A DNA stretch of 64,000 bases, taken from positions 333,526-397,525 of the forward strand of contig DASZWD010000030.1 in the NCBI GenBank assembly GCA_035546775.1. Reading direction: 5' to 3'. Below are positions 1 through 64,000 of the stretch, one piece after another. Both the position numbers and the translations under genes were made by a program. Below the pieces are notes generated by a model, which saw only the letters and a list, made by a program, of their open reading frames with translations, had not been told where the DNA came from and made no database searches. The first letter of the stretch is position 1; each line of letters opens with the position of its first letter. The DNA comes from Acidimicrobiales bacterium. Its GTDB lineage: Bacteria > Actinomycetota > Acidimicrobiia > Acidimicrobiales > JACCXE01.

Positions 1-393
1 GCCGAGGACTTCGTGCGCGAGATGCCCGGCGGCCTCGAGGCGCGCATCGAACAGGGCGGCACCAACGTGTCGGGCGGCCAGCGCCAGCGCCTCTCGATCG
101 CCCGTGCCCTCATCCGCCGGCCCGAGGTCTTCGTCTTCGACGACTCGTTCTCCGCCCTCGACCTCACCACCGACGCCAAACTGCGCGCCGCCCTGCCGGC
201 GTTTACGTCGGAGTCCGCGGTACTGATCGTGGCCCAGCGCGTCTCGACCATCTCGACGGCGGACCAGATCATCGTGCTCGAAGACGGCGAGATCGTCGGC
301 AAGGGCACCCACGACGAGTTGCTGGCGACCTGCGAGACGTATGCCGAGATCGTGCAGTCGCAGATCGGCGAGAAGGAAGAGGCGGCGGCGTGA
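1..393 (+). CDS. ABC exporter ATPase/permease, C-terminal part (5' end outside window)
   Basis: Only the end of the nucleotide-binding domain lies in the window; the reading frame is open from base 1. The signature is canonical (VSGGQRQRLSIARA) and is followed by a Walker B in which the catalytic glutamate is replaced by aspartate (VFVFDDSFSALD), then the switch region (IVAQRVSTI). Loss of that glutamate is typical of the degenerate ATP site of heterodimeric exporters such as BmrCD or TM287/288. The stop codon overlaps the GTG start of the next gene (GTGA), which fits co-translation of the two halves of one transporter. The substrate cannot be told from sequence. Confidence 0.93.
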   Translation, partial: AEDFVREMPGGLEARIEQGGTNVSGGQRQRLSIARALIRRPEVFVFDDSFSALDLTTDAKLRAALPAFTSESAVLIVAQRVSTISTADQIIVLEDGEIVGKGTHDELLATCETYAEIVQSQIGEKEEAAA

Positions 394-2342
394 GTGCTCC
401 GATGAACGGCAACGGACACGGCAACGGCGCGAAGGCCAACGGCAAGGCGAAGGACGCGCCCGACAAGCCCAAGGCGCTACCGCCCGGCGCGCTGCAGTCG
501 GGCCCGGGCGGCCGGTGGGGCGCCATGGGCATGCCGCTCGAGAAGTCGCAGAACTTCGGGACCTCCGTCCGGCGGCTAGCGCGCATGCTCGGTCGGCGCT
601 GGTACACGATCGGGCTGGTGCTGTTCTGCTCGATCACGAGCACCGTGCTCAACGTGTACGGCCCGCGCGTCCTCGGCCACGCCACCGACGTGGTGTTCAA
701 GGGTGCGGCGCCGGTGCTCTTCGGCGGCAAGAGCCTGGGCATCAACTTCGCCCAGCTGCACCACTACCTCTTCCAGGCAGTGGCGCTCTACAGCACGTCG
801 TGGGTACTGCTCATCTGCTCCGCGTACATGATCGCCGGCCTGGTGCAGGGAATGATGTTCGACCTGCGCGAAGAGGCCGAGGACAAGATCAACTCGCTGC
901 CGCTGAGCTACATCGACCGCCAAGCGCGCGGCGACCTGCTCAGCCGCGTCACCAACGACCTCGACAACGTCGCCCAGACGCTCCAGCAGACGATGAGCCA
1001 GACGATCACGTCGGTGTTCATGCTCGCCGGCACGATGATCATGATGTTCTCGATTTCGTGGATGCTGGCCCTCGTCGCCCTCACCACGGTGCCGACGTCG
1101 ATCTTCGTCATGCAGCGCATCGCCCGCAGCGCCCGCCCGCGCTTCATCAGCCAGTGGATGAACACCGGCTCGCTCAACGCCCAGGTGGAAGAGACCTTCA
1201 CCGGCCACGCCGTCGTCAAGGCGTTCGGCCAGCAGGAGGCCACCGAGGAGCGCTTCCGCGAGACGAACGACGAGCTGTACGAAGCTGCGTTCGGCGCGCA
1301 GTTCCGCTCGAGCCTCATGCAGCCCGCGACGATGTTCATGGGCAACCTGCAGTACGTGCTCGTGGCGGTCGTGGGCGGCCTGCGGGTCGCCGCGGGCGCC
1401 ATCACCGTGGGCGACGTGCAGGCGTTCATTCAGTACTCGCGGCAGTTCTCGATGCCGCTCACGCAGCTGGCATCGAGCGCCAACATCTTCCAGTCCGGCA
1501 TCGCGTCGCTCGAGCGCGTCTTCGAGTTCCTCGACGCCGAGGACATGAGCGCCGAGCAGCCCTACGGCGTCATCACCGAACCGACGCGGGGCCGGGTCGA
1601 GTTCGACCACGTGTCGTTCTCCTACAACCCCGACGTGCCGCTGATCGAGGACCTGTCGCTGGTCGCCGAACCCGGTGAGACGATCGCCATCGTCGGCCCG
1701 ACGGGTGCCGGCAAGACCACGCTGGTCAACCTCATCATGCGGTTCTACGAGCTGAACAGCGGCCAGATCACCCTCGACGGGCGCAACATCGCCGAGATGT
1801 CGCGCCAGGAGCTGCGCAGCCAGATCGGCATGGTGCTCCAGGACACGTGGCTTTTCGGTGGCACGATCCACGACAACATCGCCTACGCCAAGCCCGACGC
1901 CACCGACGAGGAAGTGCTGGCCGCCGCCAAGGCCACCTACGTCGACCGCTTCGTGCACAACCTGCCCGACGGGTACAACTCGCTGATCAACGAAGAGGGC
2001 GACAACATCTCGGCCGGTCAGAAGCAGCTGCTGACGATCGCCCGCGCCTTCCTCGCCGACCCGGCGATCCTGATCCTCGACGAGGCCACGTCGTCGGTCG
2101 ACACCCGTACCGAGGTGCAGGTGCAGGAGGCGATGAACGCGCTGCGCCATGGACGCACGTCATTCGTCATCGCCCACCGCCTCTCCACCATTCGCGGCGC
2201 CGACCTCATCGTCGTCATGGAGCACGGCCGCATCGTCGAGCAGGGCACACACCACGAACTGCTCAGCCGCGACGGCCCCTACTTCCGCCTCTACAACTCG
2301 CAGTTCGCCGGCGCCGCCGACACCGAACTCGAACCCGTCTAA
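390..2342 (+). CDS. ABC exporter ATP-binding/permease subunit, partner of the upstream half
   Basis: A 650-residue half-transporter. A hydrophilic Gly/Asn/Lys-rich head of about 55 residues precedes a six-helix exporter domain (about 65-370) and a nucleotide-binding domain with Walker A GPTGAGKTTLVN, a degenerate signature ISAGQKQLLTIARA and Walker B ILILDEATSSVD with the glutamate kept. The upstream subunit has the opposite pattern, so the pair would form one competent site (this Walker A/B plus the upstream signature) and one degenerate site. The GTG start is coupled by a GTGA overlap. An export role (drug, lipid or peptide) is inferred from the family. Confidence 0.95.
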   Translation: MSAPMNGNGHGNGAKANGKAKDAPDKPKALPPGALQSGPGGRWGAMGMPLEKSQNFGTSVRRLARMLGRRWYTIGLVLFCSITSTVLNVYGPRVLGHATDVVFKGAAPVLFGGKSLGINFAQLHHYLFQAVALYSTSWVLLICSAYMIAGLVQGMMFDLREEAEDKINSLPLSYIDRQARGDLLSRVTNDLDNVAQTLQQTMSQTITSVFMLAGTMIMMFSISWMLALVALTTVPTSIFVMQRIARSARPRFISQWMNTGSLNAQVEETFTGHAVVKAFGQQEATEERFRETNDELYEAAFGAQFRSSLMQPATMFMGNLQYVLVAVVGGLRVAAGAITVGDVQAFIQYSRQFSMPLTQLASSANIFQSGIASLERVFEFLDAEDMSAEQPYGVITEPTRGRVEFDHVSFSYNPDVPLIEDLSLVAEPGETIAIVGPTGAGKTTLVNLIMRFYELNSGQITLDGRNIAEMSRQELRSQIGMVLQDTWLFGGTIHDNIAYAKPDATDEEVLAAAKATYVDRFVHNLPDGYNSLINEEGDNISAGQKQLLTIARAFLADPAILILDEATSSVDTRTEVQVQEAMNALRHGRTSFVIAHRLSTIRGADLIVVMEHGRIVEQGTHHELLSRDGPYFRLYNSQFAGAADTELEPV

Positions 2343-2359
2343 CAACCGTCCGCAGCGCT

Positions 2360-2403
2360 GTGTGCGGGACTGCTCCGGCATTTGCCGAAGCAACCCCGCA
2401 CAC
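2360..2403 (+). terminator. Two-tier hairpin ending the ABC exporter operon
   Basis: Outer arms GTGTGCGGG (2360-2368) and CCCGCACAC (2395-2403) pair perfectly. Inside, GCTCCGGC (2372-2379) pairs with GCCGAAGC (2384-2391) with one mismatch. It begins 17 bases after the stop codon. There is no U-tract, as is common in GC-rich actinobacteria. Confidence 0.7.
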
Positions 2404-2412
2404 GGGAAGCCG

Positions 2413-2448
2413 GATACTTCACCGAGCTAATTAGTCTGGTAAAGTATC
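2413..2448. promoter_or_regulatory. MarR-type operator over the marR-MFS promoter
   Basis: An imperfect 36-bp inverted repeat centred at 2430.5: outer arms GATACTTCACC and GGTAAAGTATC match in 10 of 11 positions, and the core CTAATTAG (2427-2434) is a perfect palindrome on the same centre. The right arm contains TAAAGT (2440-2445), a -10-like hexamer 6 nt before the ATG. A dimer bound here would cover the promoter, which fits MarR autorepression. Confidence 0.65.
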
Positions 2449-2451
2449 TTC

Positions 2452-2880
2452 ATGTACCGCGTGGAGGAGATGGCAGCCCGGCTTCGGCTGAGTGCCACCC
2501 ACTTGCACCGAGCGCTGCGCCGCGAGTCGGGGGTGCTGCTGTCGCCGAGTCAGATGTCGGCGCTCGCCGCCATCGACCGCCACGGACCGATCACCCTCGG
2601 CGCCCTCGCCGAGCACGAAGGCGTCGCTCCCCCGTCGATCACCAAGGTGATCGCGGTGCTGGAGGACGACGGCTTCGTCACCCGCGCGCCCGACCCCAGC
2701 GACCGGCGCGTCAACTTCGTCTCGACCACGCCCCAGGGCGCCGAGATCGTGGCCGAGTCGCGCCGCCGCAAGACGGCGTGGCTGTCGGGCCGCATCCGTG
2801 AGCTGAGCGCCGACCAGCGCCAGCGCCTCGCCGACGCCCTCGACGTGATCGACGAACTCGTCAAGAAAGAACACGCATGA
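2452..2880 (+). CDS. MarR-family transcriptional regulator
   Basis: 142 residues, the usual length for MarR. A winged helix-turn-helix (about residues 35-100) contains LAEHEGVAPPSITKVIAVL and the wing DPSDRRVNF, with flanking helices for dimerisation. No Shine-Dalgarno is visible; TAAAGT sits 6 nt before the ATG, so the transcript is probably leaderless. The stop overlaps the start of the MFS gene (ATGA), and an operator-like palindrome covers the promoter. It is therefore likely an autoregulated repressor of the efflux gene. The ligand is unknown. Confidence 0.92.
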   Translation: MYRVEEMAARLRLSATHLHRALRRESGVLLSPSQMSALAAIDRHGPITLGALAEHEGVAPPSITKVIAVLEDDGFVTRAPDPSDRRVNFVSTTPQGAEIVAESRRRKTAWLSGRIRELSADQRQRLADALDVIDELVKKEHA

Positions 2881-4130
2881 GCACGACCTTCCGCTCCCTC
2901 ACGCACCGTAACTTCAAGCTGTTCTTCACCGGCCAGCTGATCTCGCAGGTGGGCAACTGGCTGACGCTGGTGGCCCAGACCCTGCTGGTGTTCAAGCTCA
3001 CCCACTCGGGCACGATGCTCGGCCTGCTGGCCGCCGCGCAGTTCGGGCCGGTCCTGCTGATGGGTGCCTACTCCGGCCTCGTGGCCGACCGCTCCGACAA
3101 GCGCAAGCTGCTGCTGATCGTGCAGAGCCTGGCCATGGTCCAGTCCTTCGCGCTCGCCGGTGTCGCCTTCATGCACCACCCGCCGGTGGCCGCGATCTTC
3201 GCCATCGCCATCGCCGGCGGCTGCGCCACGGCGTTCGACAACCCGGCGCGGCGCAGCTTCGTCGTCGAGATGGTGCCCGACGACGACATCAACAACGCGG
3301 TCTCGCTCAACTCGGCGCTGATGACGGGCTCGCGCATCGTGGGCCCGGCGCTCGCCGGGTTCCTCATCACGACCGTCGGCTTCGGGTGGGCTTTCGCCCT
3401 CGACGGCTTGAGCTACATCGCAGTGCTGGTCGCGCTGGCCCGTATGAACACCGCCGAGCTGCGCCCCGCGCCGGTGACGGAAAAGGGCCGCGGCCAGATC
3501 GCCGAAGGCATCCGCTACGTGCGCAGCATCCCCGACCTGTGGATCCCGCTCATGATGATGACCGTCATCGGCACGCTGGCGTTCAACTTCCAGACGGTGC
3601 TGCCGGTCTTCGTCAAGCGCGACCTCCACGGCGGCGACCTCACCTTCACGCTGCTGTTCAGCGTCGTGAGCACCGGCTCGCTCGTGGGCGCGCTGTTCAC
3701 GGCGCGGCGCAAGGAAGTCCGGCTCAGTCACGTCACGCAGGCGGCGCTTGCCTTCGGCGCCGCGATGACGCTGTGGGCCATCAGCCCGAACTCACCGGTG
3801 GCCTTCCTCGTCGGCGTCACGATCGGCCTGTCGAGCATCGCGTTCATGACGTCGTCGACGACGATCGTGCAGGTGCGGGCCAACCCGTCGATGCGCGGCC
3901 GCGTGCTGGCGCTCCAAGCGATCGTGTTCCTCGGCAGCACCCCGCTCGGCGGACCGATCATCGGGCTCATCTCGCAGCACTTCGGCGCCCGCTACGCCCT
4001 CGGCCTCGGCGCCGCCGGCTGCTTCACCGCCGCCCTGGTCGGCTACCTCAAGCGGTCAGGCCCCTCAGGCCCGGTAGAACGGCTTGTCGCCGGCGATGGT
4101 GACGCGCTCGACGGTGCGCTTGCTGGGTAG
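2877..4130 (+). CDS. MFS efflux transporter
   Basis: 417 residues with about 12 hydrophobic segments and the loop motif GLVADRSDKRKLLL after helix 2, typical of major facilitator drug/siderophore exporters of the EntS-like type. ATGA coupling to the MarR gene indicates a two-gene efflux operon. The last ~22 codons overlap the 3' end of the convergent dioxygenase gene by 66 bases; this Gly/Asp-rich C-terminus is hydrophilic and probably has little function. Substrate unknown. Confidence 0.9.
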   Translation: MSTTFRSLTHRNFKLFFTGQLISQVGNWLTLVAQTLLVFKLTHSGTMLGLLAAAQFGPVLLMGAYSGLVADRSDKRKLLLIVQSLAMVQSFALAGVAFMHHPPVAAIFAIAIAGGCATAFDNPARRSFVVEMVPDDDINNAVSLNSALMTGSRIVGPALAGFLITTVGFGWAFALDGLSYIAVLVALARMNTAELRPAPVTEKGRGQIAEGIRYVRSIPDLWIPLMMMTVIGTLAFNFQTVLPVFVKRDLHGGDLTFTLLFSVVSTGSLVGALFTARRKEVRLSHVTQAALAFGAAMTLWAISPNSPVAFLVGVTIGLSSIAFMTSSTTIVQVRANPSMRGRVLALQAIVFLGSTPLGGPIIGLISQHFGARYALGLGAAGCFTAALVGYLKRSGPSGPVERLVAGDGDALDGALAG

Positions 4131-4883
4131 GTAGTCGTTGACCGCGTAGTGCTGCGTGGCGCGGTTGTCCCAGAACGCCACCGACGTGCGCGTCCACTTG
4201 AAGCGCACCTGCACGTCGGGAATCGACGTCTGGCGGTACAGCACGTCGAGGAGTTCCTTCGACTCGTCGCGATCCATGCCCTCGATGTGGGTGGTGAAAG
4301 AGCGGTTCACGTACAGCGTCTCGCGTCCGGTCTCGGGGTGCGTGCGCACGACGGGATGCAGCTGCGGCGGGTTCTCCTCCCGCATGCGCGCCTTGGTCTC
4401 CTCGGTCTGCCCGCGCCCGAAGGCGCGGGTGAAGTCGTGGACTGCTTCGAGGCCGCGGATGCGGTCCTTCACGTCCTCGGGGAGCATGTCGAAGGCGAGC
4501 GCCATGTCGGCCCACAAGGTGTCGCCGCCGATCGCCGGCAGCTTGCGCATGGCCAGGATCGATCCGAGCGACGGTTCGGGCCGCCACGACACGTCGCTGT
4601 GCCAGATATCCGGACCCCCGTACTTGCCGCCGGTCGGGATGCGGAACAGTTCGGGATGCGCCTGGTCCTTGGGCGTAAGCGGGTGAACCTCGAGCTCGCC
4701 GAAGCGACGCCCGAACGCGATGTGGCGCTCGGGTGTGAGGTTGGTCTGGCCGCGGAAGAAGATGACCTTGTGGGCCAGCAGCGCGGCGCGAATCTCGGCG
4801 ATGGTGTCGTCGCTGTGCTCATCCGCGATCTGGATGCCGACGAGCTCGGCGCCGATGGTGCCCGTCAGCCGCTTGACCTTCAT
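4065..4883 (-). CDS. TauD/TfdA-family Fe(II)/2-oxoglutarate dioxygenase
   Basis: 272 residues, close to the TauD family length. The iron-binding HxD is seen in IWHSDVSW (about residues 95-97), the distal histidine in ATQHYAVNDY (about 245), and a 2-oxoglutarate-binding arginine probably follows in the C-terminal strand (near RTVERV). It would hydroxylate and cleave a small substrate such as a sulfonate, sulfate ester or aryloxyacid; the substrate is not deducible. The start was set at MKVKRL because that ATG overlaps the stop of the upstream LLM gene (ATGA). The 3' end overlaps the MFS gene on the other strand. Confidence 0.92.
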   Translation of the reverse strand: MKVKRLTGTIGAELVGIQIADEHSDDTIAEIRAALLAHKVIFFRGQTNLTPERHIAFGRRFGELEVHPLTPKDQAHPELFRIPTGGKYGGPDIWHSDVSWRPEPSLGSILAMRKLPAIGGDTLWADMALAFDMLPEDVKDRIRGLEAVHDFTRAFGRGQTEETKARMREENPPQLHPVVRTHPETGRETLYVNRSFTTHIEGMDRDESKELLDVLYRQTSIPDVQVRFKWTRTSVAFWDNRATQHYAVNDYLPSKRTVERVTIAGDKPFYRA

Positions 4884-5779
4884 CGGAACTGCGCCGCCAC
4901 GTCGTTGATGAACAGATCGCAGGTGTCCTTGCGCCGCGGCATCGAGCCCATGGTGAAGTCGGGGATGATCAACTCGTCGCAGCCAGCCTCCGCGTAGGCG
5001 GCGACGACTTCGGCGACTTCTTTGGCGTTGCCGACAAGACACGACATGGCGCGCTTGTCCTTCAGCCACTCCTCGTCGTCGGACAGGAACAGCATCGCCT
5101 GGGTCGACACCTGGATCTGCGACGGGTCGCGGCCGACGGCGTCGCAGTGCTGATGCAACACGCCGACCTTGTGGCGCAGCGTTTCGGGATCCGTCCACGC
5201 GTTCCACTCATCCGCGTATTGCGCCGCGATGCGCAGCGTGCGCTTCTCGCCCCCGCCGCCGATGAGGATCGGCAGCGCTGCCTGCACCGGCGCGGGCTGG
5301 TTGGGCGCGTCGCGCACGTCGTAGTACTCACCCTTGAACGTGGTGCGGTGCTCGCGGGTGAGACCGCGGATCACCTGCACCGCTTCTTCGAAGCGGTCGA
5401 GACGCTGCTTGATCGTGCCGAGCTCGAGGCCGTAGGCGACGTGTTCGTTCTCCTGCCACCCGGCACCGAGTCCGAGCAGCAGCCGCCCGTTCGACATGTT
5501 GTCGACGGCGGCGGCGATGTTCGCCAGCACGCTGGCGTGCCGGTAGGTCACGGAGGTCACCAGCGGGGCCAGCCGCAGCCGCGTCGTCGTCGCCGCCAAA
5601 CCGGCCAGCACCGACCAGCACTCGAGCGTCGGACCGTCGGCCGCCTCGAGCGTGCCGCTGTTGGGCATGAAGTGGTCGGCGAAGTACACGCCGTCCCAGC
5701 CGGTCGCCTCGCAGTGCTGCGCCAGTTCCAGTATTTCCCCCCAGGGCCGCTGTGGTGACGGCCAGATGCTGAATCGCAT
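4880..5779 (-). CDS. LLM-class F420-dependent oxidoreductase
   Basis: 299 residues with the luciferase-like TIM-barrel pattern: the N-terminal strand MRFSIWPSPQRPW, YFADHFM, LRLAPLVTSVTYRHA, GRLLLGLGAGW and PILIGGGGEKRTLRIAA. These features fit the F420-dependent LLM subfamily rather than FMN monooxygenases, although the flavin/F420 choice is inferred. It is translationally coupled to the downstream dioxygenase, so the pair probably acts in one catabolic or detoxification route. TAACGT lies 8 nt before the ATG, so a leaderless promoter is likely. cofC for F420 assembly lies about 17 kb away. Confidence 0.92.
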   Translation of the reverse strand: MRFSIWPSPQRPWGEILELAQHCEATGWDGVYFADHFMPNSGTLEAADGPTLECWSVLAGLAATTTRLRLAPLVTSVTYRHASVLANIAAAVDNMSNGRLLLGLGAGWQENEHVAYGLELGTIKQRLDRFEEAVQVIRGLTREHRTTFKGEYYDVRDAPNQPAPVQAALPILIGGGGEKRTLRIAAQYADEWNAWTDPETLRHKVGVLHQHCDAVGRDPSQIQVSTQAMLFLSDDEEWLKDKRAMSCLVGNAKEVAEVVAAYAEAGCDELIIPDFTMGSMPRRKDTCDLFINDVAAQFR

Positions 5780-5787
5780 GGTCGATC

Positions 5788-5793
5788 ACGTTA
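5788..5793 (-). promoter_or_regulatory. -10-like hexamer of the LLM-dioxygenase operon
   Basis: TAACGT on the minus strand, 8 nt before the ATG at 5779, with no Shine-Dalgarno in between. It fits the leaderless promoter pattern seen across the window. Confidence 0.5.
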
Positions 5794-5841
5794 GTGAGCG
5801 CGGTTACCGGCTTGAATGTGACGCAATTCTTTCGTCCTGAT

Positions 5842-5848
5842 GAGGAGG
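5842..5848 (+). promoter_or_regulatory. Shine-Dalgarno of the first ammonium transporter
   Basis: GAGGAGG lies 9 nt before the GTG at 5858. It is the clearest ribosome-binding site in this part of the window, unlike most neighbours, and it fixes the start. A single weak GlnR-like half-site (GTTAC-6-GAATG, 5803-5818) lies upstream. Confidence 0.7.
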
Positions 5849-5857
5849 TCGTGACGC

Positions 5858-7093
5858 GTGGCGCACATCGACACGGGTGACACCGCTTGGGTGCTGGTCG
5901 CAACGGCGCTGGTGCTGTTTATGACACCGGGCCTGGCGCTGTTCTACGGCGGCATGGTGCGAGCCAAGAACCTGCTGGCGATGTTGATGCAGAACTTCTT
6001 CGCCATGGGCATCGTCACGGTGCTGTGGGTGCTGTTCGGCTACTCGCTCGCCTTCGGCCACGCCGGGAACGCCGGCGTGATCGGCAGCTTCGACTTCGTC
6101 GGCCTCAAGGACCTCACCCACGCCGTGTCGGGCACCGTGCCGGCGTTCGCCTTCGTGGCGTTCCAGTGCACGTTCGCGGTCATCACCCCGGCGCTCATCA
6201 CCGGCGCCATCGCCGACCGGATGCGGTGGGCGGCGTGGGTCGGCTTCATCGTGTTGTGGTCAGTCCTCGTGTACGTTCCCGTCGCCCACTGGGTCTTCGC
6301 CGGCGGCTGGCTCGCCCATCGCGGCGCCCTCGACTTCGCCGGTGGCACCGTGGTCCACGTCAACGCCGGCGCCGCCGCCCTCGCCCTCGTGCTCATCCTC
6401 GGCAAGCGTCGCGGCTGGCCGAAGGAACCGATGCCGCCGCACTCGCTGCCTCTGACGCTGTTGGGCACGGGCATCTTGTGGTTCGGGTGGTTCGGCTTCA
6501 ACGCCGGCTCGGCGCTGGCGGCCAACGGCGTCGCGGCGGTGGCGTTCATGAACACCTTCGTGGCGCCCGCCGCCGCCATGCTCGGCTGGCTCATCGTCGA
6601 GCGCTGGCGCGACGGCCACGCCACCACCCTCGGCGCGGCGTCGGGTGCGGTCGCCGGCCTCGTCGCCATCACGCCGTGCGCCGGCTTCGTCGGACCGCTC
6701 GCCGCGGTGGTCATCGGGCTCGTCACCGGTGCCGTCTGCTACCTCGCGATTTCGCTCAAGTTCCGCTTCGGCTACGACGACTCGCTCGACGTGGTCGGCG
6801 TCCACCTCGTAGGCGGCATCCTCGGGTCGATCCTGCTCGGGCTCTTCGCCGACGTGAGCATCAACAGTGCGGGCCGTGACGGCGTGTTCTTCGGCGGTGG
6901 CTGGGGCCTCTTCGGCGAACAGGTGCTGGCGGTAGCAGCCACGTTCGTGTTCTCGTTCGTCGTGTCGGGCCTCATCGGCCTCGCCCTCAAAGCGGCGCTG
7001 CCCAAGGGCATCCGCGTCACCGAGGAGCAGGAGCACACCGGCCTCGACCTCACCCTGCACGCCGAGTCCGCTTACGCCTTCGACCGGGGATAA
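5858..7093 (+). CDS. amt: Ammonium transporter (Amt/MEP/Rh)
   Basis: 411 residues and about 11 membrane segments, the normal Amt length. Family landmarks include MTPGLALFYGGMVRAKN near the N-terminus, WFGWFGFNAGSAL in mid-protein and LVGGILGSILLG near the end. It conducts NH4+/NH3 across the membrane. The downstream glnK gene starts 9 bases after the stop with its own GGAG site, the classic amtB-glnK pairing in which GlnK plugs the channel when nitrogen is plentiful. Strong SD and GTG start. Confidence 0.96.
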   Translation: MAHIDTGDTAWVLVATALVLFMTPGLALFYGGMVRAKNLLAMLMQNFFAMGIVTVLWVLFGYSLAFGHAGNAGVIGSFDFVGLKDLTHAVSGTVPAFAFVAFQCTFAVITPALITGAIADRMRWAAWVGFIVLWSVLVYVPVAHWVFAGGWLAHRGALDFAGGTVVHVNAGAAALALVLILGKRRGWPKEPMPPHSLPLTLLGTGILWFGWFGFNAGSALAANGVAAVAFMNTFVAPAAAMLGWLIVERWRDGHATTLGAASGAVAGLVAITPCAGFVGPLAAVVIGLVTGAVCYLAISLKFRFGYDDSLDVVGVHLVGGILGSILLGLFADVSINSAGRDGVFFGGGWGLFGEQVLAVAATFVFSFVVSGLIGLALKAALPKGIRVTEEQEHTGLDLTLHAESAYAFDRG

Positions 7094-9499
<2,406 letters not shown>

Positions 9500-9506
9500 T
9501 GCCCGG

Positions 9507-9512
9507 ACGGTA
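9507..9512 (-). promoter_or_regulatory. -10-like hexamer of helD
   Basis: TACCGT on the minus strand, 7 nt before the ATG at 9499, with no Shine-Dalgarno between them. It indicates a leaderless transcript and supports the chosen start. Confidence 0.55.
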
Positions 9513-9541
9513 ACCCGTGAGGAGCAGGATTTCAAGAAAAA

Positions 9542-9562
9542 GAGGCGCGCCTAATAGGCCTC
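9542..9562. terminator. Symmetric terminator-like hairpin upstream of helD
   Basis: Arms GAGGC (9542-9546) and GCCTC (9558-9562). A5 flanks the left side and T5 the right (9565-9569), so either strand reads as stem plus U-tract. The loop side includes the palindrome AGGCGCGCCT (9543-9552). It lies in a divergent intergenic region, where a normal gene-end terminator is not expected. Confidence 0.45.
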
Positions 9563-9589
9563 AATTTTTCCCGTTATGTTTATCCTACG

Positions 9590-9610
9590 AGCGCCTCATT
9601 TGGCGCTTTT
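9590..9610 (+). terminator. Short hairpin with T-tract before the CDF-like gene
   Basis: AGCGCC (9590-9595) pairs with GGCGCT (9602-9607) over a 6-nt loop, followed by TTTT. No plus-strand gene ends here, so it may insulate or attenuate transcription into the gene starting near 9666. A second hairpin CCCGG/CCGGG (9656-9673) follows it. Confidence 0.4.
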
Positions 9611-9665
9611 GCAGACTGTACCTACCGGCGTTTTGGTGTGCAAGTGACTAAGGTGCCCGGGCGGA

Positions 9666-10316
9666 GTGCCGGGAAGTCTGGTCGGCGTCGAAAAGGAGCG
9701 CGCCACCGTTAACGTCAACCCGTCCCACGCCCGTCAGGGCCTGCTCGTCTCGTTGGCGTCGATCGCGTGGACGGTGATCGCCAGCACGGCCGAGATCGTC
9801 CTCGGACTACAGCACCACGTGCTCACCCTGGTGGTGTTCGGCCTTGCCGGCGCGCTCGACGCCGTGGGGTCCTCCGCGCTCGCCGTGCACTTCCGCCACG
9901 CGCTGCGCCACGACGTGCTGGCCGAACGGCACGAGCGTCGCGCCATGATCATCGTCAACACCGGACTCGTCGCGCTGGGCGTGGTCACCTCCGTTGAGAG
10001 CATTCGCCGGCTCGCCACCGGACACGTCGGTTCGTCGACCGGTCTCGGCGTCGCCGTCGCCGCCGCGGCCGTCGTCGTGCTGGGTGTCTTGGCGAGTATC
10101 AAGGTGCGCGTCGCGCGCGACGTCGGCAGCCCCGCGCTCGCGTCCGACGGCTACCTATCGGCTACCGGGGCTCTCCTCGCGGTCGTCGCCGTCGTCGGAG
10201 CAACCGTCGGGACGCGCGCGGGCCTCACGTGGGTCGACCCGGCGGCGGCGATGGCGATCGCTCTCGTGGCGGCCGGCGTCGGCGCGGTCGAGATGCGCCG
10301 CGGCCTCGCCGACTGA
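9666..10316 (+). CDS. CDF-like (cation efflux) membrane protein without a cytoplasmic domain
   Basis: Up to 216 residues with about five to six membrane helices and CDF-like stretches such as GALDAVGSSALAV and PALASDGYLSATGALL. In true CDF exporters helix 5 carries an HxxxD metal site; here the matching segment (SDGYLSATG) keeps only the aspartate, and the C-terminal metal-sensing domain is absent. Metal export is therefore doubtful. The start is unclear: GTG 9666 lies in a hairpin loop, while a good SD (AAAAGGAG, 9691-9698) points to a GTT codon at 9708 with no standard start nearby. Coding is secure from about 9708 onward. Confidence 0.65.
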   Translation: MPGSLVGVEKERATVNVNPSHARQGLLVSLASIAWTVIASTAEIVLGLQHHVLTLVVFGLAGALDAVGSSALAVHFRHALRHDVLAERHERRAMIIVNTGLVALGVVTSVESIRRLATGHVGSSTGLGVAVAAAAVVVLGVLASIKVRVARDVGSPALASDGYLSATGALLAVVAVVGATVGTRAGLTWVDPAAAMAIALVAAGVGAVEMRRGLAD

Positions 10317-10345
10317 CGCCCTGTGACGACCCCGGCGCGCTGGCA

Positions 10346-12634
10346 TTAGGTCGAAAGGTTGTGGACGATCGCCCGTTCGATCTCATGGAGCATGTCGCCG
10401 TCCCACACCTTCTCGCCCTGCCGATCGGTCACGTAGAAGGCGTCGACGACGCGCACGCCGAGGGTCTGCACCTTCGCGGAGCGCACGTCGAGGTCGAGCT
10501 CGACCAGCGCGCTGGCGATGGCGTAGAGCACGCCGATGCGGTCGCCCGTCTCCACGTCGATCACGGTCGCGCTCGGTGACGCGCCGTTGTCGATGGTGAC
10601 CGACGACCCGCGCGCCAGCGGGTTGTAGACCTGCCGCCCGTAGGTGCGGGCGCGCTCGGCGACGCGCGCGTGGACAGCCAAGCGCCCGTCGAGGGCGCGT
10701 TCGATATCCGCGATGATCCGGGGCCACGGCGTCTCCTCGCGGTACGGGTCGTTGACGCGGAACTCTTCGAGGGCGCGGCCGTCTTCGGTCGAGTACACGC
10801 CGGCGGTGAGCACGTCGATGCCGTGCATGGCGAGCACCCCCGTCACGCGGCTGAACAACCCGGGCCGGTCGTTCGCCATGATCGTCAGCACGCCGTCGGC
10901 CGCCTCGATGCGCTGCCCCGGCGCCGCCAAGGCCGCGAGTTGCTCGGGTGACGGGAACGTGCGCGCCGGCACCACGATCATGTCGCCGCCCGCCAGCACC
11001 GTCCCGGCGCGCTCGACGAGTTGCGACAGCAGGTGCGCCTTCCACGGACTCCACGCCGCCGGGCCGGTGGCGATCGAGTCGGCCTCCGTCAGTGCGGCGA
11101 GCAACTCGAGGCGTTCGATCGAGCCGACTGCTTCGGCGACGCGCTCGATCGTCGCTGGGTCGTCGAGGTCGCGCCGGGTGGCGACATCGGGCAGCAGCAG
11201 GTGCTGCTCGACCAGGAACACCAGCGTCTCGGTGTCGGCGGCGTCGAAGGCGAGCCGCGGCGCCAGTTGGCGCACGAGTGCCATGCCCGCCTCCGTGTGG
11301 TCCCCCGGCAGCCCCTTGCCGAGGTCGTGCATGAACGCACCCATGACCAGCAGGTCGGGCCGCTTCACGCGATTGACGAGCGCGGTGGCGTTGGCGGTGG
11401 CCTCCAGCAGGTGCCGGTCGACGGTGAAGCGGTGATACGCGTTGTGCTGCGGCTTGGCCCGCACCGGCGCCCACTCCGGCAGCAACCGCGTCCAGACACC
11501 GCGCTGGTCGAGGGCTTCGATGACGCCGATGGCCGGGCGGCCGGTGAGCAGCAATTCGACGAGCAGCTCCCGCGCCTCCGCCGGCCACTGTTCGGACAAG
11601 GTAGGTGAGTTCGAGAGCAGTTCGAGCGACTCACGCTCGATGGCGACGTCTTCGCGCGCCGCCGCCAACGCCACGCGCAACGCGGTGAGAGGATCGCGTT
11701 CGGCGACCTCGCGCTCGACGTGCAGCTCCTCGTCGCGTAGCACGATGCCGGGGAACAACTCGCGGGCCCGCCGCGATCCGAGACGGCCGATGGGCGTGCG
11801 GGCGTTGTAGCGGATGCGCCGCCAGGTGTCGTCGCTCGTCCAGGCGATCGTGCGCGCCGCCTCAGCGATCCGCTTCATCAACGCGTCCGCGTTCTCGTAG
11901 CCGAGCGCTTCGGCGACGGGCCGTTGGTCCTGCAGCGCCAACAGGTTGGCGTTGCGTTTTGTCAGGCGCTGCAGTTCGACGCGGGCCGCCAACAACACGT
12001 CGTAGGCGGCACCGATCGCCTCGCTGTCGTGCTGCTCGATGACGGGTTCGGCCGCTTCGGCCCAGCGCAGCGCGTGCACGTCGCGCAGTCCACCGCGCCC
12101 GTCCTTGAGGTCGGGCTCGAGCCGGAACGCCACTTCGCCCGCGGTCGCGTGGCGCTCCTCGACGCGATCACCCAGCGCCTGCAACCACCGCTTGGATTTC
12201 TTGGTCCACTGCGAGTGCGCGCCGGCGGCGATGTCCGCCACGAGCGAGGCGTCACCGGCCACGCGGCGCGCGCTGAGTAGCGCGGTGGCCGTGTCAAGGT
12301 CGTCGGCTGCCAGGCCAAGCGCCTGCTTGGGCGTCTGCACGCTGTGGCCGAGGTGGAGTCCGGAGTCCCAGATCGGGTACCAGATGCGATTGGCGATTTC
12401 GTCGATGTCAGCGCGACCGGTATGGGCCAGCATCAGGTCGATGTCGCTGCCGGGCGCCAACTCGGCGCGGCCGTAGCCGCCCACCGCCACGAGCGCCACT
12501 CCCCGGTCGTCGTCGTCGACGGCGGCGGCGAGCAGCTCGCGCAACCAGCCGTCGACGAGGTCGCTGTAGGCCGCGCACCAGGCCGCGCCGGTCAGCGACG
12601 TGTCGGCGAACAGCGACGAGCGATCGAGGGGCAC
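10346..12634 (-). CDS. glnD: PII-modifying nucleotidyltransferase / uridylyl-removing enzyme GlnD
   Basis: 762 residues with the GlnD order: nucleotidyltransferase (VGGYGRAELAPGSDIDLML), GlnE-linked helical region, HD phosphohydrolase (MGAFMHDLGKGLPGDHTEAG) and two C-terminal ACT domains that sense glutamine (ANDRPGLFSRVTGVLA and GDRIGVLYAIASALVELD). It modifies Tyr51 of the two PII proteins encoded on either side; in studied actinobacteria the group added is AMP rather than UMP. GTG 12634 was chosen because TACTCT lies 6 nt upstream; GTG 12640 and TTG 12703 are in-frame alternatives. It is divergent from amt2. Confidence 0.93.
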   Translation of the reverse strand: MPLDRSSLFADTSLTGAAWCAAYSDLVDGWLRELLAAAVDDDDRGVALVAVGGYGRAELAPGSDIDLMLAHTGRADIDEIANRIWYPIWDSGLHLGHSVQTPKQALGLAADDLDTATALLSARRVAGDASLVADIAAGAHSQWTKKSKRWLQALGDRVEERHATAGEVAFRLEPDLKDGRGGLRDVHALRWAEAAEPVIEQHDSEAIGAAYDVLLAARVELQRLTKRNANLLALQDQRPVAEALGYENADALMKRIAEAARTIAWTSDDTWRRIRYNARTPIGRLGSRRARELFPGIVLRDEELHVEREVAERDPLTALRVALAAAREDVAIERESLELLSNSPTLSEQWPAEARELLVELLLTGRPAIGVIEALDQRGVWTRLLPEWAPVRAKPQHNAYHRFTVDRHLLEATANATALVNRVKRPDLLVMGAFMHDLGKGLPGDHTEAGMALVRQLAPRLAFDAADTETLVFLVEQHLLLPDVATRRDLDDPATIERVAEAVGSIERLELLAALTEADSIATGPAAWSPWKAHLLSQLVERAGTVLAGGDMIVVPARTFPSPEQLAALAAPGQRIEAADGVLTIMANDRPGLFSRVTGVLAMHGIDVLTAGVYSTEDGRALEEFRVNDPYREETPWPRIIADIERALDGRLAVHARVAERARTYGRQVYNPLARGSSVTIDNGASPSATVIDVETGDRIGVLYAIASALVELDLDVRSAKVQTLGVRVVDAFYVTDRQGEKVWDGDMLHEIERAIVHNLST

Positions 12635-12640
12635 GAGCAC

Positions 12641-12646
12641 AGAGTA
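12641..12646 (-). promoter_or_regulatory. -10-like hexamer of glnD
   Basis: TACTCT on the minus strand, 6 nt before the GTG at 12634. It supports that GTG as a leaderless start. Confidence 0.45.
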
Positions 12647-12683
12647 CGAAGCCGATTCGGCCGCGCCACGCTGGATGCGACCG

Positions 12684-12721
12684 TTCACATTGTTGAAACG
12701 CAACGAGAACGAAAGCGAAAT
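12684..12721 (+). promoter_or_regulatory. GlnR-like box upstream of the second ammonium transporter
   Basis: The layout is TTCAC-6-GAAAC-6-AGAAC-6-GAAAT, that is the spacing GTnAC-n6-GAAAC-n6-GTnAC-n6-GAAAC of actinobacterial GlnR sites. Fourteen of 18 defined positions agree and the second element is perfect. The box ends 10 nt before the TACCTT -10, centred near -43 from the inferred transcript start, a position suited to activation. It also overlaps the upstream side of glnD, so it may affect both genes. Confidence 0.55.
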
Positions 12722-12731
12722 GCCACCTCCC

Positions 12732-12737
12732 TACCTT
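12732..12737 (+). promoter_or_regulatory. -10-like hexamer of amt2-glnK2
   Basis: TACCTT, 8 nt before the ATG at 12746 and 10 nt after the GlnR-like box. No Shine-Dalgarno is visible. Confidence 0.55.
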
Positions 12738-12745
12738 GCCGGTCC

Positions 12746-14329
12746 ATGATCCGCCGGCGTTTGTCTCGACTCAGGGAGAAGGACACGCGCAAGCTGATCC
12801 TGATCTACGCCACGGGGAAGATGCTCGGCGTCGGCGCCATGTTCGCAGCGATCAAGGGCATCACGTGGTTCCTCCCTCAGGTCGCCGGGGCCGAGGACAT
12901 GAAGACACTGCACGACGTCACCGCGCAGGTGCACACGTCGATCAGCGCCATCAACACGGCGTGGGTGCTCGTGACCGCGTTCCTCGTCTTCTTCATGCAG
13001 GCCGGTTTCATGGGTCTGGAGATCGGCTTCGCCCGGTCGAAGGAAACGGTCAACGTCCTCATGGAGTGCGTGTTCGACACGTGCCTGTGCGGCATCCTCT
13101 ACTGGGCCTTCGGCTTCGCCTTCCAGTTCGGTGCCGGCAACGCGTTCATCGGCCACAACTACTTCTTCCTGCACGGAGCGCCGGTTGTCTACAACTACGG
13201 CGGCGTGGCGGGCGGTGTGTCCTACAACACCGGCGTGGCGTTCCTCGCCTTCTTCCTGTTCCAGTTCGCCTTTGCCGACACGGCGTCAACGGTGACGTCG
13301 GGCGCCATGATCGGTCGCACCAGCTTCAAGGGCGACATCCTCTACTCGATGTGCGTGTCGGGCTTCTTCTATCCGATCTTCGGCCACTGGGCCTGGGGCC
13401 CCGGCGGTTGGTTGCAGAACTTGCACACCAGCGCCTTCAGCTTCATCCACTCCGACATCTTCTTCCGTGACTTTGCCGGCTCGACCGTCGTGCACACCGT
13501 CGGCGGCGTCATCGCCCTTATGGGTGCGATCGTGCTCGGCCCTCGACTCGGGCGGAAGTTCAAGCGAGACGGCGGCGGTCCAACGCCGCCGAGCGATCTC
13601 GCGTGGGGCGCCATCGGCGGCGTCATCCTGTGGTTCGGCTGGTACGGGTTCAACCCCGGCTCGACGCTCTCCGCCCTCGACTTCGCCGGCATCGGCCGGG
13701 TCGCGGCCAACACCACACTCGCCGCCTGTGCCGGCGGCATGGTCGCCGTCTTCTTCGTCTACCCACGATCGAAGAAGTGGGACCTGGGCATGTCGGTGAA
13801 CGGCTTCCTCGGCGGCCTCGTCGCCATCACGGCGCCCTGCTACTGGGTGAGTCCCGGCTATGCGGTGCTCATCGGTGCGATCGCCGGTGTCATCGTGCCC
13901 CTCGCCGTCGACGCCATGGAGTACCTGCGCATCGACGACCCGATCGGCGCGGTGGCCGTCCACATGGTGGCGGGCATCTGGGGCACGTTGTCCATCGGCC
14001 TGTTCGCCAGCGGCGACTTCGGGCCGTTCAAGGGCTTGTTCTACGGCGGCGGGACGCAGCAGTTGTGGGCGCAGGCCATCGGTAGCGCGTCGTGCCTCGC
14101 CTTTGTGGGGGGTCTGTCCTACGTCGTGTTCCGCATCATCGCCACGCTGCCCGGCTCGTGGAACCTGCGACTCGAGCAAGAACTCGAACTCGAGGGCATC
14201 GACATCACCGAGCACGGCACGCCGGCGTACCACGTCGAGTTCGGTCAGGGCATGACGTACACGACGCCGAGCGGCTTGCCGCCTCGCACCGGCGTCACCA
14301 CCCCGGCGGCGCCGAAGGTGGAGGTGTAG
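12746..14329 (+). CDS. amt: Ammonium transporter, long form
   Basis: 527 residues, about 100 more than the first Amt. An N-terminal extension of about 60 residues contains an extra hydrophobic segment (GKMLGVGAMFAAIKGITWFL), and there is a larger loop after the third helix (about residues 140-185). Core landmarks are present: GFMGLEIGFARSKE, FAGSTVVHTVGG, WFGWYGFNPGSTL and AVHMVAGIWGTLS. The hydrophilic C-terminal tail could be the GlnK contact. glnK2 follows after 2 bases. The GlnR-like box suggests induction under nitrogen limitation. Confidence 0.95.
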   Translation: MIRRRLSRLREKDTRKLILIYATGKMLGVGAMFAAIKGITWFLPQVAGAEDMKTLHDVTAQVHTSISAINTAWVLVTAFLVFFMQAGFMGLEIGFARSKETVNVLMECVFDTCLCGILYWAFGFAFQFGAGNAFIGHNYFFLHGAPVVYNYGGVAGGVSYNTGVAFLAFFLFQFAFADTASTVTSGAMIGRTSFKGDILYSMCVSGFFYPIFGHWAWGPGGWLQNLHTSAFSFIHSDIFFRDFAGSTVVHTVGGVIALMGAIVLGPRLGRKFKRDGGGPTPPSDLAWGAIGGVILWFGWYGFNPGSTLSALDFAGIGRVAANTTLAACAGGMVAVFFVYPRSKKWDLGMSVNGFLGGLVAITAPCYWVSPGYAVLIGAIAGVIVPLAVDAMEYLRIDDPIGAVAVHMVAGIWGTLSIGLFASGDFGPFKGLFYGGGTQQLWAQAIGSASCLAFVGGLSYVVFRIIATLPGSWNLRLEQELELEGIDITEHGTPAYHVEFGQGMTYTTPSGLPPRTGVTTPAAPKVEV

Positions 14330-14331
14330 CC

Positions 14332-14673
14332 GTGCCGTATCTCATCACCGCAATCATCAAGCCGTTCAAGCTCGAAGAGGTGAAGGAGAACCTGCGGGCC
14401 GCCGGCATGCTCGGGCTCACCGTTACCGAAGTGAGCGGCTACGGCCGCCAGGGGGGCAAGACGGAGTCGTTCCGCGGCACCGAATACAAAATGGAGTTCG
14501 TGCCCAAGGTCAAGATCGAGGTGCTCGTCGGCGACACCGAGGTCGACAAGGTCATCGATCTCATCGCCTCCTCGGCGCACACCGGCAAGGTGGGCGACGG
14601 CAAGATCTGGGCCGTCGACCTCTCCCGGCTCATGCGGATTCGTACGAGCGAGCAAGGCGACGACGCCATCTAA
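14332..14673 (+). CDS. glnK: PII nitrogen regulatory protein, second copy
   Basis: 113 residues: PII N-terminus (MPYLITAIIKPFKLEEVKE), T-loop YGRQGGKTESFRGTEYKMEF with the modified tyrosine at position 52 (one extra N-terminal residue) and GKVGDGKIWAVDL. The GTG start lies 2 bases after the amt2 stop, so the two are co-transcribed. The T-loop differs from that of the first copy (QGGKTESF against QRGHSEVY), suggesting a different partner preference. Confidence 0.96.
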   Translation: MPYLITAIIKPFKLEEVKENLRAAGMLGLTVTEVSGYGRQGGKTESFRGTEYKMEFVPKVKIEVLVGDTEVDKVIDLIASSAHTGKVGDGKIWAVDLSRLMRIRTSEQGDDAI

Positions 14674-14698
14674 GCGTCGCCCAGTTGGTTATGGTGGC

Positions 14699-14826
14699 GG
14701 AGGCGAGCAGGTCGCCTCCGGTCCGCGGACAGGGCAGAGCCCACCTGTGATGTGCAGCCTGAAAGCGCAGTCGATCCACTCCTTTCAGCTTGGTGATGCG
14801 GACCACCGGCGTCGAAAGGAGTCGCG
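14699..14826 (+). promoter_or_regulatory. Structured 5' leader of the ankyrin gene (unidentified RNA element)
   Basis: The 153-base gap after glnK2 holds four ordered structures: GGAGGCGA/TCGCCTCC (14699-14719, perfect 8-bp stem), the palindrome GTCCGCGGAC (14721-14730), GGGC/GCCC (14732-14742), and CTGAAAG/CTTTCAG (14759-14788). It ends in AAAGGAG just before the TTG start. I could not match it to a known riboswitch class. The first stem could also end the amt2-glnK2 transcript. Confidence 0.45.
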
Positions 14827-16188
14827 TTGTCGACTGAGCAACCCACCATCCCCCTCCCCGAGCGCCCCAACCTCGAGCAGCTGAAGAAGCGCGCCAAGGA
14901 GATCGCGGCGCAGCGGACGATCCCGCTGAGCGAAGCCCAGTTCCAGCTGGCACAGGGCTACGGCTTCGCGTCGTGGCCGAAGCTGAAGGCGCACGTCGAA
15001 CTCGTGGCGCGTCTGTCGCGTGAACCCGCGGGCGAAGACTTTCTTGCTCTGGCCTGTGTCTTCACCGACGACGCCGCGCCCGGTCGCATCGAGCGCGCCG
15101 TCGCCCTGCTGGCCGACGACCCGTCACTGCGGACCCGCGACTCGTGGCACGCCGCCGCGTGCGCCAGCGCGGACGGCGTGCGCCGCGCCGACGCGCGCAC
15201 CGATGGCGGACCATTCGCGTGGGAACCGCTGCTGTACCTCTGCTACTCACGCATCCCCGCGTCCGAAGCCGACGTGGTGGCCACCGCGACCGCGTTGCTC
15301 GACGCCGGCGCCGACCCCAACGCCGGCTACCTGTGGCACGGCATGCCGTCGCCGTTTACCGCGCTGACGGGCGTGCTCGGCGCCGGCGAAGGCGACGAAC
15401 CGGAACACCCGCACTGGCGCGCCCTGGCGACGCTGCTGCTCGAACGCGGCGCCAACGCCAACGACGCCCAGGGTCTGTACAACCGGCAGTTCCGCCGCAG
15501 CGACGACCATCTGGCGTTGTTGTTCGACTACGGCCTCGGCGCGGGTGACGGCGGCCCGTGGCGGGCGCGCCTCGGCGACCAGATGGAGTCGCCCTTCGAA
15601 ATGGTGCAGCACCAACTGCGCTGGGCGATCCACCACAACCACGTCGACCGCGTGCGCTTGTTCGCCGAACGCGGCGTCGATCTCACGACCCCGTTCGACG
15701 GCCGCCCGGCGTGGGCCCACCAGGCGCGGGGCAAGACGCCCGCCGAGTGGGCGCGGCTGTGCGGCCACGACGAAATCGTCGAACTCTTGGCCGCGCACGG
15801 AGCGACCGCGGCCGCGCTCGACCCCGTCGACCAGTACGTCGCCGACGTGATGGCCGGGCGGACACCGTCGCCCGCCGCGCGCGACGCGGTGCGCGGCGCC
15901 CGCCCGTCGCTGGTGGTGCAAGCGACTGCTACCGGGCGGACCGACGCCGTGCGGGTGGCCGTCGCCGAAGGGTTCGACGTCAACGCCCTCGGCCGCGCCG
16001 ATGCTCCCGTCGAGCAGCCGTGGCAGACGGCGCTGCACTCCGCCGTCGAGCGCGACGACCACGCGATGGTCGACCTCCTGCTCGAACTCGGCGCCGACCC
16101 GACGATCGAGGACGCCCGCTTCCACGCCACTCCCCTCGGCTGGGCCGAGCACTTCGGCAACGAGCCGATGGCGGCCCGGCTGCGGTGA
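14827..16188 (+). CDS. Ankyrin-repeat protein
   Basis: 453 residues. The N-terminal segment (NLEQLKKRAKEIAAQRTIPL, then AQGYGFASWPKLKAHVEL) is characteristic of a family of bacterial ankyrin proteins. At least five to six ankyrin-like units follow, for example TALLDAGADPNAGYLW, LLLERGANANDAQGL, LFAERGVDLTTPFDG and LLLELGADPTIEDARF. There is no signal peptide, so a cytoplasmic protein-binding role is likely. TTG start with a good AAAGGAG site. It follows a structured leader, so expression may be controlled at RNA level. Confidence 0.88.
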   Translation: MSTEQPTIPLPERPNLEQLKKRAKEIAAQRTIPLSEAQFQLAQGYGFASWPKLKAHVELVARLSREPAGEDFLALACVFTDDAAPGRIERAVALLADDPSLRTRDSWHAAACASADGVRRADARTDGGPFAWEPLLYLCYSRIPASEADVVATATALLDAGADPNAGYLWHGMPSPFTALTGVLGAGEGDEPEHPHWRALATLLLERGANANDAQGLYNRQFRRSDDHLALLFDYGLGAGDGGPWRARLGDQMESPFEMVQHQLRWAIHHNHVDRVRLFAERGVDLTTPFDGRPAWAHQARGKTPAEWARLCGHDEIVELLAAHGATAAALDPVDQYVADVMAGRTPSPAARDAVRGARPSLVVQATATGRTDAVRVAVAEGFDVNALGRADAPVEQPWQTALHSAVERDDHAMVDLLLELGADPTIEDARFHATPLGWAEHFGNEPMAARLR

Positions 16189-16208
16189 TGCGGCCGGGGT
16201 ACGTCCGC

Positions 16209-16214
16209 TACCGT
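16209..16214 (+). promoter_or_regulatory. -10-like hexamer of rnhB
   Basis: TACCGT, 8 nt before the ATG at 16223, with no Shine-Dalgarno. Confidence 0.45.
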
Positions 16215-16222
16215 CGCGGACG

Positions 16223-16897
16223 ATGGCCAGCAAGCGGACTCCGCCCTCGCTCCGCCAGGAAAGGGCGCTGTGGGACGAGGGCTTCGCCGTCGTCGCCGGC
16301 ATGGACGAGGTCGGCCGTGGGGCATGGGCCGGCCCGCTGTCGGTGGGCGCGGCGGTGCTCCCGAGAGACAAGCGCGTCTACAACGTGCGCGACTCGAAGA
16401 TGCTTAGCGAGAAGGAGCGTGAGCGCCTCTTCGACCGCATCGCGAGCTGGTGCGTGGCGTGGTCCGTGGGCCACGCCACCCATGAGGAGTGCGACGAGTT
16501 GGGCATGTCCGCCGCGCAGAAGCTGGCGGCCAAGCGCTGCCTCGACGGCCTCGGTGTCGAGGTCGACAAGGTGCTGCTCGACGGCAACTGGGACTTCGTG
16601 GGCGGCGGACGCACGATCAAGCTGATCAAGGGCGACGCCCGCTGCCTGTCGATCGCGGCGGCGTCGATCCTCGCCAAGGTGACACGCGACCGCATGATGC
16701 GCGCCGAAGCGCCCCACTTCCCCGGCTACGACTTCGAGCGCAACAAGGGCTATCCGTGCCCGTGGCACAAGGCGGCACTGCGGGCGATGGGCCCGACGTC
16801 GCTGCACCGGCGCAGCTGGGTGTTCATGGATCACCTGCCGTGGGGCGTCAAGCAACTCGAAGGCGAGAATCCCGCACCCGATCCGACGCTGTTCTGA
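16223..16897 (+). CDS. rnhB: Ribonuclease HII
   Basis: 224 residues. The catalytic acidic residues are visible in GMDEVGRGAWAG (Asp-Glu), VLLDGNWDF and the segment SIAAASILAKVTRDRMM. It removes ribonucleotides from DNA and RNA primers. The final region SLHRRSWVF is the family C-terminal block. The stop overlaps the start of the next small gene (TGATG). Confidence 0.95.
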   Translation: MASKRTPPSLRQERALWDEGFAVVAGMDEVGRGAWAGPLSVGAAVLPRDKRVYNVRDSKMLSEKERERLFDRIASWCVAWSVGHATHEECDELGMSAAQKLAAKRCLDGLGVEVDKVLLDGNWDFVGGGRTIKLIKGDARCLSIAAASILAKVTRDRMMRAEAPHFPGYDFERNKGYPCPWHKAALRAMGPTSLHRRSWVFMDHLPWGVKQLEGENPAPDPTLF

Positions 16898-17112
16898 TGC
16901 TCGAACCCGACGGCCTGATCGAGCACGGTACGCCCGTCGAGGTGAAGTCGCGCTTCGACGGCAAGTGGTCCCGGGGTTTCACCGTCGAGCACGGCAACGA
17001 CGACGGCTACACCGTTCGCCGCGAGCACGACCAGGTCTTGTTGCCCGAGCGCTTCCCCGCCGACGAGGTGCGCATCGAGAAGCGGCACCACCTGCGTTTC
17101 TGGCGCCACTAA
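16897..17112 (+). CDS. Small protein of unknown function coupled to rnhB
   Basis: 71 residues, charged, probably a small beta-barrel: VEVKSRFDGKWSRGF, GYTVRREHDQVLLPERF and EVRIEKRHHLRFW. Its ATG overlaps the rnhB stop by one base, so it is translated with RNase HII. The pattern of a short strand-rich protein with a conserved-looking tryptophan is reminiscent of Tudor/SH3-like barrels, but I do not recognise a family. A role beside RNase HII is only inferred from coupling. Confidence 0.75.
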   Translation: MLEPDGLIEHGTPVEVKSRFDGKWSRGFTVEHGNDDGYTVRREHDQVLLPERFPADEVRIEKRHHLRFWRH

Positions 17113-17127
17113 CCCGAGCGGGGACAG

Positions 17128-17133
17128 CACAAT
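17128..17133 (+). promoter_or_regulatory. -10-like hexamer of the mannosidase gene
   Basis: CACAAT, 6 nt before the ATG at 17140. The intervening GGGGGC could alternatively act as a weak ribosome site. Confidence 0.35.
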
Positions 17134-17139
17134 GGGGGC

Positions 17140-19797
17140 ATGACGCCGCGCCGGGTCAACATCGTCCCCCACACCCACTGGGACCGCGAGTGGTACTCGC
17201 CGTTCCAGAAGTTCCGGATGCGACTCGTCGAGATGGTCGACGGGCTGCTGCCACTGCTCGACGGCGACGCGTCGTACAGCCACTTCCTGCTCGACGGGCA
17301 GATGGCGGTCGTCGACGACTACCTCGAGGTGCGTCCCGAAGCCGAAGCCACGCTGCGGCGCCTCGCGGGTGAGGGCCGCCTGGCGATGGGCCCGTGGTAC
17401 TCGCTGCCCGACGAATTCCTGGTCTCGGGCGAAACGATCATCCGGAATCTGCAAACCGGCCTCGCCCGCGCCGCGCAATTCGGCGGCGCCATGGACGTCG
17501 GCTACCTGCCCGACATGTTCGGCCACGTATCGCAGATGCCACAGATCTTCCGGCTCTTCGGCTTCGAGCACGCGGTGGTGTGGCGCGGCGTGCCGAACGC
17601 GATCGACCGCACGGGCTTCATGTGGTCGTCCCCCGATGGGTCGACGGTGCGCGCCGAATACCTATGGCGAGGCTACGGCAACGGGGCACGCACGCCGAAG
17701 GACTCGAAAGAGCTGCTCGAGCGCATTGCCGAGTACGAGGCGCTCACGCACGCGGCGATGGACGGGCGCAACCCCACGCATCCCGCGCCGATGCTGTGGA
17801 TGAACGGCAGTGACCACCTCTCCCCCGACCCCTGGCTCGGTCAAGTGATCGCCGAGGCCAACGCGGCCCAGCAGGACTTCGACCTCCAGATCACAACGCT
17901 CGCCGACCACCTCAAGACGAGCCCGACGAAGGATCTGCCCAAGTGGACGGGCGAGTTGCGGTCGGGCGGCCGCGCCAACCTGCTGATGGGCGTCACGTCG
18001 AACCGCACCGACGTGCGGCTACTCGCCGCCCGCGCCGAGCGTGCCCTCGAACGTCTCGCCGAGCCGTTGAGCGCGCTCTTCCTGCCGGCGGAAAAGTGGC
18101 CGGGCGCACTGCTGGCGATCGCGTGGAAGGAAATGTTGCGCAACGCGGCCCACGACTCGATCTGCGCCTGCTCACACGACGACGTGGTCGACGCCGTCAT
18201 CGTTCGTTTCCAGGAGGCGCGCCACATCGGCGAGGGGCTGACATATCAAGCGAAGCGCGCCATCGCCGCGCAGTGCCCGTCGCCCGGGGCGGTGATCATC
18301 AACCCGTCGGCCAAGACGCGCAGCGGGCTCGTCGAACTCGACGTGCCGGGCGAAGGCCCCGCTCCGGGCGCGCAGGTCATCCACGAACGGCCGTCGGTAC
18401 GCGGTGAGATCACCTTCACGGCCGACAAGGTCGGCGCGCTGCTGTCGCGACTGCGCAGCCAGCGCATCGACGACGAGACGTACTTCACCGAAGTGGTCAT
18501 CGACGACAACGACGACGCGCTAGAGATCACCTTGCGTGCCAACCCGCAGCTGCGCGAGTGGCTCGAGCTGGACGCCATCAAGCGCGACATCGCGCAGAAG
18601 GTGTCGGAGCACCCGGAGCGTCCGATCAGGATGCGCATCACGCAGAACCCACAGCGCCGCATCGTCTCGCGCATCGACGACATCGCCGGCTTCGGCTGGC
18701 GGCATTGGACGGGCGAGCCGTCGCACGTCCTGCCCGTCACCGTCGAGGGCGAGTCGATGTCCAACGGCCTCGTGACCGCAGCCATCGACACGAACACCGG
18801 CACGCTCACCATCAACGGCCTCGCCGGCTTCGACCGCCTCGTCGACGGCGGCGACCAGGGCGACACCTACAACTACTCGCCGCCCGACAATGACACGCTG
18901 GTCGACGCGCCGCGTTCGGTCGAGGTGCGCACGCTCGAGTCCGGTCCGCTGCGGGCGCGCCTCGAAGTGGTGCGCACGTACGAGTGGCCCGATCGCATCG
19001 ACGACGTAAAGCGCGCCCGCGTCGGATCGCACACTGTCGCCATCACGACCGTCTACGAACTGCAAGCCGGCGAGCGCATGGTGCGGGTGCGCACCACCTT
19101 CGACAATCCGGCGCGCGATCACCGGCTGCGCACGCTGTTCCCGCTGCCGGCCGTGGCAACCGGATCGCGCGCCGACTGCGCGTTCGCCGTTCCCGAGCGT
19201 GGCCTGCGCAGCGAGGGCGGTACCCACGAACTCGAACTGCCGACGCATCCGGCGAAGCGATTCGTACAAGCCGGCGGCCTGACGATCGTGGTCGACGGCG
19301 TCACGGAGTACGAAGTCGTCGAAGCCGGAAAGAAGCTGGCCCTGACGTTGCTGCGCGCGTCGGCGATGTTGTCGCGCATCGAGATGACCTACCGACCCCA
19401 GCCCGCCGGGCCGCCCGACGTGTTGCGCGGCTCGCAGATGCTCGGCCCCGTCGAAGCGCGCTACGCCATCGCCATCGGCGACGGCGATCCGTTCGCGCTG
19501 GCCGACGACTTTCTCGTCCCTCTCGAAGTGGCGAATGCGCCCGGTGACGGTCCCGGACGCGATAGCGGCCAAGCGCTGTCGGTCACCGGTGCTGAGGTGT
19601 CGTCCGTGCAGCGCGTCCCCGGCGGCATCGAGGTGCGCGTGTGGAACCCGTCGGACGAGGAAGCCACGTTGCACATCACCGACGGCGTCGGTTGGGTCGT
19701 CGACCTGCGCGGTCGTCCGGTGCGTCCCTTCGAAGGCGACAGCGTGCTGCGGCCATGGGAAATTCTCACCGTGCGCATGCCACACTTGCCGGCTTGA
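17140..19797 (+). CDS. GH38-family alpha-mannosidase
   Basis: 885 residues. The zinc-binding start of GH38 is seen as PHTHWDREWY (residues 10-19, His11 and Asp15), and the nucleophile motif as YLPDMFGHVSQMP (Asp125). A second half of beta-sandwich domains follows, with GDQGDTYNYSPP near residue 570. It has no signal peptide and probably acts in the cytoplasm on mannose-containing oligosaccharides; substrate linkage is unknown. The TGA stop overlaps the TTG start of the lipoprotein gene (TTGA). Confidence 0.93.
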   Translation: MTPRRVNIVPHTHWDREWYSPFQKFRMRLVEMVDGLLPLLDGDASYSHFLLDGQMAVVDDYLEVRPEAEATLRRLAGEGRLAMGPWYSLPDEFLVSGETIIRNLQTGLARAAQFGGAMDVGYLPDMFGHVSQMPQIFRLFGFEHAVVWRGVPNAIDRTGFMWSSPDGSTVRAEYLWRGYGNGARTPKDSKELLERIAEYEALTHAAMDGRNPTHPAPMLWMNGSDHLSPDPWLGQVIAEANAAQQDFDLQITTLADHLKTSPTKDLPKWTGELRSGGRANLLMGVTSNRTDVRLLAARAERALERLAEPLSALFLPAEKWPGALLAIAWKEMLRNAAHDSICACSHDDVVDAVIVRFQEARHIGEGLTYQAKRAIAAQCPSPGAVIINPSAKTRSGLVELDVPGEGPAPGAQVIHERPSVRGEITFTADKVGALLSRLRSQRIDDETYFTEVVIDDNDDALEITLRANPQLREWLELDAIKRDIAQKVSEHPERPIRMRITQNPQRRIVSRIDDIAGFGWRHWTGEPSHVLPVTVEGESMSNGLVTAAIDTNTGTLTINGLAGFDRLVDGGDQGDTYNYSPPDNDTLVDAPRSVEVRTLESGPLRARLEVVRTYEWPDRIDDVKRARVGSHTVAITTVYELQAGERMVRVRTTFDNPARDHRLRTLFPLPAVATGSRADCAFAVPERGLRSEGGTHELELPTHPAKRFVQAGGLTIVVDGVTEYEVVEAGKKLALTLLRASAMLSRIEMTYRPQPAGPPDVLRGSQMLGPVEARYAIAIGDGDPFALADDFLVPLEVANAPGDGPGRDSGQALSVTGAEVSSVQRVPGGIEVRVWNPSDEEATLHITDGVGWVVDLRGRPVRPFEGDSVLRPWEILTVRMPHLPA

Positions 19798-20477
19798 AAC
19801 GCACTCTGGGGCTTCTGTTCGTCGCCGCGCTCTTGCTGACGGGCGCGTGCGGCAGGTTCAGTTCGAAAAAGGCGTCGACGACGACACTGTTGGGTGACGG
19901 CACGGGTGTCGGTTCGGGTCTCACGGTACCGACGACTGCGGTGCCCGTCACCGCCGGTCGCAGTGCGACAACCGGCGTGCCGGCCGCGCCGAAGTGCCCG
20001 TACACCGACCCGACATCGGAGATCGTCTACAGCAACCGCATCAGGCTGGCGTTCACCGTCTCCGCGTTGTGCCCCAAGCAGGCCGATGACATCGCGTTCA
20101 ACCTCAAGGTCACCAACGTGTCGTCGACCGTCGTCCACTACGACAAGAACCAGTCGCAGTTCTTCTCGCTGCTCGCCTATCCGCAAGGGTCGGGCCGCAT
20201 TCGTTGGGAAGACACCAACTGCCAGCCGAACACCGGCAACGGCCAGACCCCCGCCGGTGATCTCGCGCCCGGGCAGACGCTGTCGTTCGACGGGACGTAT
20301 CCCGCGGCGAAATCCGTCGGCGACCGCGAGCGCTGCCGGCGGCTCGAAGACGGCGGCTACTCGGCCAACGCCGTGTTCCTGGTCTGCGACGACGACGCCT
20401 ACACCGACGGCTATTGCGACATCGCCAAAGACAACCAGTTCAAAGCCGAACCCGTCCTCATCAACCTGGGCAGCTAG
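19794..20477 (+). CDS. Secreted lipoprotein of unknown function
   Basis: 227 residues. The signal sequence MKRTLGLLFVAALLLTGAC ends in a lipobox with Cys19, followed by a Ser/Thr/Gly-rich linker. The mature part (from about residue 65) has four or more cysteines and a beta-sandwich look (IAFNLKVTNVSSTVV, LAPGQTLSFDGTYP), like a DUF4352-type immunoglobulin-like extracellular domain. The TTG start is coupled to the mannosidase stop. No specific function is recognisable. Confidence 0.82.
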   Translation: MKRTLGLLFVAALLLTGACGRFSSKKASTTTLLGDGTGVGSGLTVPTTAVPVTAGRSATTGVPAAPKCPYTDPTSEIVYSNRIRLAFTVSALCPKQADDIAFNLKVTNVSSTVVHYDKNQSQFFSLLAYPQGSGRIRWEDTNCQPNTGNGQTPAGDLAPGQTLSFDGTYPAAKSVGDRERCRRLEDGGYSANAVFLVCDDDAYTDGYCDIAKDNQFKAEPVLINLGS

Positions 20478-20690
20478 CCCTCTTCCCGGTAGCCGCCGGG
20501 GACGTAACGAAGCCCACCCGCGTCGTCCAGGCACAGCAGCGCTCAGCGAGGAACACGTGGCGTTCGTGTGGCTCCCCACTGATCAACTCGCCGAGTTCTG
20601 GAGGCCGCTCACCAACCACGACGCTCTCACCGTCCGACAGCATTGGGAGCCGACCGAGCGCGCCCGCGGACCGGGCACCCGGCGATCCGC
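20478..20690. other. 213-base gap between convergent genes with a doubtful small reading frame
   Basis: No clear terminator is seen. On the minus strand an ATG at 20643 opens a 60-codon frame to 20461; a second frame ending at 20474 reads LLCLDDAGGLRYVPGGYREEG, which looks protein-like but has no start of its own. Together they could be a frameshifted gene remnant (apparent shift near 20535). Evidence is weak. Confidence 0.25.
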
Positions 20691-21785
20691 CTAGCGCGGC
20701 GCGCCGAGCAGGACTTCGCCCGAGGGCTCGGTGCTGGACCAGTCGGGATCGAACGCGGGCGCTCGGACGGAGACTTTGGGGGGCGCTTCCCAGAGGAGCG
20801 CGGGGTGGTCGCCGTGCCAGCGGAGGGCGAAGGAGACTGGGCCGCGGTTCGTGGGCAGGTTGGCGACGTCGACGCTCCGGCCGCGCCAGGCGGCGGGATC
20901 GGCGTTCGGGAAAACGGTGACGACGCGACGTTGGGTGTCGTCGACGAGTTGGGAGCGCACAGCGCTCACGGTTGCAGCGGCGGCCGCGGGGTCGTCGAAA
21001 AGGACGAGGGGATCGGTGATGAGGTCGGGCGCGATGTCGGTGACGATCGGCAGGCCCCGGCGGCGCGGACGGACGCGGGCGTCGACGCGCAGCGCTTCGG
21101 CTTCGCTTTCGTGACCGAGCAAGGTGAGCGCGGTCGCGACCGGGGCGCCGAGGGCGCGGTGGCGCAGCGCGCGGATTCCCCCGGCGTGCAGCAGCAGGCT
21201 CGCTCGTGCGACGGCCAGGGCGTCGTCGACGGTGGCGTCGCCGGTGACGATCGACGCGCCCTGGCGCGTCATCACGTGCCAGCCGCGGGCGACGGCGTCG
21301 AGGGGCGGCAAGTTGTCGGGCGGGGAGGCGCCGATGCTGGCACGCCACAGGGTGGTGTGGGAGACCGGATGCACGAGCAGTTCGACGCCCACGTCGGCGG
21401 CGGCCGCACGCGCCGGCGCCGTGAAGTGCAGCGAGGGGCGCGAGCGCGGCTCCGCAATGTCGTCCGGCGCCACGAGGGCGACGCCGATGGCGACGGGAAT
21501 CGTTGCGGTGTTGTGGAACTCGAGGGCGATGGCGCCGCCTTCGGCGTCCGCGACCGCGGCGGCGCGCCACACGACGTCGCCGCCGGGCACGCGGATAGCG
21601 GTCTCCACGACGGGTGAGAGGTCGACGACGCGCTGGCGCCGCGACGTCGAGGCCGCGGGCACGTGCCACTGGTCGTCGCCGCCGACCCACCACTCGACGC
21701 GCCAGCCGCCCTCGAAGTGGAGGTAGCCGTATTCGTCGAGAGCCGCCAGCGGGGCCTCACCGGCGACGGCGAGCGGGATCCTCAA
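20691..21785 (-). CDS. Conserved-type hypothetical protein, glycoside-hydrolase-like beta-rich N-terminus
   Basis: 364 residues with no signal peptide. The first half is strand-rich (YGYLHFEGGWRVEWWVGG, IALEFHNTATIPVAIGVALV) and the second half has alanine-rich helices (ATVDDALAVARASLLLHAGG). This two-part layout recalls proteins with an N-terminal sandwich and helical barrel, but no catalytic motif is evident. TTG start, coupled to the gpsA stop (TTGA), so it shares the gpsA operon. I do not recognise the family. Confidence 0.75.
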   Translation of the reverse strand: MRIPLAVAGEAPLAALDEYGYLHFEGGWRVEWWVGGDDQWHVPAASTSRRQRVVDLSPVVETAIRVPGGDVVWRAAAVADAEGGAIALEFHNTATIPVAIGVALVAPDDIAEPRSRPSLHFTAPARAAAADVGVELLVHPVSHTTLWRASIGASPPDNLPPLDAVARGWHVMTRQGASIVTGDATVDDALAVARASLLLHAGGIRALRHRALGAPVATALTLLGHESEAEALRVDARVRPRRRGLPIVTDIAPDLITDPLVLFDDPAAAAATVSAVRSQLVDDTQRRVVTVFPNADPAAWRGRSVDVANLPTNRGPVSFALRWHGDHPALLWEAPPKVSVRAPAFDPDWSSTEPSGEVLLGAPR

Positions 21786-22798
21786 GCGATGCCGTGCGAC
21801 TCGGACTTGGCCGAGCGCGACATCAGGCGCACGATGACGTCGCTGGCCGATACTTCGCCGTCGAGCACGGCCACGACTTGTTCGGCGATGGGCATCTCGA
21901 CGCCAGCCTTCTGCGCGATCGCCACGACGCTGCGCGCCGTCTTCACGCCCTCGGCCACCATCTTCATCTCGGCGATGATGTCATCGAGCTTGCGACCCTT
22001 ACCAAGTTGCTCGCCGACGTGACGATTACGGCTTTGACGCGAAATGCACGTCGCTACGAGGTCGCCCATGCCGGCGAGACCCGAGAAGGTGAGCGGATTG
22101 CCGCCGAGAGCGACGCCGAGACGTGTCAACTCGGCGAGGCCGCGGGTGAGCAACGCCGCCTTCGTGTTGTCGCCGAAGCCCATGCCGTCGGCCATGCCGG
22201 CGGCGAGCGCCATCACGTTCTTGAGCGCGCCGGCAACTTCGCAGCCGACGACGTCGTCGTTGCGGTAGACGCGGAAGGTGGTGGTCGAGAACACCGATTG
22301 GAGTCCCTCGGCCACCGACTCGTCGGCGAAGGCAACGACGGCGGCGGCGGGTGAGCCCTGGAGTACTTCCTTGGCGAGGTTCGGACCCGTGAGCACGCCC
22401 GCGGGGTGATCGGGGGCGACGTCGGCGATCACTTCGGTCATGCGCAACTGCGTGTCCTGCTCCATGCCCTTCGACAAGCTGACGATGGGAACGCCGGGCG
22501 ACAGACTCGGGCGCAACTCGTCGAGAACGGCGCGAAAACCGTGCGAGGGCACGCCCATGACGACCACGTCGGCGCCGTCGACGGCGGCGCGGACGTCGCT
22601 CGTCACTTCGAGCGAGTTGGGCAGCGGCAAGCCGGCGAGGTAGTCGCCGTTCTGGTGTTCCTTGGCGATCTGCTCGGCGAGCTCGGGCCGGCGAGCCCAC
22701 AAGACCGTCGACGCGTTCGCCGCGCTCAACGCGGCCACCGCCGTGCCCCAGGATCCCGCACCGATCACCGCTACCCGCTGCCTCGTCTCTTGGGTCAT
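21782..22798 (-). CDS. gpsA: NAD(P)-dependent glycerol-3-phosphate dehydrogenase
   Basis: 338 residues. The N-terminal Rossmann motif is VAVIGAGSWGTAVAALSA; VSLSKGMEQ, the catalytic-lysine region VAGALKNVMALAAGMADGMGFGDNTKAAL and the C-terminal substrate domain (GLAGMGDLVATC) are all present. It makes sn-glycerol-3-phosphate for membrane phospholipids. The start ATG overlaps an alternative divergent start of cofC, and the spacing to the GTG start of cofC is only 25 bases, so the two promoters overlap. Confidence 0.96.
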   Translation of the reverse strand: MTQETRQRVAVIGAGSWGTAVAALSAANASTVLWARRPELAEQIAKEHQNGDYLAGLPLPNSLEVTSDVRAAVDGADVVVMGVPSHGFRAVLDELRPSLSPGVPIVSLSKGMEQDTQLRMTEVIADVAPDHPAGVLTGPNLAKEVLQGSPAAAVVAFADESVAEGLQSVFSTTTFRVYRNDDVVGCEVAGALKNVMALAAGMADGMGFGDNTKAALLTRGLAELTRLGVALGGNPLTFSGLAGMGDLVATCISRQSRNRHVGEQLGKGRKLDDIIAEMKMVAEGVKTARSVVAIAQKAGVEMPIAEQVVAVLDGEVSASDVIVRLMSRSAKSESHGIA

Positions 22799-22810
22799 GG
22801 TCAGTATTCC

Positions 22811-22816
22811 TACACT
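22811..22816 (+). promoter_or_regulatory. -10-like hexamer of cofC
   Basis: TACACT, 7 nt before GTG 22824. It supports that GTG over the in-frame ATG at 22797, which would lie upstream of the promoter. Confidence 0.55.
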
Positions 22817-22823
22817 GCGCCGC

Positions 22824-23369
22824 GTGGAACGCGTTGCCGTGGTCGTGCCGATCCGCAGCTTTCGCGCGGGTAAGGGACGCCTCGCCGGGGTGCTGAGTGA
22901 CGGCGAACGGGCCGCGCTGGCGCGCACGCTGGCCCAGCGCGTGCTCGACGCCGCGGCCCCGCTCCCGGTGTACGTCGTGACCAATGACGACGACGTGATC
23001 GCGTTCGCCAGCGAGAACGACGCCAAGGTCGTCGCCGATCCGGGCAGCCTCGACGCCGCCGCCGACGCTGGTCGCGCCGCGGTCGCCGCCGACGGCTTCG
23101 GCAGGGTGATCGTCGCCCACGCCGATCTCAAAAGCCCTGAACCGTTCGCCTGGGTCGCAGACTTCGACGGCGTAACGATCGTGCCCGATCGTCACGGCAA
23201 CGGCAGCAACGTGCTGGCGCTACCGACCGATGTCGCGTTCAGCTTCGCCTACGGAGACGGATCGCGTCTGCGTCACGAAACCGAAGCGATCACCCGTGGC
23301 TTGCGGTTGCGCATCGTGCACGACGCGTCGTTGGCGTGGGACGTCGACGAACCGTCGGACCTGTCGTAA
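22824..23369 (+). CDS. cofC: Phospholactate/phosphoenolpyruvate guanylyltransferase (F420 biosynthesis)
   Basis: 181 residues, somewhat short for the family but complete. The nucleotidyltransferase start VVVPIRSFRAGKGRLAGVL, then ARTLAQRVLDAA, VIVAHADLKSP and VPDRHGNGSNVLALP match CofC/FbiD. It transfers GMP to 2-phospho-L-lactate or phosphoenolpyruvate, giving the lactyl/enolpyruvyl donor for coenzyme F420. This fits the presence of an F420-type LLM oxidoreductase at 4880-5779. Leaderless promoter TACACT. The 3' end faces the H1-like gene across a strong hairpin. Confidence 0.9.
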   Translation: MERVAVVVPIRSFRAGKGRLAGVLSDGERAALARTLAQRVLDAAAPLPVYVVTNDDDVIAFASENDAKVVADPGSLDAAADAGRAAVAADGFGRVIVAHADLKSPEPFAWVADFDGVTIVPDRHGNGSNVLALPTDVAFSFAYGDGSRLRHETEAITRGLRLRIVHDASLAWDVDEPSDLS

Positions 23370-23381
23370 CGACCGCGGACG

Positions 23382-23415
23382 CGAAGAAGCGGCGACCGAA
23401 GTCGCCGCTTCTTCG
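23382..23415. terminator. Long perfect hairpin between convergent cofC and the H1-like gene
   Basis: A 15-bp perfect stem (CGAAGAAGCGGCGAC against its complement, ending at 23415) over a CGAA tetraloop. It lies 12 bases after the cofC stop and 17 bases from the stop of the minus-strand gene, so it can serve both strands. Confidence 0.8.
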
Positions 23416-23432
23416 ACTACTGCGTCGTTTGG

Positions 23433-23804
23433 TTAACGCCGACGAGCCGGTGCCTTGCGGGCGGTCGTCTTGCGCTTGGCGGCCGCGGTCTTGCGAACCG
23501 GACCCTTCTTCTTGGCAGGCGCCTTCTTGGCTACTGCCTTCTTCCTTGCAGGAGCCTTCTTGGCCGCGGCCTTCTTCTTGGCCGGCGCCTTCTTGGCTAC
23601 TGCCTTCTTCTTGGCAGGCGCCTTCTTCGCTACGGCCTTCTTCTTCGCGGGCGCCTTCTTTGCAACTGTCTTCTTCTTGGCAGGCGCCTTCTTGGCTACT
23701 GCCTTCTTCTTTGCCGGTGCCTTCTTGGCTACTGCCTTCTTCTTCGCAGGAGCCTTCTTGGCAGTGGCCTTTTTCTTAGCGGGTGCCTTCTTGGCAACAG
23801 CCAT
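23433..23804 (-). CDS. Histone-H1-like Lys/Ala/Pro repeat protein
   Basis: 123 residues, almost entirely Lys, Ala, Pro, Val and Arg. Nine 11-residue units of the type [11 protein letters not shown] span residues 4-102, then an Arg/Lys-rich tail ([21 protein letters not shown] shortened: ends ARKAPARRR). This composition is that of eukaryotic H1 tails and of bacterial nucleoid proteins such as the C-terminus of mycobacterial HupB. It is expected to bind and condense DNA. AAAGGG lies 9 nt before the ATG. The same repeat unit occurs at the end of LivF in this window. Confidence 0.85.
23499..23795 (-). repeat. Nine tandem 33-bp coding repeats
   Basis: Direct repeats of 33 bp, each encoding one 11-residue [11 protein letters not shown] unit. 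Copies differ mainly at third positions and in the last two codons (AT, AV, TV, AA, GP). Copy number is likely to vary between strains by slippage or recombination. Confidence 0.85.
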
Positions 23805-23904
23805 GAAATGCCGCCCTTTCATGTGTGTGGGATGCAAATGCTCGGCCTTGTTGCCGAAACGTAAAAAGTTTCAACTGTTTTGCATGCGAAATCAAGCATC
23901 GCGT

Positions 23905-23925
23905 CGCGCGCGTGCAACGCGCGCG
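23905..23925. repeat. Alternating CG inverted repeat in a divergent promoter region
   Basis: CGCGCGCGT (23905-23913) and ACGCGCGCG (23917-23925) pair perfectly over a GCA loop. Further GCGC runs flank it up to 23951. Such alternating purine-pyrimidine CG tracts can form cruciforms or Z-DNA. Confidence 0.55.
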
Positions 23926-23939
23926 CGTTCATTACGCGC

Positions 23940-23945
23940 AACACT
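23940..23945 (+). promoter_or_regulatory. -10-like hexamer of the 74-residue gene
   Basis: AACACT, 6 nt before ATG 23952. The surrounding ACACTGCGC is shared with the cofC promoter. Confidence 0.4.
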
Positions 23946-23951
23946 GCGCGC

Positions 23952-24176
23952 ATGTCGATGCTCGACGATGGTGAATACGACTGCGTTGTTACCGACGTGT
24001 CGCGCGACGAAAACGATGTGGTTGTCATCGAACTCGCGATCGCGAGTGGCGCGGCGAAGGGTCACACCGTTCGCTTGCGCAGCGCGATGCAAGACGAACC
24101 GATCGAGTGGTTGGGTCTTCCGGGAATGCTCCATGTTGTCGAAGGTGTTCCCCGTTTTCGTCTGGAGACCGCGTGA
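23952..24176 (+). CDS. Small acidic protein of unknown function
   Basis: 74 residues, mostly beta strand: GEYDCVVTDVSRDENDVVVIEL, GHTVRLRSAM and WLGLPGMLHVVEGVPRF. It looks like a single small barrel domain. Start taken at MSMLDD because AACACT lies 6 nt upstream; a longer frame reaches an ATG at 23880 through the CG-rich hairpin and is less likely. It ends 24 bases before the cyclase gene. No family recognised. Confidence 0.6.
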   Translation: MSMLDDGEYDCVVTDVSRDENDVVVIELAIASGAAKGHTVRLRSAMQDEPIEWLGLPGMLHVVEGVPRFRLETA

Positions 24177-24187
24177 CGACGACCAAC

Positions 24188-24193
24188 TACCTT
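24188..24193 (+). promoter_or_regulatory. -10-like hexamer of the cyclase/AAA gene
   Basis: TACCTT, 7 nt before GTG 24201, with no Shine-Dalgarno. Confidence 0.5.
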
Positions 24194-24200
24194 TGACCCA

Positions 24201-27200
24201 GTGACGTGTCCGAGCTGCGCTGCCAGTGCCCCTGACAACGCTCGGTTCTGTCCGTCCTGCGGGCACGCTCTGGCCGCTCGCAGCGACGAAAGACGAGTAA
24301 TTACGGTGCTTTTTGCCGACATCGTGGGTTTCACCACGCTGTCGGAGACCCGTGACCCCGAACACGTCAAGAACCTCGTGGACTCGTGGTTCGCCCGCCT
24401 CGCCGTCGACGTCACCAGCCACGGCGGCCGCGTCGACAAGACGATCGGCGATGCGTTGATGGCGATCTTCGGTGCGCCCATCGCGCACGAGGACGACGCG
24501 GAACGCGCCGTGCGCTGCGCGCTGGCAATGCAACGCACCGTCACCGAGCTTGCGACCGACAACGAAGCCGCGGTGCGTCTGCGCGTCGGGGTCAACACGG
24601 GCGAAGTGTTGATCGGCGGCATGCGCGCCGGCGGCGATTTCACCGCGATGGGCGACGCGGTAAATGTTTCGAGTCGCCTGCAAACTGCGGCCGATCCCGG
24701 CACGGTCGTCGTCGGTCCGGCGACCTACGCCGCCACGCGCGGGGTCATCGCGTACGAAGAGCTCGAGCCGTTGCAGGCGCGCGGACGCGAAGAACGCGTG
24801 CCGCGCTGGCGCGCCACCGCCACGTTGGCGATGCCCGGACGACGCGCGTCGCAACGCCGCAGCCCCCTCGTCGGTCGCGACAGTGAGGTTGCGTTGCTGC
24901 GCGCGGTGATGGCCACGAGCCTGGCGCGCAGCCGCCCGAGCGTTGCGGTGATGTACGGCGAGCCAGGTGTCGGCAAGACGCGCCTCGCCGAAGAAACCGC
25001 CGAGATGGCCAAGCGCGAACACGGCGCGCTCGTGCTCGAAGGCCGGTGCGTCCCCTACGGCGAAGCCAACGTGTGGTGGCCCGTCGCCGAAGCGGTACGC
25101 GAAGCCGTCGGCCTCGACGCCACGTGTGATCTCGTCGACGCGAGCGTGCGCGGGCGCGTCCGCGTCAAGGTCGCCGAAGTGTCACGGCTCGAGGACGACG
25201 ACCCCGAGCTCGATCGCCTCGTCAGCGGGCTCATGTACGTCCTCGGTGACGCCGACGCGCTCGGCGGAATCGATCCAGCCCGCGCGCCCTCCGAGGTGCG
25301 TCGCTCGATCGAGGCGTTGATTCAAGGCCTCGCCCGTCAGCAACCGTTGGTGATCGGTCTCGCCGAACTGCACTGGGCTGACGACGTGGTGCTCAGCCTG
25401 ATCGACGACCTGCTCGAGCGGGCCATCGGTTTGCCGGTCTTCGTGCTCGCCACGGCGCGGCCTGACCTCGAGAAGCGGTGGTCGCCGCCGCCGGGTCGGC
25501 ACAACGCGGTGGCGATGCACCTCGATCCCCTCGACGAGGTGGCCGCCGGCCAGCTGCTGTCGTCGCTGCTCGGATCTGAGGCGTCGCACGAAGTCGTGCG
25601 GCTGGTGATGGAGCGGGCGGGGGGCAACCCGCTGTTCCTCGAAGAACTCGCGGGGCTGCTGAGCGACGCCGGCAACTCGGTGGGCGAACTGCCGGCGACC
25701 CTGCGCGGGCTCGTGGCGGCGCGTATCGACGGGCTCGACCAGTCGGCGCGCGACATCCTCGACGATGCCGCGGTGATCGGGAGCGATGGACGCGTCGACG
25801 CGCTGGCGGTACTCGCCCAGTCGCGGGGCCGCGCCCTCGACGAAGCCGCGTTGGACGAACTCGTCGCCCGTGAGCTGCTCGAAGAAGACGCCGGCGCGTG
25901 GTCGTTCCGCTCCGAACTCGTGCGCGAAGTCGCCTACGACACCCTGACCAAGGCCGATCGCGCCCGGCGCCACGCCGCGATCGGCGTGTGGATGGCGGAG
26001 CGCCGGCGCAGCCTGGGGCGCGAAGACGACGAACTCGAACCGATCGCGCACCACTTGAGTACAGCCGCGCTGCTGCGGCAGTCGCTCGGCGACATCACCG
26101 GCGTGCCCGCCGACATCGGACCGCGGGCGCTGCGCGCCATCGAACGTGCCGCGATGGCGGCCAAAGGCCGCGGCATGCACGCCGGCTCGATCTTCTTGCT
26201 GGACCGCGCCCTCGAACTGCTCGACCCGGAGGACCGGGCCAACCGCCACCGCGTCCTGCTCGCCCGCGGCAGCGCCTACGCCACGCTGCGCGTGGTCGAT
26301 CGCGGCCTCGCGGATGTCGAAGCGGTCGCGGCCGACCTCGGTGAAGGCGAGCTGGCGGAATGGGCGCAAGTCGAGATGCTCCGGGGCGACCTGCGCACGA
26401 GCGCGGGCAACAGCGAAGGCGCGATCAGCGCGCTCGAACATGCCCTCGAGCTGTGGCGCGAGATCGGCGATGCGGCCGCCGAAGCCAAGACGCTGCGGCT
26501 CATGGGGATGACCTATCTCTTCGCCGGCGACAACGCGGCAGCCGACCGCATGCTCGACGACGCCCTCGCCGCCTTCCGAGCGATCGGCGACCGCCAAGGC
26601 GAAGCGTGGGCGTTGCAGAACCGCGCCTGGCTGAGCTTCAACCAGGGCCTGCTCGACGAAGCCGACGCGCGACTGCACGAAGCGGAGGCGTCCTTTGTCG
26701 AGATCGGCGATTACGGCGGGCTCGGTTTCGTCCGCGGCATGCTCGGCTTCGTCCGCATGTTCCAGGGCCGGTTCGAGGAAGCCGGCGAACTCGCCGAGAA
26801 CATCCTCGCCAACGAGCGCGACCGCAACGACAAGTGGGCGCTCGGCATGATCCTGCTGTTGCTGTCGAGCGTGAAGCTGTTCACCGGCAAGCCCGACGAA
26901 GCGATCAGCCCGGCGATCGAGGCTGGCGAATTGTTCAGCGCCATCGGCGACAACGAACGATTGCTGCAAGCCCACGCCACGCGCGCGCGCAGCCTCGTCG
27001 CCGTGGGCCGCATCGACGAGGCCACGGCGTTGCTCCGCGACTTGTTCGAACGCGAGGAAGCGGACTCCCCCATTGGCTACGGCCCGATCCCGGCCGCCGT
27101 CGCGGCTCAACTGGGTGAGCCGGAGATGCTGGCGTCGGCCCTCGGTCACCCCGCGCAGACGCTGACGTCGATGGGTACGGTCGCCGACCACGAGATGACG

Positions 27201-27695
27201 GTGCTACGCGGCGTGCACGCGCTGCTCAGCGGCGACGCGACTCGGGCGCGCACGCTGCTCGAAACATCCGCGAACAAGGCGACCAACGAAGGCCAGCGCG
27301 CCTATGCGTACGGCGCACTCGCCGTCGCCGCCGCAGCCGACCGGCAACCGAAGCTGGCGCTCGAGGCGGCGGACGCCGCGCTGGCAGCCGAAGGCGGAAC
27401 ATACCTCGACGTGCAGTTGGCCAAGACGGCACAGGCGCTGGCGTTCGCGCAGATGGACGACCGCCGCGCGCTCGTCGTCGCCGACGACGTCGTCAAGCGC
27501 GCCAGCGAGACCACCGACGCCTTGGCGCAAGCGACGGCGCTGCTCGTGCGCGCCAGCGTGGCGTGCGCCCTGCGCACCGATGACGCCGTCGACCAGGCCG
27601 CCGACGCCGACCAGTCGCTCGAAGCGCTCGGCACCGACCTGCCGGCGTGGCGCGAAGTGTTCGCCGCGGCGGCGACACCCGACGCTCGCCTCTGA
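24201..27695 (+). CDS. Class III adenylate/guanylate cyclase-domain protein with AAA ATPase and TPR regions
   Basis: 1164 residues. Residues 3-20 are a zinc ribbon (CPSC and CPSC, four cysteines). The cyclase domain (about 32-205) keeps both metal aspartates (FADIVGFT, Asp40; TIGDALMAIFG, Asp84), Lys80 before the second, and GDAVNVSSRL with the Asn/Arg transition-state pair, so it may be active. A STAND/AAA module follows (Walker A GEPGVGKTRL near 254; LHWADDVVLSLIDD), then a long helical TPR region to the end. This architecture is common in mycobacteria and acidimicrobia and is thought to be a signalling ATPase switch; the ligand is unknown. Confidence 0.92.
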   Translation: MTCPSCAASAPDNARFCPSCGHALAARSDERRVITVLFADIVGFTTLSETRDPEHVKNLVDSWFARLAVDVTSHGGRVDKTIGDALMAIFGAPIAHEDDAERAVRCALAMQRTVTELATDNEAAVRLRVGVNTGEVLIGGMRAGGDFTAMGDAVNVSSRLQTAADPGTVVVGPATYAATRGVIAYEELEPLQARGREERVPRWRATATLAMPGRRASQRRSPLVGRDSEVALLRAVMATSLARSRPSVAVMYGEPGVGKTRLAEETAEMAKREHGALVLEGRCVPYGEANVWWPVAEAVREAVGLDATCDLVDASVRGRVRVKVAEVSRLEDDDPELDRLVSGLMYVLGDADALGGIDPARAPSEVRRSIEALIQGLARQQPLVIGLAELHWADDVVLSLIDDLLERAIGLPVFVLATARPDLEKRWSPPPGRHNAVAMHLDPLDEVAAGQLLSSLLGSEASHEVVRLVMERAGGNPLFLEELAGLLSDAGNSVGELPATLRGLVAARIDGLDQSARDILDDAAVIGSDGRVDALAVLAQSRGRALDEAALDELVARELLEEDAGAWSFRSELVREVAYDTLTKADRARRHAAIGVWMAERRRSLGREDDELEPIAHHLSTAALLRQSLGDITGVPADIGPRALRAIERAAMAAKGRGMHAGSIFLLDRALELLDPEDRANRHRVLLARGSAYATLRVVDRGLADVEAVAADLGEGELAEWAQVEMLRGDLRTSAGNSEGAISALEHALELWREIGDAAAEAKTLRLMGMTYLFAGDNAAADRMLDDALAAFRAIGDRQGEAWALQNRAWLSFNQGLLDEADARLHEAEASFVEIGDYGGLGFVRGMLGFVRMFQGRFEEAGELAENILANERDRNDKWALGMILLLLSSVKLFTGKPDEAISPAIEAGELFSAIGDNERLLQAHATRARSLVAVGRIDEATALLRDLFEREEADSPIGYGPIPAAVAAQLGEPEMLASALGHPAQTLTSMGTVADHEMTVLRGVHALLSGDATRARTLLETSANKATNEGQRAYAYGALAVAAAADRQPKLALEAADAALAAEGGTYLDVQLAKTAQALAFAQMDDRRALVVADDVVKRASETTDALAQATALLVRASVACALRTDDAVDQAADADQSLEALGTDLPAWREVFAAAATPDARL

Positions 27696-27708
27696 TCCGT
27701 CGCGCTGC

Positions 27709-27739
27709 TACGTTGCCCCTACCGATCGATCGGTAGGGG
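27709..27739 (+). promoter_or_regulatory. Promoter and perfect TetR operator of the liv operon
   Basis: TACGTT (27709-27714) is a -10-like hexamer. A perfect 24-bp palindrome (27716-27739) starts two bases later; its inner 20 bp are CCTACCGATCGATCGGTAGG. Outer GTTG and CAAC extend the dyad with one bulged base. The site would block transcription start when bound by the TetR protein encoded next. Confidence 0.75.
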
Positions 27740-27746
27740 GCAACCG

Positions 27747-28328
27747 TTGGAGGTCGCACAGGAGATTCGCCGTCTGTCGGCTCGCGAAGGCGGGCTGCCG
27801 GAGGGCGCGGGGCCAGAGGGGCCGCGGCGGCGCATTCTCGAAGCCGCACTCGGGCTGTTCGCGGAAGTCGGCTTCGCCGGAGCGTCGATCCGTGACATCG
27901 CCACGGCCGCGGGGATCCGTTCGGCGACGCTCTACGCCCACTACCACGCCAAGGAACAAATCCTCGCCGACCTCGTGCGGATCGGGCACGAGAACCACCA
28001 CGAGCGCCTGCGCGCCGCCCGCGGTCTCGCCGAGTTGGTGCGGGCCCACGTGCGGTGGCACGCCGAGCATCCACGGCTGGCGGTCGTCGTCAATGCCGAG
28101 TTGCACGCGCTGTCGCCGGACCTGGCGGCGCCGGTGCTGGAGATCCGCGACGCGTCGACCCGGCTGCTGTTGGACGCCGCCGGTGGTGACTGGCTCGCCG
28201 CCGCCGCCATCGGCGGCATGGGGATTCGGGTCGCCAACTGGTTCATGCCGGGCGGCGAGTACACCGTCGACGAAGTCGCCGACACGTACGCAACATTCGC
28301 TTTGAGGATGGCCGGAGGGGAGCCATGA
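27747..28328 (+). CDS. TetR-family repressor of the liv operon
   Basis: 193 residues. The N-terminal HTH is typical: RRRILEAALGLFAEVGFAGASIRD followed by IATAAGIRSATLYAHYHAKEQIL (split here by residue). The C-terminal all-helical ligand domain contains WHAEHPRLAVVVNAELHAL, as in TetR proteins of fatty-acid/acyl-CoA metabolism. TTG start after a GGGGG tract that may act as ribosome site. The stop overlaps the ATG of livK (ATGA), so it heads the operon and likely represses it through the adjacent palindrome. Confidence 0.9.
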   Translation: MEVAQEIRRLSAREGGLPEGAGPEGPRRRILEAALGLFAEVGFAGASIRDIATAAGIRSATLYAHYHAKEQILADLVRIGHENHHERLRAARGLAELVRAHVRWHAEHPRLAVVVNAELHALSPDLAAPVLEIRDASTRLLLDAAGGDWLAAAAIGGMGIRVANWFMPGGEYTVDEVADTYATFALRMAGGEP

Positions 28329-29752
28329 TCCGGAAGCTGAGCGCCGCGGTCGCGCTGGTGCTGCTGACGTCGTGCACGGGTGCGCGTCTGCCGAAACAGG
28401 ACGTCGCCGCGGGACGCCGATCGACGGCGACGACGGCGACGACCGACGCGTCCACTACGTCGTCGACCACCGACGGCGGCGACCCGCTCGCCGGCGTCAC
28501 GTCACCGACGCTGCCAGCCCTGCCCGGCACGGCTACCAGTACGGCGACGACATTGGTGGCGCCCGACACGAGCCCAGTGCGCTCGACGCTGTTCACGCCG
28601 AACGAAGACACCATCGGCATCACCAAGGATTCGATCACGCTGTGCGCCCACGCCGCGCTCACCTACGGCGCCGCGTTCAACACCAGCGCGGACGACCTCA
28701 ATGTGTTCTGGAGTGCGGTGAACGACGCCGGCGGCATATACGGGCGCAAGGTCATCGCCACCTACGAGAACGACAACTACAAGCCCGACACCGCGGTGCA
28801 AGCGGCCAATGCCTGCAAGCAGAAGAACATCTTCTTGCTCCTCGGTGGCATCGGCTTCGACCAGATTCCCGCGGTGCGCAACTGGGCCGAGACCAACCAC
28901 ATGCTCTACCTCCATCACACCGCCACGGTCGAAGGCACGGCGAACCAGCGCTACAGCTTCACCGCGCTGCCATCGACCGAGAAGCTGGGCGAGATGTTCG
29001 CGGAACTGGCGGCGACGCGTTTCAAGGGCAAGAAGATCGGCATCATCAAGCGCAACAGCCCCAACTGGGAGCCGGGCGTGACGTCGTTCAAGGCAGTGGC
29101 CAAGAAGTACGGCATCGACGTCGTGGCCGAGCGCGCCGTGGAGGAGAACCAGGGCAGTTACGTGCAGGAGTTGTTGTCGATGCGCAACGCCGGCGCCCAG
29201 GTGGTGTGGCTGTGGGAGAACGCGCTGGCCTCGACGCAGATCGTCAAGCAGAGCAAGGCGCAGGGCTACAGCCCGCAGTTCCTGCTGTTCCCGTTCAACC
29301 TCACGAGCCAGACGCTCAACAACGACGCGCTGAATCCGCCGCTCGTGGGCGTTGCCATGTACCCCGCGTATTCGTATCGGGACTACAGCGGACCCTTCGC
29401 CGGCTACGCCGACGACATGAAGGAGTTCGAGGCCGAGTACAAGAAGTACCGGCCGAACGCGGCGTTGTCAGGCCTCGCCGGTGACCTGCTGTTCCTCAAC
29501 TGGACCGGCATGAAGGGGCTCGCTCTCATGCTGCAGCGGTGCGGACCGAACTGCACGCGCAACAAACTGGTCGACGTGATGACGTCGCTCAAGGTGTCGC
29601 GCCCGTTCTCGTCGGCGTGCGACGTCGACTTCACGCGACCCGGCTTCGCTCGCGTGGGCGGCTTCGAGGTCAACGCGATGGAGACGTACCGGTCGCCGTC
29701 AGGACCGGTCAACTGGCGCAACACCAACACCTGCGTCGAACACCTGCTGTAG
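28325..29752 (+). CDS. ABC transporter substrate-binding lipoprotein (LivK-type)
   Basis: 475 residues. Signal with lipobox LVLLTSC (Cys17), then a Thr/Ser-rich linker of about 70 residues. The periplasmic-binding domain contains DSITLCAHAALTYGAA, NDAGGIYGRKVIATYENDNY and TLNNDALNPPLVGVAMYP, typical of branched-chain amino acid/amide binding proteins (Peripla_BP_6). It delivers a ligand to the permeases encoded downstream. The true substrate may be an amide, amino acid or aromatic compound. Confidence 0.92.
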   Translation: MIRKLSAAVALVLLTSCTGARLPKQDVAAGRRSTATTATTDASTTSSTTDGGDPLAGVTSPTLPALPGTATSTATTLVAPDTSPVRSTLFTPNEDTIGITKDSITLCAHAALTYGAAFNTSADDLNVFWSAVNDAGGIYGRKVIATYENDNYKPDTAVQAANACKQKNIFLLLGGIGFDQIPAVRNWAETNHMLYLHHTATVEGTANQRYSFTALPSTEKLGEMFAELAATRFKGKKIGIIKRNSPNWEPGVTSFKAVAKKYGIDVVAERAVEENQGSYVQELLSMRNAGAQVVWLWENALASTQIVKQSKAQGYSPQFLLFPFNLTSQTLNNDALNPPLVGVAMYPAYSYRDYSGPFAGYADDMKEFEAEYKKYRPNAALSGLAGDLLFLNWTGMKGLALMLQRCGPNCTRNKLVDVMTSLKVSRPFSSACDVDFTRPGFARVGGFEVNAMETYRSPSGPVNWRNTNTCVEHLL

Positions 29753-30628
29753 ATGGGACAGGTTCTCGTTCTCGGGGTGCTGGCCGGCAGCATCTACGCG
29801 CTGTTCGCCGTAGGCATCGTGCTCGTATACCGCGGCACCAAGGTGCTCAACTTCGCGCAAGGTGAAGTCGGCACGGCCGGGCTGTTCGTGGCGACGTGGT
29901 TGACCGTCGACCACCACGCGCCGTGGATCGTGGGTGCCGTCGCCGCGGTGGCCTTTGCCGCCCTGATCGGCGTCGCGTTCGAGCGCTTCGTCGTGCGACC
30001 GATGGGCGAGGCGCCCCGCGTCGCGGTGGCCGTTGCCACCGTCGGGTTGCTGTTGTTGATCTCGTCGGTCGAGCTGGTGGTGTTCAAGCTGGGCAGCAAG
30101 CCCCGCTCGATCAGCGGTCCGATCAACGGAAGGGGCGTGAGCCTCGCCGGCGTCGTCGTCTCGCCGACACAAATCATCTCGTTGGCCGTGGCGCTCGCGG
30201 TGGGGATCGCGCTGGCGGTGTTGCTGCGCCGCACGGACTTCGGCCTCGGCGTGCTCGCGGCGGCGCAAGACAGCGCCGCGGCGCGGCTCGTCGGTGTGCC
30301 GGTCAACCGCGTCTCCGCATTCGTGTGGGGCACCGGCGCGGCGATGAGCGCCATCGGCTGTCTCCTGATCGCACCGGGGCTGGGGGCGTTCTCCCCCGGC
30401 GCCGTGAGCCGCCTGTTCCTCTTCGGACTCGCAGCCGCCGTCCTCGGCGGGCTGACGTCGCTACCCGGGGCGTTCACCGGTGGTTTGCTCGTCGGCCTGG
30501 TCGAGGCGGGTGCGGGGCGGGTGTTCGAGAACGCATCACTGCCGGGCACCAAGACACTGGCCGTGTTCGTCTTGCTGCTTGTCGGGTTGCTCGTGCGCCC
30601 GAACGGATTGTTTGTGAGGAACACTTGA
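29753..30628 (+). CDS. livH: Liv-type ABC permease (LivH)
   Basis: 291 residues with about eight membrane segments. Typical landmarks: GSIYALFAVGIVLVYRGTKVLNFAQGE near the N-terminus (split over the first two helices) and LFGLAAAVLGGLTSLPGAFTGG. The ATG follows the livK TAG directly with no spacing. It forms half of the membrane channel together with the LivM part of the next protein. Confidence 0.94.
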   Translation: MGQVLVLGVLAGSIYALFAVGIVLVYRGTKVLNFAQGEVGTAGLFVATWLTVDHHAPWIVGAVAAVAFAALIGVAFERFVVRPMGEAPRVAVAVATVGLLLLISSVELVVFKLGSKPRSISGPINGRGVSLAGVVVSPTQIISLAVALAVGIALAVLLRRTDFGLGVLAAAQDSAAARLVGVPVNRVSAFVWGTGAAMSAIGCLLIAPGLGAFSPGAVSRLFLFGLAAAVLGGLTSLPGAFTGGLLVGLVEAGAGRVFENASLPGTKTLAVFVLLLVGLLVRPNGLFVRNT

Positions 30629-32460
30629 AGAATCGCCCCGGTCTGCGGGTCATCGTGGTCGGTACCGCCGCGTCACTGGTCGCGCCGGCGCTCGTACACC
30701 TCGGCCTCGTCACGGAATACGCGGCGTTCGTGATCGGCACCGGAGTGGCGTTGGCCGCGGCGGCCATGTCGCTCAACCTGCTGATGGGCTACGCCGGGCA
30801 GGTCAGCCTCGGGCAGTACTCATTGCTCGGCGTCGGCGCGTTCATGTCGGGGTGGTTCACGCCGGCGACACGCCTCGGACTGCCGTTCCTCGTCGCGCTT
30901 CCGGCCGCGGCGCTCGCAGGCGCGGCCGCGGCGTTTCTCGTGGGCCTCCCGGCGCTGCGGCTACGCGGGCTGTATCTCGCAGTGGTCACGATCGCGTTGT
31001 CGTTCGCCCTCACCGAGTCGATTTTCCGGGCGCGCTCGATCGGCGGCGGATCGGCGGGCATCGCACTCCCCCGCCCGCAGGTGAACAACTTCATCTTCAC
31101 CAACAACGGCGACTACCTGGGCGTGCTCGTGGCGTTGTTCGTGCTGGTGTGGTGGTTTGACACCAACGTCACCCGCACGACGCTCGGACGGGCCTTTCGG
31201 GCGATTAAGACCGACGAGTCGGTGGCCGCCAGCTTCGGCGTCGAGGTGACGGCGTACAAACTCGGGGCGTTCGCCTTGTCAGGCGCCATGGCCGGTATTG
31301 CCGGAATGATGTACGCCCACCTCGTCGGCACGGTGAACTCCGAGTCGTTCCAGTTCGAGAAGTCGCTGCTGCTCGTCGTCGTGGTGGTCGTCGGCGGCCT
31401 CGGTAGCCGCGTCGGCGTGCTATCCGCCGCGTCCTTCTACGCGCTATTCCCCGTCGTCATGCCGACACTGTTCGGCAATCGCGTCCTCGGTTACGACCTC
31501 GTGATCGGCGCGTTCGTACTCATCGTCACGATGGCGCGTAACCCGTCGGGGTTGGCGGGCACGCTGCGGCAGCTATTCGACGAGCGACGCGAGCGCGCTC
31601 GCGTCGACGCCGTCAACCTCACGACGATGCCGCCGTTGCCGGTGCTACCGCGACCGTCCGCGCTCGGCCACCACCACGACCATCTCGAGATCGGCGGCGC
31701 CGTGCTCGAGTGCACCGAAATCCAGGTCCGCTTCGGCGGTCTTGTGGCGGTGGACGACGCGTCGCTCGTCGTGCCGCGCAACCGCATCGTGGGACTCATC
31801 GGCCCGAACGGTGCCGGCAAGACGACGCTGTTCGACGTGTTGTCGGGTCGCCGCCGTCCGGACTCGGGGCGCGTCGACCTGCTGGGCAACGACGTTTCGT
31901 TGTACGGCGCGGCGCGCCGGGCGCGCGCCGGCCTTGGCCGCACGTTCCAGAACATTGGTCTGGTCCGCGACCTCTCGGTCACCGAGAACTTCCTGCTGGC
32001 CCAGCACAGTGTCGCCGGCTACGACCCGTTCTCGGCGCTGCTGTACACCCCGCCGGTCGCCCGCGGTGAGCGCGAGCTGCGCGAGCGCGCCGCAGCGGCG
32101 ATCGAGGCGCTCGGATTCGAGCGCTACGCCCGCACCCCCGTCGGCAACCTGTCGATCGGTCAGCAACGCATCGTCGAGCTGGGCGCGGTGTTGCTCGGCG
32201 CGCCCGAAGTGGTGCTGCTCGACGAGCCGGCGGCGGGCATGTCGCCGGCGGCCGCCGAAAGCCTGGCGGCGCGCCTGATCGATCTCCGCGTCTTGCTCGG
32301 TCGCACCGTCTTGCTCATCGAGCACAACATCCCGCTGGTGATGGCGACGTGCGACTACGTCTACGTGATGGCTGCGGGACGCGTCATCGCCCACGGCTCG
32401 CCGACCGACGTCGTGCGCGACGACCTCGTCGTCGAGGCGTATCTCGGCGGTGCGGTATGA
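30625..32460 (+). CDS. Fused Liv-type permease and ATPase (LivM-LivG)
   Basis: 611 residues. Residues 1-320 are a LivM permease (LNLLMGYAGQVSLGQYSLLG, VVGGLGSRVGVL). A hydrophilic linker with a His cluster (SALGHHHDHLEIGG) leads to a LivG ATPase at about 355-611: Walker A GPNGAGKTTLFDVLSG, signature LSIGQQRIVELGAVL, Walker B VVLLDEPAAGMSP, and C-terminal IAHGSPTDVVRDDLVVEAYL. TTG start overlapping the livH stop (TTGA). The fusion fixes a 1:1 ratio of permease and ATPase. Confidence 0.94.
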   Translation: MKNRPGLRVIVVGTAASLVAPALVHLGLVTEYAAFVIGTGVALAAAAMSLNLLMGYAGQVSLGQYSLLGVGAFMSGWFTPATRLGLPFLVALPAAALAGAAAAFLVGLPALRLRGLYLAVVTIALSFALTESIFRARSIGGGSAGIALPRPQVNNFIFTNNGDYLGVLVALFVLVWWFDTNVTRTTLGRAFRAIKTDESVAASFGVEVTAYKLGAFALSGAMAGIAGMMYAHLVGTVNSESFQFEKSLLLVVVVVVGGLGSRVGVLSAASFYALFPVVMPTLFGNRVLGYDLVIGAFVLIVTMARNPSGLAGTLRQLFDERRERARVDAVNLTTMPPLPVLPRPSALGHHHDHLEIGGAVLECTEIQVRFGGLVAVDDASLVVPRNRIVGLIGPNGAGKTTLFDVLSGRRRPDSGRVDLLGNDVSLYGAARRARAGLGRTFQNIGLVRDLSVTENFLLAQHSVAGYDPFSALLYTPPVARGERELRERAAAAIEALGFERYARTPVGNLSIGQQRIVELGAVLLGAPEVVLLDEPAAGMSPAAAESLAARLIDLRVLLGRTVLLIEHNIPLVMATCDYVYVMAAGRVIAHGSPTDVVRDDLVVEAYLGGAV

Positions 32461-33281
32461 CGGATCCCGTCCTCGAGGTCTCCGGCCTCGAAACCGGTTT
32501 TGGTGCCAGCCAGATCCTCTTCGGCATCGACCTGGCCGTGCGGCGCGGCGAGATCGCCGGCGTGCTCGGCCTCAACGGCGCCGGCAAGTCCGTCACCATG
32601 AAGGCGATCGCCGGCCTGGTGCCGGCCTGGCGCGGCAGCATCCGGCTGCGGGGCGAGGACATAACCCATCTCCCACCCGAGGCGCGTGTCCGCCGCGGCA
32701 TGGGCAACGTGCCGCAGGGCCGGCAGGTCTTCCCCGATCTGACGGTCGAGGAGAACTTGCGACTGGGGGCCTACACGCTGCGACGGCGCGACAAGTCGCG
32801 CTACGCCGCATCGCTGTCCACCATGTGGGATCGCTTTCCCAAGTTGTACGAGCGCCGGGCCCAAGCGGCGGGGACGATGTCGGGCGGCGAGCAGGCCGCG
32901 CTCGCCGTCGCCCGCGCGCTCATCAACGAGCCAAGCGTCATCCTCGTCGACGAGCCCTCGGCCGGCCTCGCCCCGATCGTGGTGGAGGACGTGTTCGCCA
33001 CGCTGCGCTCGGTCGCCGAGACGGGCGTCACGATGCTGCTCGTCGAACAAAACGTGTCGGCGGCCCTGCAGCTGGTCGACACGGTGACGCTGCTGCAGAC
33101 CGGCACCGTCGCTTGGTCCGGGCCGGTCAAGGATCTCGACCGAGCAATGCTCACCGAGCGACTGGGGATCGGAAAACTGCTCGCCCCGAAGCGACGGCGG
33201 GCGCCGGCAAAGAAGAAGGCCGCTCCCGCAAAGAAGAAGGCCGTCGCCAAGAAGGCACCCGCACGAAAGCAGACACCATGA
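32457..33281 (+). CDS. livF: Liv-type ABC ATPase (LivF) with an H1-like basic tail
   Basis: 274 residues. Walker A LNGAGKSVTMKAIAG, QGRQVFPDLTVEENLRLGAY, signature TMSGGEQAALAVARAL and Walker B SVILVDEPSAGLAPIV are complete by about residue 240. The last 30 residues are a Lys/Ala/Pro tail ([13 protein letters not shown], then [10 protein letters not shown]) with the same unit as the H1-like protein at 23433-23804. LivF proteins normally end before such a tail. It could bind nucleic acid or acidic lipid head groups. ATGA coupled on both sides. Confidence 0.93.
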   Translation: MTDPVLEVSGLETGFGASQILFGIDLAVRRGEIAGVLGLNGAGKSVTMKAIAGLVPAWRGSIRLRGEDITHLPPEARVRRGMGNVPQGRQVFPDLTVEENLRLGAYTLRRRDKSRYAASLSTMWDRFPKLYERRAQAAGTMSGGEQAALAVARALINEPSVILVDEPSAGLAPIVVEDVFATLRSVAETGVTMLLVEQNVSAALQLVDTVTLLQTGTVAWSGPVKDLDRAMLTERLGIGKLLAPKRRRAPAKKKAAPAKKKAVAKKAPARKQTP

Positions 33282-34144
33282 ACTTCGAAACTATCGGCGT
33301 GCCGGTCATCGGCGGCGAACTGAACGTCGGCGTCCACGAAGGCGCACAGGGCGCGCCCGCCGTCGTGCTCATCCACGGCATCACTGCCAACCACCACACG
33401 TGGTCGCTGGTGGCGGATCACCTGTCCGATCTCACCCTGCTGGCGCCCGACCTGCGGGGCCGCGCCGGCAGCGCTTCGCTCCCCGGTCCCTACGGGATGC
33501 GCAGCCACGCCCGCGACATCGTCGCCATCCTGGACCACGTCGGCGTCGACACCGCCACCATCGTCGGCCACAGCATGGGCGGCTTCGTCACCGCCGCGTT
33601 CGCCGTCGACTACCCCGACCGCGTCGCCGGCCTCGTGCTCGTCGACGGCGGCGTCACGATCGCCGAGGCGCCGGCGGGCACCGACATCGACGCGGTGCTC
33701 ACCCAGATCCTCGGTCCGACGATGCAGCGGCTGTCGATGACCTTCGAGAGCGAGGACGCGTGGCTGGCGTTCTGGAAGCAGCATCCGTCGCTTCAGGAAT
33801 GGAATGACACGATCGAGGCCTACGTCATGGCCGACATCGTGGGCGAGCCGCCCAACCTGCGGTCGGGCTGCAACGTCGAGGCCATTCGCGCCGACGGCGC
33901 CGACACGCTGGGCGAGGGCGGCTTGCTGTTCCGTCGGGTGCAGCGGCCGATGCCGTGGCTGCGGGCGCCGCGCGGCCTCCTCAACGCCGAGCCGCTCTAC
34001 TCCGACGCCGTCGCCGCGCAAATGGTGGCCGAGTACCCGATGCTGCGCGACATCCTCGTCGACGACGTCAACCACTTCACCATCACGGTGAGCGAGCGCG
34101 GCGCCCGGGCGGTCGCTGAGGTCATTCGCACCCAGGTGCCCTAA
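33278..34144 (+). CDS. Alpha/beta hydrolase
   Basis: 288 residues. Oxyanion region VVLIHGITANHHTW, nucleophile elbow VGHSMGGFV (Ser in GHSMG), a plausible acid in the following strand, and the final His in VDDVNHFTITVS. It is the last gene of the liv operon (ATGA with livF) and lies 9 bases before bioA, which has its own promoter. No bioC/bioH is seen in the biotin cluster, so a BioH-like pimeloyl-ester esterase role is possible, but an amide/ester hydrolase acting on the imported ligand is equally plausible. Confidence 0.88.
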   Translation: MNFETIGVPVIGGELNVGVHEGAQGAPAVVLIHGITANHHTWSLVADHLSDLTLLAPDLRGRAGSASLPGPYGMRSHARDIVAILDHVGVDTATIVGHSMGGFVTAAFAVDYPDRVAGLVLVDGGVTIAEAPAGTDIDAVLTQILGPTMQRLSMTFESEDAWLAFWKQHPSLQEWNDTIEAYVMADIVGEPPNLRSGCNVEAIRADGADTLGEGGLLFRRVQRPMPWLRAPRGLLNAEPLYSDAVAAQMVAEYPMLRDILVDDVNHFTITVSERGARAVAEVIRTQVP

Positions 34145-34147
34145 CTT
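34142..34147 (+). promoter_or_regulatory. -10-like hexamer of the biotin operon
   Basis: TAACTT, 6 nt before GTG 34154, overlapping the stop codon of the hydrolase gene. No Shine-Dalgarno. Confidence 0.5.
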
Positions 34148-34153
34148 GGCGGT

Positions 34154-35440
34154 GTGAGCGCACACGACGACTGGGTCAAGCGCGATGCCGCCGTGGTGTG
34201 GCACGGGTTCACGCAGATGTCGACCTACGCCGACAACCAGCCCGTCATCGTCGAGCGCGCCGAGGGCCGCGAGCTCGTTGACGTCGACGGCAACCGCTAT
34301 CTCGATGCCATCTCGTCGCTGTGGGTCACGACGCTCGGCCACCACGTTGCCGAGTTGGACGCTGCCCTGCGCGACCAGATCGACAAGGTCGCCCACTCGA
34401 CGCTGCTGGGCAACGGCAACGTCGCCGCCGTCGAACTGGCGGAGGATCTGGCGGCCGTGCTGCCGGTCGACCGCCCGCACTTTTTGTTCGCCAGCGATGG
34501 CGCCGCCGCCGTCGAGCAAGCGCTCAAGATCGCCTTTCAGTACTGGACCAATCGGGGAGTCGCCGGCCGGTCGTCCTACATCGCCTTCGGTGGCGCGTAC
34601 CACGGCGACACCATCGGCTCGCTTTCAGTCGGGTCAGGCGGCTTCGGCACCGACGTGTTCGACCCGTTGCGCTTCCCCGTCCTACGGGCGCCGCGCGTCG
34701 ACGAGCCCGGAGCCTTCGACACCGCGGTGGAGATGGTGCGCGACAACGCGTCGACGCTGGCGGCCGTCATCATCGAACCCCTCGTGCAGGGCGCCGAAGG
34801 CATGCGCCTATCGCCGCCCGCCGGCGTGCGCGCCCTGCGCGACGCGTGCCGCGACCACGACGTCTTGTTCATCGCCGACGAAGTCGCGACGGGGTTCGGC
34901 CGCACCGGCACGCTTTTCGCCAGCGAGCAGTGCGACATCACGCCCGACATCATGTGCATCGGCAAAGGCCTCACCGGCGGCTACCTGCCGATGGCGGCGA
35001 CGGTCGCCAGCGGTGCCGTGTTCGACGCCTTCCTCGGCCCCGACCTCAGCGAGTTCACGCTTTATCACGGTCACTCGTTCTCCGGGAACGCGCTGTGCGC
35101 CGCCGTGGCACGCCGCCACTTGCATCTGTTCGCCGAGTGGGACGTCCTCGCCAACGTGCGGGCGCGTGCCGCGCAACTGGCGACGCGACTCGAAGCCGTG
35201 CGCGCCCATGCACACGTGCGCGACGTCCGCCAGCAGGGACTCATGGTGGGCGTCGAGTTGGCGCCGCCCGCCGACGGGCTGCGCTGGGGTCGGCGCGCAT
35301 GCGCGGAGGCGGTGCGTCGCGGCGTGCTGCTGCGCCCGCTCGGCGACGTCGTCGTCCTCATGCCGATCCTCACTTCGACCGCCGACGAGATCGATCGCAT
35401 CGTCGACACCTTGGTCGCCTCCATCGATGCCTTGGACTGA
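34154..35440 (+). CDS. bioA: Adenosylmethionine-8-amino-7-oxononanoate aminotransferase
   Basis: 428 residues, the family length. Landmarks: WHGFTQMSTYADNQPVIVE, GNRYLDAISSLWVTTLGH, AFGGAYHGDTIGSLSVG, the PLP lysine in CIGKGLTGGYLPM and the C-terminal RPLGDVVVLMPIL. It converts KAPA to DAPA with SAM as amino donor. First gene of bioA-bioF-bioD-bioB-bsaP, with overlapping or nearly overlapping junctions. Confidence 0.96.
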   Translation: MSAHDDWVKRDAAVVWHGFTQMSTYADNQPVIVERAEGRELVDVDGNRYLDAISSLWVTTLGHHVAELDAALRDQIDKVAHSTLLGNGNVAAVELAEDLAAVLPVDRPHFLFASDGAAAVEQALKIAFQYWTNRGVAGRSSYIAFGGAYHGDTIGSLSVGSGGFGTDVFDPLRFPVLRAPRVDEPGAFDTAVEMVRDNASTLAAVIIEPLVQGAEGMRLSPPAGVRALRDACRDHDVLFIADEVATGFGRTGTLFASEQCDITPDIMCIGKGLTGGYLPMAATVASGAVFDAFLGPDLSEFTLYHGHSFSGNALCAAVARRHLHLFAEWDVLANVRARAAQLATRLEAVRAHAHVRDVRQQGLMVGVELAPPADGLRWGRRACAEAVRRGVLLRPLGDVVVLMPILTSTADEIDRIVDTLVASIDALD

Positions 35441-36482
35441 GTGGGTCGACGCCCAGCTCGACGCCATCCGGCGCGCCGACCGCTGGCGCGCCCCCGTACC
35501 GCGCGACGGCATCCGTAACTTCGCCTCCAACGACTACCTCGGACTGAGCCAGCATCCGGCGGTCATCGCCGCCGCCCACGACGCCCTCGACAAGAACGGC
35601 GCCGGCGCGGGATCGGCGCGCCTCGTCGTCGGGTCACGCGCCGACCACCACGCGCTCGAAGACGACCTCGCAGAGTGGAAGCACACCGAGCGCGCCGTGC
35701 TCTTCTCGACGGGCTACCAGGCGAACCTGTCGGTGCTCACCACCTTCGGCGACGCCAACACCCGCATCGTGTCGGACGAGTTGAACCACGCGTCGATCAT
35801 CGACGGCTGCCGACTGTCGCGCGCCGAGGTCGTCGTGTACCGCCACGGCGACGTCGAGCACGCGGCGTCGCTCGTCGCCGGCGCCGCGCGCGCCATCGTC
35901 GTGACCGACTCCGTGTTCTCGATGGACGGCGACGTCGCGCCGCTCGCCGAGCTCGACGCGCTGTGCACCCACACCGGCGCGCTGCTGGTCGTCGACGAGG
36001 CGCACGCCGTGCTCGGCCCCGAGGTCGCGCTGCAGACCACGCACGTGCGCGTCGGCACGCTGAGCAAGACGCTCGGTTCTCTGGGCGGGTTCGTCGCGTC
36101 GAGCGCGTCGCTGTGCGACCTGCTGGTCAACCGGGCGCGGCCATACATCTTCACCACCGCGTCGACGCCGGCCGACACCGCGGCGGCGCGGGCGGCGCTC
36201 GCGGTGTTGCGATCCCCCGAAGGCGAGGCGCTGGTGGCGCGGCTGCGCGACCACGTCGCCCGGGTGCGTCCGGGACACCCGTCGCCCATCGTGCCGGTCA
36301 TCCTCGGCGAGGAGCAGGCGGCCCTCGACGCGGCCGCGTTCATGGCCGAGCGGGACTTGCTGGTTCCGGCGATCCGGCCGCCCACGGTCGCCCCCGGCAC
36401 GTCGCGGCTGCGGGTGGCGTTGAGCGCGGCCCACTCCGACGACGAGATCGACCGGCTCATCGCCGCGCTGGCGCAGCTGTGA
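35427..36482 (+). CDS. bioF: 8-amino-7-oxononanoate synthase
   Basis: 351 residues, slightly short. Landmarks: FASNDYLGLSQHPAVI, GAGSARLVVGSRADHHALE, ELNHASIIDGCRLS, VVDEAHAVLG and the PLP lysine in TLSKTLGSLGGFVA. It condenses pimeloyl-ACP/CoA with alanine to KAPA. ATG 35427 overlaps the end of bioA by 14 bases. The stop overlaps bioD (GTGA). Confidence 0.95.
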   Translation: MPWTEWVDAQLDAIRRADRWRAPVPRDGIRNFASNDYLGLSQHPAVIAAAHDALDKNGAGAGSARLVVGSRADHHALEDDLAEWKHTERAVLFSTGYQANLSVLTTFGDANTRIVSDELNHASIIDGCRLSRAEVVVYRHGDVEHAASLVAGAARAIVVTDSVFSMDGDVAPLAELDALCTHTGALLVVDEAHAVLGPEVALQTTHVRVGTLSKTLGSLGGFVASSASLCDLLVNRARPYIFTTASTPADTAAARAALAVLRSPEGEALVARLRDHVARVRPGHPSPIVPVILGEEQAALDAAAFMAERDLLVPAIRPPTVAPGTSRLRVALSAAHSDDEIDRLIAALAQL

Positions 36483-37105
36483 ACGTCGTCGTCGTCGCCG
36501 GGACCGGCACCGAGATCGGCAAGACGTTCGTCGGCGCCGCCGTGATCCACGCGTTGCGGGAGCAGGGCCACACGGTGATCGCCCGCAAGCCGGCGCAGTC
36601 GTTCGAAGAGACCGACACGTCGACTGACGCGTCCGTCCTCGGCGCCGCCAGCGGCGAAGCGGCCGAGGCCGTGTGCCCCAAGCACCGCTGGTATCCCGTG
36701 CCGATGGCACCGCCGATGGCAGCCGTCGCCCTCGGACGCGACCCGTTCAGCATCTCGGACCTCGTGCTCGAGACGAAGCGATCGTTCACGACGGCCGACG
36801 TCGCCCTCGTCGAGACCGCCGGCGGCTCGTGGTCGCCCCAGGCGAGCGACGGTCTGCACGTCGGCGACTTCGCCGCCCAGTTGCGCGCCGACGCCGTCTT
36901 GCTCGTAGCCGATGCGGGGCTCGGCGTCATCCACGCCGTGCGCGGCGCCGCCGCCGCGTTCGCCGACCCGCCGATCGTGTTCCTGAACCGCTACGACTCC
37001 GGCAACGGTCTCCACGTCGAGAACCGCGCCTGGCTCGCCGGCCACGACAAGTTCACGGTGGTGACCTCGGCCGCCGAAGCGGCGGTCATGCTCGCCGCCA
37101 TCTAG
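36479..37105 (+). CDS. bioD: Dethiobiotin synthetase
   Basis: 208 residues, shorter than the E. coli enzyme. P-loop VAGTGTEIGKTFVGAAV, substrate motif IARKPAQSFEE, and ALVETAGGSWSP (the acidic residue and glycine-rich loop). It closes the ureido ring of dethiobiotin with ATP and CO2. GTG start coupled to bioF. Its TAG stop forms part of the TAGCGT hexamer in front of bioB. Confidence 0.94.
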   Translation: MNVVVVAGTGTEIGKTFVGAAVIHALREQGHTVIARKPAQSFEETDTSTDASVLGAASGEAAEAVCPKHRWYPVPMAPPMAAVALGRDPFSISDLVLETKRSFTTADVALVETAGGSWSPQASDGLHVGDFAAQLRADAVLLVADAGLGVIHAVRGAAAAFADPPIVFLNRYDSGNGLHVENRAWLAGHDKFTVVTSAAEAAVMLAAI

Positions 37106-37108
37106 CGT
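37103..37108 (+). promoter_or_regulatory. -10-like hexamer before bioB
   Basis: TAGCGT, 7 nt before GTG 37116, built on the bioD stop codon. It suggests that bioB-bsaP can also be transcribed separately. Confidence 0.4.
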
Positions 37109-37115
37109 TTGTCGC

Positions 37116-38123
37116 GTGACAACCGCAGCACGCGCCCTGTTGGCCTCCGCCGCCACCGCCCTGCTCGACGAGCGCCGCCAGCTCACGATGGACGAGCTCG
37201 CCGCCCTCGCCGCCTTGCCGAGCGAACAGACCGCCGCCCTCGCCGCCCTCGCCCACGACGTGCGGCTGGCGTGGTGCGGGCCGATGGTCGAGGTCGAAGG
37301 CATCCTGTCGGTGAAGACGGGCGGCTGCTCGGAGGACTGCTCGTTCTGTAGCCAGTCCGCCCAGTTCGACTCGCCGGTCAAGGCGACGCCGCTGCTGTCG
37401 ATCGAGGAAGTCATCGCCGCAGCGGAGGAGACGAAGGCAACGGGCGCGACCGAGTTCTGCCTCGTGCTGGCGCTGCGCGGCCCCGACGAGAAGGTGATGC
37501 GCTGGCTCGAGGAAGTCACGCCGATCATCGTCGAGCGCACCGGCATGCAGGTCGCCGTGTCCGCCGGCGTGCTCGACGAAGAGCAGGCGGCGCGCCTGCG
37601 CCGCGCCGGCGTGCACCGTTACAACCACAACCTGGAGACGGCGAGGTCGTTCTTCGGCCGCATCGTCACCACCCACTCGTGGGAAGAGCGGTTCGAGACG
37701 TGCAAGATGATTCGCGCCGAGGGCATGGAGTTGTGCTGCGGCGTCCTCTTCGGCATGGGTGAGTCCGACGAGCAGCGTCTCGAACTCATCGGGCAGCTGC
37801 GCGACGTCGAACCGGCCGAGGTCCCGGTCAATTTCTTGAACCCGCGACCGGGCACGCCGCTGTCGGAGCGTCCGCTCGTCGGCGCCCTCGACGCCATCAA
37901 GTGGATCGCGTTGCTGCGCCTGGCGCTGCCGACGGTCATTCTGCGCCTCGCCGGTGGACGCGAGGTCACGTTGCGTGACCTGCAGGCGATGGGCATGACG
38001 TCGGGCATCAACGCCCTCATCGTCGGCAACTACCTCACGACGCTGGGCCGCTCCGCCGAGCAGGACCTCCAGATGCTCGAGGATCTGAAGATGCCGGTGG
38101 GGGCGCTGTCGGCCGCGCTGTGA
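37116..38123 (+). CDS. bioB: Biotin synthase (radical SAM)
   Basis: 335 residues. The radical-SAM cluster motif is GGCSEDCSFCSQS with Cys71, Cys75 and Cys78; YNHNLETARSFF, CCGVLFGMGES and NFLNPRPGTPL follow. Residues for the auxiliary cluster are present in the usual places (CLVLA near 110, C in TCKMI). It inserts sulfur into dethiobiotin. The stop overlaps the start of bsaP, whose product is needed by actinobacterial BioB. Confidence 0.96.
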   Translation: MTTAARALLASAATALLDERRQLTMDELAALAALPSEQTAALAALAHDVRLAWCGPMVEVEGILSVKTGGCSEDCSFCSQSAQFDSPVKATPLLSIEEVIAAAEETKATGATEFCLVLALRGPDEKVMRWLEEVTPIIVERTGMQVAVSAGVLDEEQAARLRRAGVHRYNHNLETARSFFGRIVTTHSWEERFETCKMIRAEGMELCCGVLFGMGESDEQRLELIGQLRDVEPAEVPVNFLNPRPGTPLSERPLVGALDAIKWIALLRLALPTVILRLAGGREVTLRDLQAMGMTSGINALIVGNYLTTLGRSAEQDLQMLEDLKMPVGALSAAL

Positions 38124-38305
38124 TGGAGCGGCGTCACTGCACGAGCTGCGGGCGACGGCTGGAGCTGTGCGACAACCAGTGCGCCCGCACCCTCGACCCG
38201 CCGCGCTTCTGCCCCCAGTGCGGCCGGCGGATGACGGTGCGGGTGACGCCGGCGCACTACGTGGCGCGCTGCCGTGACTGTGGCGAGTACTCGGCCGCTT
38301 CCTAA
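38123..38305 (+). CDS. bsaP: Biotin synthase auxiliary protein
   Basis: 60 residues with eight cysteines in four pairs: CTSC (6, 9), C16 and C20, CPQC (30, 33) and CRDC (50, 53), around RTLDPPRFCPQCGRRM. This matches the BsaP family (Rv1590-like) that sits after bioB in mycobacteria and supports BioB through an iron-sulfur site. ATG 38123 overlaps the bioB stop (TGATG); GTG 38120 is an alternative. Small, but the context makes the call firm. Confidence 0.85.
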   Translation: MERRHCTSCGRRLELCDNQCARTLDPPRFCPQCGRRMTVRVTPAHYVARCRDCGEYSAAS

Positions 38306-39137
38306 CCGCGTCGCCCGCGGCCTACGGCTGCTCGTCTGCGGCATCAACCCGTCGCCCGCCTCGGCGGGCGCCGGCATCGGCTACTTCCGCAAGGGCAACC
38401 GCTTCTGGTCGGCGGCGCAAGCGGCGGGGCTGGTGAGCGTCGACCGCGATCCGGAGCACGCGCTGCGCGTCGACCGCATCGGCTTCACCGACTTCGTGGC
38501 CCGCGTCGAGGCGGACGCCGCCAAGCTCGGGCGCGACGAGCTGCGGGCGGGCGCGCTCGAGGTCGACGCGCTCGTGCGGCGCTACAAGCCGTCGGCGGTG
38601 CTGTTCACGTCGATCACCGCGTTTCGCACCGCCGTCGACCGGCGGGCGCCGATCGGCGTGCAACCCGCATCATTCGGTGGACGGCCCGCCTACGTGATGC
38701 CGTCGACCAGTGGCCGCAACGCGGCGGTGTCGCTGGCCCAGTTGACCGACCACATGCGCGCCGCCGCGACGCTCGCCGATACTGCGGCCGCGGCGCTCGC
38801 CAACGCGAGATGGTGCCGTGAGCAGGGCGGCGTGGGCGGTCGGTTCACCGACACCTACTGGTACGCGCCGCGGCGCACCGCCGAGTTCTACCCCGACGCC
38901 GTCACGCTGCACCCCCACGTGAACGTCGACGCCCTTCTGGCGCGCATCGACCTGTCCCCCGGCGCCTCCGTAAAGGACAGCTTCGCCACCCTCGACCTCG
39001 CCCCCCACGGCTTCGAGGTGCTCTTCCGCGCGCGGTGGTACCGCCTCGCCGACGGCACCACCGACTGGTTCAACGACGGCGACGCGCCTGCAGATGCCGT
39101 GCCGTTCGCGCCACTCACGATCTGGAAGAAGCCGTGA
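38274..39137 (+). CDS. Mug/TDG-type uracil-DNA glycosylase with an extra C-terminal domain
   Basis: 287 residues, against about 170 for Mug alone. The glycosylase part (to about 185) has LLVCGINPSPASAGAGIGYF and the second active-site segment VMPSTSGRNAAV. The C-terminal ~100 residues (from RWCREQGGVGGRFTDTYWYA; FYPDAVTLHPHV, ASVKDSFATLDLAPHGFEVLF, RARWYRL) form a separate domain I do not recognise. It should excise uracil or mismatched/damaged pyrimidines. The GTG start at 38274 overlaps bsaP by 32 bases; GTG 38280 is possible. Confidence 0.85.
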   Translation: MTVASTRPLPNRVARGLRLLVCGINPSPASAGAGIGYFRKGNRFWSAAQAAGLVSVDRDPEHALRVDRIGFTDFVARVEADAAKLGRDELRAGALEVDALVRRYKPSAVLFTSITAFRTAVDRRAPIGVQPASFGGRPAYVMPSTSGRNAAVSLAQLTDHMRAAATLADTAAAALANARWCREQGGVGGRFTDTYWYAPRRTAEFYPDAVTLHPHVNVDALLARIDLSPGASVKDSFATLDLAPHGFEVLFRARWYRLADGTTDWFNDGDAPADAVPFAPLTIWKKP

Positions 39138-39613
39138 GACGCGTGGCCGCGGCGCTGGTCGTGCTGGCGGCGTGCACGCATGCTCCGTCGCAGACGGCAT
39201 TCACGGGTCACGGCCTCACCTTCCGTGCGCCCGGTACCTGGAAGGCGCAAGCGTTCGCCAGTGAGCCGCATCTAGTCACGTATCTCAGCGACGCAACACT
39301 GCATGATCCGTGTCACGCCAGCTCGTGTGCCGATCCGATCGATACGTTGCCGCGCAACTCGGTCCTCGTCGCCTGGTACGACGGGCCCAACGGGCGCGTC
39401 GCCAAGGAGAACCTGCGCGTCGGCGGGCAGCCGGCGCACAAGACGTATCGCCGCAACGGGTGTCCCGGCATCGGCGACGAGGAGATCACCGTCCGCTTCC
39501 ACAACGCGGCGCGCACGACGACCTACACGATGAACGCCTGCCTCCGTGGCCCCGACCTCAACCACCTGCGGGCCCAGGTCGACGACATGCTCGCCTCCCT
39601 CCGCCTTCTGTGA
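39134..39613 (+). CDS. Small secreted lipoprotein
   Basis: 159 residues. Signal MRRVAAALVVLAAC with a lipobox (Cys14). The mature domain has cysteines at CHASSC and later ones (NGCPG, NACLRG) likely in disulfides, and a PsbP/LpqN-like start (GLTFRAPGTWKAQAF). GTG start coupled to the glycosylase stop (GTGA). The stop codon lies inside the first arm of the following hairpin. Function unknown. Confidence 0.78.
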   Translation: MRRVAAALVVLAACTHAPSQTAFTGHGLTFRAPGTWKAQAFASEPHLVTYLSDATLHDPCHASSCADPIDTLPRNSVLVAWYDGPNGRVAKENLRVGGQPAHKTYRRNGCPGIGDEEITVRFHNAARTTTYTMNACLRGPDLNHLRAQVDDMLASLRLL

Positions 39614-39654
39614 AGGATCGTCCGCCTACAGGACGGAAATTCCTTCACAGAAGG
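39604..39654. terminator. Long perfect hairpin between convergent genes
   Basis: Outer arms CCTTCTGTGAAGGA (39604-39617) and TCCTTCACAGAAGG (39641-39654) match over 14 bp. Inner CGTCC/GGACG (39619-39635) adds a second stem. It overlaps the end of the lipoprotein gene and ends 10 bases before the stop of the acyl-CoA ligase on the other strand. Confidence 0.8.
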
Positions 39655-39664
39655 TGGGGGCGCG

Positions 39665-41218
39665 TCAGTTGACGAGTTTTTCGCGGCCTTCCCAGTAGGG
39701 CTGGCGGAGCTTGAACTTCTGGAGCTTGCCGGTGGCGGTGCGGGCGAGTTCGGTGCGGAACTCGATCGACGTCGGGCACTTGAAGTGCGCCAGCTTCGAG
39801 CGGCAGTGTTCGATCAGGCCGGATTCGTCGACGGAGGCATCCGGGCGCAGCACGACGAGGGCCTTGATCGTCTCGCCCCACTTCTCGTCCGGCACACCGA
39901 TGACGGCGACCTCGGCGACGTCGGGATGCTGGAAGAGGCAGTCCTCGACTTCGATCGACGACACGTTCTCGCCGCCGGAGATGATCACGTCCTTCTTGCG
40001 GTCGGCGATGACCGTGTAGCCCTCGTCGTCGATGAAGCCGCCGTCGCCGGTGTGGAACCACCCGTCGACGATCGCCTTCGCCGTCTCCTCGGGCTGCTCC
40101 CAGTAGCCGGCGAACACCTGGTTGGTCCGCGCCAGCACTTCGCCGTTCTCGTCGGTTGCCATGCGCACGCCGATCGTCGGCAGGCCGGCGCGGCCGAGCT
40201 TCTGGGCGCGCTCGAAGGGCGACAGCGCGTCCCACTCCGACGGCGCGCGGTTCATCACCAGCAGCGGCGACGTCTCCGTCAGCCCGTAGATCTGGATGAA
40301 CTCCCAGCCGAGTTCGGTGTCGACGCGTTCGATCGTCTTGGTGGGCGGCGGGGCGCCGGCCACGACCATGCGCACGCCGCGTCCCGCTCCCGGAACGGTC
40401 GCGCCCGCGTCACGACGCTTCGTTCCCGCGTCGAGAATGGCGGCGACGACGGCAGGCGCGCCGCACAGCAACGACACGCCATGCTCCTCGATGCGCGACA
40501 GGATCACTTCGCCGTCGACCTTGCGCAGCACGACCTGCGGCACACCCATCGACGTGAGCGCGTACGGCATGCCCCATCCGTTGCAGTGGAACATCGGCAG
40601 CGTGTGGATGTAGGTGTCGCGATCGGACACGCTGGCGTGCCACCCGAACGTCGTGGCGTTGAGCCAGATGTTGCGGTGCGTGAGCTGCACGCCCTTGGGG
40701 CGCGCCGTGGTACCCGACGTGTAGTTGATGGACGCGGTCGCGTTCTCGTCGGGCTCCCACGCCTTGGGTTGCGCGCCCGCGGGTGCGGGCGCGAACAATT
40801 CGGCGTCGGCGACGCCGTCGAGCACGATGCGGTGCTTGCACTGCACCCCGGCAAGCGCCGGTTCGACCTCGGGGTCGATCAGCAGGACCGTCGCCCCGGA
40901 GTGCTCGACGATGTAGGCGACCTCCTCGGCGTTGAGGCGGAAGTTGACGGGCACGCACACGCGGCCGAACGCGCTGACACCGAACAGCGTGATCATGAAC
41001 TTGGCCGAGTTCGGGCTGACGATGGCGACGCGCTCACCCTGGTCGACGCCCATCTTTTCCAGCGCCAGCGCCAGGCCGCGGGCCCGCGACTCCAGTTCGG
41101 CGAAGGTGATGGAGCCCAACGCGCCCGGAATACCGGGCTCGTCGATCACGGCGGTGCGGTCGGGATAGGCCAGCGCTCCCCGGTAGAGAAAGTCGCCAAC
41201 GGTCAGCGGTACGAGCAT
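39665..41218 (-). CDS. AMP-forming acyl-CoA synthetase
   Basis: 517 residues. P-loop INYTSGTTARPKGVQLTH, GWFHTGDGGFIDDEGYTVIADRKK (split), IISGGENVSSIEVED and the catalytic lysine in RTATGKLQKFKL near the C-terminus. It activates a fatty or aromatic acid as acyl-AMP and then acyl-CoA. The close match to the medium/long-chain class of actinobacteria (QIYGLTETSPL) suggests a fatty-acid substrate. TACGCT lies 7 nt before the ATG (leaderless). It stands alone. Confidence 0.94.
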   Translation of the reverse strand: MLVPLTVGDFLYRGALAYPDRTAVIDEPGIPGALGSITFAELESRARGLALALEKMGVDQGERVAIVSPNSAKFMITLFGVSAFGRVCVPVNFRLNAEEVAYIVEHSGATVLLIDPEVEPALAGVQCKHRIVLDGVADAELFAPAPAGAQPKAWEPDENATASINYTSGTTARPKGVQLTHRNIWLNATTFGWHASVSDRDTYIHTLPMFHCNGWGMPYALTSMGVPQVVLRKVDGEVILSRIEEHGVSLLCGAPAVVAAILDAGTKRRDAGATVPGAGRGVRMVVAGAPPPTKTIERVDTELGWEFIQIYGLTETSPLLVMNRAPSEWDALSPFERAQKLGRAGLPTIGVRMATDENGEVLARTNQVFAGYWEQPEETAKAIVDGWFHTGDGGFIDDEGYTVIADRKKDVIISGGENVSSIEVEDCLFQHPDVAEVAVIGVPDEKWGETIKALVVLRPDASVDESGLIEHCRSKLAHFKCPTSIEFRTELARTATGKLQKFKLRQPYWEGREKLVN

Positions 41219-41225
41219 GGAGGCG

Positions 41226-41231
41226 AGCGTA
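41226..41231 (-). promoter_or_regulatory. -10-like hexamer of the acyl-CoA ligase
   Basis: TACGCT on the minus strand, 7 nt before ATG 41218. Confidence 0.45.
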
Positions 41232-41305
41232 GCGAGCCTCCCAAAGAGACAGGGTGGGCGGGTGGCGCATTCTGCCTGCTCAGGGCCGAGTTGAGCGTTG
41301 AATGC

Positions 41306-41334
41306 TTGGTCGTGTTACACCCCTGTAGTACAAT
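41306..41334 (+). promoter_or_regulatory. SigA-like promoter of the Rpf-like gene
   Basis: -35-like TTGGTC (41306-41311) and -10 TACAAT (41329-41334) are 17 bp apart. The inferred transcript start near 41341 gives a 5' leader of about 160 nt before ATG 41504, unlike the leaderless genes around it. Confidence 0.55.
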
Positions 41335-41360
41335 GCTAGCTACCGTTTAAACAACGCTGG

Positions 41361-41388
41361 CTGTAGTTAGCGCTTGGTGCTTCTACAG
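41361..41388 (+). promoter_or_regulatory. Hairpin in the Rpf-like gene leader
   Basis: CTGTAG/CTACAG outer stem and AGCGC/GTGCT inner stem (one G-U pair) over a 3-nt loop. The 285-base gap 41219-41503 holds only this, the promoter and C/T-rich sequence. rpf genes are often controlled by long leaders (c-di-AMP riboswitch), but I do not see the conserved ydaO motifs here. Confidence 0.45.
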
Positions 41389-41503
41389 AATTGGTGGGCT
41401 GGGTGCTCCGCTGTCGCTTCCCCGAACGTTCTGTTCGCTCGCGTGCCTGGTTCTTTCCCCCCACCGCCTTCCTATTGCCTATCGAAGGGGACTTTGTTCA
41501 ACC

Positions 41504-41995
41504 ATGTTCCAACGCGTACTGGCCGGGGCGATGCTCGTTCTCGGTCTTTCCGGCTACATCAGTCTTGGGTGTCGCGCACTCCCGAGTGCGAGCACGACAC
41601 CCACTCCCCGAACCCAACGTGTCCACCTGGCCTCCGCGGTCAGCGCCGAGACGATTCCCCCCACGACAACCACGACGGCACCTCCGCCGCCCCCCACGAT
41701 TCCCCCTCGGGCCTCCCGAGCCGCAGTGCGGCCCCGCTATGTCGGGCCGATCAACGACGACACGTTCATCCGCCTCTCCTGGTGTGAGGCCGGAGGTCGT
41801 CCAGACGCCGTTAGCCGGAGCGGCAAGTACTTCGGCGCCTTCCAGTTCTCTCTCGCCACGTGGCACTCGATGGGCATGGCTGGCAGCCCCGTCGACTACC
41901 CGTACGACACCCAACTCAACGTCGCCAAGGCGCTCCAGGCGCGCTCGGGTTGGGGCCAGTGGCCGGTCTGCGCCCGCAAGATGGGCCTGAGGTAA
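41504..41995 (+). CDS. Secreted Rpf-like (resuscitation-promoting factor) cell-wall lytic enzyme
   Basis: 163 residues. N-terminal signal MFQRVLAGAMLVLGLSGYIS, possibly a lipobox at Cys23, a Thr/Pro-rich linker (TTTTTAPPPPPTIPP) and a C-terminal lysozyme-like domain of about 75 residues. The catalytic glutamate is in RLSWCEAGGRPDAVS, followed by GKYFGAFQFSLATWHSMG and AKALQARSGWGQWPVCA, the transglycosylase/Rpf pattern. It would cleave peptidoglycan during growth resumption or daughter-cell separation. It is preceded by a long leader. Confidence 0.88.
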   Translation: MFQRVLAGAMLVLGLSGYISLGCRALPSASTTPTPRTQRVHLASAVSAETIPPTTTTTAPPPPPTIPPRASRAAVRPRYVGPINDDTFIRLSWCEAGGRPDAVSRSGKYFGAFQFSLATWHSMGMAGSPVDYPYDTQLNVAKALQARSGWGQWPVCARKMGLR

Positions 41996-42000
41996 ACACT
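41995..42000 (+). promoter_or_regulatory. -10-like hexamer of the DUF4202-type gene
   Basis: AACACT overlapping the stop of the preceding gene, 5 nt before GTG 42006. Confidence 0.35.
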
Positions 42001-42005
42001 CCTCT

Positions 42006-42542
42006 GTGAATCTCGAGGCGGCGCTCGACGCGATTGACGCCGCCAACGCGCAAGACCCGCGCACCCTCGTGGTGCGCGGGTCTTCGCGTCCGTGGGCCCT
42101 CGGCGAAGGCGAGCTCGCGTCGCAGTGGCTCGCGACACTTTCACCCGACGCGTCCGACGCGTTGCGCATTGCCGTGCGGGCCCATCACCTCCGCCGCTGG
42201 GAGACGCCTCGTGCGTCCTTTCCCGAAGGTCGCGCCGGCTACCTCAAGTGGCGCACGCACCTCTACGACGTCGCCGCGCAGCACGCGGCCGACGCCATGC
42301 GCGCCGCCGGCTACGACGACGAAACCATCGCGCGCGTCGCGACGCTGATGCACAAGCGCAACCTGCGCACCGACGACGAGGCACAAACGTATGAAGACGT
42401 GTTGTGCCTCGTGTTCCTCGAGTCGCAGTTCACCGAGTTCGCGCAGCGCACCGATCCCGAGAAGCTCGACGGCATCGTCACCAAGACGCTGGCGAAGATG
42501 AGCGACGCGGCGCGCGCCGCGTGGCAAAACTTCGCAGCGTGA
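42006..42542 (+). CDS. DUF4202-type protein
   Basis: 178 residues. The stretch RAHHLRRWETPRASFPEGRAGYLKWRT is the family signature (shown in two parts: AHHLRRWETPR and EGRAGYLKWRT). All-helical and cytoplasmic; His/Asp residues (AHHL, LMHKRNL, EDVLCLVFLE) suggest an HD-like metal site. The biochemical function is unknown. The GTGA overlap couples it to the following channel-like gene. Confidence 0.85.
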   Translation: MNLEAALDAIDAANAQDPRTLVVRGSSRPWALGEGELASQWLATLSPDASDALRIAVRAHHLRRWETPRASFPEGRAGYLKWRTHLYDVAAQHAADAMRAAGYDDETIARVATLMHKRNLRTDDEAQTYEDVLCLVFLESQFTEFAQRTDPEKLDGIVTKTLAKMSDAARAAWQNFAA

Positions 42543-43654
42543 TCGCCGCTCGCATCGTCGTCGCGCTGATCGGCGCCTTCGTGCTCGTACGCACGCTCGT
42601 ATCGGCGGTGCGCTCGTTCGTCGTCCCGCGCGACGAGCCGACAGCGTTGACCCGCGCCGTGTTCCTGGCCCTGCGCGTGCCCTTCGTCGCTGTCGCCCGC
42701 CGCCGCGATCACGCCACGCAGCACCGCATCATGCGCGCCTACGCCCCCAGTGCGTTGCTCTTGCTGCCCGTCATCTGGATCTTCCTGTTGTGGCTGTGCT
42801 TCGGCACGTTCTACTGGTCCCTCGACCACACAACGGTGCGCCGCTCGCTCGAGATCAGCGGTTCGGCGGTGACGAGTCTCGGCACGTTCCCCGCCCGCAG
42901 CTTCCTCGCCGGCGTGTTGTCGTTCGGCGAGGCGGCCCTCGGCCTTGGCCTCGTCGCCCTCCTCATCACCTACCTACCGACGATTTACGCCGCCTACCAA
43001 CGACGCGAACGTGAAGTGTCGCTGTTGTCGGTGCGCGCCGGCACACCACCGTCGGCCGTCGAGATGATCGTGCGATTCCAGCGCATCGACTTCCTCGATC
43101 GCACCGAAGAGATCTGGAGCGGTTGGGAGGAGTGGTTCGTCGACGTAGAGGAGAGCCACACGTCGATGGGTTCGCTCGCCCACTTCCGTTCGGGGTTGCC
43201 CGACCATTCGTGGATCACGGCGTCGGGCGCCGTGCTCGACACCGCCAGCTTGCTGTTGTCCAGCGTCGACGTTCCCTACGAGCCGCGCGCCGCGCTGTGC
43301 ATCCGCTCGGGCTTCCTCGCCCTGCGCCACGTGGCCGACTACTTCGACATCACCTACGACCACAACCCGGCGCCCACCGATCCGATCGCGGTGACGCGCG
43401 CCGAATACGACGTGGCACTGCAACGCCTCGCCGACTCGGGCGTGCCGCTGAAGGCCGACCGCGAGGTGGCCTGGCGCGACTTCGCCGGCTGGCGAGTCAA
43501 CTACGACCAAGTGCTGCTGGCGTTGTGCGCGCTGGTGTGGGCGCCGTCGGCGCCCTGGAGCGGTGACCGACCCGCCGCATTCCGGCGACCACCACTCACC
43601 CGCCGGGGTGGCCGCGGGTACGGCACCCGCACGGCGCACCAGCGCACGCGGTAA
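42539..43654 (+). CDS. Membrane protein with an ion-channel-like pore segment
   Basis: 371 residues. One helix at the N-terminus (about 5-22), a second near 75-95 and a third near 125-148. Between the last two lies SGSAVTSLGTFPARSFLAG, placed like the pore loop and filter of two-TM potassium channels (TxGxG), although the filter (TSLGT) is non-standard. A large cytoplasmic helical domain of about 200 residues follows. Potassium channel activity is doubtful; it may be a channel-derived sensor. It is coupled to the DUF4202-type gene. Confidence 0.7.
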   Translation: MIAARIVVALIGAFVLVRTLVSAVRSFVVPRDEPTALTRAVFLALRVPFVAVARRRDHATQHRIMRAYAPSALLLLPVIWIFLLWLCFGTFYWSLDHTTVRRSLEISGSAVTSLGTFPARSFLAGVLSFGEAALGLGLVALLITYLPTIYAAYQRREREVSLLSVRAGTPPSAVEMIVRFQRIDFLDRTEEIWSGWEEWFVDVEESHTSMGSLAHFRSGLPDHSWITASGAVLDTASLLLSSVDVPYEPRAALCIRSGFLALRHVADYFDITYDHNPAPTDPIAVTRAEYDVALQRLADSGVPLKADREVAWRDFAGWRVNYDQVLLALCALVWAPSAPWSGDRPAAFRRPPLTRRGGRGYGTRTAHQRTR

Positions 43655-43689
43655 CCGCCGCGGCGGCCACGACCGCCGCCGTTTTCCGC

Positions 43690-43746
43690 GCCACTTTTTG
43701 GCGGCCATTTCACGACGTCGTCGCGATATGGCCGCCAAAAAGTGGC
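43690..43746. terminator. Long perfect hairpin between convergent genes
   Basis: A 19-bp perfect inverted repeat: GCCACTTTTTGGCGGCCAT (43690-43708) against 43728-43746. The 19-nt loop includes the palindrome ACGACGTCGT. It separates the channel-like gene from the minus-strand threonine-rich gene. Confidence 0.8.
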
Positions 43747-43762
43747 TTAGGACGAAGCCGCG

Positions 43763-44617
43763 CTAGCGACCGTAGGTGCAGTGCACCCAGTCGCTGTAGC
43801 CGCTCGGATCTGACTTCGGATCGGGTTCGTCGCCGCAGTTGCCGTTGGTGGTCGGCGGACTCTGCGTCGTCGTGGGGCCGCTCGGCTGCGTCGTCGTGGT
43901 GTGCACGGTTGTCGTGGTGTGCGGCTCGGTGGTCGACGGCGCCTTGGTCGTCTGCGTCGAACCACGCGTGGTCGTCGTGTGGCGGGTCGTGGTGGTGTGC
44001 GACTTGGAGGACTTCGAGTTCGACGTCGAGCCGCCGAGGTCCTCGATCGTCACGTCGGTGCTCTCGGGCGTGGTGGTCTCGCCGGTGACGGTGACGTCGG
44101 TGCTGTCCGTCGTCGTCGTGCCCCCGCTGCAGTGGCCCGCTCCCGACTTGGCGTTCGCCGGCACGGGATCGGACTCCACCCCTGGGGGCAACACGCCCTC
44201 CGCGTTGATCGACACCGACACCGTCGACTCGCCGACCGCGCCCTGCGGGTCGAGCGCCTGATACTCGATCGTGGCCGAGTCGGGCGCCGGGTCAGCGGGC
44301 GTGAACAGCACACGATCGTCGCTGGCGTCGGTCGGGGTGCCGCCGTCGTCGATGGTCGAGTCGCCGCCGGTGGTGCGCAGGATCTGGAACACGAGCGGGT
44401 CGCCGTCGGGATCGGTGTCGTTGGCCAGCACGTCGATCGAGATCGGCGTGCCCGGCTTGGTGGCGACGGCGTCGGCGCGGGCGACGGGCGGGCAGTCCCG
44501 CGGCTGTGAGGTGTCGACGTTGGCGCCGTTGTCGCCCCGGGACCGGATGGCGAACAGGCCGATGATCACCACCGCAAGAACGATGGGCGCGGTGAAAAAC
44601 AGACGATTACGCGGCAT
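43763..44617 (-). CDS. Membrane-anchored protein with a cadherin-like domain and Thr-rich stalk
   Basis: 284 residues. A single N-terminal membrane anchor (LFFTAPIVLAVVIIGLFAI), then a cadherin/Big-like repeat with calcium-type motif VLANDTDPDGDPLVF and ATIEYQALDPQGAVGESTVSV. The second half is Thr/Ser-rich with TTTT runs, probably an extended and perhaps glycosylated stalk, ending in a small Cys-containing tip (NCGDEPDP, WVHCTYGR). It faces outward as a surface protein. It lies 8 bases after the serine hydrolase gene. Confidence 0.82.
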   Translation of the reverse strand: MPRNRLFFTAPIVLAVVIIGLFAIRSRGDNGANVDTSQPRDCPPVARADAVATKPGTPISIDVLANDTDPDGDPLVFQILRTTGGDSTIDDGGTPTDASDDRVLFTPADPAPDSATIEYQALDPQGAVGESTVSVSINAEGVLPPGVESDPVPANAKSGAGHCSGGTTTTDSTDVTVTGETTTPESTDVTIEDLGGSTSNSKSSKSHTTTTRHTTTTRGSTQTTKAPSTTEPHTTTTVHTTTTQPSGPTTTQSPPTTNGNCGDEPDPKSDPSGYSDWVHCTYGR

Positions 44618-44625
44618 GAGGCCGA

Positions 44626-45675
44626 TCAGGTTACTTGGCCGATTTCCAGATCTTCGTACAGGGCCGTCAGGACCGGCTGCGTGCGGCGGTGATTCGCTGG
44701 CTCCCCCGGCATCCCATTCGCCGCGAAAGCGACACTGAGGCCGTTCGCCGGGTCGGCGAACACCACGCTCGACTGCCGCCCGCCGTGGCCGAAAGCGTCG
44801 GCGCCGGCGTGGTCGCCGTAGCCGTAGAACGCGGGTTTGTGCTGGTACTGCCACGAATTGACCATCACGCCGAGGCCCCAGTCCATGACCATGCCGAAGG
44901 TTTCGTCGCGCATCCCAGCCCGGCGGCGCTGTGTCATCTGTACCACCGCCCGCTCCGACAGGATCCGTTCACCGTCCAGCTCGCCGCCGCGGCGCAGCGC
45001 CTCGGCCAGGCGCACCAGATCGCGCATCGGCCCGATCCCCGAACCCGACGGCTCGACCCAGCCGAACCCTGTCTCCGTCTCGAACCGCGGGATGGGACGG
45101 GGCGCGCCCGTGGTGTCGTGCATCACGACGATGCGTTCGCCGTAGGCGCGCACGCGCTCAGGGGTCAGCGCCAGCCACGAGTCGGCCATGCCGAGGGGCT
45201 CGAAGATCTCCTCGGCAACGAAGTCCTCGAACGCCCGGCCGTCGAGGCGGCGCACCAACTCGCCGAGCACGTGAAAGCCGGTGACGGGGTGATAACCGGC
45301 GCGCTCGCCCGGGACCCAGCCGTCCTCCCGGGGGGCGTCGTAGATGCGCGCCAGCAGTTCCTGCGGCGGGATGCCACCGATGAACAACTCGTCGGAACCG
45401 CGCAGGTAGCGGAAGCCGCCGGTGTGCATCAGCACCTGCGCGACGGTGATCGTCTCCTTGCCGTGGGCCCCGAACTCGGGGATGTACGCCGCGACCGGTC
45501 GGGCGAGGTCGAGGCGGCCGCGGTCCCACAACTGCATGACGGCGGTGGCTGTCACCAATTTCGTGCCGCTGAACCACGGCACGAGCGACGCGTCCGTCAT
45601 GGCAACACCGGGGCGGGCGATGCCCTCGGCGATCGAGGCGACGGGAACGCCGTTGCGCCACACGGCGAGCTGCAC
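44626..45675 (-). CDS. Class C beta-lactamase-family serine hydrolase/esterase
   Basis: 349 residues. SxxK nucleophile motif in PWFSGTKLVTATAV, the YxN-type segment as YHPVTGFHVLGEL and a C-terminal HxG-type region in FGHGGRQSSVVF. No clear signal peptide, so an intracellular esterase (EstB-like) is likely. The GTG start was the first available; homology-like sequence continues ~17 residues upstream without a standard start codon. Second gene of the MarR-hydrolase-anchor operon. Confidence 0.88.
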   Translation of the reverse strand: MQLAVWRNGVPVASIAEGIARPGVAMTDASLVPWFSGTKLVTATAVMQLWDRGRLDLARPVAAYIPEFGAHGKETITVAQVLMHTGGFRYLRGSDELFIGGIPPQELLARIYDAPREDGWVPGERAGYHPVTGFHVLGELVRRLDGRAFEDFVAEEIFEPLGMADSWLALTPERVRAYGERIVVMHDTTGAPRPIPRFETETGFGWVEPSGSGIGPMRDLVRLAEALRRGGELDGERILSERAVVQMTQRRRAGMRDETFGMVMDWGLGVMVNSWQYQHKPAFYGYGDHAGADAFGHGGRQSSVVFADPANGLSVAFAANGMPGEPANHRRTQPVLTALYEDLEIGQVT

Positions 45676-45727
45676 GCCGACGTGCCAGCCGCGGTCGAAC
45701 CCGACGGCGATGGCCGCGCGGGTGCGC

Positions 45728-46171
45728 TTAACCGGCGGCCTCTTGGGCGCTGGCCGCCGACTGCATCTTCACCAGGAGGTCGCGCAGCTTGCGCTGCTCG
45801 GCCGCGCTGAGCGCGTGCATCGACGCCGGCGCCTTGTGCAGCACCCGTCTGGCCTTGGCCTGGGCCGCTAGCCCCGCCCTGGTGATGACGATGGCGCGTA
45901 CCCGCCGGTCGGTCGGCAGGATGCGGCGCTCGACGTAGCCGTGGCCCTCGAGGTCGTCGACGAGCGCGGTGACCCACGAGGCGTCGCAGCGCAACTTGTC
46001 GGCGAATACCCGCATCGGTGTGCCCACCCCTGGCTCCATACCGAGCAGCAGCTTGAGGGCGGGCGGGCCGACGTCGATCGCCTCGCAGGCGGCGTGGAAG
46101 CGCGAGTGATTCTCGTCACTCATGAAGATTTCGGCCAATACGGCCCATGCCTCGTCACCCGGTGTTGCCAC
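45728..46171 (-). CDS. MarR-family regulator
   Basis: 147 residues. The winged HTH lies in about residues 35-105 (LLLGMEPGVGTPMRVFADKL, RCDASWVTALVDDLEGHGYV, wing ILPTDRRVRAIVITRAG). It is divergent from a DrrAB-type exporter with only 76 bases between starts, a usual arrangement for an efflux regulator. TAAGAT lies 7 nt before the GTG. It probably controls both directions. Confidence 0.91.
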   Translation of the reverse strand: MATPGDEAWAVLAEIFMSDENHSRFHAACEAIDVGPPALKLLLGMEPGVGTPMRVFADKLRCDASWVTALVDDLEGHGYVERRILPTDRRVRAIVITRAGLAAQAKARRVLHKAPASMHALSAAEQRKLRDLLVKMQSAASAQEAAG

Positions 46172-46178
46172 GTACCAG

Positions 46179-46240
46179 ATCTTAACCGAATTTTCTGCTC
46201 GGTAAATATTTGACCTTCGTCAACCTTCAAGTGGTACGGT
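46179..46240. promoter_or_regulatory. Divergent promoter region with a TTGAC/GTCAA operator-like repeat
   Basis: Minus strand: TAAGAT (46184-46179), 7 nt before GTG 46171. Plus strand: TTGACC (46210-46215), 19 bp spacer, TACGGT (46235-46240), 7 nt before ATG 46248. TTGAC-CTTC-GTCAA (46210-46223) is a perfect inverted repeat over the plus-strand -35, suitable for MarR binding. AAATATTT (46204-46211) is next to it. Confidence 0.55.
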
Positions 46241-46247
46241 GCCGGGC

Positions 46248-47231
46248 ATGAACTCACCTGCTATCGCGACAGAACAGATCGTGAAGCACTTCGGTGGGGT
46301 CGAGGCAGTTCGGGGGGTCGACCTGCAGGTTCCGGCCGGAACCGTCTTCGGGCTCTTGGGCCCGAACGGTGCCGGCAAGACCACCATCGTCCGAATGCTC
46401 ACCACCATTCTCAAACCCACGTCGGGGCGCGCCACCGTGCTCGGCGTCGACTGCGCCAACGAACCCGAACGCGTCCGCCACATCATCGGCCTCGCCGGCC
46501 AGTACGCGGCCGTCGACGAGAACCTCACGGGTTACGAGAATCTGCGGATGGTCGGTCGCCTGACCCACCTTCCGAAGGCGACGATCAAGCCCCGCGCCGA
46601 CGAACTGCTCGAGCGCTTCAACCTGGCGCACGCCGCCAGTCGCCCGGTGCGCACGTATTCGGGCGGCATGCGGCGCCGGCTCGACCTCGCGGCCGCGCTC
46701 GTGCACCGGCCCACGGTGCTCTTTCTCGACGAGCCGACCACCGGGCTCGACCCCCGCAGCCGCAACGGCTTGTGGGGCGTCATCGAGGACCTGGTCAAGG
46801 ACGGCACCACCGTGCTGCTTACGACCCAGTACCTCGAAGAGGCGGACCGCCTGGCCCAGGACCTGGCAGTGATCGACAACGGCGAGGTGATCGCCCGCGG
46901 CACGCCGGCGCACCTCAAGTCGAGCTTCGGCTCCACGATCGCCGAGATCGGCTTTGCCGCCCCCCGCACGGCGCAGCGGGCCCACAAGGCGCTCGCCAAG
47001 CACGCCCCGGCCGACCTGCTCGTCGACGGCCTCACGGTCGAGGTGCGCATCGACTCGGGTGCGGAGGGCGTCACCGCTCTCGTGCGCGCCCTGGACGCCG
47101 CCAAGCTCAAGCCACAGCGCTTCATCGTGCGCGAACCCACCCTCGACGACGTGTTCTTGAGCTTGACGGGTCACGCCGCCGAGGCGATCCCCGAGGTCGC
47201 CGACGACGAGACCGAGCGAGGTGCGGCATGA
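46248..47231 (+). CDS. DrrA-type ABC exporter ATPase
   Basis: 327 residues from ATG 46248 (a GTG at 46239 adds three). Walker A LGPNGAGKTTIVRML, signature YSGGMRRRLDLAAALVH, Walker B LFLDEPTTGLDPRSRN, LLTTQYLEEADRLA, and the DrrA-type C-terminal domain to residue 327. TACGGT lies 7 nt before the ATG, so the transcript is probably leaderless. ATGA with the permease gene. It likely exports a drug or lipid-like compound. Confidence 0.94.
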   Translation: MNSPAIATEQIVKHFGGVEAVRGVDLQVPAGTVFGLLGPNGAGKTTIVRMLTTILKPTSGRATVLGVDCANEPERVRHIIGLAGQYAAVDENLTGYENLRMVGRLTHLPKATIKPRADELLERFNLAHAASRPVRTYSGGMRRRLDLAAALVHRPTVLFLDEPTTGLDPRSRNGLWGVIEDLVKDGTTVLLTTQYLEEADRLAQDLAVIDNGEVIARGTPAHLKSSFGSTIAEIGFAAPRTAQRAHKALAKHAPADLLVDGLTVEVRIDSGAEGVTALVRALDAAKLKPQRFIVREPTLDDVFLSLTGHAAEAIPEVADDETERGAA

Positions 47232-48049
47232 CCGCCGAACTGACGATCCCGTCCTACGAGGCCAAGGGCCTCGACAAGGCGCGCTGGGCGGCGCAGGACA
47301 TCATCACCGTCACGTGGCGCAACCTCGTCGCCATGCGGCGCGTGCCGCAGGTGCTGGTGTTCTCCACCATCCAGCCGATCATCTTCGTGTTGATGTTCCG
47401 CTACGTGTTCGGCGGGGCGATCTCGCCCGGCGCCCAGTTCGCCAAGTATCCCTACGTCGACTTCCTGATGCCGGGCGTGTTCGTGCAGACGATCACCTTC
47501 GGTTCGATCCAGACGGGCGTGGCGCTGGCCGAAGACGTCGGCAAGGGCCTGATCGAGCGCTTCCGGTCACTGCCCATGGCGCGTTCGGCGGTGCTGGCTG
47601 GTCGCACGATCGCAGATCTGACGCGCAACGTGTTCGTGTTCACGCTCATGACCCTCGTCGGCTTCGCCGTCGGGTTCCGCATCCACACGAACGTCTTCGC
47701 CTTCCTCGCCGCCCTGGCGCTGCTGCTGTACTTCACCTTCGCGCTGGCGTGGATCTTCTCCTACATCGGCTTGGCGATGAAGAACGCCGAGGCGGCGCAG
47801 GCCGCCGCCTTCCCGCTGGTGGCGCCGCTGGTGTTCGCCAGCTCGGCGTTCGTGCCGCTGTCGAGCCAGCCCGGCTGGCTGCAGGTGTTCAGCGCCCACC
47901 AGCCCGTCACCCTCACCGTCAACGCCATCCGGGCGCTGTGCATCGGCGGGCCGACGCTGACGCCACTGCTCCAGAGCATCGGCTGGTCGACCGCCATCAT
48001 CGCCGTCTTCGCGCCGATCGCCGTCCACCGCTACCGCGCCACGGCGTAA
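47228..48049 (+). CDS. DrrB-type ABC-2 permease
   Basis: 273 residues with about six membrane helices. The start TWRNLVAMRRVPQVLVFSTIQPIIFVLMF (in two pieces: TWRNLVAMRRVPQV and FVLMFRYVFGGAI) and ERFRSLPMARSAVLAGRTIADL are the ABC-2 family signature. It forms the channel for the preceding ATPase. ATGA coupling. Substrate unknown. Confidence 0.93.
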   Translation: MTAELTIPSYEAKGLDKARWAAQDIITVTWRNLVAMRRVPQVLVFSTIQPIIFVLMFRYVFGGAISPGAQFAKYPYVDFLMPGVFVQTITFGSIQTGVALAEDVGKGLIERFRSLPMARSAVLAGRTIADLTRNVFVFTLMTLVGFAVGFRIHTNVFAFLAALALLLYFTFALAWIFSYIGLAMKNAEAAQAAAFPLVAPLVFASSAFVPLSSQPGWLQVFSAHQPVTLTVNAIRALCIGGPTLTPLLQSIGWSTAIIAVFAPIAVHRYRATA

Positions 48050-48088
48050 CGCTCGACTGCGTCCGCGAAGCGCGCTACACCCGATCGC

Positions 48089-48094
48089 TACCGT
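48089..48094 (+). promoter_or_regulatory. -10-like hexamer of the J-domain gene
   Basis: TACCGT, 6 nt before ATG 48101. Confidence 0.45.
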
Positions 48095-48100
48095 GGCGCC

Positions 48101-48589
48101 ATGGATCCCTGGCAGGTGCTCGACACGCCGCGCTCGGCCGGCGTCGAGGGCGCCAAGCGCGCCTGGCGTGAGCTCGTGGCGTTGTACCACCCCGATCATC
48201 ACGCCGACATGCCGCCGGGCGTCCAGGCGCGGGCCGCTGCCGGACTGCGCCGGGTCAACGAAGCCTGGACGACGATCCGCGACGCCGCCGGGGCGGTTCG
48301 TGCGGCCGACGACACCACCGCGCCGCCACAGGACGAGCCGGGGGTGATCTCGGTCGAAGGTGCGCCCTTCGACGCCAAGCGCCGTATCAAGCAGGCGGCC
48401 AAAGCGGCGAATCTCACCGTGAAGACGGCCGCCGACGCGACCCTCGTCGTGACCCGCGGATCGTTCGCCTCGAAGAACGGACTCGTGCTCGAGTTGACCG
48501 ATCAGGACGGCACGACGGAAGTGCGCGTTGCCGACGGCCCGCTCAGCCTGGCAGAGCCGTTGTTCGCGGCGCTCCGCGGCGACGGGTAG
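48101..48589 (+). CDS. Short J-domain (DnaJ-like) protein
   Basis: 162 residues. N-terminal J domain (about 1-65) with WQVLDTPRSAGVEGAKRAWRELVALYHPDHH, in which the HPD tripeptide that stimulates Hsp70 ATPase is seen (YHPDHH); quoted pieces: WQVLDTPRSAG and LVALYHPDHH. The C-terminal half (about 85-162) is a separate alpha/beta domain (GVISVEGAPFDAKRRIKQAA, GLVLELTDQDGTTEVRV). It is likely a client-specific Hsp70 co-chaperone. Convergent with the acyltransferase, overlapping its end by 47 bases. Confidence 0.85.
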   Translation: MDPWQVLDTPRSAGVEGAKRAWRELVALYHPDHHADMPPGVQARAAAGLRRVNEAWTTIRDAAGAVRAADDTTAPPQDEPGVISVEGAPFDAKRRIKQAAKAANLTVKTAADATLVVTRGSFASKNGLVLELTDQDGTTEVRVADGPLSLAEPLFAALRGDG

Positions 48590-49673
48590 CCGCGCGGTCA
48601 CGGCCGAAGGCGGGCGCCAGCCAGTCGATGCGCTGTAGCGCTTCGTTGACCACAAGTGTGGCGGCGGTTGCCGTCACCAGCGTCACCGCGAACTTCACCG
48701 CGATGGGCCACGACGCCGCGATCACGAGCGCTCCGAGGCCCACGACAAACCCCTGGTGGACGAGATACACCCCGAAGGCACGGTCGCGCGCCCAGGCGTG
48801 CAGCCGCCCGCTGCCGGTGAACGAGCGGCGCGCCCACCCGAGAATGCCGATCACCATGCCGACGCCCGCCACGGCCGACAGCGTCATTTCGACCAGATAG
48901 GCCAGCCAGTCGGACGCGTCGTTCACGACGACGACGCGAAGGAAGAACGGCAGCATGAGCAGCTCTGCCGCCAACCCGATGCGAAGCATCACGACGCGGT
49001 GCTCGTCGACCAGGCGGTCGACGGATTCGAAGCGGCCCACGTAGAACCCGCCGATGAAGAACGCCGAGTAGTAGGCGAAGTTCGCCCAGTCCCACACCAG
49101 TGTCTGCTGCCCCGGCCACGCCCAGCGCAGCAGCACCTGGATGGCGATCATGAGTCCAACGAAGCGAACAAAGGAGCGCCGCGTGACGACGGGCTCATCC
49201 CTGCGGGCGTTCGCCTTGGCGAAGTGCGGCAGGTACAGCAGCGCGAACGTCAGCAGGTAGGCGAGGAACCACAGGTGTGACCACGTGACGGCGACTCCGC
49301 CGATGTGCACCGGCGACCCGTTCGCGGCCACCGTCCGGTCGTGGGCGTGACGCACCTCGATCCAACCGATGAAAACGCACTCGGTGAGGCCGAACACCAG
49401 CAGCGGGATGCCGAGGCGCCGCCAGCGCTCGTTCCGAACCTCCTCGGGGGTGCGACGCTTCAACGCCGCGGCCATCGACCAGCCGGCAAGCACGAAGAAC
49501 AACGGCATGTGCCACTGGTGGACGAAGAGGGCGAACACGTCGAAGCCTTGGAACGAAGCGGCGTTCTTCACGTGATACGCCGGTGTGTAGTCGAAGATCA
49601 TCGCCGTGTGGAACGCCAGCAGCAGAAAGCACGCCGCGGAGCGCAGGTTGTCGATGTCGGGACGACGGTTCAT
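48543..49673 (-). CDS. Acyltransferase-3 family membrane protein
   Basis: 376 residues with about ten helices. The motif IDNLRSAACFLLLAFHTAMI, an FxxxxxHMPLFFVLAGW segment and later AFGVYLVHQGFVVG are typical of the O-acyltransferase (Acyl_transf_3) family; the catalytic His is in LAFHT. It acylates a sugar or lipid at the membrane. ATGA coupling to the TetR gene. The 3' end overlaps the J-domain gene on the other strand. Confidence 0.9.
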   Translation of the reverse strand: MNRRPDIDNLRSAACFLLLAFHTAMIFDYTPAYHVKNAASFQGFDVFALFVHQWHMPLFFVLAGWSMAAALKRRTPEEVRNERWRRLGIPLLVFGLTECVFIGWIEVRHAHDRTVAANGSPVHIGGVAVTWSHLWFLAYLLTFALLYLPHFAKANARRDEPVVTRRSFVRFVGLMIAIQVLLRWAWPGQQTLVWDWANFAYYSAFFIGGFYVGRFESVDRLVDEHRVVMLRIGLAAELLMLPFFLRVVVVNDASDWLAYLVEMTLSAVAGVGMVIGILGWARRSFTGSGRLHAWARDRAFGVYLVHQGFVVGLGALVIAASWPIAVKFAVTLVTATAATLVVNEALQRIDWLAPAFGRDRAATRRRGAPRTTALPG

Positions 49674-50353
49674 GCGGTTCCCCCGGAGATCGCACGCGTG
49701 ATGAGTTCGACGGTGGTGGCGCGCACCGCCTCGGCGTCGAGCCGACCGCCGTCGGGATCGCCGAAGCGGTGGCGCGCCATCCACGTGATCGACTCGACGA
49801 TCCAGCGCGCGGTGACCGCCGCGTCGAGTTGCGGGGCGCGTCGCGCGACGTAGGTCGTGAGGTCGCGCAGCAGCCCTCGACGCACGTTGTCGTAGAAGAG
49901 CGCGGCCACGTCGGGCATGTCGCGAGCCGAGCGCTCGAGGGCGTCGAGCCCCCGCCGATGGTCGCCGATGAGGTCGAACAGTTCTTCGACGATGCGGGTG
50001 CACTCCTCGACGAAGTGGGCCGGCGGCCCCTGGCGTGCCAGCGCGGCGTCGAGCGCCGGCAGCTGCGTGATGTCGTCGAGCGCCTGACGCAACTGGGCGA
50101 GAAACCGCGGCCGCGACGCCACGGTGAGCGGCTTCGGACCTCTGGTCGCCTCGTCTGGGTCGAAGGCGTACAGCGCGCACAGCAGCAGCAGCGCCTCCTT
50201 ACCCTCGACGTAGTTGTAGAGCGTGCCGACCGATACGCCGGCGGCCTCGGCCACGTCGGCCATCTGCGCCCGCGAATAGCCCAACCGGCCGAACACCTCG
50301 AGGGCGGCGTCGACGATGCCGCCGACCCGATTCGGAACCGCCACCCGCGCCAC
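49670..50353 (-). CDS. TetR-family regulator
   Basis: 227 residues. HTH: ALEVFGRLGYSRAQMADVAE then AAGVSVGTLYNYVEGKEALL. The C-terminal ligand domain is helical. It is translationally coupled to the acyltransferase, which it probably regulates. GTG start with CATTAT 6 nt upstream; the promoter overlaps a dyad (50368-50378) and lies next to the end of the LAL regulator gene. Confidence 0.91.
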   Translation of the reverse strand: MARVAVPNRVGGIVDAALEVFGRLGYSRAQMADVAEAAGVSVGTLYNYVEGKEALLLLCALYAFDPDEATRGPKPLTVASRPRFLAQLRQALDDITQLPALDAALARQGPPAHFVEECTRIVEELFDLIGDHRRGLDALERSARDMPDVAALFYDNVRRGLLRDLTTYVARRAPQLDAAVTARWIVESITWMARHRFGDPDGGRLDAEAVRATTVELITRAISGGTA

Positions 50354-50359
50354 GGCTCA

Positions 50360-50378
50360 ATAATGAATGAACGGTTCA
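50360..50378 (-). promoter_or_regulatory. Promoter and operator-like dyad of the TetR-acyltransferase operon
   Basis: -10-like CATTAT (50365-50360 on the minus strand) and the repeat TGAAC-G-GTTCA (50368-50378), with partial extension AATAA/TTATT further out. It suits TetR autoregulation. Confidence 0.5.
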
Positions 50379-50379
50379 G

Positions 50380-53001
50380 TTATTGCAAGGGTCGGCGGGC
50401 GTAGGCCGCCGCGAGCTCGACGCGCGACGACAGGCCCAGCTTGGCGAAGACGTGCGACAGGTGCGTTTCAACGGTCCGTGGCGACACGAACAGCTCCGTC
50501 GCCACCTGCGGATTGGTGCGGCCTAGGGCGACCAGGGCGACGACCCGCAACTCCGTCGGCGTGAGCGCCTCCCAACCTGTCGTCGGGCGCTTGGCCGGCC
50601 GCGGCGCGGCGCCGCGGGGCTCGGCCTGCTCGACGGCGGCGGCGAACTGCGCCCGCCGTGGGCTGTCGGCCAGCAGGGCGACGGCCTTTTCGGCGAGCGC
50701 TGGATTGGCCTCTACCAGCGCCTGGCAGCGCAGCGACGCCGCCACCGCGCTCGGCACGCCGCCCGAGCGTGCCGCACCGACCGCCGCGTCCTCGGCCACG
50801 GCCGTCGCCACCTTCGGATCGTCGGCCTCCGTCGCCCAACCCACCAGATCGGGCACGATCAGCGACCAGCCGAGGAAGTACTTGGCGTCGCCCAGCGCGT
50901 TCCACACCATCTGCATCAGCGACGCGGCGCCCGCGACGTCGCCCTCCTCCGCCCGCCGTGTGGCGTCCGCCCAGAAGAACACGTCGATGCCCGCCTCAGG
51001 CCCGTGCGACGCGAAGCGAGCGCGCCCCGCCTCCAGTTCGGCGCGCGCCGCCGCCGTGTCGCCGCGATGCAGGTGAATACGCGCCGCCAAGCCGCGGGGC
51101 AACAACAAGCCAACCGGTGCGCCGACGCCCTCGGCCACGAAGGCGTCGCCCGACTCGATCTCGGCGAGCGCGTCGTCCCAGTTGCCGGCCACGTACTCCA
51201 ACCCGGCCAGCGCCCAGTGGTGCATCGTGGCCGCGGTGGGCTCCCCCTCCTCCAACTCGTACCGCCGACCGTCGGCGAGGGCGCGCCGGGCCTCGTCGAC
51301 GCGGTCGGCGGCGAGCAGCGCCAAGCCGTAGGGGAACTCGGCCGGGATGCGCCGCGCCAGGCGCAGGTCGGCCGCCATGGCGTTCTCGCCATGGCGCAGC
51401 GCCGAAGGCACGTCGCCGGTACAGACCGCGGCGAGCGTGGCCACCATCAGGTTGCGCGCCCGCACCCGGTCGGCGCCGGTCAGCGTCTCGGCGACTGCGA
51501 GGTTGGCGGCCGCCATCTCCGCGGCGCGCCCGGCCGCCCCGTCGAGCACGAGGGCCAGCGCGAGGTCGGTCCGGCGGTCGAGGCGTTCGGCAGGTTCGAG
51601 GTCGGGGCGCTCGGCCAGCGCCGCCAGCTCGTTGACGTCGTCGTGGCTGCGGCCCGAGCGCAACAGCGCCTGCGACAGCGCACCGCGCAGGCGCGGCCCG
51701 AGCCCGGCGTCGTGCGTGCGGTTGAGCACTTCGCGGGCGATGCGCTCGGCGTCGCCCAACCGCCCGATGGCCGTGAGCGGCATGGCCATACCGGCGAGGA
51801 GCGCGTCGCGGCCCGCGGGATCGCGCGTGGCGCTGAGGGCGCGTTCGTAGAGCCGCACGGCCGGGCCCGGTGCGATGTCACGCACCTCTTCGGCGACCTC
51901 GCGCACGAGGTCGAGGGCGTGCGCCGCGCCCAACTCCGTGCTGAGCTCCAGGTGAGGCACGACCTCCCCCGCGGGCGCACCCGCGGCCCGCAGGGCGACA
52001 GCGGCGTCGAGGTGCATGGCGGCGCGGACCGACGGCGAGACGCCCGTATAGATCGCCTCACGGATCAGGTCGTGACGAAAACGCAGTCGGGTGCCGTCGT
52101 CGGCGAGGATGCCGGCGTCGACGGCGGCGGCAAAGTCCGGCAGTACCGACGCCACCGGCCGCTCGAGGAGGCGCGCCGCGTCACCCGGCGCAAACGCACG
52201 ACCGAGGATCGACGCCACCCGCAACAAGTCCACCGTGGCGGGCGACAGCGTCGACACGTGCCGGCTGATCATGTGGGCGAGACCCGGTGGCATCGAAGCG
52301 CCGCCCTCGAGTTCGGCGAGTTCGCCGTCGGCGTGCACCAGTCCGTCGGCGTCGAGCGAGACCAGCAGTTCGTGCAAGAACAGCGGGTTGCCGCCGGCGC
52401 GGGCGAGGTCGGCCGCCAGCCGCGGTCCGCACGCAACACCGAGGACCGACGCCGCGATCTCGACGACCGACGCGTGATCGAGCGGGCCGACGCGCTCGTA
52501 CGTGGCCGTGGGCAACAGTTCGTCGACCAGGCGCGCCAGTTCCGGAGCCCGCGGCACCGATCGGAATGCCAGGACGATTGCGACGGGCAGGTCGCGCAGC
52601 CGGCGACACGCCATGCGCAGCGCCCGCACGGTGTCGACGTCAGCCCAGTGCACGTCGTCGAGGGCGAGGACGACGGGCGAGTGCACCGCGATCTGCTCGA
52701 CGACGCTCACGAGACGATCGGCACCGCGATAGCCCGGGACGTCGAAGGCGTCGGGCAGACCGAGAGCGTCGACCAGCGCCCGGAACGGCCGATGGCGTTC
52801 GAGGTCGTCGCCGCGGCCGGCGAGGACGGCGGCGCCGCGGGCGCCCGCGGTGGAGCACACCGACGCCAGCAGCGCTGACTTGCCGATGCCCGGCTCCCCT
52901 TCGACGAGCACGACGCGGCCGTCCCCGGCCAACGCGGCCGCCACCGCGTTGTTCATGCGTCCGACGAGCGCGTCGCGCCCGACGAGCGAGGGGTCGCCCA
53001 T
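50380..53001 (-). CDS. LAL-type LuxR-family transcriptional regulator with ATPase
   Basis: 873 residues. Starts MGDPSLVGRDALVGRMNNAV; Walker A EGEPGIGKSALLASV near residue 36, Walker B LALDDVHWADVDTV, then a long TPR-like helical region and a C-terminal LuxR HTH (about 805-870: LTPTELRVVALVALGRTNPQVA, then PRTVETHLSHVFAKLGLSS). Such MalT-like regulators switch on transcription on binding ligand and ATP. It lies 29 bases downstream of the giant secreted protein on the same strand, so it may be co-transcribed with it. Confidence 0.9.
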   Translation of the reverse strand: MGDPSLVGRDALVGRMNNAVAAALAGDGRVVLVEGEPGIGKSALLASVCSTAGARGAAVLAGRGDDLERHRPFRALVDALGLPDAFDVPGYRGADRLVSVVEQIAVHSPVVLALDDVHWADVDTVRALRMACRRLRDLPVAIVLAFRSVPRAPELARLVDELLPTATYERVGPLDHASVVEIAASVLGVACGPRLAADLARAGGNPLFLHELLVSLDADGLVHADGELAELEGGASMPPGLAHMISRHVSTLSPATVDLLRVASILGRAFAPGDAARLLERPVASVLPDFAAAVDAGILADDGTRLRFRHDLIREAIYTGVSPSVRAAMHLDAAVALRAAGAPAGEVVPHLELSTELGAAHALDLVREVAEEVRDIAPGPAVRLYERALSATRDPAGRDALLAGMAMPLTAIGRLGDAERIAREVLNRTHDAGLGPRLRGALSQALLRSGRSHDDVNELAALAERPDLEPAERLDRRTDLALALVLDGAAGRAAEMAAANLAVAETLTGADRVRARNLMVATLAAVCTGDVPSALRHGENAMAADLRLARRIPAEFPYGLALLAADRVDEARRALADGRRYELEEGEPTAATMHHWALAGLEYVAGNWDDALAEIESGDAFVAEGVGAPVGLLLPRGLAARIHLHRGDTAAARAELEAGRARFASHGPEAGIDVFFWADATRRAEEGDVAGAASLMQMVWNALGDAKYFLGWSLIVPDLVGWATEADDPKVATAVAEDAAVGAARSGGVPSAVAASLRCQALVEANPALAEKAVALLADSPRRAQFAAAVEQAEPRGAAPRPAKRPTTGWEALTPTELRVVALVALGRTNPQVATELFVSPRTVETHLSHVFAKLGLSSRVELAAAYARRPLQ

Positions 53002-53030
53002 AGGCCACAGCCTCGCGCGCCGGGACGCGC

Positions 53031-56000
53031 TCAGAGCACGATCTGCAACGGCTGGCTCTCCCCCGTTTCGGTCCAGTTGCCCGCCTCGTCGCTGGCGATG
53101 ACCCGGTAGTAGTAGGTGCCGACGCCGAGGAACCCGGTGAGGCTCTGATCGGTGCCGTCCCACTGCACGGAGCCGTTGTACGTCGTACCGGGCGCCACCA
53201 CGATGGTGCCGGCGTCGATCCGGCGCACCGCGTCACCGAGGGCGTCGTGGACGATCACGATCACGTGGAGGTTCCGGTGTTCGTTTTCGACCTGAAGGCC
53301 TGGCAGTTTCGGATCCATCACCGAATAGTTCAGCTTCACGCTCTTGGGTCCGAGCCCGAGCAGCCCGAGGTGGCGCAGCCAGATTTGCGGTGAAGTCGTG
53401 AGCGCTTTCGCCACCGGCGACGTCACGTCCACCGCCACACCGAAGCTGTGGTCGGGCGTCACGTGCCCGACCCGATCGACGGCGCGGTAGGTCACCGTCG
53501 AGCGACCCTCGGGCAGCTCGAAGGGAGCGGTGTAGGTGACGAAGCTGCCGGCGTTACCGATGCGGTACTCGATGTGGTCGACGCCGGAGCTCTGGTCGCC
53601 GTCGTTGGCGACGAGCGCCACGCGGGGCAACCTTCGATACCAGCCCGCTTGCGCGGGATCAGGCGGCAGGATGCGGTGACTGACCGTGGGCGTCGACAGG
53701 TCGACCTGGAACGTCGAGAGCGCGACGGCCGAGTAACGCCCGGCGTTGTCGCGCACGCGGGCGCGCACGTCGTGGATGCCTTCGGGGATCGACTGCGAAC
53801 CAGTCGGCGTGAACAACGGTCCGCCGTCGACCGACACGACGAGCGACGTGGGATCGACACCCGCCGTCGTGTCGGTCGACGACACGCTGAACGTCGGGCT
53901 CGCGGTGTACCACCCGTTCGTGTCGGGCGCGGCGGGCACCGCCGCGATGGCGACGGACGGGTCGTGCGTGTCGACGTTGAACGTCTGGCACTGCTGGCTC
54001 TCCGCGTTGCCGGCGACGTCGACCGCGCTCCAGCACACCGTGCTCGCACCCTCGCCGAGCTTGAACGGTGCGGTGTAGGCCGTCGGCGTGCTGCCGTTCA
54101 CGCTGTAGAAGATGCCAGTGCCGGTGCCGCCCGACAGGCCGGATCCGTCGAGTTTGTCCGTGCCGAGGAACGTCACCCACGGAGCGGTGACGAACCAGCC
54201 GTGCTCGCCGTCGGGCGCTGCGGGCGACGACAGCAACGCCGTCGTCGGCGCCACGTGGTCTACCTTGATCGGCGCCGAGTTGAACATCGGCGAGGGCGTC
54301 GCCGGGTCCTTGTCGTCGTAGAGACGGTTCTGGACCCGGTCGATGGGCGTGAAGTGCACGACGTGGACGCCGCTGGCCGGGATCTCGCCGAACACGCTGC
54401 ACACGTTGAGATCGGGGCACGGCTTCTCGTCGTTGCCGTCGACGCGGTACGCCCACGCCGGGATATTGCCTCCCGAGCCCTCACTACCGTCGCTGTTGAA
54501 CCCGTCGAAAGAACCGATGAGCGAGAAGTTCGGCGGTGTCTTGTACCACCCGTTGGCACCGTCGGGATCGGGGAACACGTTGATGAACGACTGACTGCCC
54601 GGAGGCGTCTGGTCGAGGATCACCGTCGTGTCGAGCGTCGACACGTTGCCGGCGCGATCGACGGCGAACACCCGGATCGTCTTGGCGCCGTCGCCCGACG
54701 TTTGCAGGTGGAATTCATGAGGTTGCCCGTCGTTGACGCAACTCGACAGCACGAAGTCACCCAGGGAATTCCCGTTTGCGTCGGCGTGCGACTCGGCGCA
54801 ACCCAAATACGACAGGTTCGCCTTGTCCGTCTGGTCGACAGCGCTCGTGGCGATGGTGATGTCACGCGTGCCGGTGAACGACACGTAGTGGTCGCCGCCG
54901 CTCGCCCAGCGGCCGCCGCCCACCACGATCGGATCGGTAACGACCGGCGCGGTGTTGTCCACGCCGATGAGGTCGTCGGCGAACGACGGCGCCGGCTCGT
55001 AGCGGCACTGACTCGGCGGCGACCCGCTGGTCGGCGGGCACGCCTGGCCGGCGACGCTGCTCGACCCGGCAGAGGTGAACAGGACCCACTCACCCTCGGT
55101 CATGTTGGTGAGTTGCACGAGGGCATGGGAGACGCTCGTCGCGTTGGTCACCTGGAGCGCGCCGAGCACCGGGATGTGGGCGCCGAAGCGTGTGCCACAC
55201 GGATTGGCGTCGCTCGCCGGGCCGACGCCGTCCATGGCGTGCGGATCGTCGATCGGCTGCGGGTCGGTGCCGTCCGGCTGGTCCTTCTTGAAGCCGCACA
55301 CGTTCACCGTGAAGGTGCTCGTCGGCGCCTGCGCCGTCACGTAGGCGTTGACGACCCCGCTGTGCCAGTACGAGGCGAAGGGATCGAGGTCGCTCTTGCC
55401 GGCGAACGTCGCCTCGACCAGACCAGGCTGACCGGGGAACCCGGGCTGGGCCAGGGACGGGTCGAGCACGATCGAACTGCAGTCGCTGCCGGCGCCGGGC
55501 TGCGGCGTCGGCGGCGTCGGCCCGCTGAGCAGTCCGGCGATCACTTTCACGATGCCACCGCCGCCACCGCCGCCACCGGTGTAGGTGGCGAAGTTGCCGG
55601 GGATGGTCTCGCCGCAGCCGCCGTTGCCTCCGTTGGCGTGCACACTGCCCGACCCGAGGTCGACCTGTTCGCCCATGAGCACGACGGCGCCGCCGCCGCC
55701 ACCGCCGTAGGGATAGGTCGTCTGGCTATCGGGTCCGTTCGTGCCGTCGGCGGTCACGGCGCCACTCACCACGAGGTGCTTGCCGCTCAGCGTGACGGCA
55801 CCGCCCCCTCCGCCCGGCAGGACGAACGCCTGCTGCGGTCCGTTGCCATTGGCGCCGGCTTCCGTCGTGGGGTCGTTCGCCGCGATGTTGCCGAACGACG
55901 ACCCACCGGGGAAGTGATTGCCGTCTTCGCCGCCCTCGCCGATATGGCCGCCACCGCCGAAGCCGTTGGTGCTGCCTGCCGTCGTCGACGACCCGTTGGC

Positions 56001-59000
56001 GTTGACCGCGCCGGCGACCCGGAGATCGCCGAACGTGTCGACTTCGAGGTTGCCCTTGTTCATCACCACCTGACCGCCCGGGTCGACGGTGAAGCTGTCG
56101 GCGAACAAAGTGACGTTGTTGTTCCCTTCGATCTTGCCGCCGGGGTAGATGTGGACGTCGTCGGCGAAGAGGTGGGTGTCGCAGTTGACGGTCTTGAGCG
56201 TGCCGTGAATATCGAGGCTCGTGTATCGCTTCAGGCAGCCGTCGACGGTCACCGTCTGGCCGGCCTCGATCGAGCTCGGCACGACCGGGATCGGATCGCC
56301 GGCGCCCTCGTCGACGTTCTTCGACAGCGGCACGTCGGGAATCGCGTGGCCGGCGAAGGGCAGCGGATCACCGGGATGGAACTGGCCGATGAGGTCATTG
56401 GTCGGCACCTTCTTGCACAGCTGCCAATGCTCGACGATCGACATGAGCGGGCCCGCGGGCGAGATCGGGAAGAAGCCGAGCACGTCGATGACGAAGGGCG
56501 ACGCCAGCCCGTCATCGGGCATCGTGAGCACGGTGGCACTTTCGCCCGGATGCACCGTTAGCGCGTCGGGCGCAGCGTCACTGATGAGATCGGAGATGAG
56601 CGCACCTTCCACGGCGAAGCCCGACGTGTCGTTGAAGTAGTCGCCGTGGTTGGTGACGGGCGCCGGGTTGTCGTCGCAGGTCGAGTACTTCATGTTGACG
56701 AGGTCTCCGGTACCGCCGATGTACTTCACGCCTATCAGCGGAATCGTGCCGATGTAGACGTCGAGCGACACGTTGGCGTTCAGCGAATCGAGGTGCAGCA
56801 GGGGAATCAAACGCACGCTGCTATCGGGCAGGCCCGCGACGCGCTGCACCCCGAGGTTGGCACCAACGCCGCGAATCTTCACGTCCGACACGCGGTCGAG
56901 CAGCATCACCGGAGTCAGCGTCGACTTGATCTCGGTGTGAATGTTGAGGACGTACTCCTCCTGGTTCTGGACGATGTTGAACGGGTCGAGCTTGGCCAGC
57001 ACCTGTGCCGTCACGATGCCGTCGGGCGTCGCGTCGTCGGGCGGGTTCACGTCCTTGAATGCCTGGATGGCGACGCCCGTCGTCGATCCGTCCTGCTCGA
57101 ACACCGCCTTCACGAAGCGGGCGCCGACGGTGTTCGGTGGCGCGAAGTTGAACACCGCCTGGAGGTCGTCGAGCGCGATGTTGTTCTGCACGCAGCCGTG
57201 GTCGGTGAAGAAGCCTCCGCACTCGTCGGGCTTGGGCGGCGGATCACCGGGTTGCGCGTCGCCGGCGCGCAACATCTCGGCGCGCAGTTTGAAGGTGGGC
57301 GACCCGTCGTCCGCGCTCCCGGGCGCGGGCCCGGGCAGGTTCACGATCGACGCGTCGACTCGCAGCGGATGCTCCGGGCGCTGGTTGAGCAGCGTCGGGA
57401 GCGACTCGAAGATGTTGGTCGGCTTCGGCTCCTCCTCGGGAGCGTTCTGCATCTGCAGGCGCAGGTTGGTGTTCTTGTTGACGCGCCCGACGACGTTCAC
57501 GAACGTGCTGCCCCATACCTTCTGGCGCCGCAGGTTGACGGTGACGTCGAGCTCGCCCGGTATGGCCGACGGAGGCAGGTCCGTGTAATCGGTGCCGCCC
57601 GCCGGCTGCTTCAGCTGCGCGGCCGCGGTGTCGGTCAACAGCGTCTGGTTGCCGGCGTCGTCGATGTAGAGCACCGCCAGGCGGCCGAGGTCCTGCACGG
57701 CGCCGCCCGGCGTGCGGGCGACGTAGCCGACGCGCAGGTCGCGCCCGCTGCCGACGATCGCCGGCGTGTCGCCCTGGCGGGGCGTGTTGACCTCCTGCTG
57801 CCACGACTGCACCGGGTACACCGTGACCGAGCCGGGCAGCGGTAGGCGCAGGGCGGCGCGCACGGCGGGATCAGGCTCCGTGCCGACGGTGGCGATCTTG
57901 GCGCGCAGGCCTTCGAACGTGGTCCCATCCGACCAGCCGTTCTGATTCGGCGTTGCGTCGATCTGCTGGTCGTCGGGTACGAGCGTCGCCGCCACCCCGC
58001 CGAGTCCGGCGATCGATCCTTCAGTCCCCTTGTCGAGCACGCCCCAGAGCACGGCGTTCGGCGCGCCGGTGGCGTCGAAGCGCAGCTGCGGCGGCAAGCA
58101 GGCGTTGTCGTCGCGGGCGCGCGTGCCCACGGTGCCGCAACGTTCGCGCAGTGGTTCGTTCGGGTCGTTCGCCTTCGGCACGGTCGTCGACGTGTCGACC
58201 ATCGTCACCTGCACGTGGTCGGGCACATTCGACAGGCCGGCGTCGTGAAGCGCGACGCGCGAGCCGTCGGCCTTGTCCTTGATCAGCCCGATGGCGATTG
58301 GATCGGCGCCGCCGATCGGCTGGACGTCGAGCTGGGCGCAGGTATACGTCGTGGCGTACGACGGGTTGTCGCGGTAGTCGGGGTAGTCGTCCTTGCCGGC
58401 GGGCTGCGGACAGTACGTGTTCGACAGCGACAGCTTCTTGAGCTGTGACCCGGGAGCGCCGCCCACTGATCCGAGACGAGCCCGGGCTTCGAAGCCGTCG
58501 CCGCTGGCACCGATCTGGACCTGCTGCCCGGCGACGTCGGCTACCGGGAACGGACCCTTCGGCGGGGCCATGCGGAAGAACGGTCGATCGGCGTCGCTCC
58601 AACCCTCGTCGTTGATGTCGAAGGTGGCGAAGTGGGCGTCGATCGTGCCGAGCGCGTCCGGCAGCGCCTGGACGACGGCGGTCGTGTCATCGTCGATCTG
58701 ATCATTGCCGTCGTTGCCGTCGCCGATGACGCCGTCGAGCTCGTGCGGCAGCGCGTCGACGTCGAGGCGACCGGACATCACTTTCGCTTCGCTGTCGGTG
58801 CTGCTGCGGAAGAAGGCGTGAACCGACGGGCGGATTCCGCCATCGGGCGTATCGCTCGTCAACTGGAACGCACCCTTGTCGCCCGCCGCGCTGTCGCAGT
58901 ACGACGCGGCGTCGGGGTGGGCCACGGGGTCGACCGGCACCTGGCCGCGGAAGCAGGCCGTGAGGTCGCCCGGCAGGTTCTGCGCGGTGAGGTCGACGAT

Positions 59001-62000
59001 GGTGCGGTCGGCGCGCGCCGCGCCGTTCTCGGTGTTGGTCGTGGCGCTGCCGGTGTCGATGTAGGCGCGCACGCTGCGGCCGGCGCCGAGGCGCAGGTCC
59101 ACGAAGTGCGACGGGTAGCGGAAGCCGTCGGTGTCGACGCCGGTGCGGTAGCCGATGCCGCTGAAGTCGGTGACGTGGACGTCGCTGCGCAGGGCGTCGC
59201 CCGCCTGCAACAACGTGACGGTGTCGAACGACGGATCGATCGCGGGCAGCCCGGCGCGCTGCGCCGGGGCGCCGTCGGTCTCGAAGGGATCCGGACCGAG
59301 GTAGGTGCGCACGTGGGCGTCGATCGCGTGGATCGGCGGCGTGGCGGTGAAGTCGACGGCCAGCGGCGCTTCGGCGGTCTTAGGCGCGTCGTCGGGCAGG
59401 GCCGGCGCGTGCAGCGTGCCGGTGAGCGACTTGCCGATCTGCTGCACGTCGGCGGTAAGGACGAGTACGTTGGCCGTCGCCGGCGCGTCCTTGTGATCCT
59501 GGCGCTCGACCGACGACATCTGCAGTCCGTTGACGTCGATGAGGCGATCGGTTGTGACGGAGAAGTTGTCGGTTGCCTGGTCGGGGTTGTAGTCGAGGCG
59601 CAGTTTGCCCGGCGCTTCGGGCACGGTGACCGTGGCGCACGTGGCGTGCTGCCCCTCGGCTGGAATGCGCGGGTCCTCGCACTGCAGGTCGCCCCACAGG
59701 TCTTCGAAGTGGGCGTGCAGGTTCCCCGGCGGGTCGAACCCACCGGTGTCGAACTGCGCCGCCAGCGGGTTCTTCTTGGTCCGCGGCGGCAGCACGAATA
59801 CGTTCAGCGCGCGCGGCACCGCGTCGGCGCCGAAGGACCCGTTGGTCACGTGGTCCTGTGCGAGCGTGTCGCCGATCTCGCGCACGTGCACGTTGCCCTC
59901 GATGTGGTCGATGGGCGCGCTGGCGCGGTAGGCGATCGACAACGGCGACTTGTCGAGTTTCACTTCGGGGTCGAAGGGCTGCTTGTCGACGCACGGCGTA
60001 AGCGTCGGGTTGTCGACCGGGTAGTCGCCGGGGTCATTCGACAGCCCGTCGGGGCGGAAGCAGATGTCCAGCGTCGACGGCACCTGGTGCACGAGGGCGT
60101 GGCCAACGACGTCAACGCGCTGGTCGGCGCTCGAGGCCACGTTGCGGGCGTCCACGTCGACGTTGAGGTCGGCGTTGCCACCGACCTGGGTGTGGAGACC
60201 GAAGAGGTTCTTGTCGTAGTAACGGAACCCGCCGACGTCGACAAGGCGACCGATCGCCTCGAAGTCGACCACGCCGGAGTCACGCCCGCGCGCGGTCACG
60301 CGGGCGCCGTTGCCGTCGATCGGCAGCGACGGCGGGATGTCGGCGGGGCGGTGCGCCGCCAGGAAGTCGGCGACCGAGAACGCCAACACCTGGATCGGGT
60401 TGTCGGTGTCGAAGCTCGCCTGCTCGACGGTGCCGTCGGCGCCCTTGGTGAACACCGCGTGCATGGCGGAGGAGACGCCGAGGGCGTCGAGGTGCGCCAC
60501 GATCGGCCGGGCGTCGGCGGCACCGTTGTCGGCACCGTGGGTCACGTCGGCCACGATGTCGGGCGCCTGGCCGCTGGGCTGGGGCAACTCGACGTCGACG
60601 TTCATCTGCGGGCCCGCCTGGGCGACGCGCGTTTCGATATGAGACGGCACCTGACGCACGCGCAGGTCGGCGCACGTGGTGAACGCGTCGCCGCACACGG
60701 CCGTCGTCGCCGCGTCGGTGTCGTGGAACTCGAGCGCCGCCTGCACGTCGACCGGCGTGCTGGCGTCGTAGGTCACGCTCATCGGATCAGCCGTCTCGTC
60801 GCTGCCGGCCTTGCGCACGTGGACGTCGATGGCGCTCGGGAGCTGCGAGATCAGGCTCGACGCTTCGACGAACTGGTCGCCGCGCTCGCTGGCGTGCAGC
60901 TGGAGGGGCCGCCCGCCGGTCACGGATCGGAAGCTGGCGTCGAAGCCGCGGTCGACTTCGTCGAAGGCGACGCGGCTGATGCTCTCGACGCGCCCCGTGA
61001 TGAGCTTCTCGTCGCTCGTCTGCTGGAAGTTCACGTACTGCGACTCGGTGGGCACGAACGGCGTGAGCGTGGGGTGGTCGCTGTCGTTGACGGTCGCCTC
61101 GACCGCGCCGATGCCGTCGGGTGCTTCGAAGCGCAGGCGCGCCTTGCCCTGCGGGTCGGTGTCGGGCGGCAGCGCCCATTCGCCTTCGATATGGCTCGGC
61201 ACGCCGTCGATCTCGGCGCGCGCATTGAGCAGCCGATCCGAGGTCTTGCTGTGCATGTTGACCTCGACGTCGGGGAGGCGGCCGTCGGGGTTGGTGGTGA
61301 GGGCGAACGCCCCGCTCGAGTCCGCACCCGACTTGAGGTCGAGCACGGCGTTGCGCGGCAATCGGTCGATGCGCCCGACGATGTGGGTGACGTCGTCGCC
61401 GTGGTTGCTGACCTGGTCGAGCGTGGTGGTCAGGTCGACGTCGGTGTGGAGGCCATGGCTGTAGGTGATCCGCCGCCCGCCGTCGGGCAGCGACTCGAGG
61501 CCGACGCTCACGTTGTTCGGGAACGGCGAGTAGGCCAGTTGCAGCGCGGTGGTCGACGGGTTCGCACCAGTTTCGTCGAAGCCGGTGAGCAGCGTGAGCG
61601 GGCCCTGGTAGTGCGTCGGGCCGGGGTCGGCGCCGCGGATGGTGCCCTTGGTGTCGATGTTGACCGTCATCGGGTCGAATCCCGACGTAAGGCCCTGCAC
61701 GACGGCGGAGAACGTTCCGGGGATAGAACCGCTCTTCGCCGTGTCGTAGCCGAACTTGAACGTGCTCGCCGGGTTGCCGCCGGTGACGTCGACGAGTTGC
61801 AGGTTGGCGGTGATGCGCAGCGGCGGCGACGGCTTGTTCGTCAGCACGGCCGTGAGCAGACGGTCGATGCGGATCGTCGGCGCCAGAATCTGCGGGCTCG
61901 GCGGCACGTTGACACCGCCGATGTCGACCAGGTTGACCGACACGGCGACGTCGGGCAGCAGGTCGCCGTCCACGTCGACCGGCATCGGCGCGACCGGCGC

Positions 62001-62195
62001 GCCCGGCTGGCCCAGCGGAAGGTTGAGCAGGCTGGCGTGGTGCGAGCCCGACACGGCGTCGATCGAGTACAGCGGCAGCGGTACGTAGACGGCGCGCTTG
62101 AGTCGCGGCCCGTCGCCGAGCATGCCCAGCGCCAGCGCGATGCCGAGCGTGGTGAGAATGGCCGCGGTGATGGGGCGTTGCAGGCGCTGCGTCAT
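53031..62195 (-). CDS. Giant secreted/surface repeat protein (3054 residues)
   Basis: N-terminal signal/anchor (ITAAILTTLGIALALGML, about 8-26), then DVDGDLLPDVAVSVNL like an FG-GAP/calcium motif. Residues about 100-1900 are a long series of ~100-residue beta-rich units with recurring cues such as IDRLPRNAVLDL, LISQLPSAIDVHV, VHQVPSTLDICF and ALPHELDGVI, each followed by a PID- or PVD-type strand. A Gly-rich block (about 2080-2220; GGGGGGAVVL) follows. The C-terminal 500 residues hold Ig-like units (YTAPFKLGEG near 2708, YTAPFELPEG near 2892) of OmpL47/Ig type and a FlgD-type Ig end (WTETGESQPLQIVL). No enzyme motif seen. The ATG is coupled to the upstream gene by ATGA. Confidence 0.85.
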   Translation of the reverse strand: MTQRLQRPITAAILTTLGIALALGMLGDGPRLKRAVYVPLPLYSIDAVSGSHHASLLNLPLGQPGAPVAPMPVDVDGDLLPDVAVSVNLVDIGGVNVPPSPQILAPTIRIDRLLTAVLTNKPSPPLRITANLQLVDVTGGNPASTFKFGYDTAKSGSIPGTFSAVVQGLTSGFDPMTVNIDTKGTIRGADPGPTHYQGPLTLLTGFDETGANPSTTALQLAYSPFPNNVSVGLESLPDGGRRITYSHGLHTDVDLTTTLDQVSNHGDDVTHIVGRIDRLPRNAVLDLKSGADSSGAFALTTNPDGRLPDVEVNMHSKTSDRLLNARAEIDGVPSHIEGEWALPPDTDPQGKARLRFEAPDGIGAVEATVNDSDHPTLTPFVPTESQYVNFQQTSDEKLITGRVESISRVAFDEVDRGFDASFRSVTGGRPLQLHASERGDQFVEASSLISQLPSAIDVHVRKAGSDETADPMSVTYDASTPVDVQAALEFHDTDAATTAVCGDAFTTCADLRVRQVPSHIETRVAQAGPQMNVDVELPQPSGQAPDIVADVTHGADNGAADARPIVAHLDALGVSSAMHAVFTKGADGTVEQASFDTDNPIQVLAFSVADFLAAHRPADIPPSLPIDGNGARVTARGRDSGVVDFEAIGRLVDVGGFRYYDKNLFGLHTQVGGNADLNVDVDARNVASSADQRVDVVGHALVHQVPSTLDICFRPDGLSNDPGDYPVDNPTLTPCVDKQPFDPEVKLDKSPLSIAYRASAPIDHIEGNVHVREIGDTLAQDHVTNGSFGADAVPRALNVFVLPPRTKKNPLAAQFDTGGFDPPGNLHAHFEDLWGDLQCEDPRIPAEGQHATCATVTVPEAPGKLRLDYNPDQATDNFSVTTDRLIDVNGLQMSSVERQDHKDAPATANVLVLTADVQQIGKSLTGTLHAPALPDDAPKTAEAPLAVDFTATPPIHAIDAHVRTYLGPDPFETDGAPAQRAGLPAIDPSFDTVTLLQAGDALRSDVHVTDFSGIGYRTGVDTDGFRYPSHFVDLRLGAGRSVRAYIDTGSATTNTENGAARADRTIVDLTAQNLPGDLTACFRGQVPVDPVAHPDAASYCDSAAGDKGAFQLTSDTPDGGIRPSVHAFFRSSTDSEAKVMSGRLDVDALPHELDGVIGDGNDGNDQIDDDTTAVVQALPDALGTIDAHFATFDINDEGWSDADRPFFRMAPPKGPFPVADVAGQQVQIGASGDGFEARARLGSVGGAPGSQLKKLSLSNTYCPQPAGKDDYPDYRDNPSYATTYTCAQLDVQPIGGADPIAIGLIKDKADGSRVALHDAGLSNVPDHVQVTMVDTSTTVPKANDPNEPLRERCGTVGTRARDDNACLPPQLRFDATGAPNAVLWGVLDKGTEGSIAGLGGVAATLVPDDQQIDATPNQNGWSDGTTFEGLRAKIATVGTEPDPAVRAALRLPLPGSVTVYPVQSWQQEVNTPRQGDTPAIVGSGRDLRVGYVARTPGGAVQDLGRLAVLYIDDAGNQTLLTDTAAAQLKQPAGGTDYTDLPPSAIPGELDVTVNLRRQKVWGSTFVNVVGRVNKNTNLRLQMQNAPEEEPKPTNIFESLPTLLNQRPEHPLRVDASIVNLPGPAPGSADDGSPTFKLRAEMLRAGDAQPGDPPPKPDECGGFFTDHGCVQNNIALDDLQAVFNFAPPNTVGARFVKAVFEQDGSTTGVAIQAFKDVNPPDDATPDGIVTAQVLAKLDPFNIVQNQEEYVLNIHTEIKSTLTPVMLLDRVSDVKIRGVGANLGVQRVAGLPDSSVRLIPLLHLDSLNANVSLDVYIGTIPLIGVKYIGGTGDLVNMKYSTCDDNPAPVTNHGDYFNDTSGFAVEGALISDLISDAAPDALTVHPGESATVLTMPDDGLASPFVIDVLGFFPISPAGPLMSIVEHWQLCKKVPTNDLIGQFHPGDPLPFAGHAIPDVPLSKNVDEGAGDPIPVVPSSIEAGQTVTVDGCLKRYTSLDIHGTLKTVNCDTHLFADDVHIYPGGKIEGNNNVTLFADSFTVDPGGQVVMNKGNLEVDTFGDLRVAGAVNANGSSTTAGSTNGFGGGGHIGEGGEDGNHFPGGSSFGNIAANDPTTEAGANGNGPQQAFVLPGGGGGAVTLSGKHLVVSGAVTADGTNGPDSQTTYPYGGGGGGAVVLMGEQVDLGSGSVHANGGNGGCGETIPGNFATYTGGGGGGGGIVKVIAGLLSGPTPPTPQPGAGSDCSSIVLDPSLAQPGFPGQPGLVEATFAGKSDLDPFASYWHSGVVNAYVTAQAPTSTFTVNVCGFKKDQPDGTDPQPIDDPHAMDGVGPASDANPCGTRFGAHIPVLGALQVTNATSVSHALVQLTNMTEGEWVLFTSAGSSSVAGQACPPTSGSPPSQCRYEPAPSFADDLIGVDNTAPVVTDPIVVGGGRWASGGDHYVSFTGTRDITIATSAVDQTDKANLSYLGCAESHADANGNSLGDFVLSSCVNDGQPHEFHLQTSGDGAKTIRVFAVDRAGNVSTLDTTVILDQTPPGSQSFINVFPDPDGANGWYKTPPNFSLIGSFDGFNSDGSEGSGGNIPAWAYRVDGNDEKPCPDLNVCSVFGEIPASGVHVVHFTPIDRVQNRLYDDKDPATPSPMFNSAPIKVDHVAPTTALLSSPAAPDGEHGWFVTAPWVTFLGTDKLDGSGLSGGTGTGIFYSVNGSTPTAYTAPFKLGEGASTVCWSAVDVAGNAESQQCQTFNVDTHDPSVAIAAVPAAPDTNGWYTASPTFSVSSTDTTAGVDPTSLVVSVDGGPLFTPTGSQSIPEGIHDVRARVRDNAGRYSAVALSTFQVDLSTPTVSHRILPPDPAQAGWYRRLPRVALVANDGDQSSGVDHIEYRIGNAGSFVTYTAPFELPEGRSTVTYRAVDRVGHVTPDHSFGVAVDVTSPVAKALTTSPQIWLRHLGLLGLGPKSVKLNYSVMDPKLPGLQVENEHRNLHVIVIVHDALGDAVRRIDAGTIVVAPGTTYNGSVQWDGTDQSLTGFLGVGTYYYRVIASDEAGNWTETGESQPLQIVL

Positions 62196-63172
62196 GGCAG
62201 CAGCGGCGCCGTCGCCGCGGTGTCGATGGACGGGGCGGGTGCGGCGCTGACGTCGAGCGCGTCGGGCACCTGGAACGTGAGGCGGGCCTGCACCACGCAG
62301 CCCACGACGAGGAGAGCGCAGGGTGGATTGGCCGTCGTCGTGGTGTAGGTGACCGAGACCGACCGGCTGGCGCCTGCCGCGATGTCGCCGACGCGCCGGC
62401 TGCTGCCCGGCGCGAACTGCGCGGTGACGCCCGGGGTGAGCGATTCGACGCCGATGAGGTTGACGCCGAAGGCGTCGCCCGGCCCAGTGTTGGCGACGGC
62501 GTAGGTGACGGTGAGGACGCGCTTGAGGTAGTTGAGGTGCAGCGAACCGTCCCAGTGGGCGGTGGCGCCGGGCACGCTGATCGTCGGTTGCAGCACGGCG
62601 ATCGACCCGAGCATGTTCAGGCTGAAGGCGTTGTCGGCGCCCGGGCCGACCGCCGCGCGCATGACGAAGGTCCCGTTCCCCGAGGCGTTGCGGTAGGCGC
62701 CGGTACCGGCCGCCACCACCCAAGCGCCCGCCCCCGACGCCGTGGTGCCGTCGAAGTCCAGGGGCGAGTCGGCGCACGTGCCGCTGCCGGCGGTCATGGC
62801 CAGGCGCAGCGCGCCGTGGGCGTTTGTGAGCCAGGTGTCGCTTTCGGAACGGAGCAGGAAGGCGTGCGAATACGTCCGCGCCGGCGTCAGCGTGTCGGGT
62901 TCGGCGTGCAGGTTGAGACCCAGGCGCACGTCGGCGGGCAGGGTCGCGGTGAACACTCCCGCAGGGACCTTGGCGGCGTACGAGTAGTGCCAGTTGTCAC
63001 CCGACCCGCCATCGGCACACGCCACGCCGGGCACTTCGGCGGTGCCTGTCCCATTGGCGCCGCTTATGCCCAGCGATAACCCATTTGGCCCCGCGGCCTG
63101 CGTCGGCGCATGCGTCCCCAGCACGAACACGACGATGGACAGAACCCCGAGAGCCTTCGCGCGTCGTCCCAC
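62192..63172 (-). CDS. Secreted protein translationally coupled to the giant protein
   Basis: 326 residues. Signal peptide MGRRAKALGVLSIVVFVLGT, cleavage likely after TQAAG. The first mature domain has two Cys pairs (VACADGG, GTCADSP) and an allene-oxide-cyclase/dirigent-like stretch GTGAYRNASGNGTFVM. The second is a DUF11/CARDB-like Ig domain (TYAVANTGPGDAFGVN). GAGGAG lies 7 nt before the GTG. The stop overlaps the start of the giant gene, so the pair is probably made in fixed ratio and acts together at the cell surface. Confidence 0.83.
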   Translation of the reverse strand: MGRRAKALGVLSIVVFVLGTHAPTQAAGPNGLSLGISGANGTGTAEVPGVACADGGSGDNWHYSYAAKVPAGVFTATLPADVRLGLNLHAEPDTLTPARTYSHAFLLRSESDTWLTNAHGALRLAMTAGSGTCADSPLDFDGTTASGAGAWVVAAGTGAYRNASGNGTFVMRAAVGPGADNAFSLNMLGSIAVLQPTISVPGATAHWDGSLHLNYLKRVLTVTYAVANTGPGDAFGVNLIGVESLTPGVTAQFAPGSSRRVGDIAAGASRSVSVTYTTTTANPPCALLVVGCVVQARLTFQVPDALDVSAAPAPSIDTAATAPLLP

Positions 63173-63241
63173 CCGAAAGCTCCTCTGTTATTTGTGCGTG
63201 CCCCGCAGGAGGAGAACGTAAGACAACGGGCTTTGTTACGC

Positions 63242-63259
63242 ATCCGGGAGGTCCCGGAT
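63242..63259 (-). terminator. Hairpin after the sulfatase gene
   Basis: ATCCGGGA (63242-63249) and TCCCGGAT (63252-63259) pair perfectly but leave only a 2-nt loop, so the inner pairs must open. It lies 8 bases after the sulfatase stop on the minus strand. Confidence 0.5.
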
Positions 63260-63267
63260 ATTTCGGG

Positions 63268-64000
63268 TTAACCGACGCCGAGACGTTCGTACTGCTCGCG
63301 GGGCGCGTCGACGGCGTCGAGGGCCGCGACGAGCATGTCGACCATCTCCTTCTCGACGACGCTCCCCGCGCCCGCCAGTTCTTCGGTCTCGGCCGGATCG
63401 TTGTCGAGGTCGAACAGGTGGTGGCGGTCGACCGGTCCGGCGACCCAGAACGGCAGCATGTCTCCGGGCTGGAACGGTTGGCGGATGACGGGGACGTCGG
63501 AGTGCGGCATGAAGTCGAGCACGGCGCGGCGGTCGGGCTTGGGCAGGCCGACGTTGCGGAAGTGCGTCGGCATCGTCGACCAGCGGTTCGACCACATCGA
63601 CAGCGGGAAGTTGGACTCGACCGCGCTGCGGGCGTACTTACGACGGCCGTCGGTTACCTGCACCCAGTTGCCGTACACGCCGCCGATGGCGCAGTCCCGT
63701 GTGGTGGCGCGGCCGCTCTCGCCCGCGCCGTCGAGCAGTGGCACGAGGGAGACGCCGTGGGTCGGGTGCGGCGCATCGGCGCCGAACACGGCGCGCAGCG
63801 TGGCGTGGATGTCGACCGTCGTCGTGAGCGCGTCGACCGTCTTGGCCTCCATGTCCGGCCACGCGATGAGCAGCGGGATGTGGCCGAGCGTCTCGTACTG
63901 CATCACGTTCGGCTTGCCGAACAGGTCACGCTCGCCGAGGTAGTGGCCGTGATCGGTGCACACGACGAGCATGGTGTCGTCCCACAACTGGTGCCGGTCG
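63268..64000 (-). CDS. Sulfatase, C-terminal part (5' end outside window)
   Basis: About 244 residues are visible; the frame runs off the right edge. TMLVVCTDHGHYLGERDLFGKP (in part: VVCTDHGHYLGERD) is the second metal-binding motif of alkaline-phosphatase-fold sulfatases, followed by TLGHIPLLIAWP and LFDLDNDPAETEELAG, the usual C-terminal block. The CxPxR formylglycine site lies outside the window. It would hydrolyse sulfate esters. It is on the same strand as the secreted pair but is separated from it by a hairpin. Confidence 0.9.
   Translation of the reverse strand, partial: DRHQLWDDTMLVVCTDHGHYLGERDLFGKPNVMQYETLGHIPLLIAWPDMEAKTVDALTTTVDIHATLRAVFGADAPHPTHGVSLVPLLDGAGESGRATTRDCAIGGVYGNWVQVTDGRRKYARSAVESNFPLSMWSNRWSTMPTHFRNVGLPKPDRRAVLDFMPHSDVPVIRQPFQPGDMLPFWVAGPVDRHHLFDLDNDPAETEELAGAGSVVEKEMVDMLVAALDAVDAPREQYERLGVG

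Follow-up and report, generated by a model that had tools for sequence, protein, structure and literature searches.

Gene Pair at the Locus

The window (the whole stretch of 64,000 nucleotides analysed here, from a host genome of 3.75 Mb in 75 contigs) carries two coupled genes on the minus strand, on which all features of the pair given below lie. The upstream gene, P0002 (62192..63172), encodes a secreted partner protein of 326 aa, recognized by its reading frame and by homologues that immediately precede the giant gene in four other genomes; the downstream gene, P0001 (53031..62195), encodes a giant protein of 3054 aa with full-length homologues. They are joined by an ATGA stop/start overlap (62192..62195), and the reading frames, lengths, strand and overlap given for such a pair by the sequence-only reading of this DNA were verified. 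P0002 starts with a GTG codon, 7 bases upstream of which lies an AGAGGAG ribosome site (63180-63186). The same junction takes the form of ATGA in L029, TAATG in L030, a 15-bp gap in L050 and a gap of ~100 bp in L028. The end of a sulfatase gene lies upstream of the pair on the same strand (63268-63999) and is cut by the window edge.

The N-terminus of P0002 is a Sec-type signal peptide with likely cleavage between TQA and AG; it is followed by a domain with a GTGAYR..GSG..PGADN core and by a CARDB/Ig-like C-terminal domain. P0002 has no family match in the libraries searched (Pfam, NCBIfam), and a PDB sequence search with it gave nothing meaningful. The PGADN and GTGAYR..GSG core is invariant across P0002 and its homologues (alignment A2), and a likeness to DUF3224 is faint (P0005, E 0.045).

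Domain Organization of the Giant Protein

Residues 8-29 of P0001 (62109..62174) form its sole strongly hydrophobic segment, a signal anchor or signal peptide that keeps its position among the aligned giants. The N-terminal anchor claimed by the sequence-only reading is thus present at least as such a segment, with none later in the protein. In the window giant the charged residues RLKR come after it, and neither this protein nor most homologues have a clear cleavage motif there; the homologue P0006 has a plausible cleavage site between AKA and AT. The signal-type N-termini indicate export of both proteins.

The segment is followed by a conserved N-terminal domain (residues 33-220; 61536..62099), defined by alignment, with the motifs PVDVDGDLLPDV..VNLVD and YDTG.GGSIP and no family match in Pfam or NCBIfam. 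Residues 221-1261 (58413..61535) make up a repeat region of four degenerate units of ~237-345 residues with amphipathic beta strands and paired cysteines, according to profile repeat analysis and models, and residues 1262-1960 (56316..58412) are a conserved region in which alignment and profile detected neither repeat nor family. For the whole N-part (to ~1960), the first two thirds of the protein, searches found neither a matching family (Pfam, NCBIfam) nor a matching PDB sequence, the PDB sequence search with the giant giving nothing meaningful. Conserved cysteine pairs (501/508, 712/735, 839/853, 1081/1100, 1262/1286 and 1353/1366) fit an extracytoplasmic protein.

The distal end consists of surface domains of known kinds. 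It begins with a G8-like, Gly-rich, beta-helix-like block (residues ~1970-2270; 55386..56288), recognized from its sequence and a G8 match below the Pfam cut-off (E 0.0057). Next come OmpL47-type and Big_13 Ig-like domains (residues ~2410-2935; 53391..54968): Big_13 (PF19077) passes its cut-off in Pfam, and the OmpL47-type NF047446 domain of NCBIfam reaches 103.2 bits against a cut-off of 40, in four stretches. The C-terminal FlgD-like Ig domain (residues ~2936-3054; 53034..53390) has a weak FlgD_ig match in P0001 (E 0.044), and in P0006 the match is above cut-off (E 1.8e-6). These matches bear out the Gly-rich block and Ig-type end that had been proposed and support the idea of an adhesin-like C-terminus. 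No LPXTG, other known wall anchor or hydrophobic segment was found at the C-terminus (..TGESQPLQIVL). The order of anchor, N-part, Gly-rich block, Ig domains and FlgD-like end is constant among the homologous giants.

Distribution of the Pair

With the giant N-part as a single-sequence query, no credible relative was found in samples of 296 genomes of the class and 396 of the phylum; a weak match in the class sample, L003, was discarded as a shadow-frame match. The P0002 query gave homologues in three genomes of the same order, from three other families (E 1e-59, 8e-48 and 1e-36), in each of which a reading frame of ~3,190-4,200 aa comes directly after the P0002 homologue. In BLASTP of the giant against these near relatives, most of the N-part is 31-32% identical and the C-terminal part 31-38%; the four giants can be aligned over their full length, and many residues are invariant, the cysteine pairs among them. 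A conserved-peptide scan of 84,980 GTDB species, one genome each, gave the same three (JAHFUQ010000007.1, JAHFUS010000003.1 and JACDCH010000086.1, recorded as Acidimicrobiia or Actinomycetes MAGs). The gene is missing from the other members of these families that were sampled, which makes its distribution patchy.

A profile of the four N-parts found a fifth copy (E 7e-60) in G714, a single-contig genome of the same phylum listed under a different class, where a secreted protein of 329 aa lies just upstream of the giant. Profile comparison relates this small protein to P0002 with a probability of 98.2 and the G714 giant to the other giants with a probability of 100 (E 8e-137 over 2,798 columns). 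Viral contigs and plasmids yielded no relative of the giant N-part, the plasmid matches being to C-terminal Ig regions only.

Besides the window, the pair thus occurs in three Acidimicrobiia-type MAGs and in a fourth genome that belongs to another actinobacterial class; full-length homologues in all four show that it is not due to chance. In 5/5 genomes the gene of the small partner immediately precedes that of the giant, so that the two secreted genes do co-occur in relatives; a lack of co-occurrence, which the sequence-only reading had named as grounds for refutation, was thus looked for and not seen. These data demonstrate the gene pair, its coupling, the conservation of both proteins and the constant domain order. 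Beyond the pair no neighbour is common to all five loci, which points to a stand-alone module, and its recurrence in five distantly related genomes indicates a real, undescribed one. Neither the N-part nor the small partner nor the two-gene layout has a family match in the libraries searched, in keeping with the earlier remark that the layout was undescribed; a literature search found nothing on giant surface proteins of Acidimicrobiia.

Repeats and Predicted Structure of the N-Part

Single-sequence self-comparison of the giant revealed no significant self-similarity, but once a five-row profile was used, stretches within the N-part proved similar to one another (lowest P 4.6e-7), compared with a best P of 0.078 in 105 column-shuffled control profiles. 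Offsets of ~237, ~354, ~582 and ~814 place the unit starts at about 274, 511, 856 and 1093, which gives the units 274-510, 511-855, 856-1092 and 1093-~1260; secondary offsets (280 vs 341, 237 vs 248) point to hairpin-sized insertions. In residues 1260-1950 the same profile detected no repeat. The repeats that the sequence-only reading had seen are thereby demonstrated to be real, but not its ~100-residue units over ~1800 residues, since the actual extent is ~1,040 residues in units of ~237-345 residues. The L028/L033 giant (L028:1885-14484) owes its 4199 aa to extra N-part repeat material. In this giant roughly residues 402-758 have a second copy at about 1040-1475.

AlphaFold models of residues 33-1000 (4 alignment rows; pLDDT 56.7, pTM 0.47) and 273-640 (5 alignment rows; pLDDT 66.0, pTM 0.64) are of low confidence, and both predict an almost pure, continuous antiparallel meander, not a string of sandwiches. 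The modelled strands are amphipathic, with a mean face difference of 3.05 as against 1.60 for shuffled strands (maximum 2.01 of 500), one face being 72% hydrophobic and the other 30%. Such predicted amphipathicity is what one would expect of a groove, but equally of a closed sheet or of a packed core, and it gives no preference to any of the three. In the first ~250 residues after the anchor the model has strands and one 3-residue helix turn, at a pLDDT mostly below 60.

Fold searches with both models gave no significant match. For residues 33-1000 the nominal top of the Foldseek list, itself not significant, was a lipid-transfer bridge, the LPD-3 complex (9cap_A, E 1.4e-3, prob 0.25); Rhs, ApoB100 and LptDE ranked high as well, likewise without significance. 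LPD-3 is not among the matches listed for the shorter model, for which porins and LptD stand near the top, again without significance. The best VIA-align rows were LptD and outer-membrane barrel meanders at Z 7.0-8.6, values within, or slightly beyond, what the tool calls common. Most of the fold matches listed for these models are long meanders, not strings of Ig domains. Structure prediction, which had been proposed as the means to tell a groove from separate sandwiches, leans towards the groove by the continuous amphipathic meander of these low-confidence models.

Interpretation

We favour, at about an even chance, a two-gene exported module that builds a giant cell-envelope surface protein with an adhesin-type tip. 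P0002 would leave the cell through Sec, its synthesis kept in step with that of the giant by translational coupling, and the giant would also be exported through Sec, its N-terminal segment probably being kept as a membrane anchor. Its first ~1,260 residues would form one long, disulfide-stiffened antiparallel beta meander that spans the cell wall as a rigid stalk, and the Gly-rich beta-helix-like block with the Ig/OmpL47/FlgD-type domains would be the distal, outward end that touches surfaces, polymers or other cells. The probable role of P0002 is to bind the giant, whether as a cap, as a folding helper or as a wall linker. It is in this sense that we infer anchor retention, stalk geometry, adhesion and partner binding; the variation of N-part length by added repeat material is as expected of a stalk. 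Typical adhesin stalks are Ig strings, whereas the giant N-part is one amphipathic sheet in the low-confidence models.

Acidimicrobiia are regarded as monoderm. This bears on the main rival reading, an unlikely one, in which the giant is a bridge-like conduit for lipids or hydrophobic compounds, with a membrane anchor and with residues ~33-1260 or more as an AsmA/TamB- or VPS13/BLTP-like half-tube that leads lipids through the wall to the surface-exposed Ig-bearing end, either by convergence or as an extremely remote relative. The continuous meander in both models, the contrast between its strand faces, the length changes by hairpin or repeat insertion, the nominal LPD-3 match with ApoB100 and LptDE near the top, and the best VIA-align rows all agree with a conduit. 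Against it stand the weakness of the models (pLDDT 57 and 66) and the insignificance of every fold match; moreover, porin-like meanders match equally well, so that the fold match may reflect only a common arrangement. Neither AsmA/TamB nor VPS13 gave a family match: AsmA/TamB-type profiles were absent for P0001 at E<=1 (Pfam, NCBIfam) and for the four aligned giants at E<=0.1 (Pfam). The presumed monoderm host envelope would also speak against a conduit, since AsmA/TamB are described as proteins of diderms (PMC6791001), and their Chorein-N domain has a closing helix right after the anchor (PMC6791001), which has no counterpart in the model, where pLDDT is low. For the AsmA/TamB groove suggested by the sequence-only reading there is thus the predicted continuous amphipathic meander (pLDDT 57-66) but no significant fold match and no family match. 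A new kind of conduit in the N-part has a minority chance, and we think it rather improbable that the whole is a wall-spanning hydrophobic conduit with an adhesin-type tip and a co-made secreted partner, from a family unrelated in sequence to AsmA/TamB/VPS13; such a conduit would deliver lipids or hydrophobic compounds out of the membrane, to the surface of the cell or to a neighbouring cell.

The giant could also be a released matrix or biofilm protein, both proteins assembling outside the cell; cleavage of its signal peptide would make it fully secreted. The cleavable signal peptide of P0002, the plausible site in P0006 and the lack of a C-terminal anchor agree with release, which we nevertheless regard as doubtful given that the window giant and most homologues have no clear cleavage motif and that RLKR follows the segment in the window. 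A three-gene regulated system was suggested by a gene for a LAL-type regulator (AAA_16 and LuxR HTH by domain matches; 50380..53003, minus strand) on the same strand as the pair, whose start (53001-53003) lies 29 bases downstream of the giant. The gene is where the sequence-only reading placed it, but as a third member it is largely refuted as a conserved trait and very improbable: in the synteny comparison no LAL homologue adjoins the pair in the four other loci, and the only match is to a generic 62-residue HTH, several kb off, in L031. It is a neighbour, not part of the conserved module, and a transcript common to the LAL gene and the pair could still exist in this organism.

Compared with known systems, the surface protein that we favour would share a putative N-terminal membrane segment and a long, repetitive, predicted amphipathic beta region with AsmA/TamB and VPS13/BLTP, from which it differs in its Gly-rich, Ig-type distal end. 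Its C-terminal ~500 residues match OmpL47-type and Big_13 surface proteins (NF047446, PF19077) above curated cut-offs, but this likeness is limited to the distal sixth, residues 1-1960 being covered by nothing known, and the full-length OmpL47 equivalog NF047441 is not reached (95.9 bits vs 250). The Gly-rich block resembles part of the N domain of the myxobacterial gliding protein AgmC (NF047640), at 16.7 bits against a cut-off of 275 a low-complexity resemblance only. Gram-positive modular adhesins with Ig stalks are likewise huge, with Ig-type domains and a surface route; unlike them, the giant has no sortase motif, would be anchored at the N-terminal rather than the C-terminal end, has an N-part that is not an Ig string, and is coupled to a secreted partner.

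The significance of the two-gene unit lies in its conservation across two actinobacterial classes, with a main part of ~1,900 residues that has no family (Pfam, NCBIfam) or PDB sequence. Should the meander prove to be a stalk, it would represent a new way of constructing giant surface proteins; should it be a groove, there would be lipid bridges outside the known AsmA/VPS13 lineage and outside diderm envelopes.

Other Genes Near the Pair

In the window, an acyltransferase-3 family membrane protein is encoded downstream of the LAL regulator (48543-50180), and an ABC-transporter ATP-binding protein with a DrrA-type C-terminal domain on the plus strand (46239-47231).

A third family of exported proteins of ~200 aa, for which no known family matched and a PDB sequence search gave nothing meaningful, is found neither beside the pair in the window nor beside L050, nor was it found in the window's genome by a search run without a positive control. 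Its candidacy as a LolA/LprG-like lipid carrier, prompted by its look only, was rejected, no family or structure having matched. In the three near relatives one or two copies come after the giant (L031:19801-21137, L032:19386-20156 and L033:20209-21810), with an extra copy upstream (L033:5276-6256); the members have four invariant cysteines and an N-terminus that is hydrophobic or lipobox-like.
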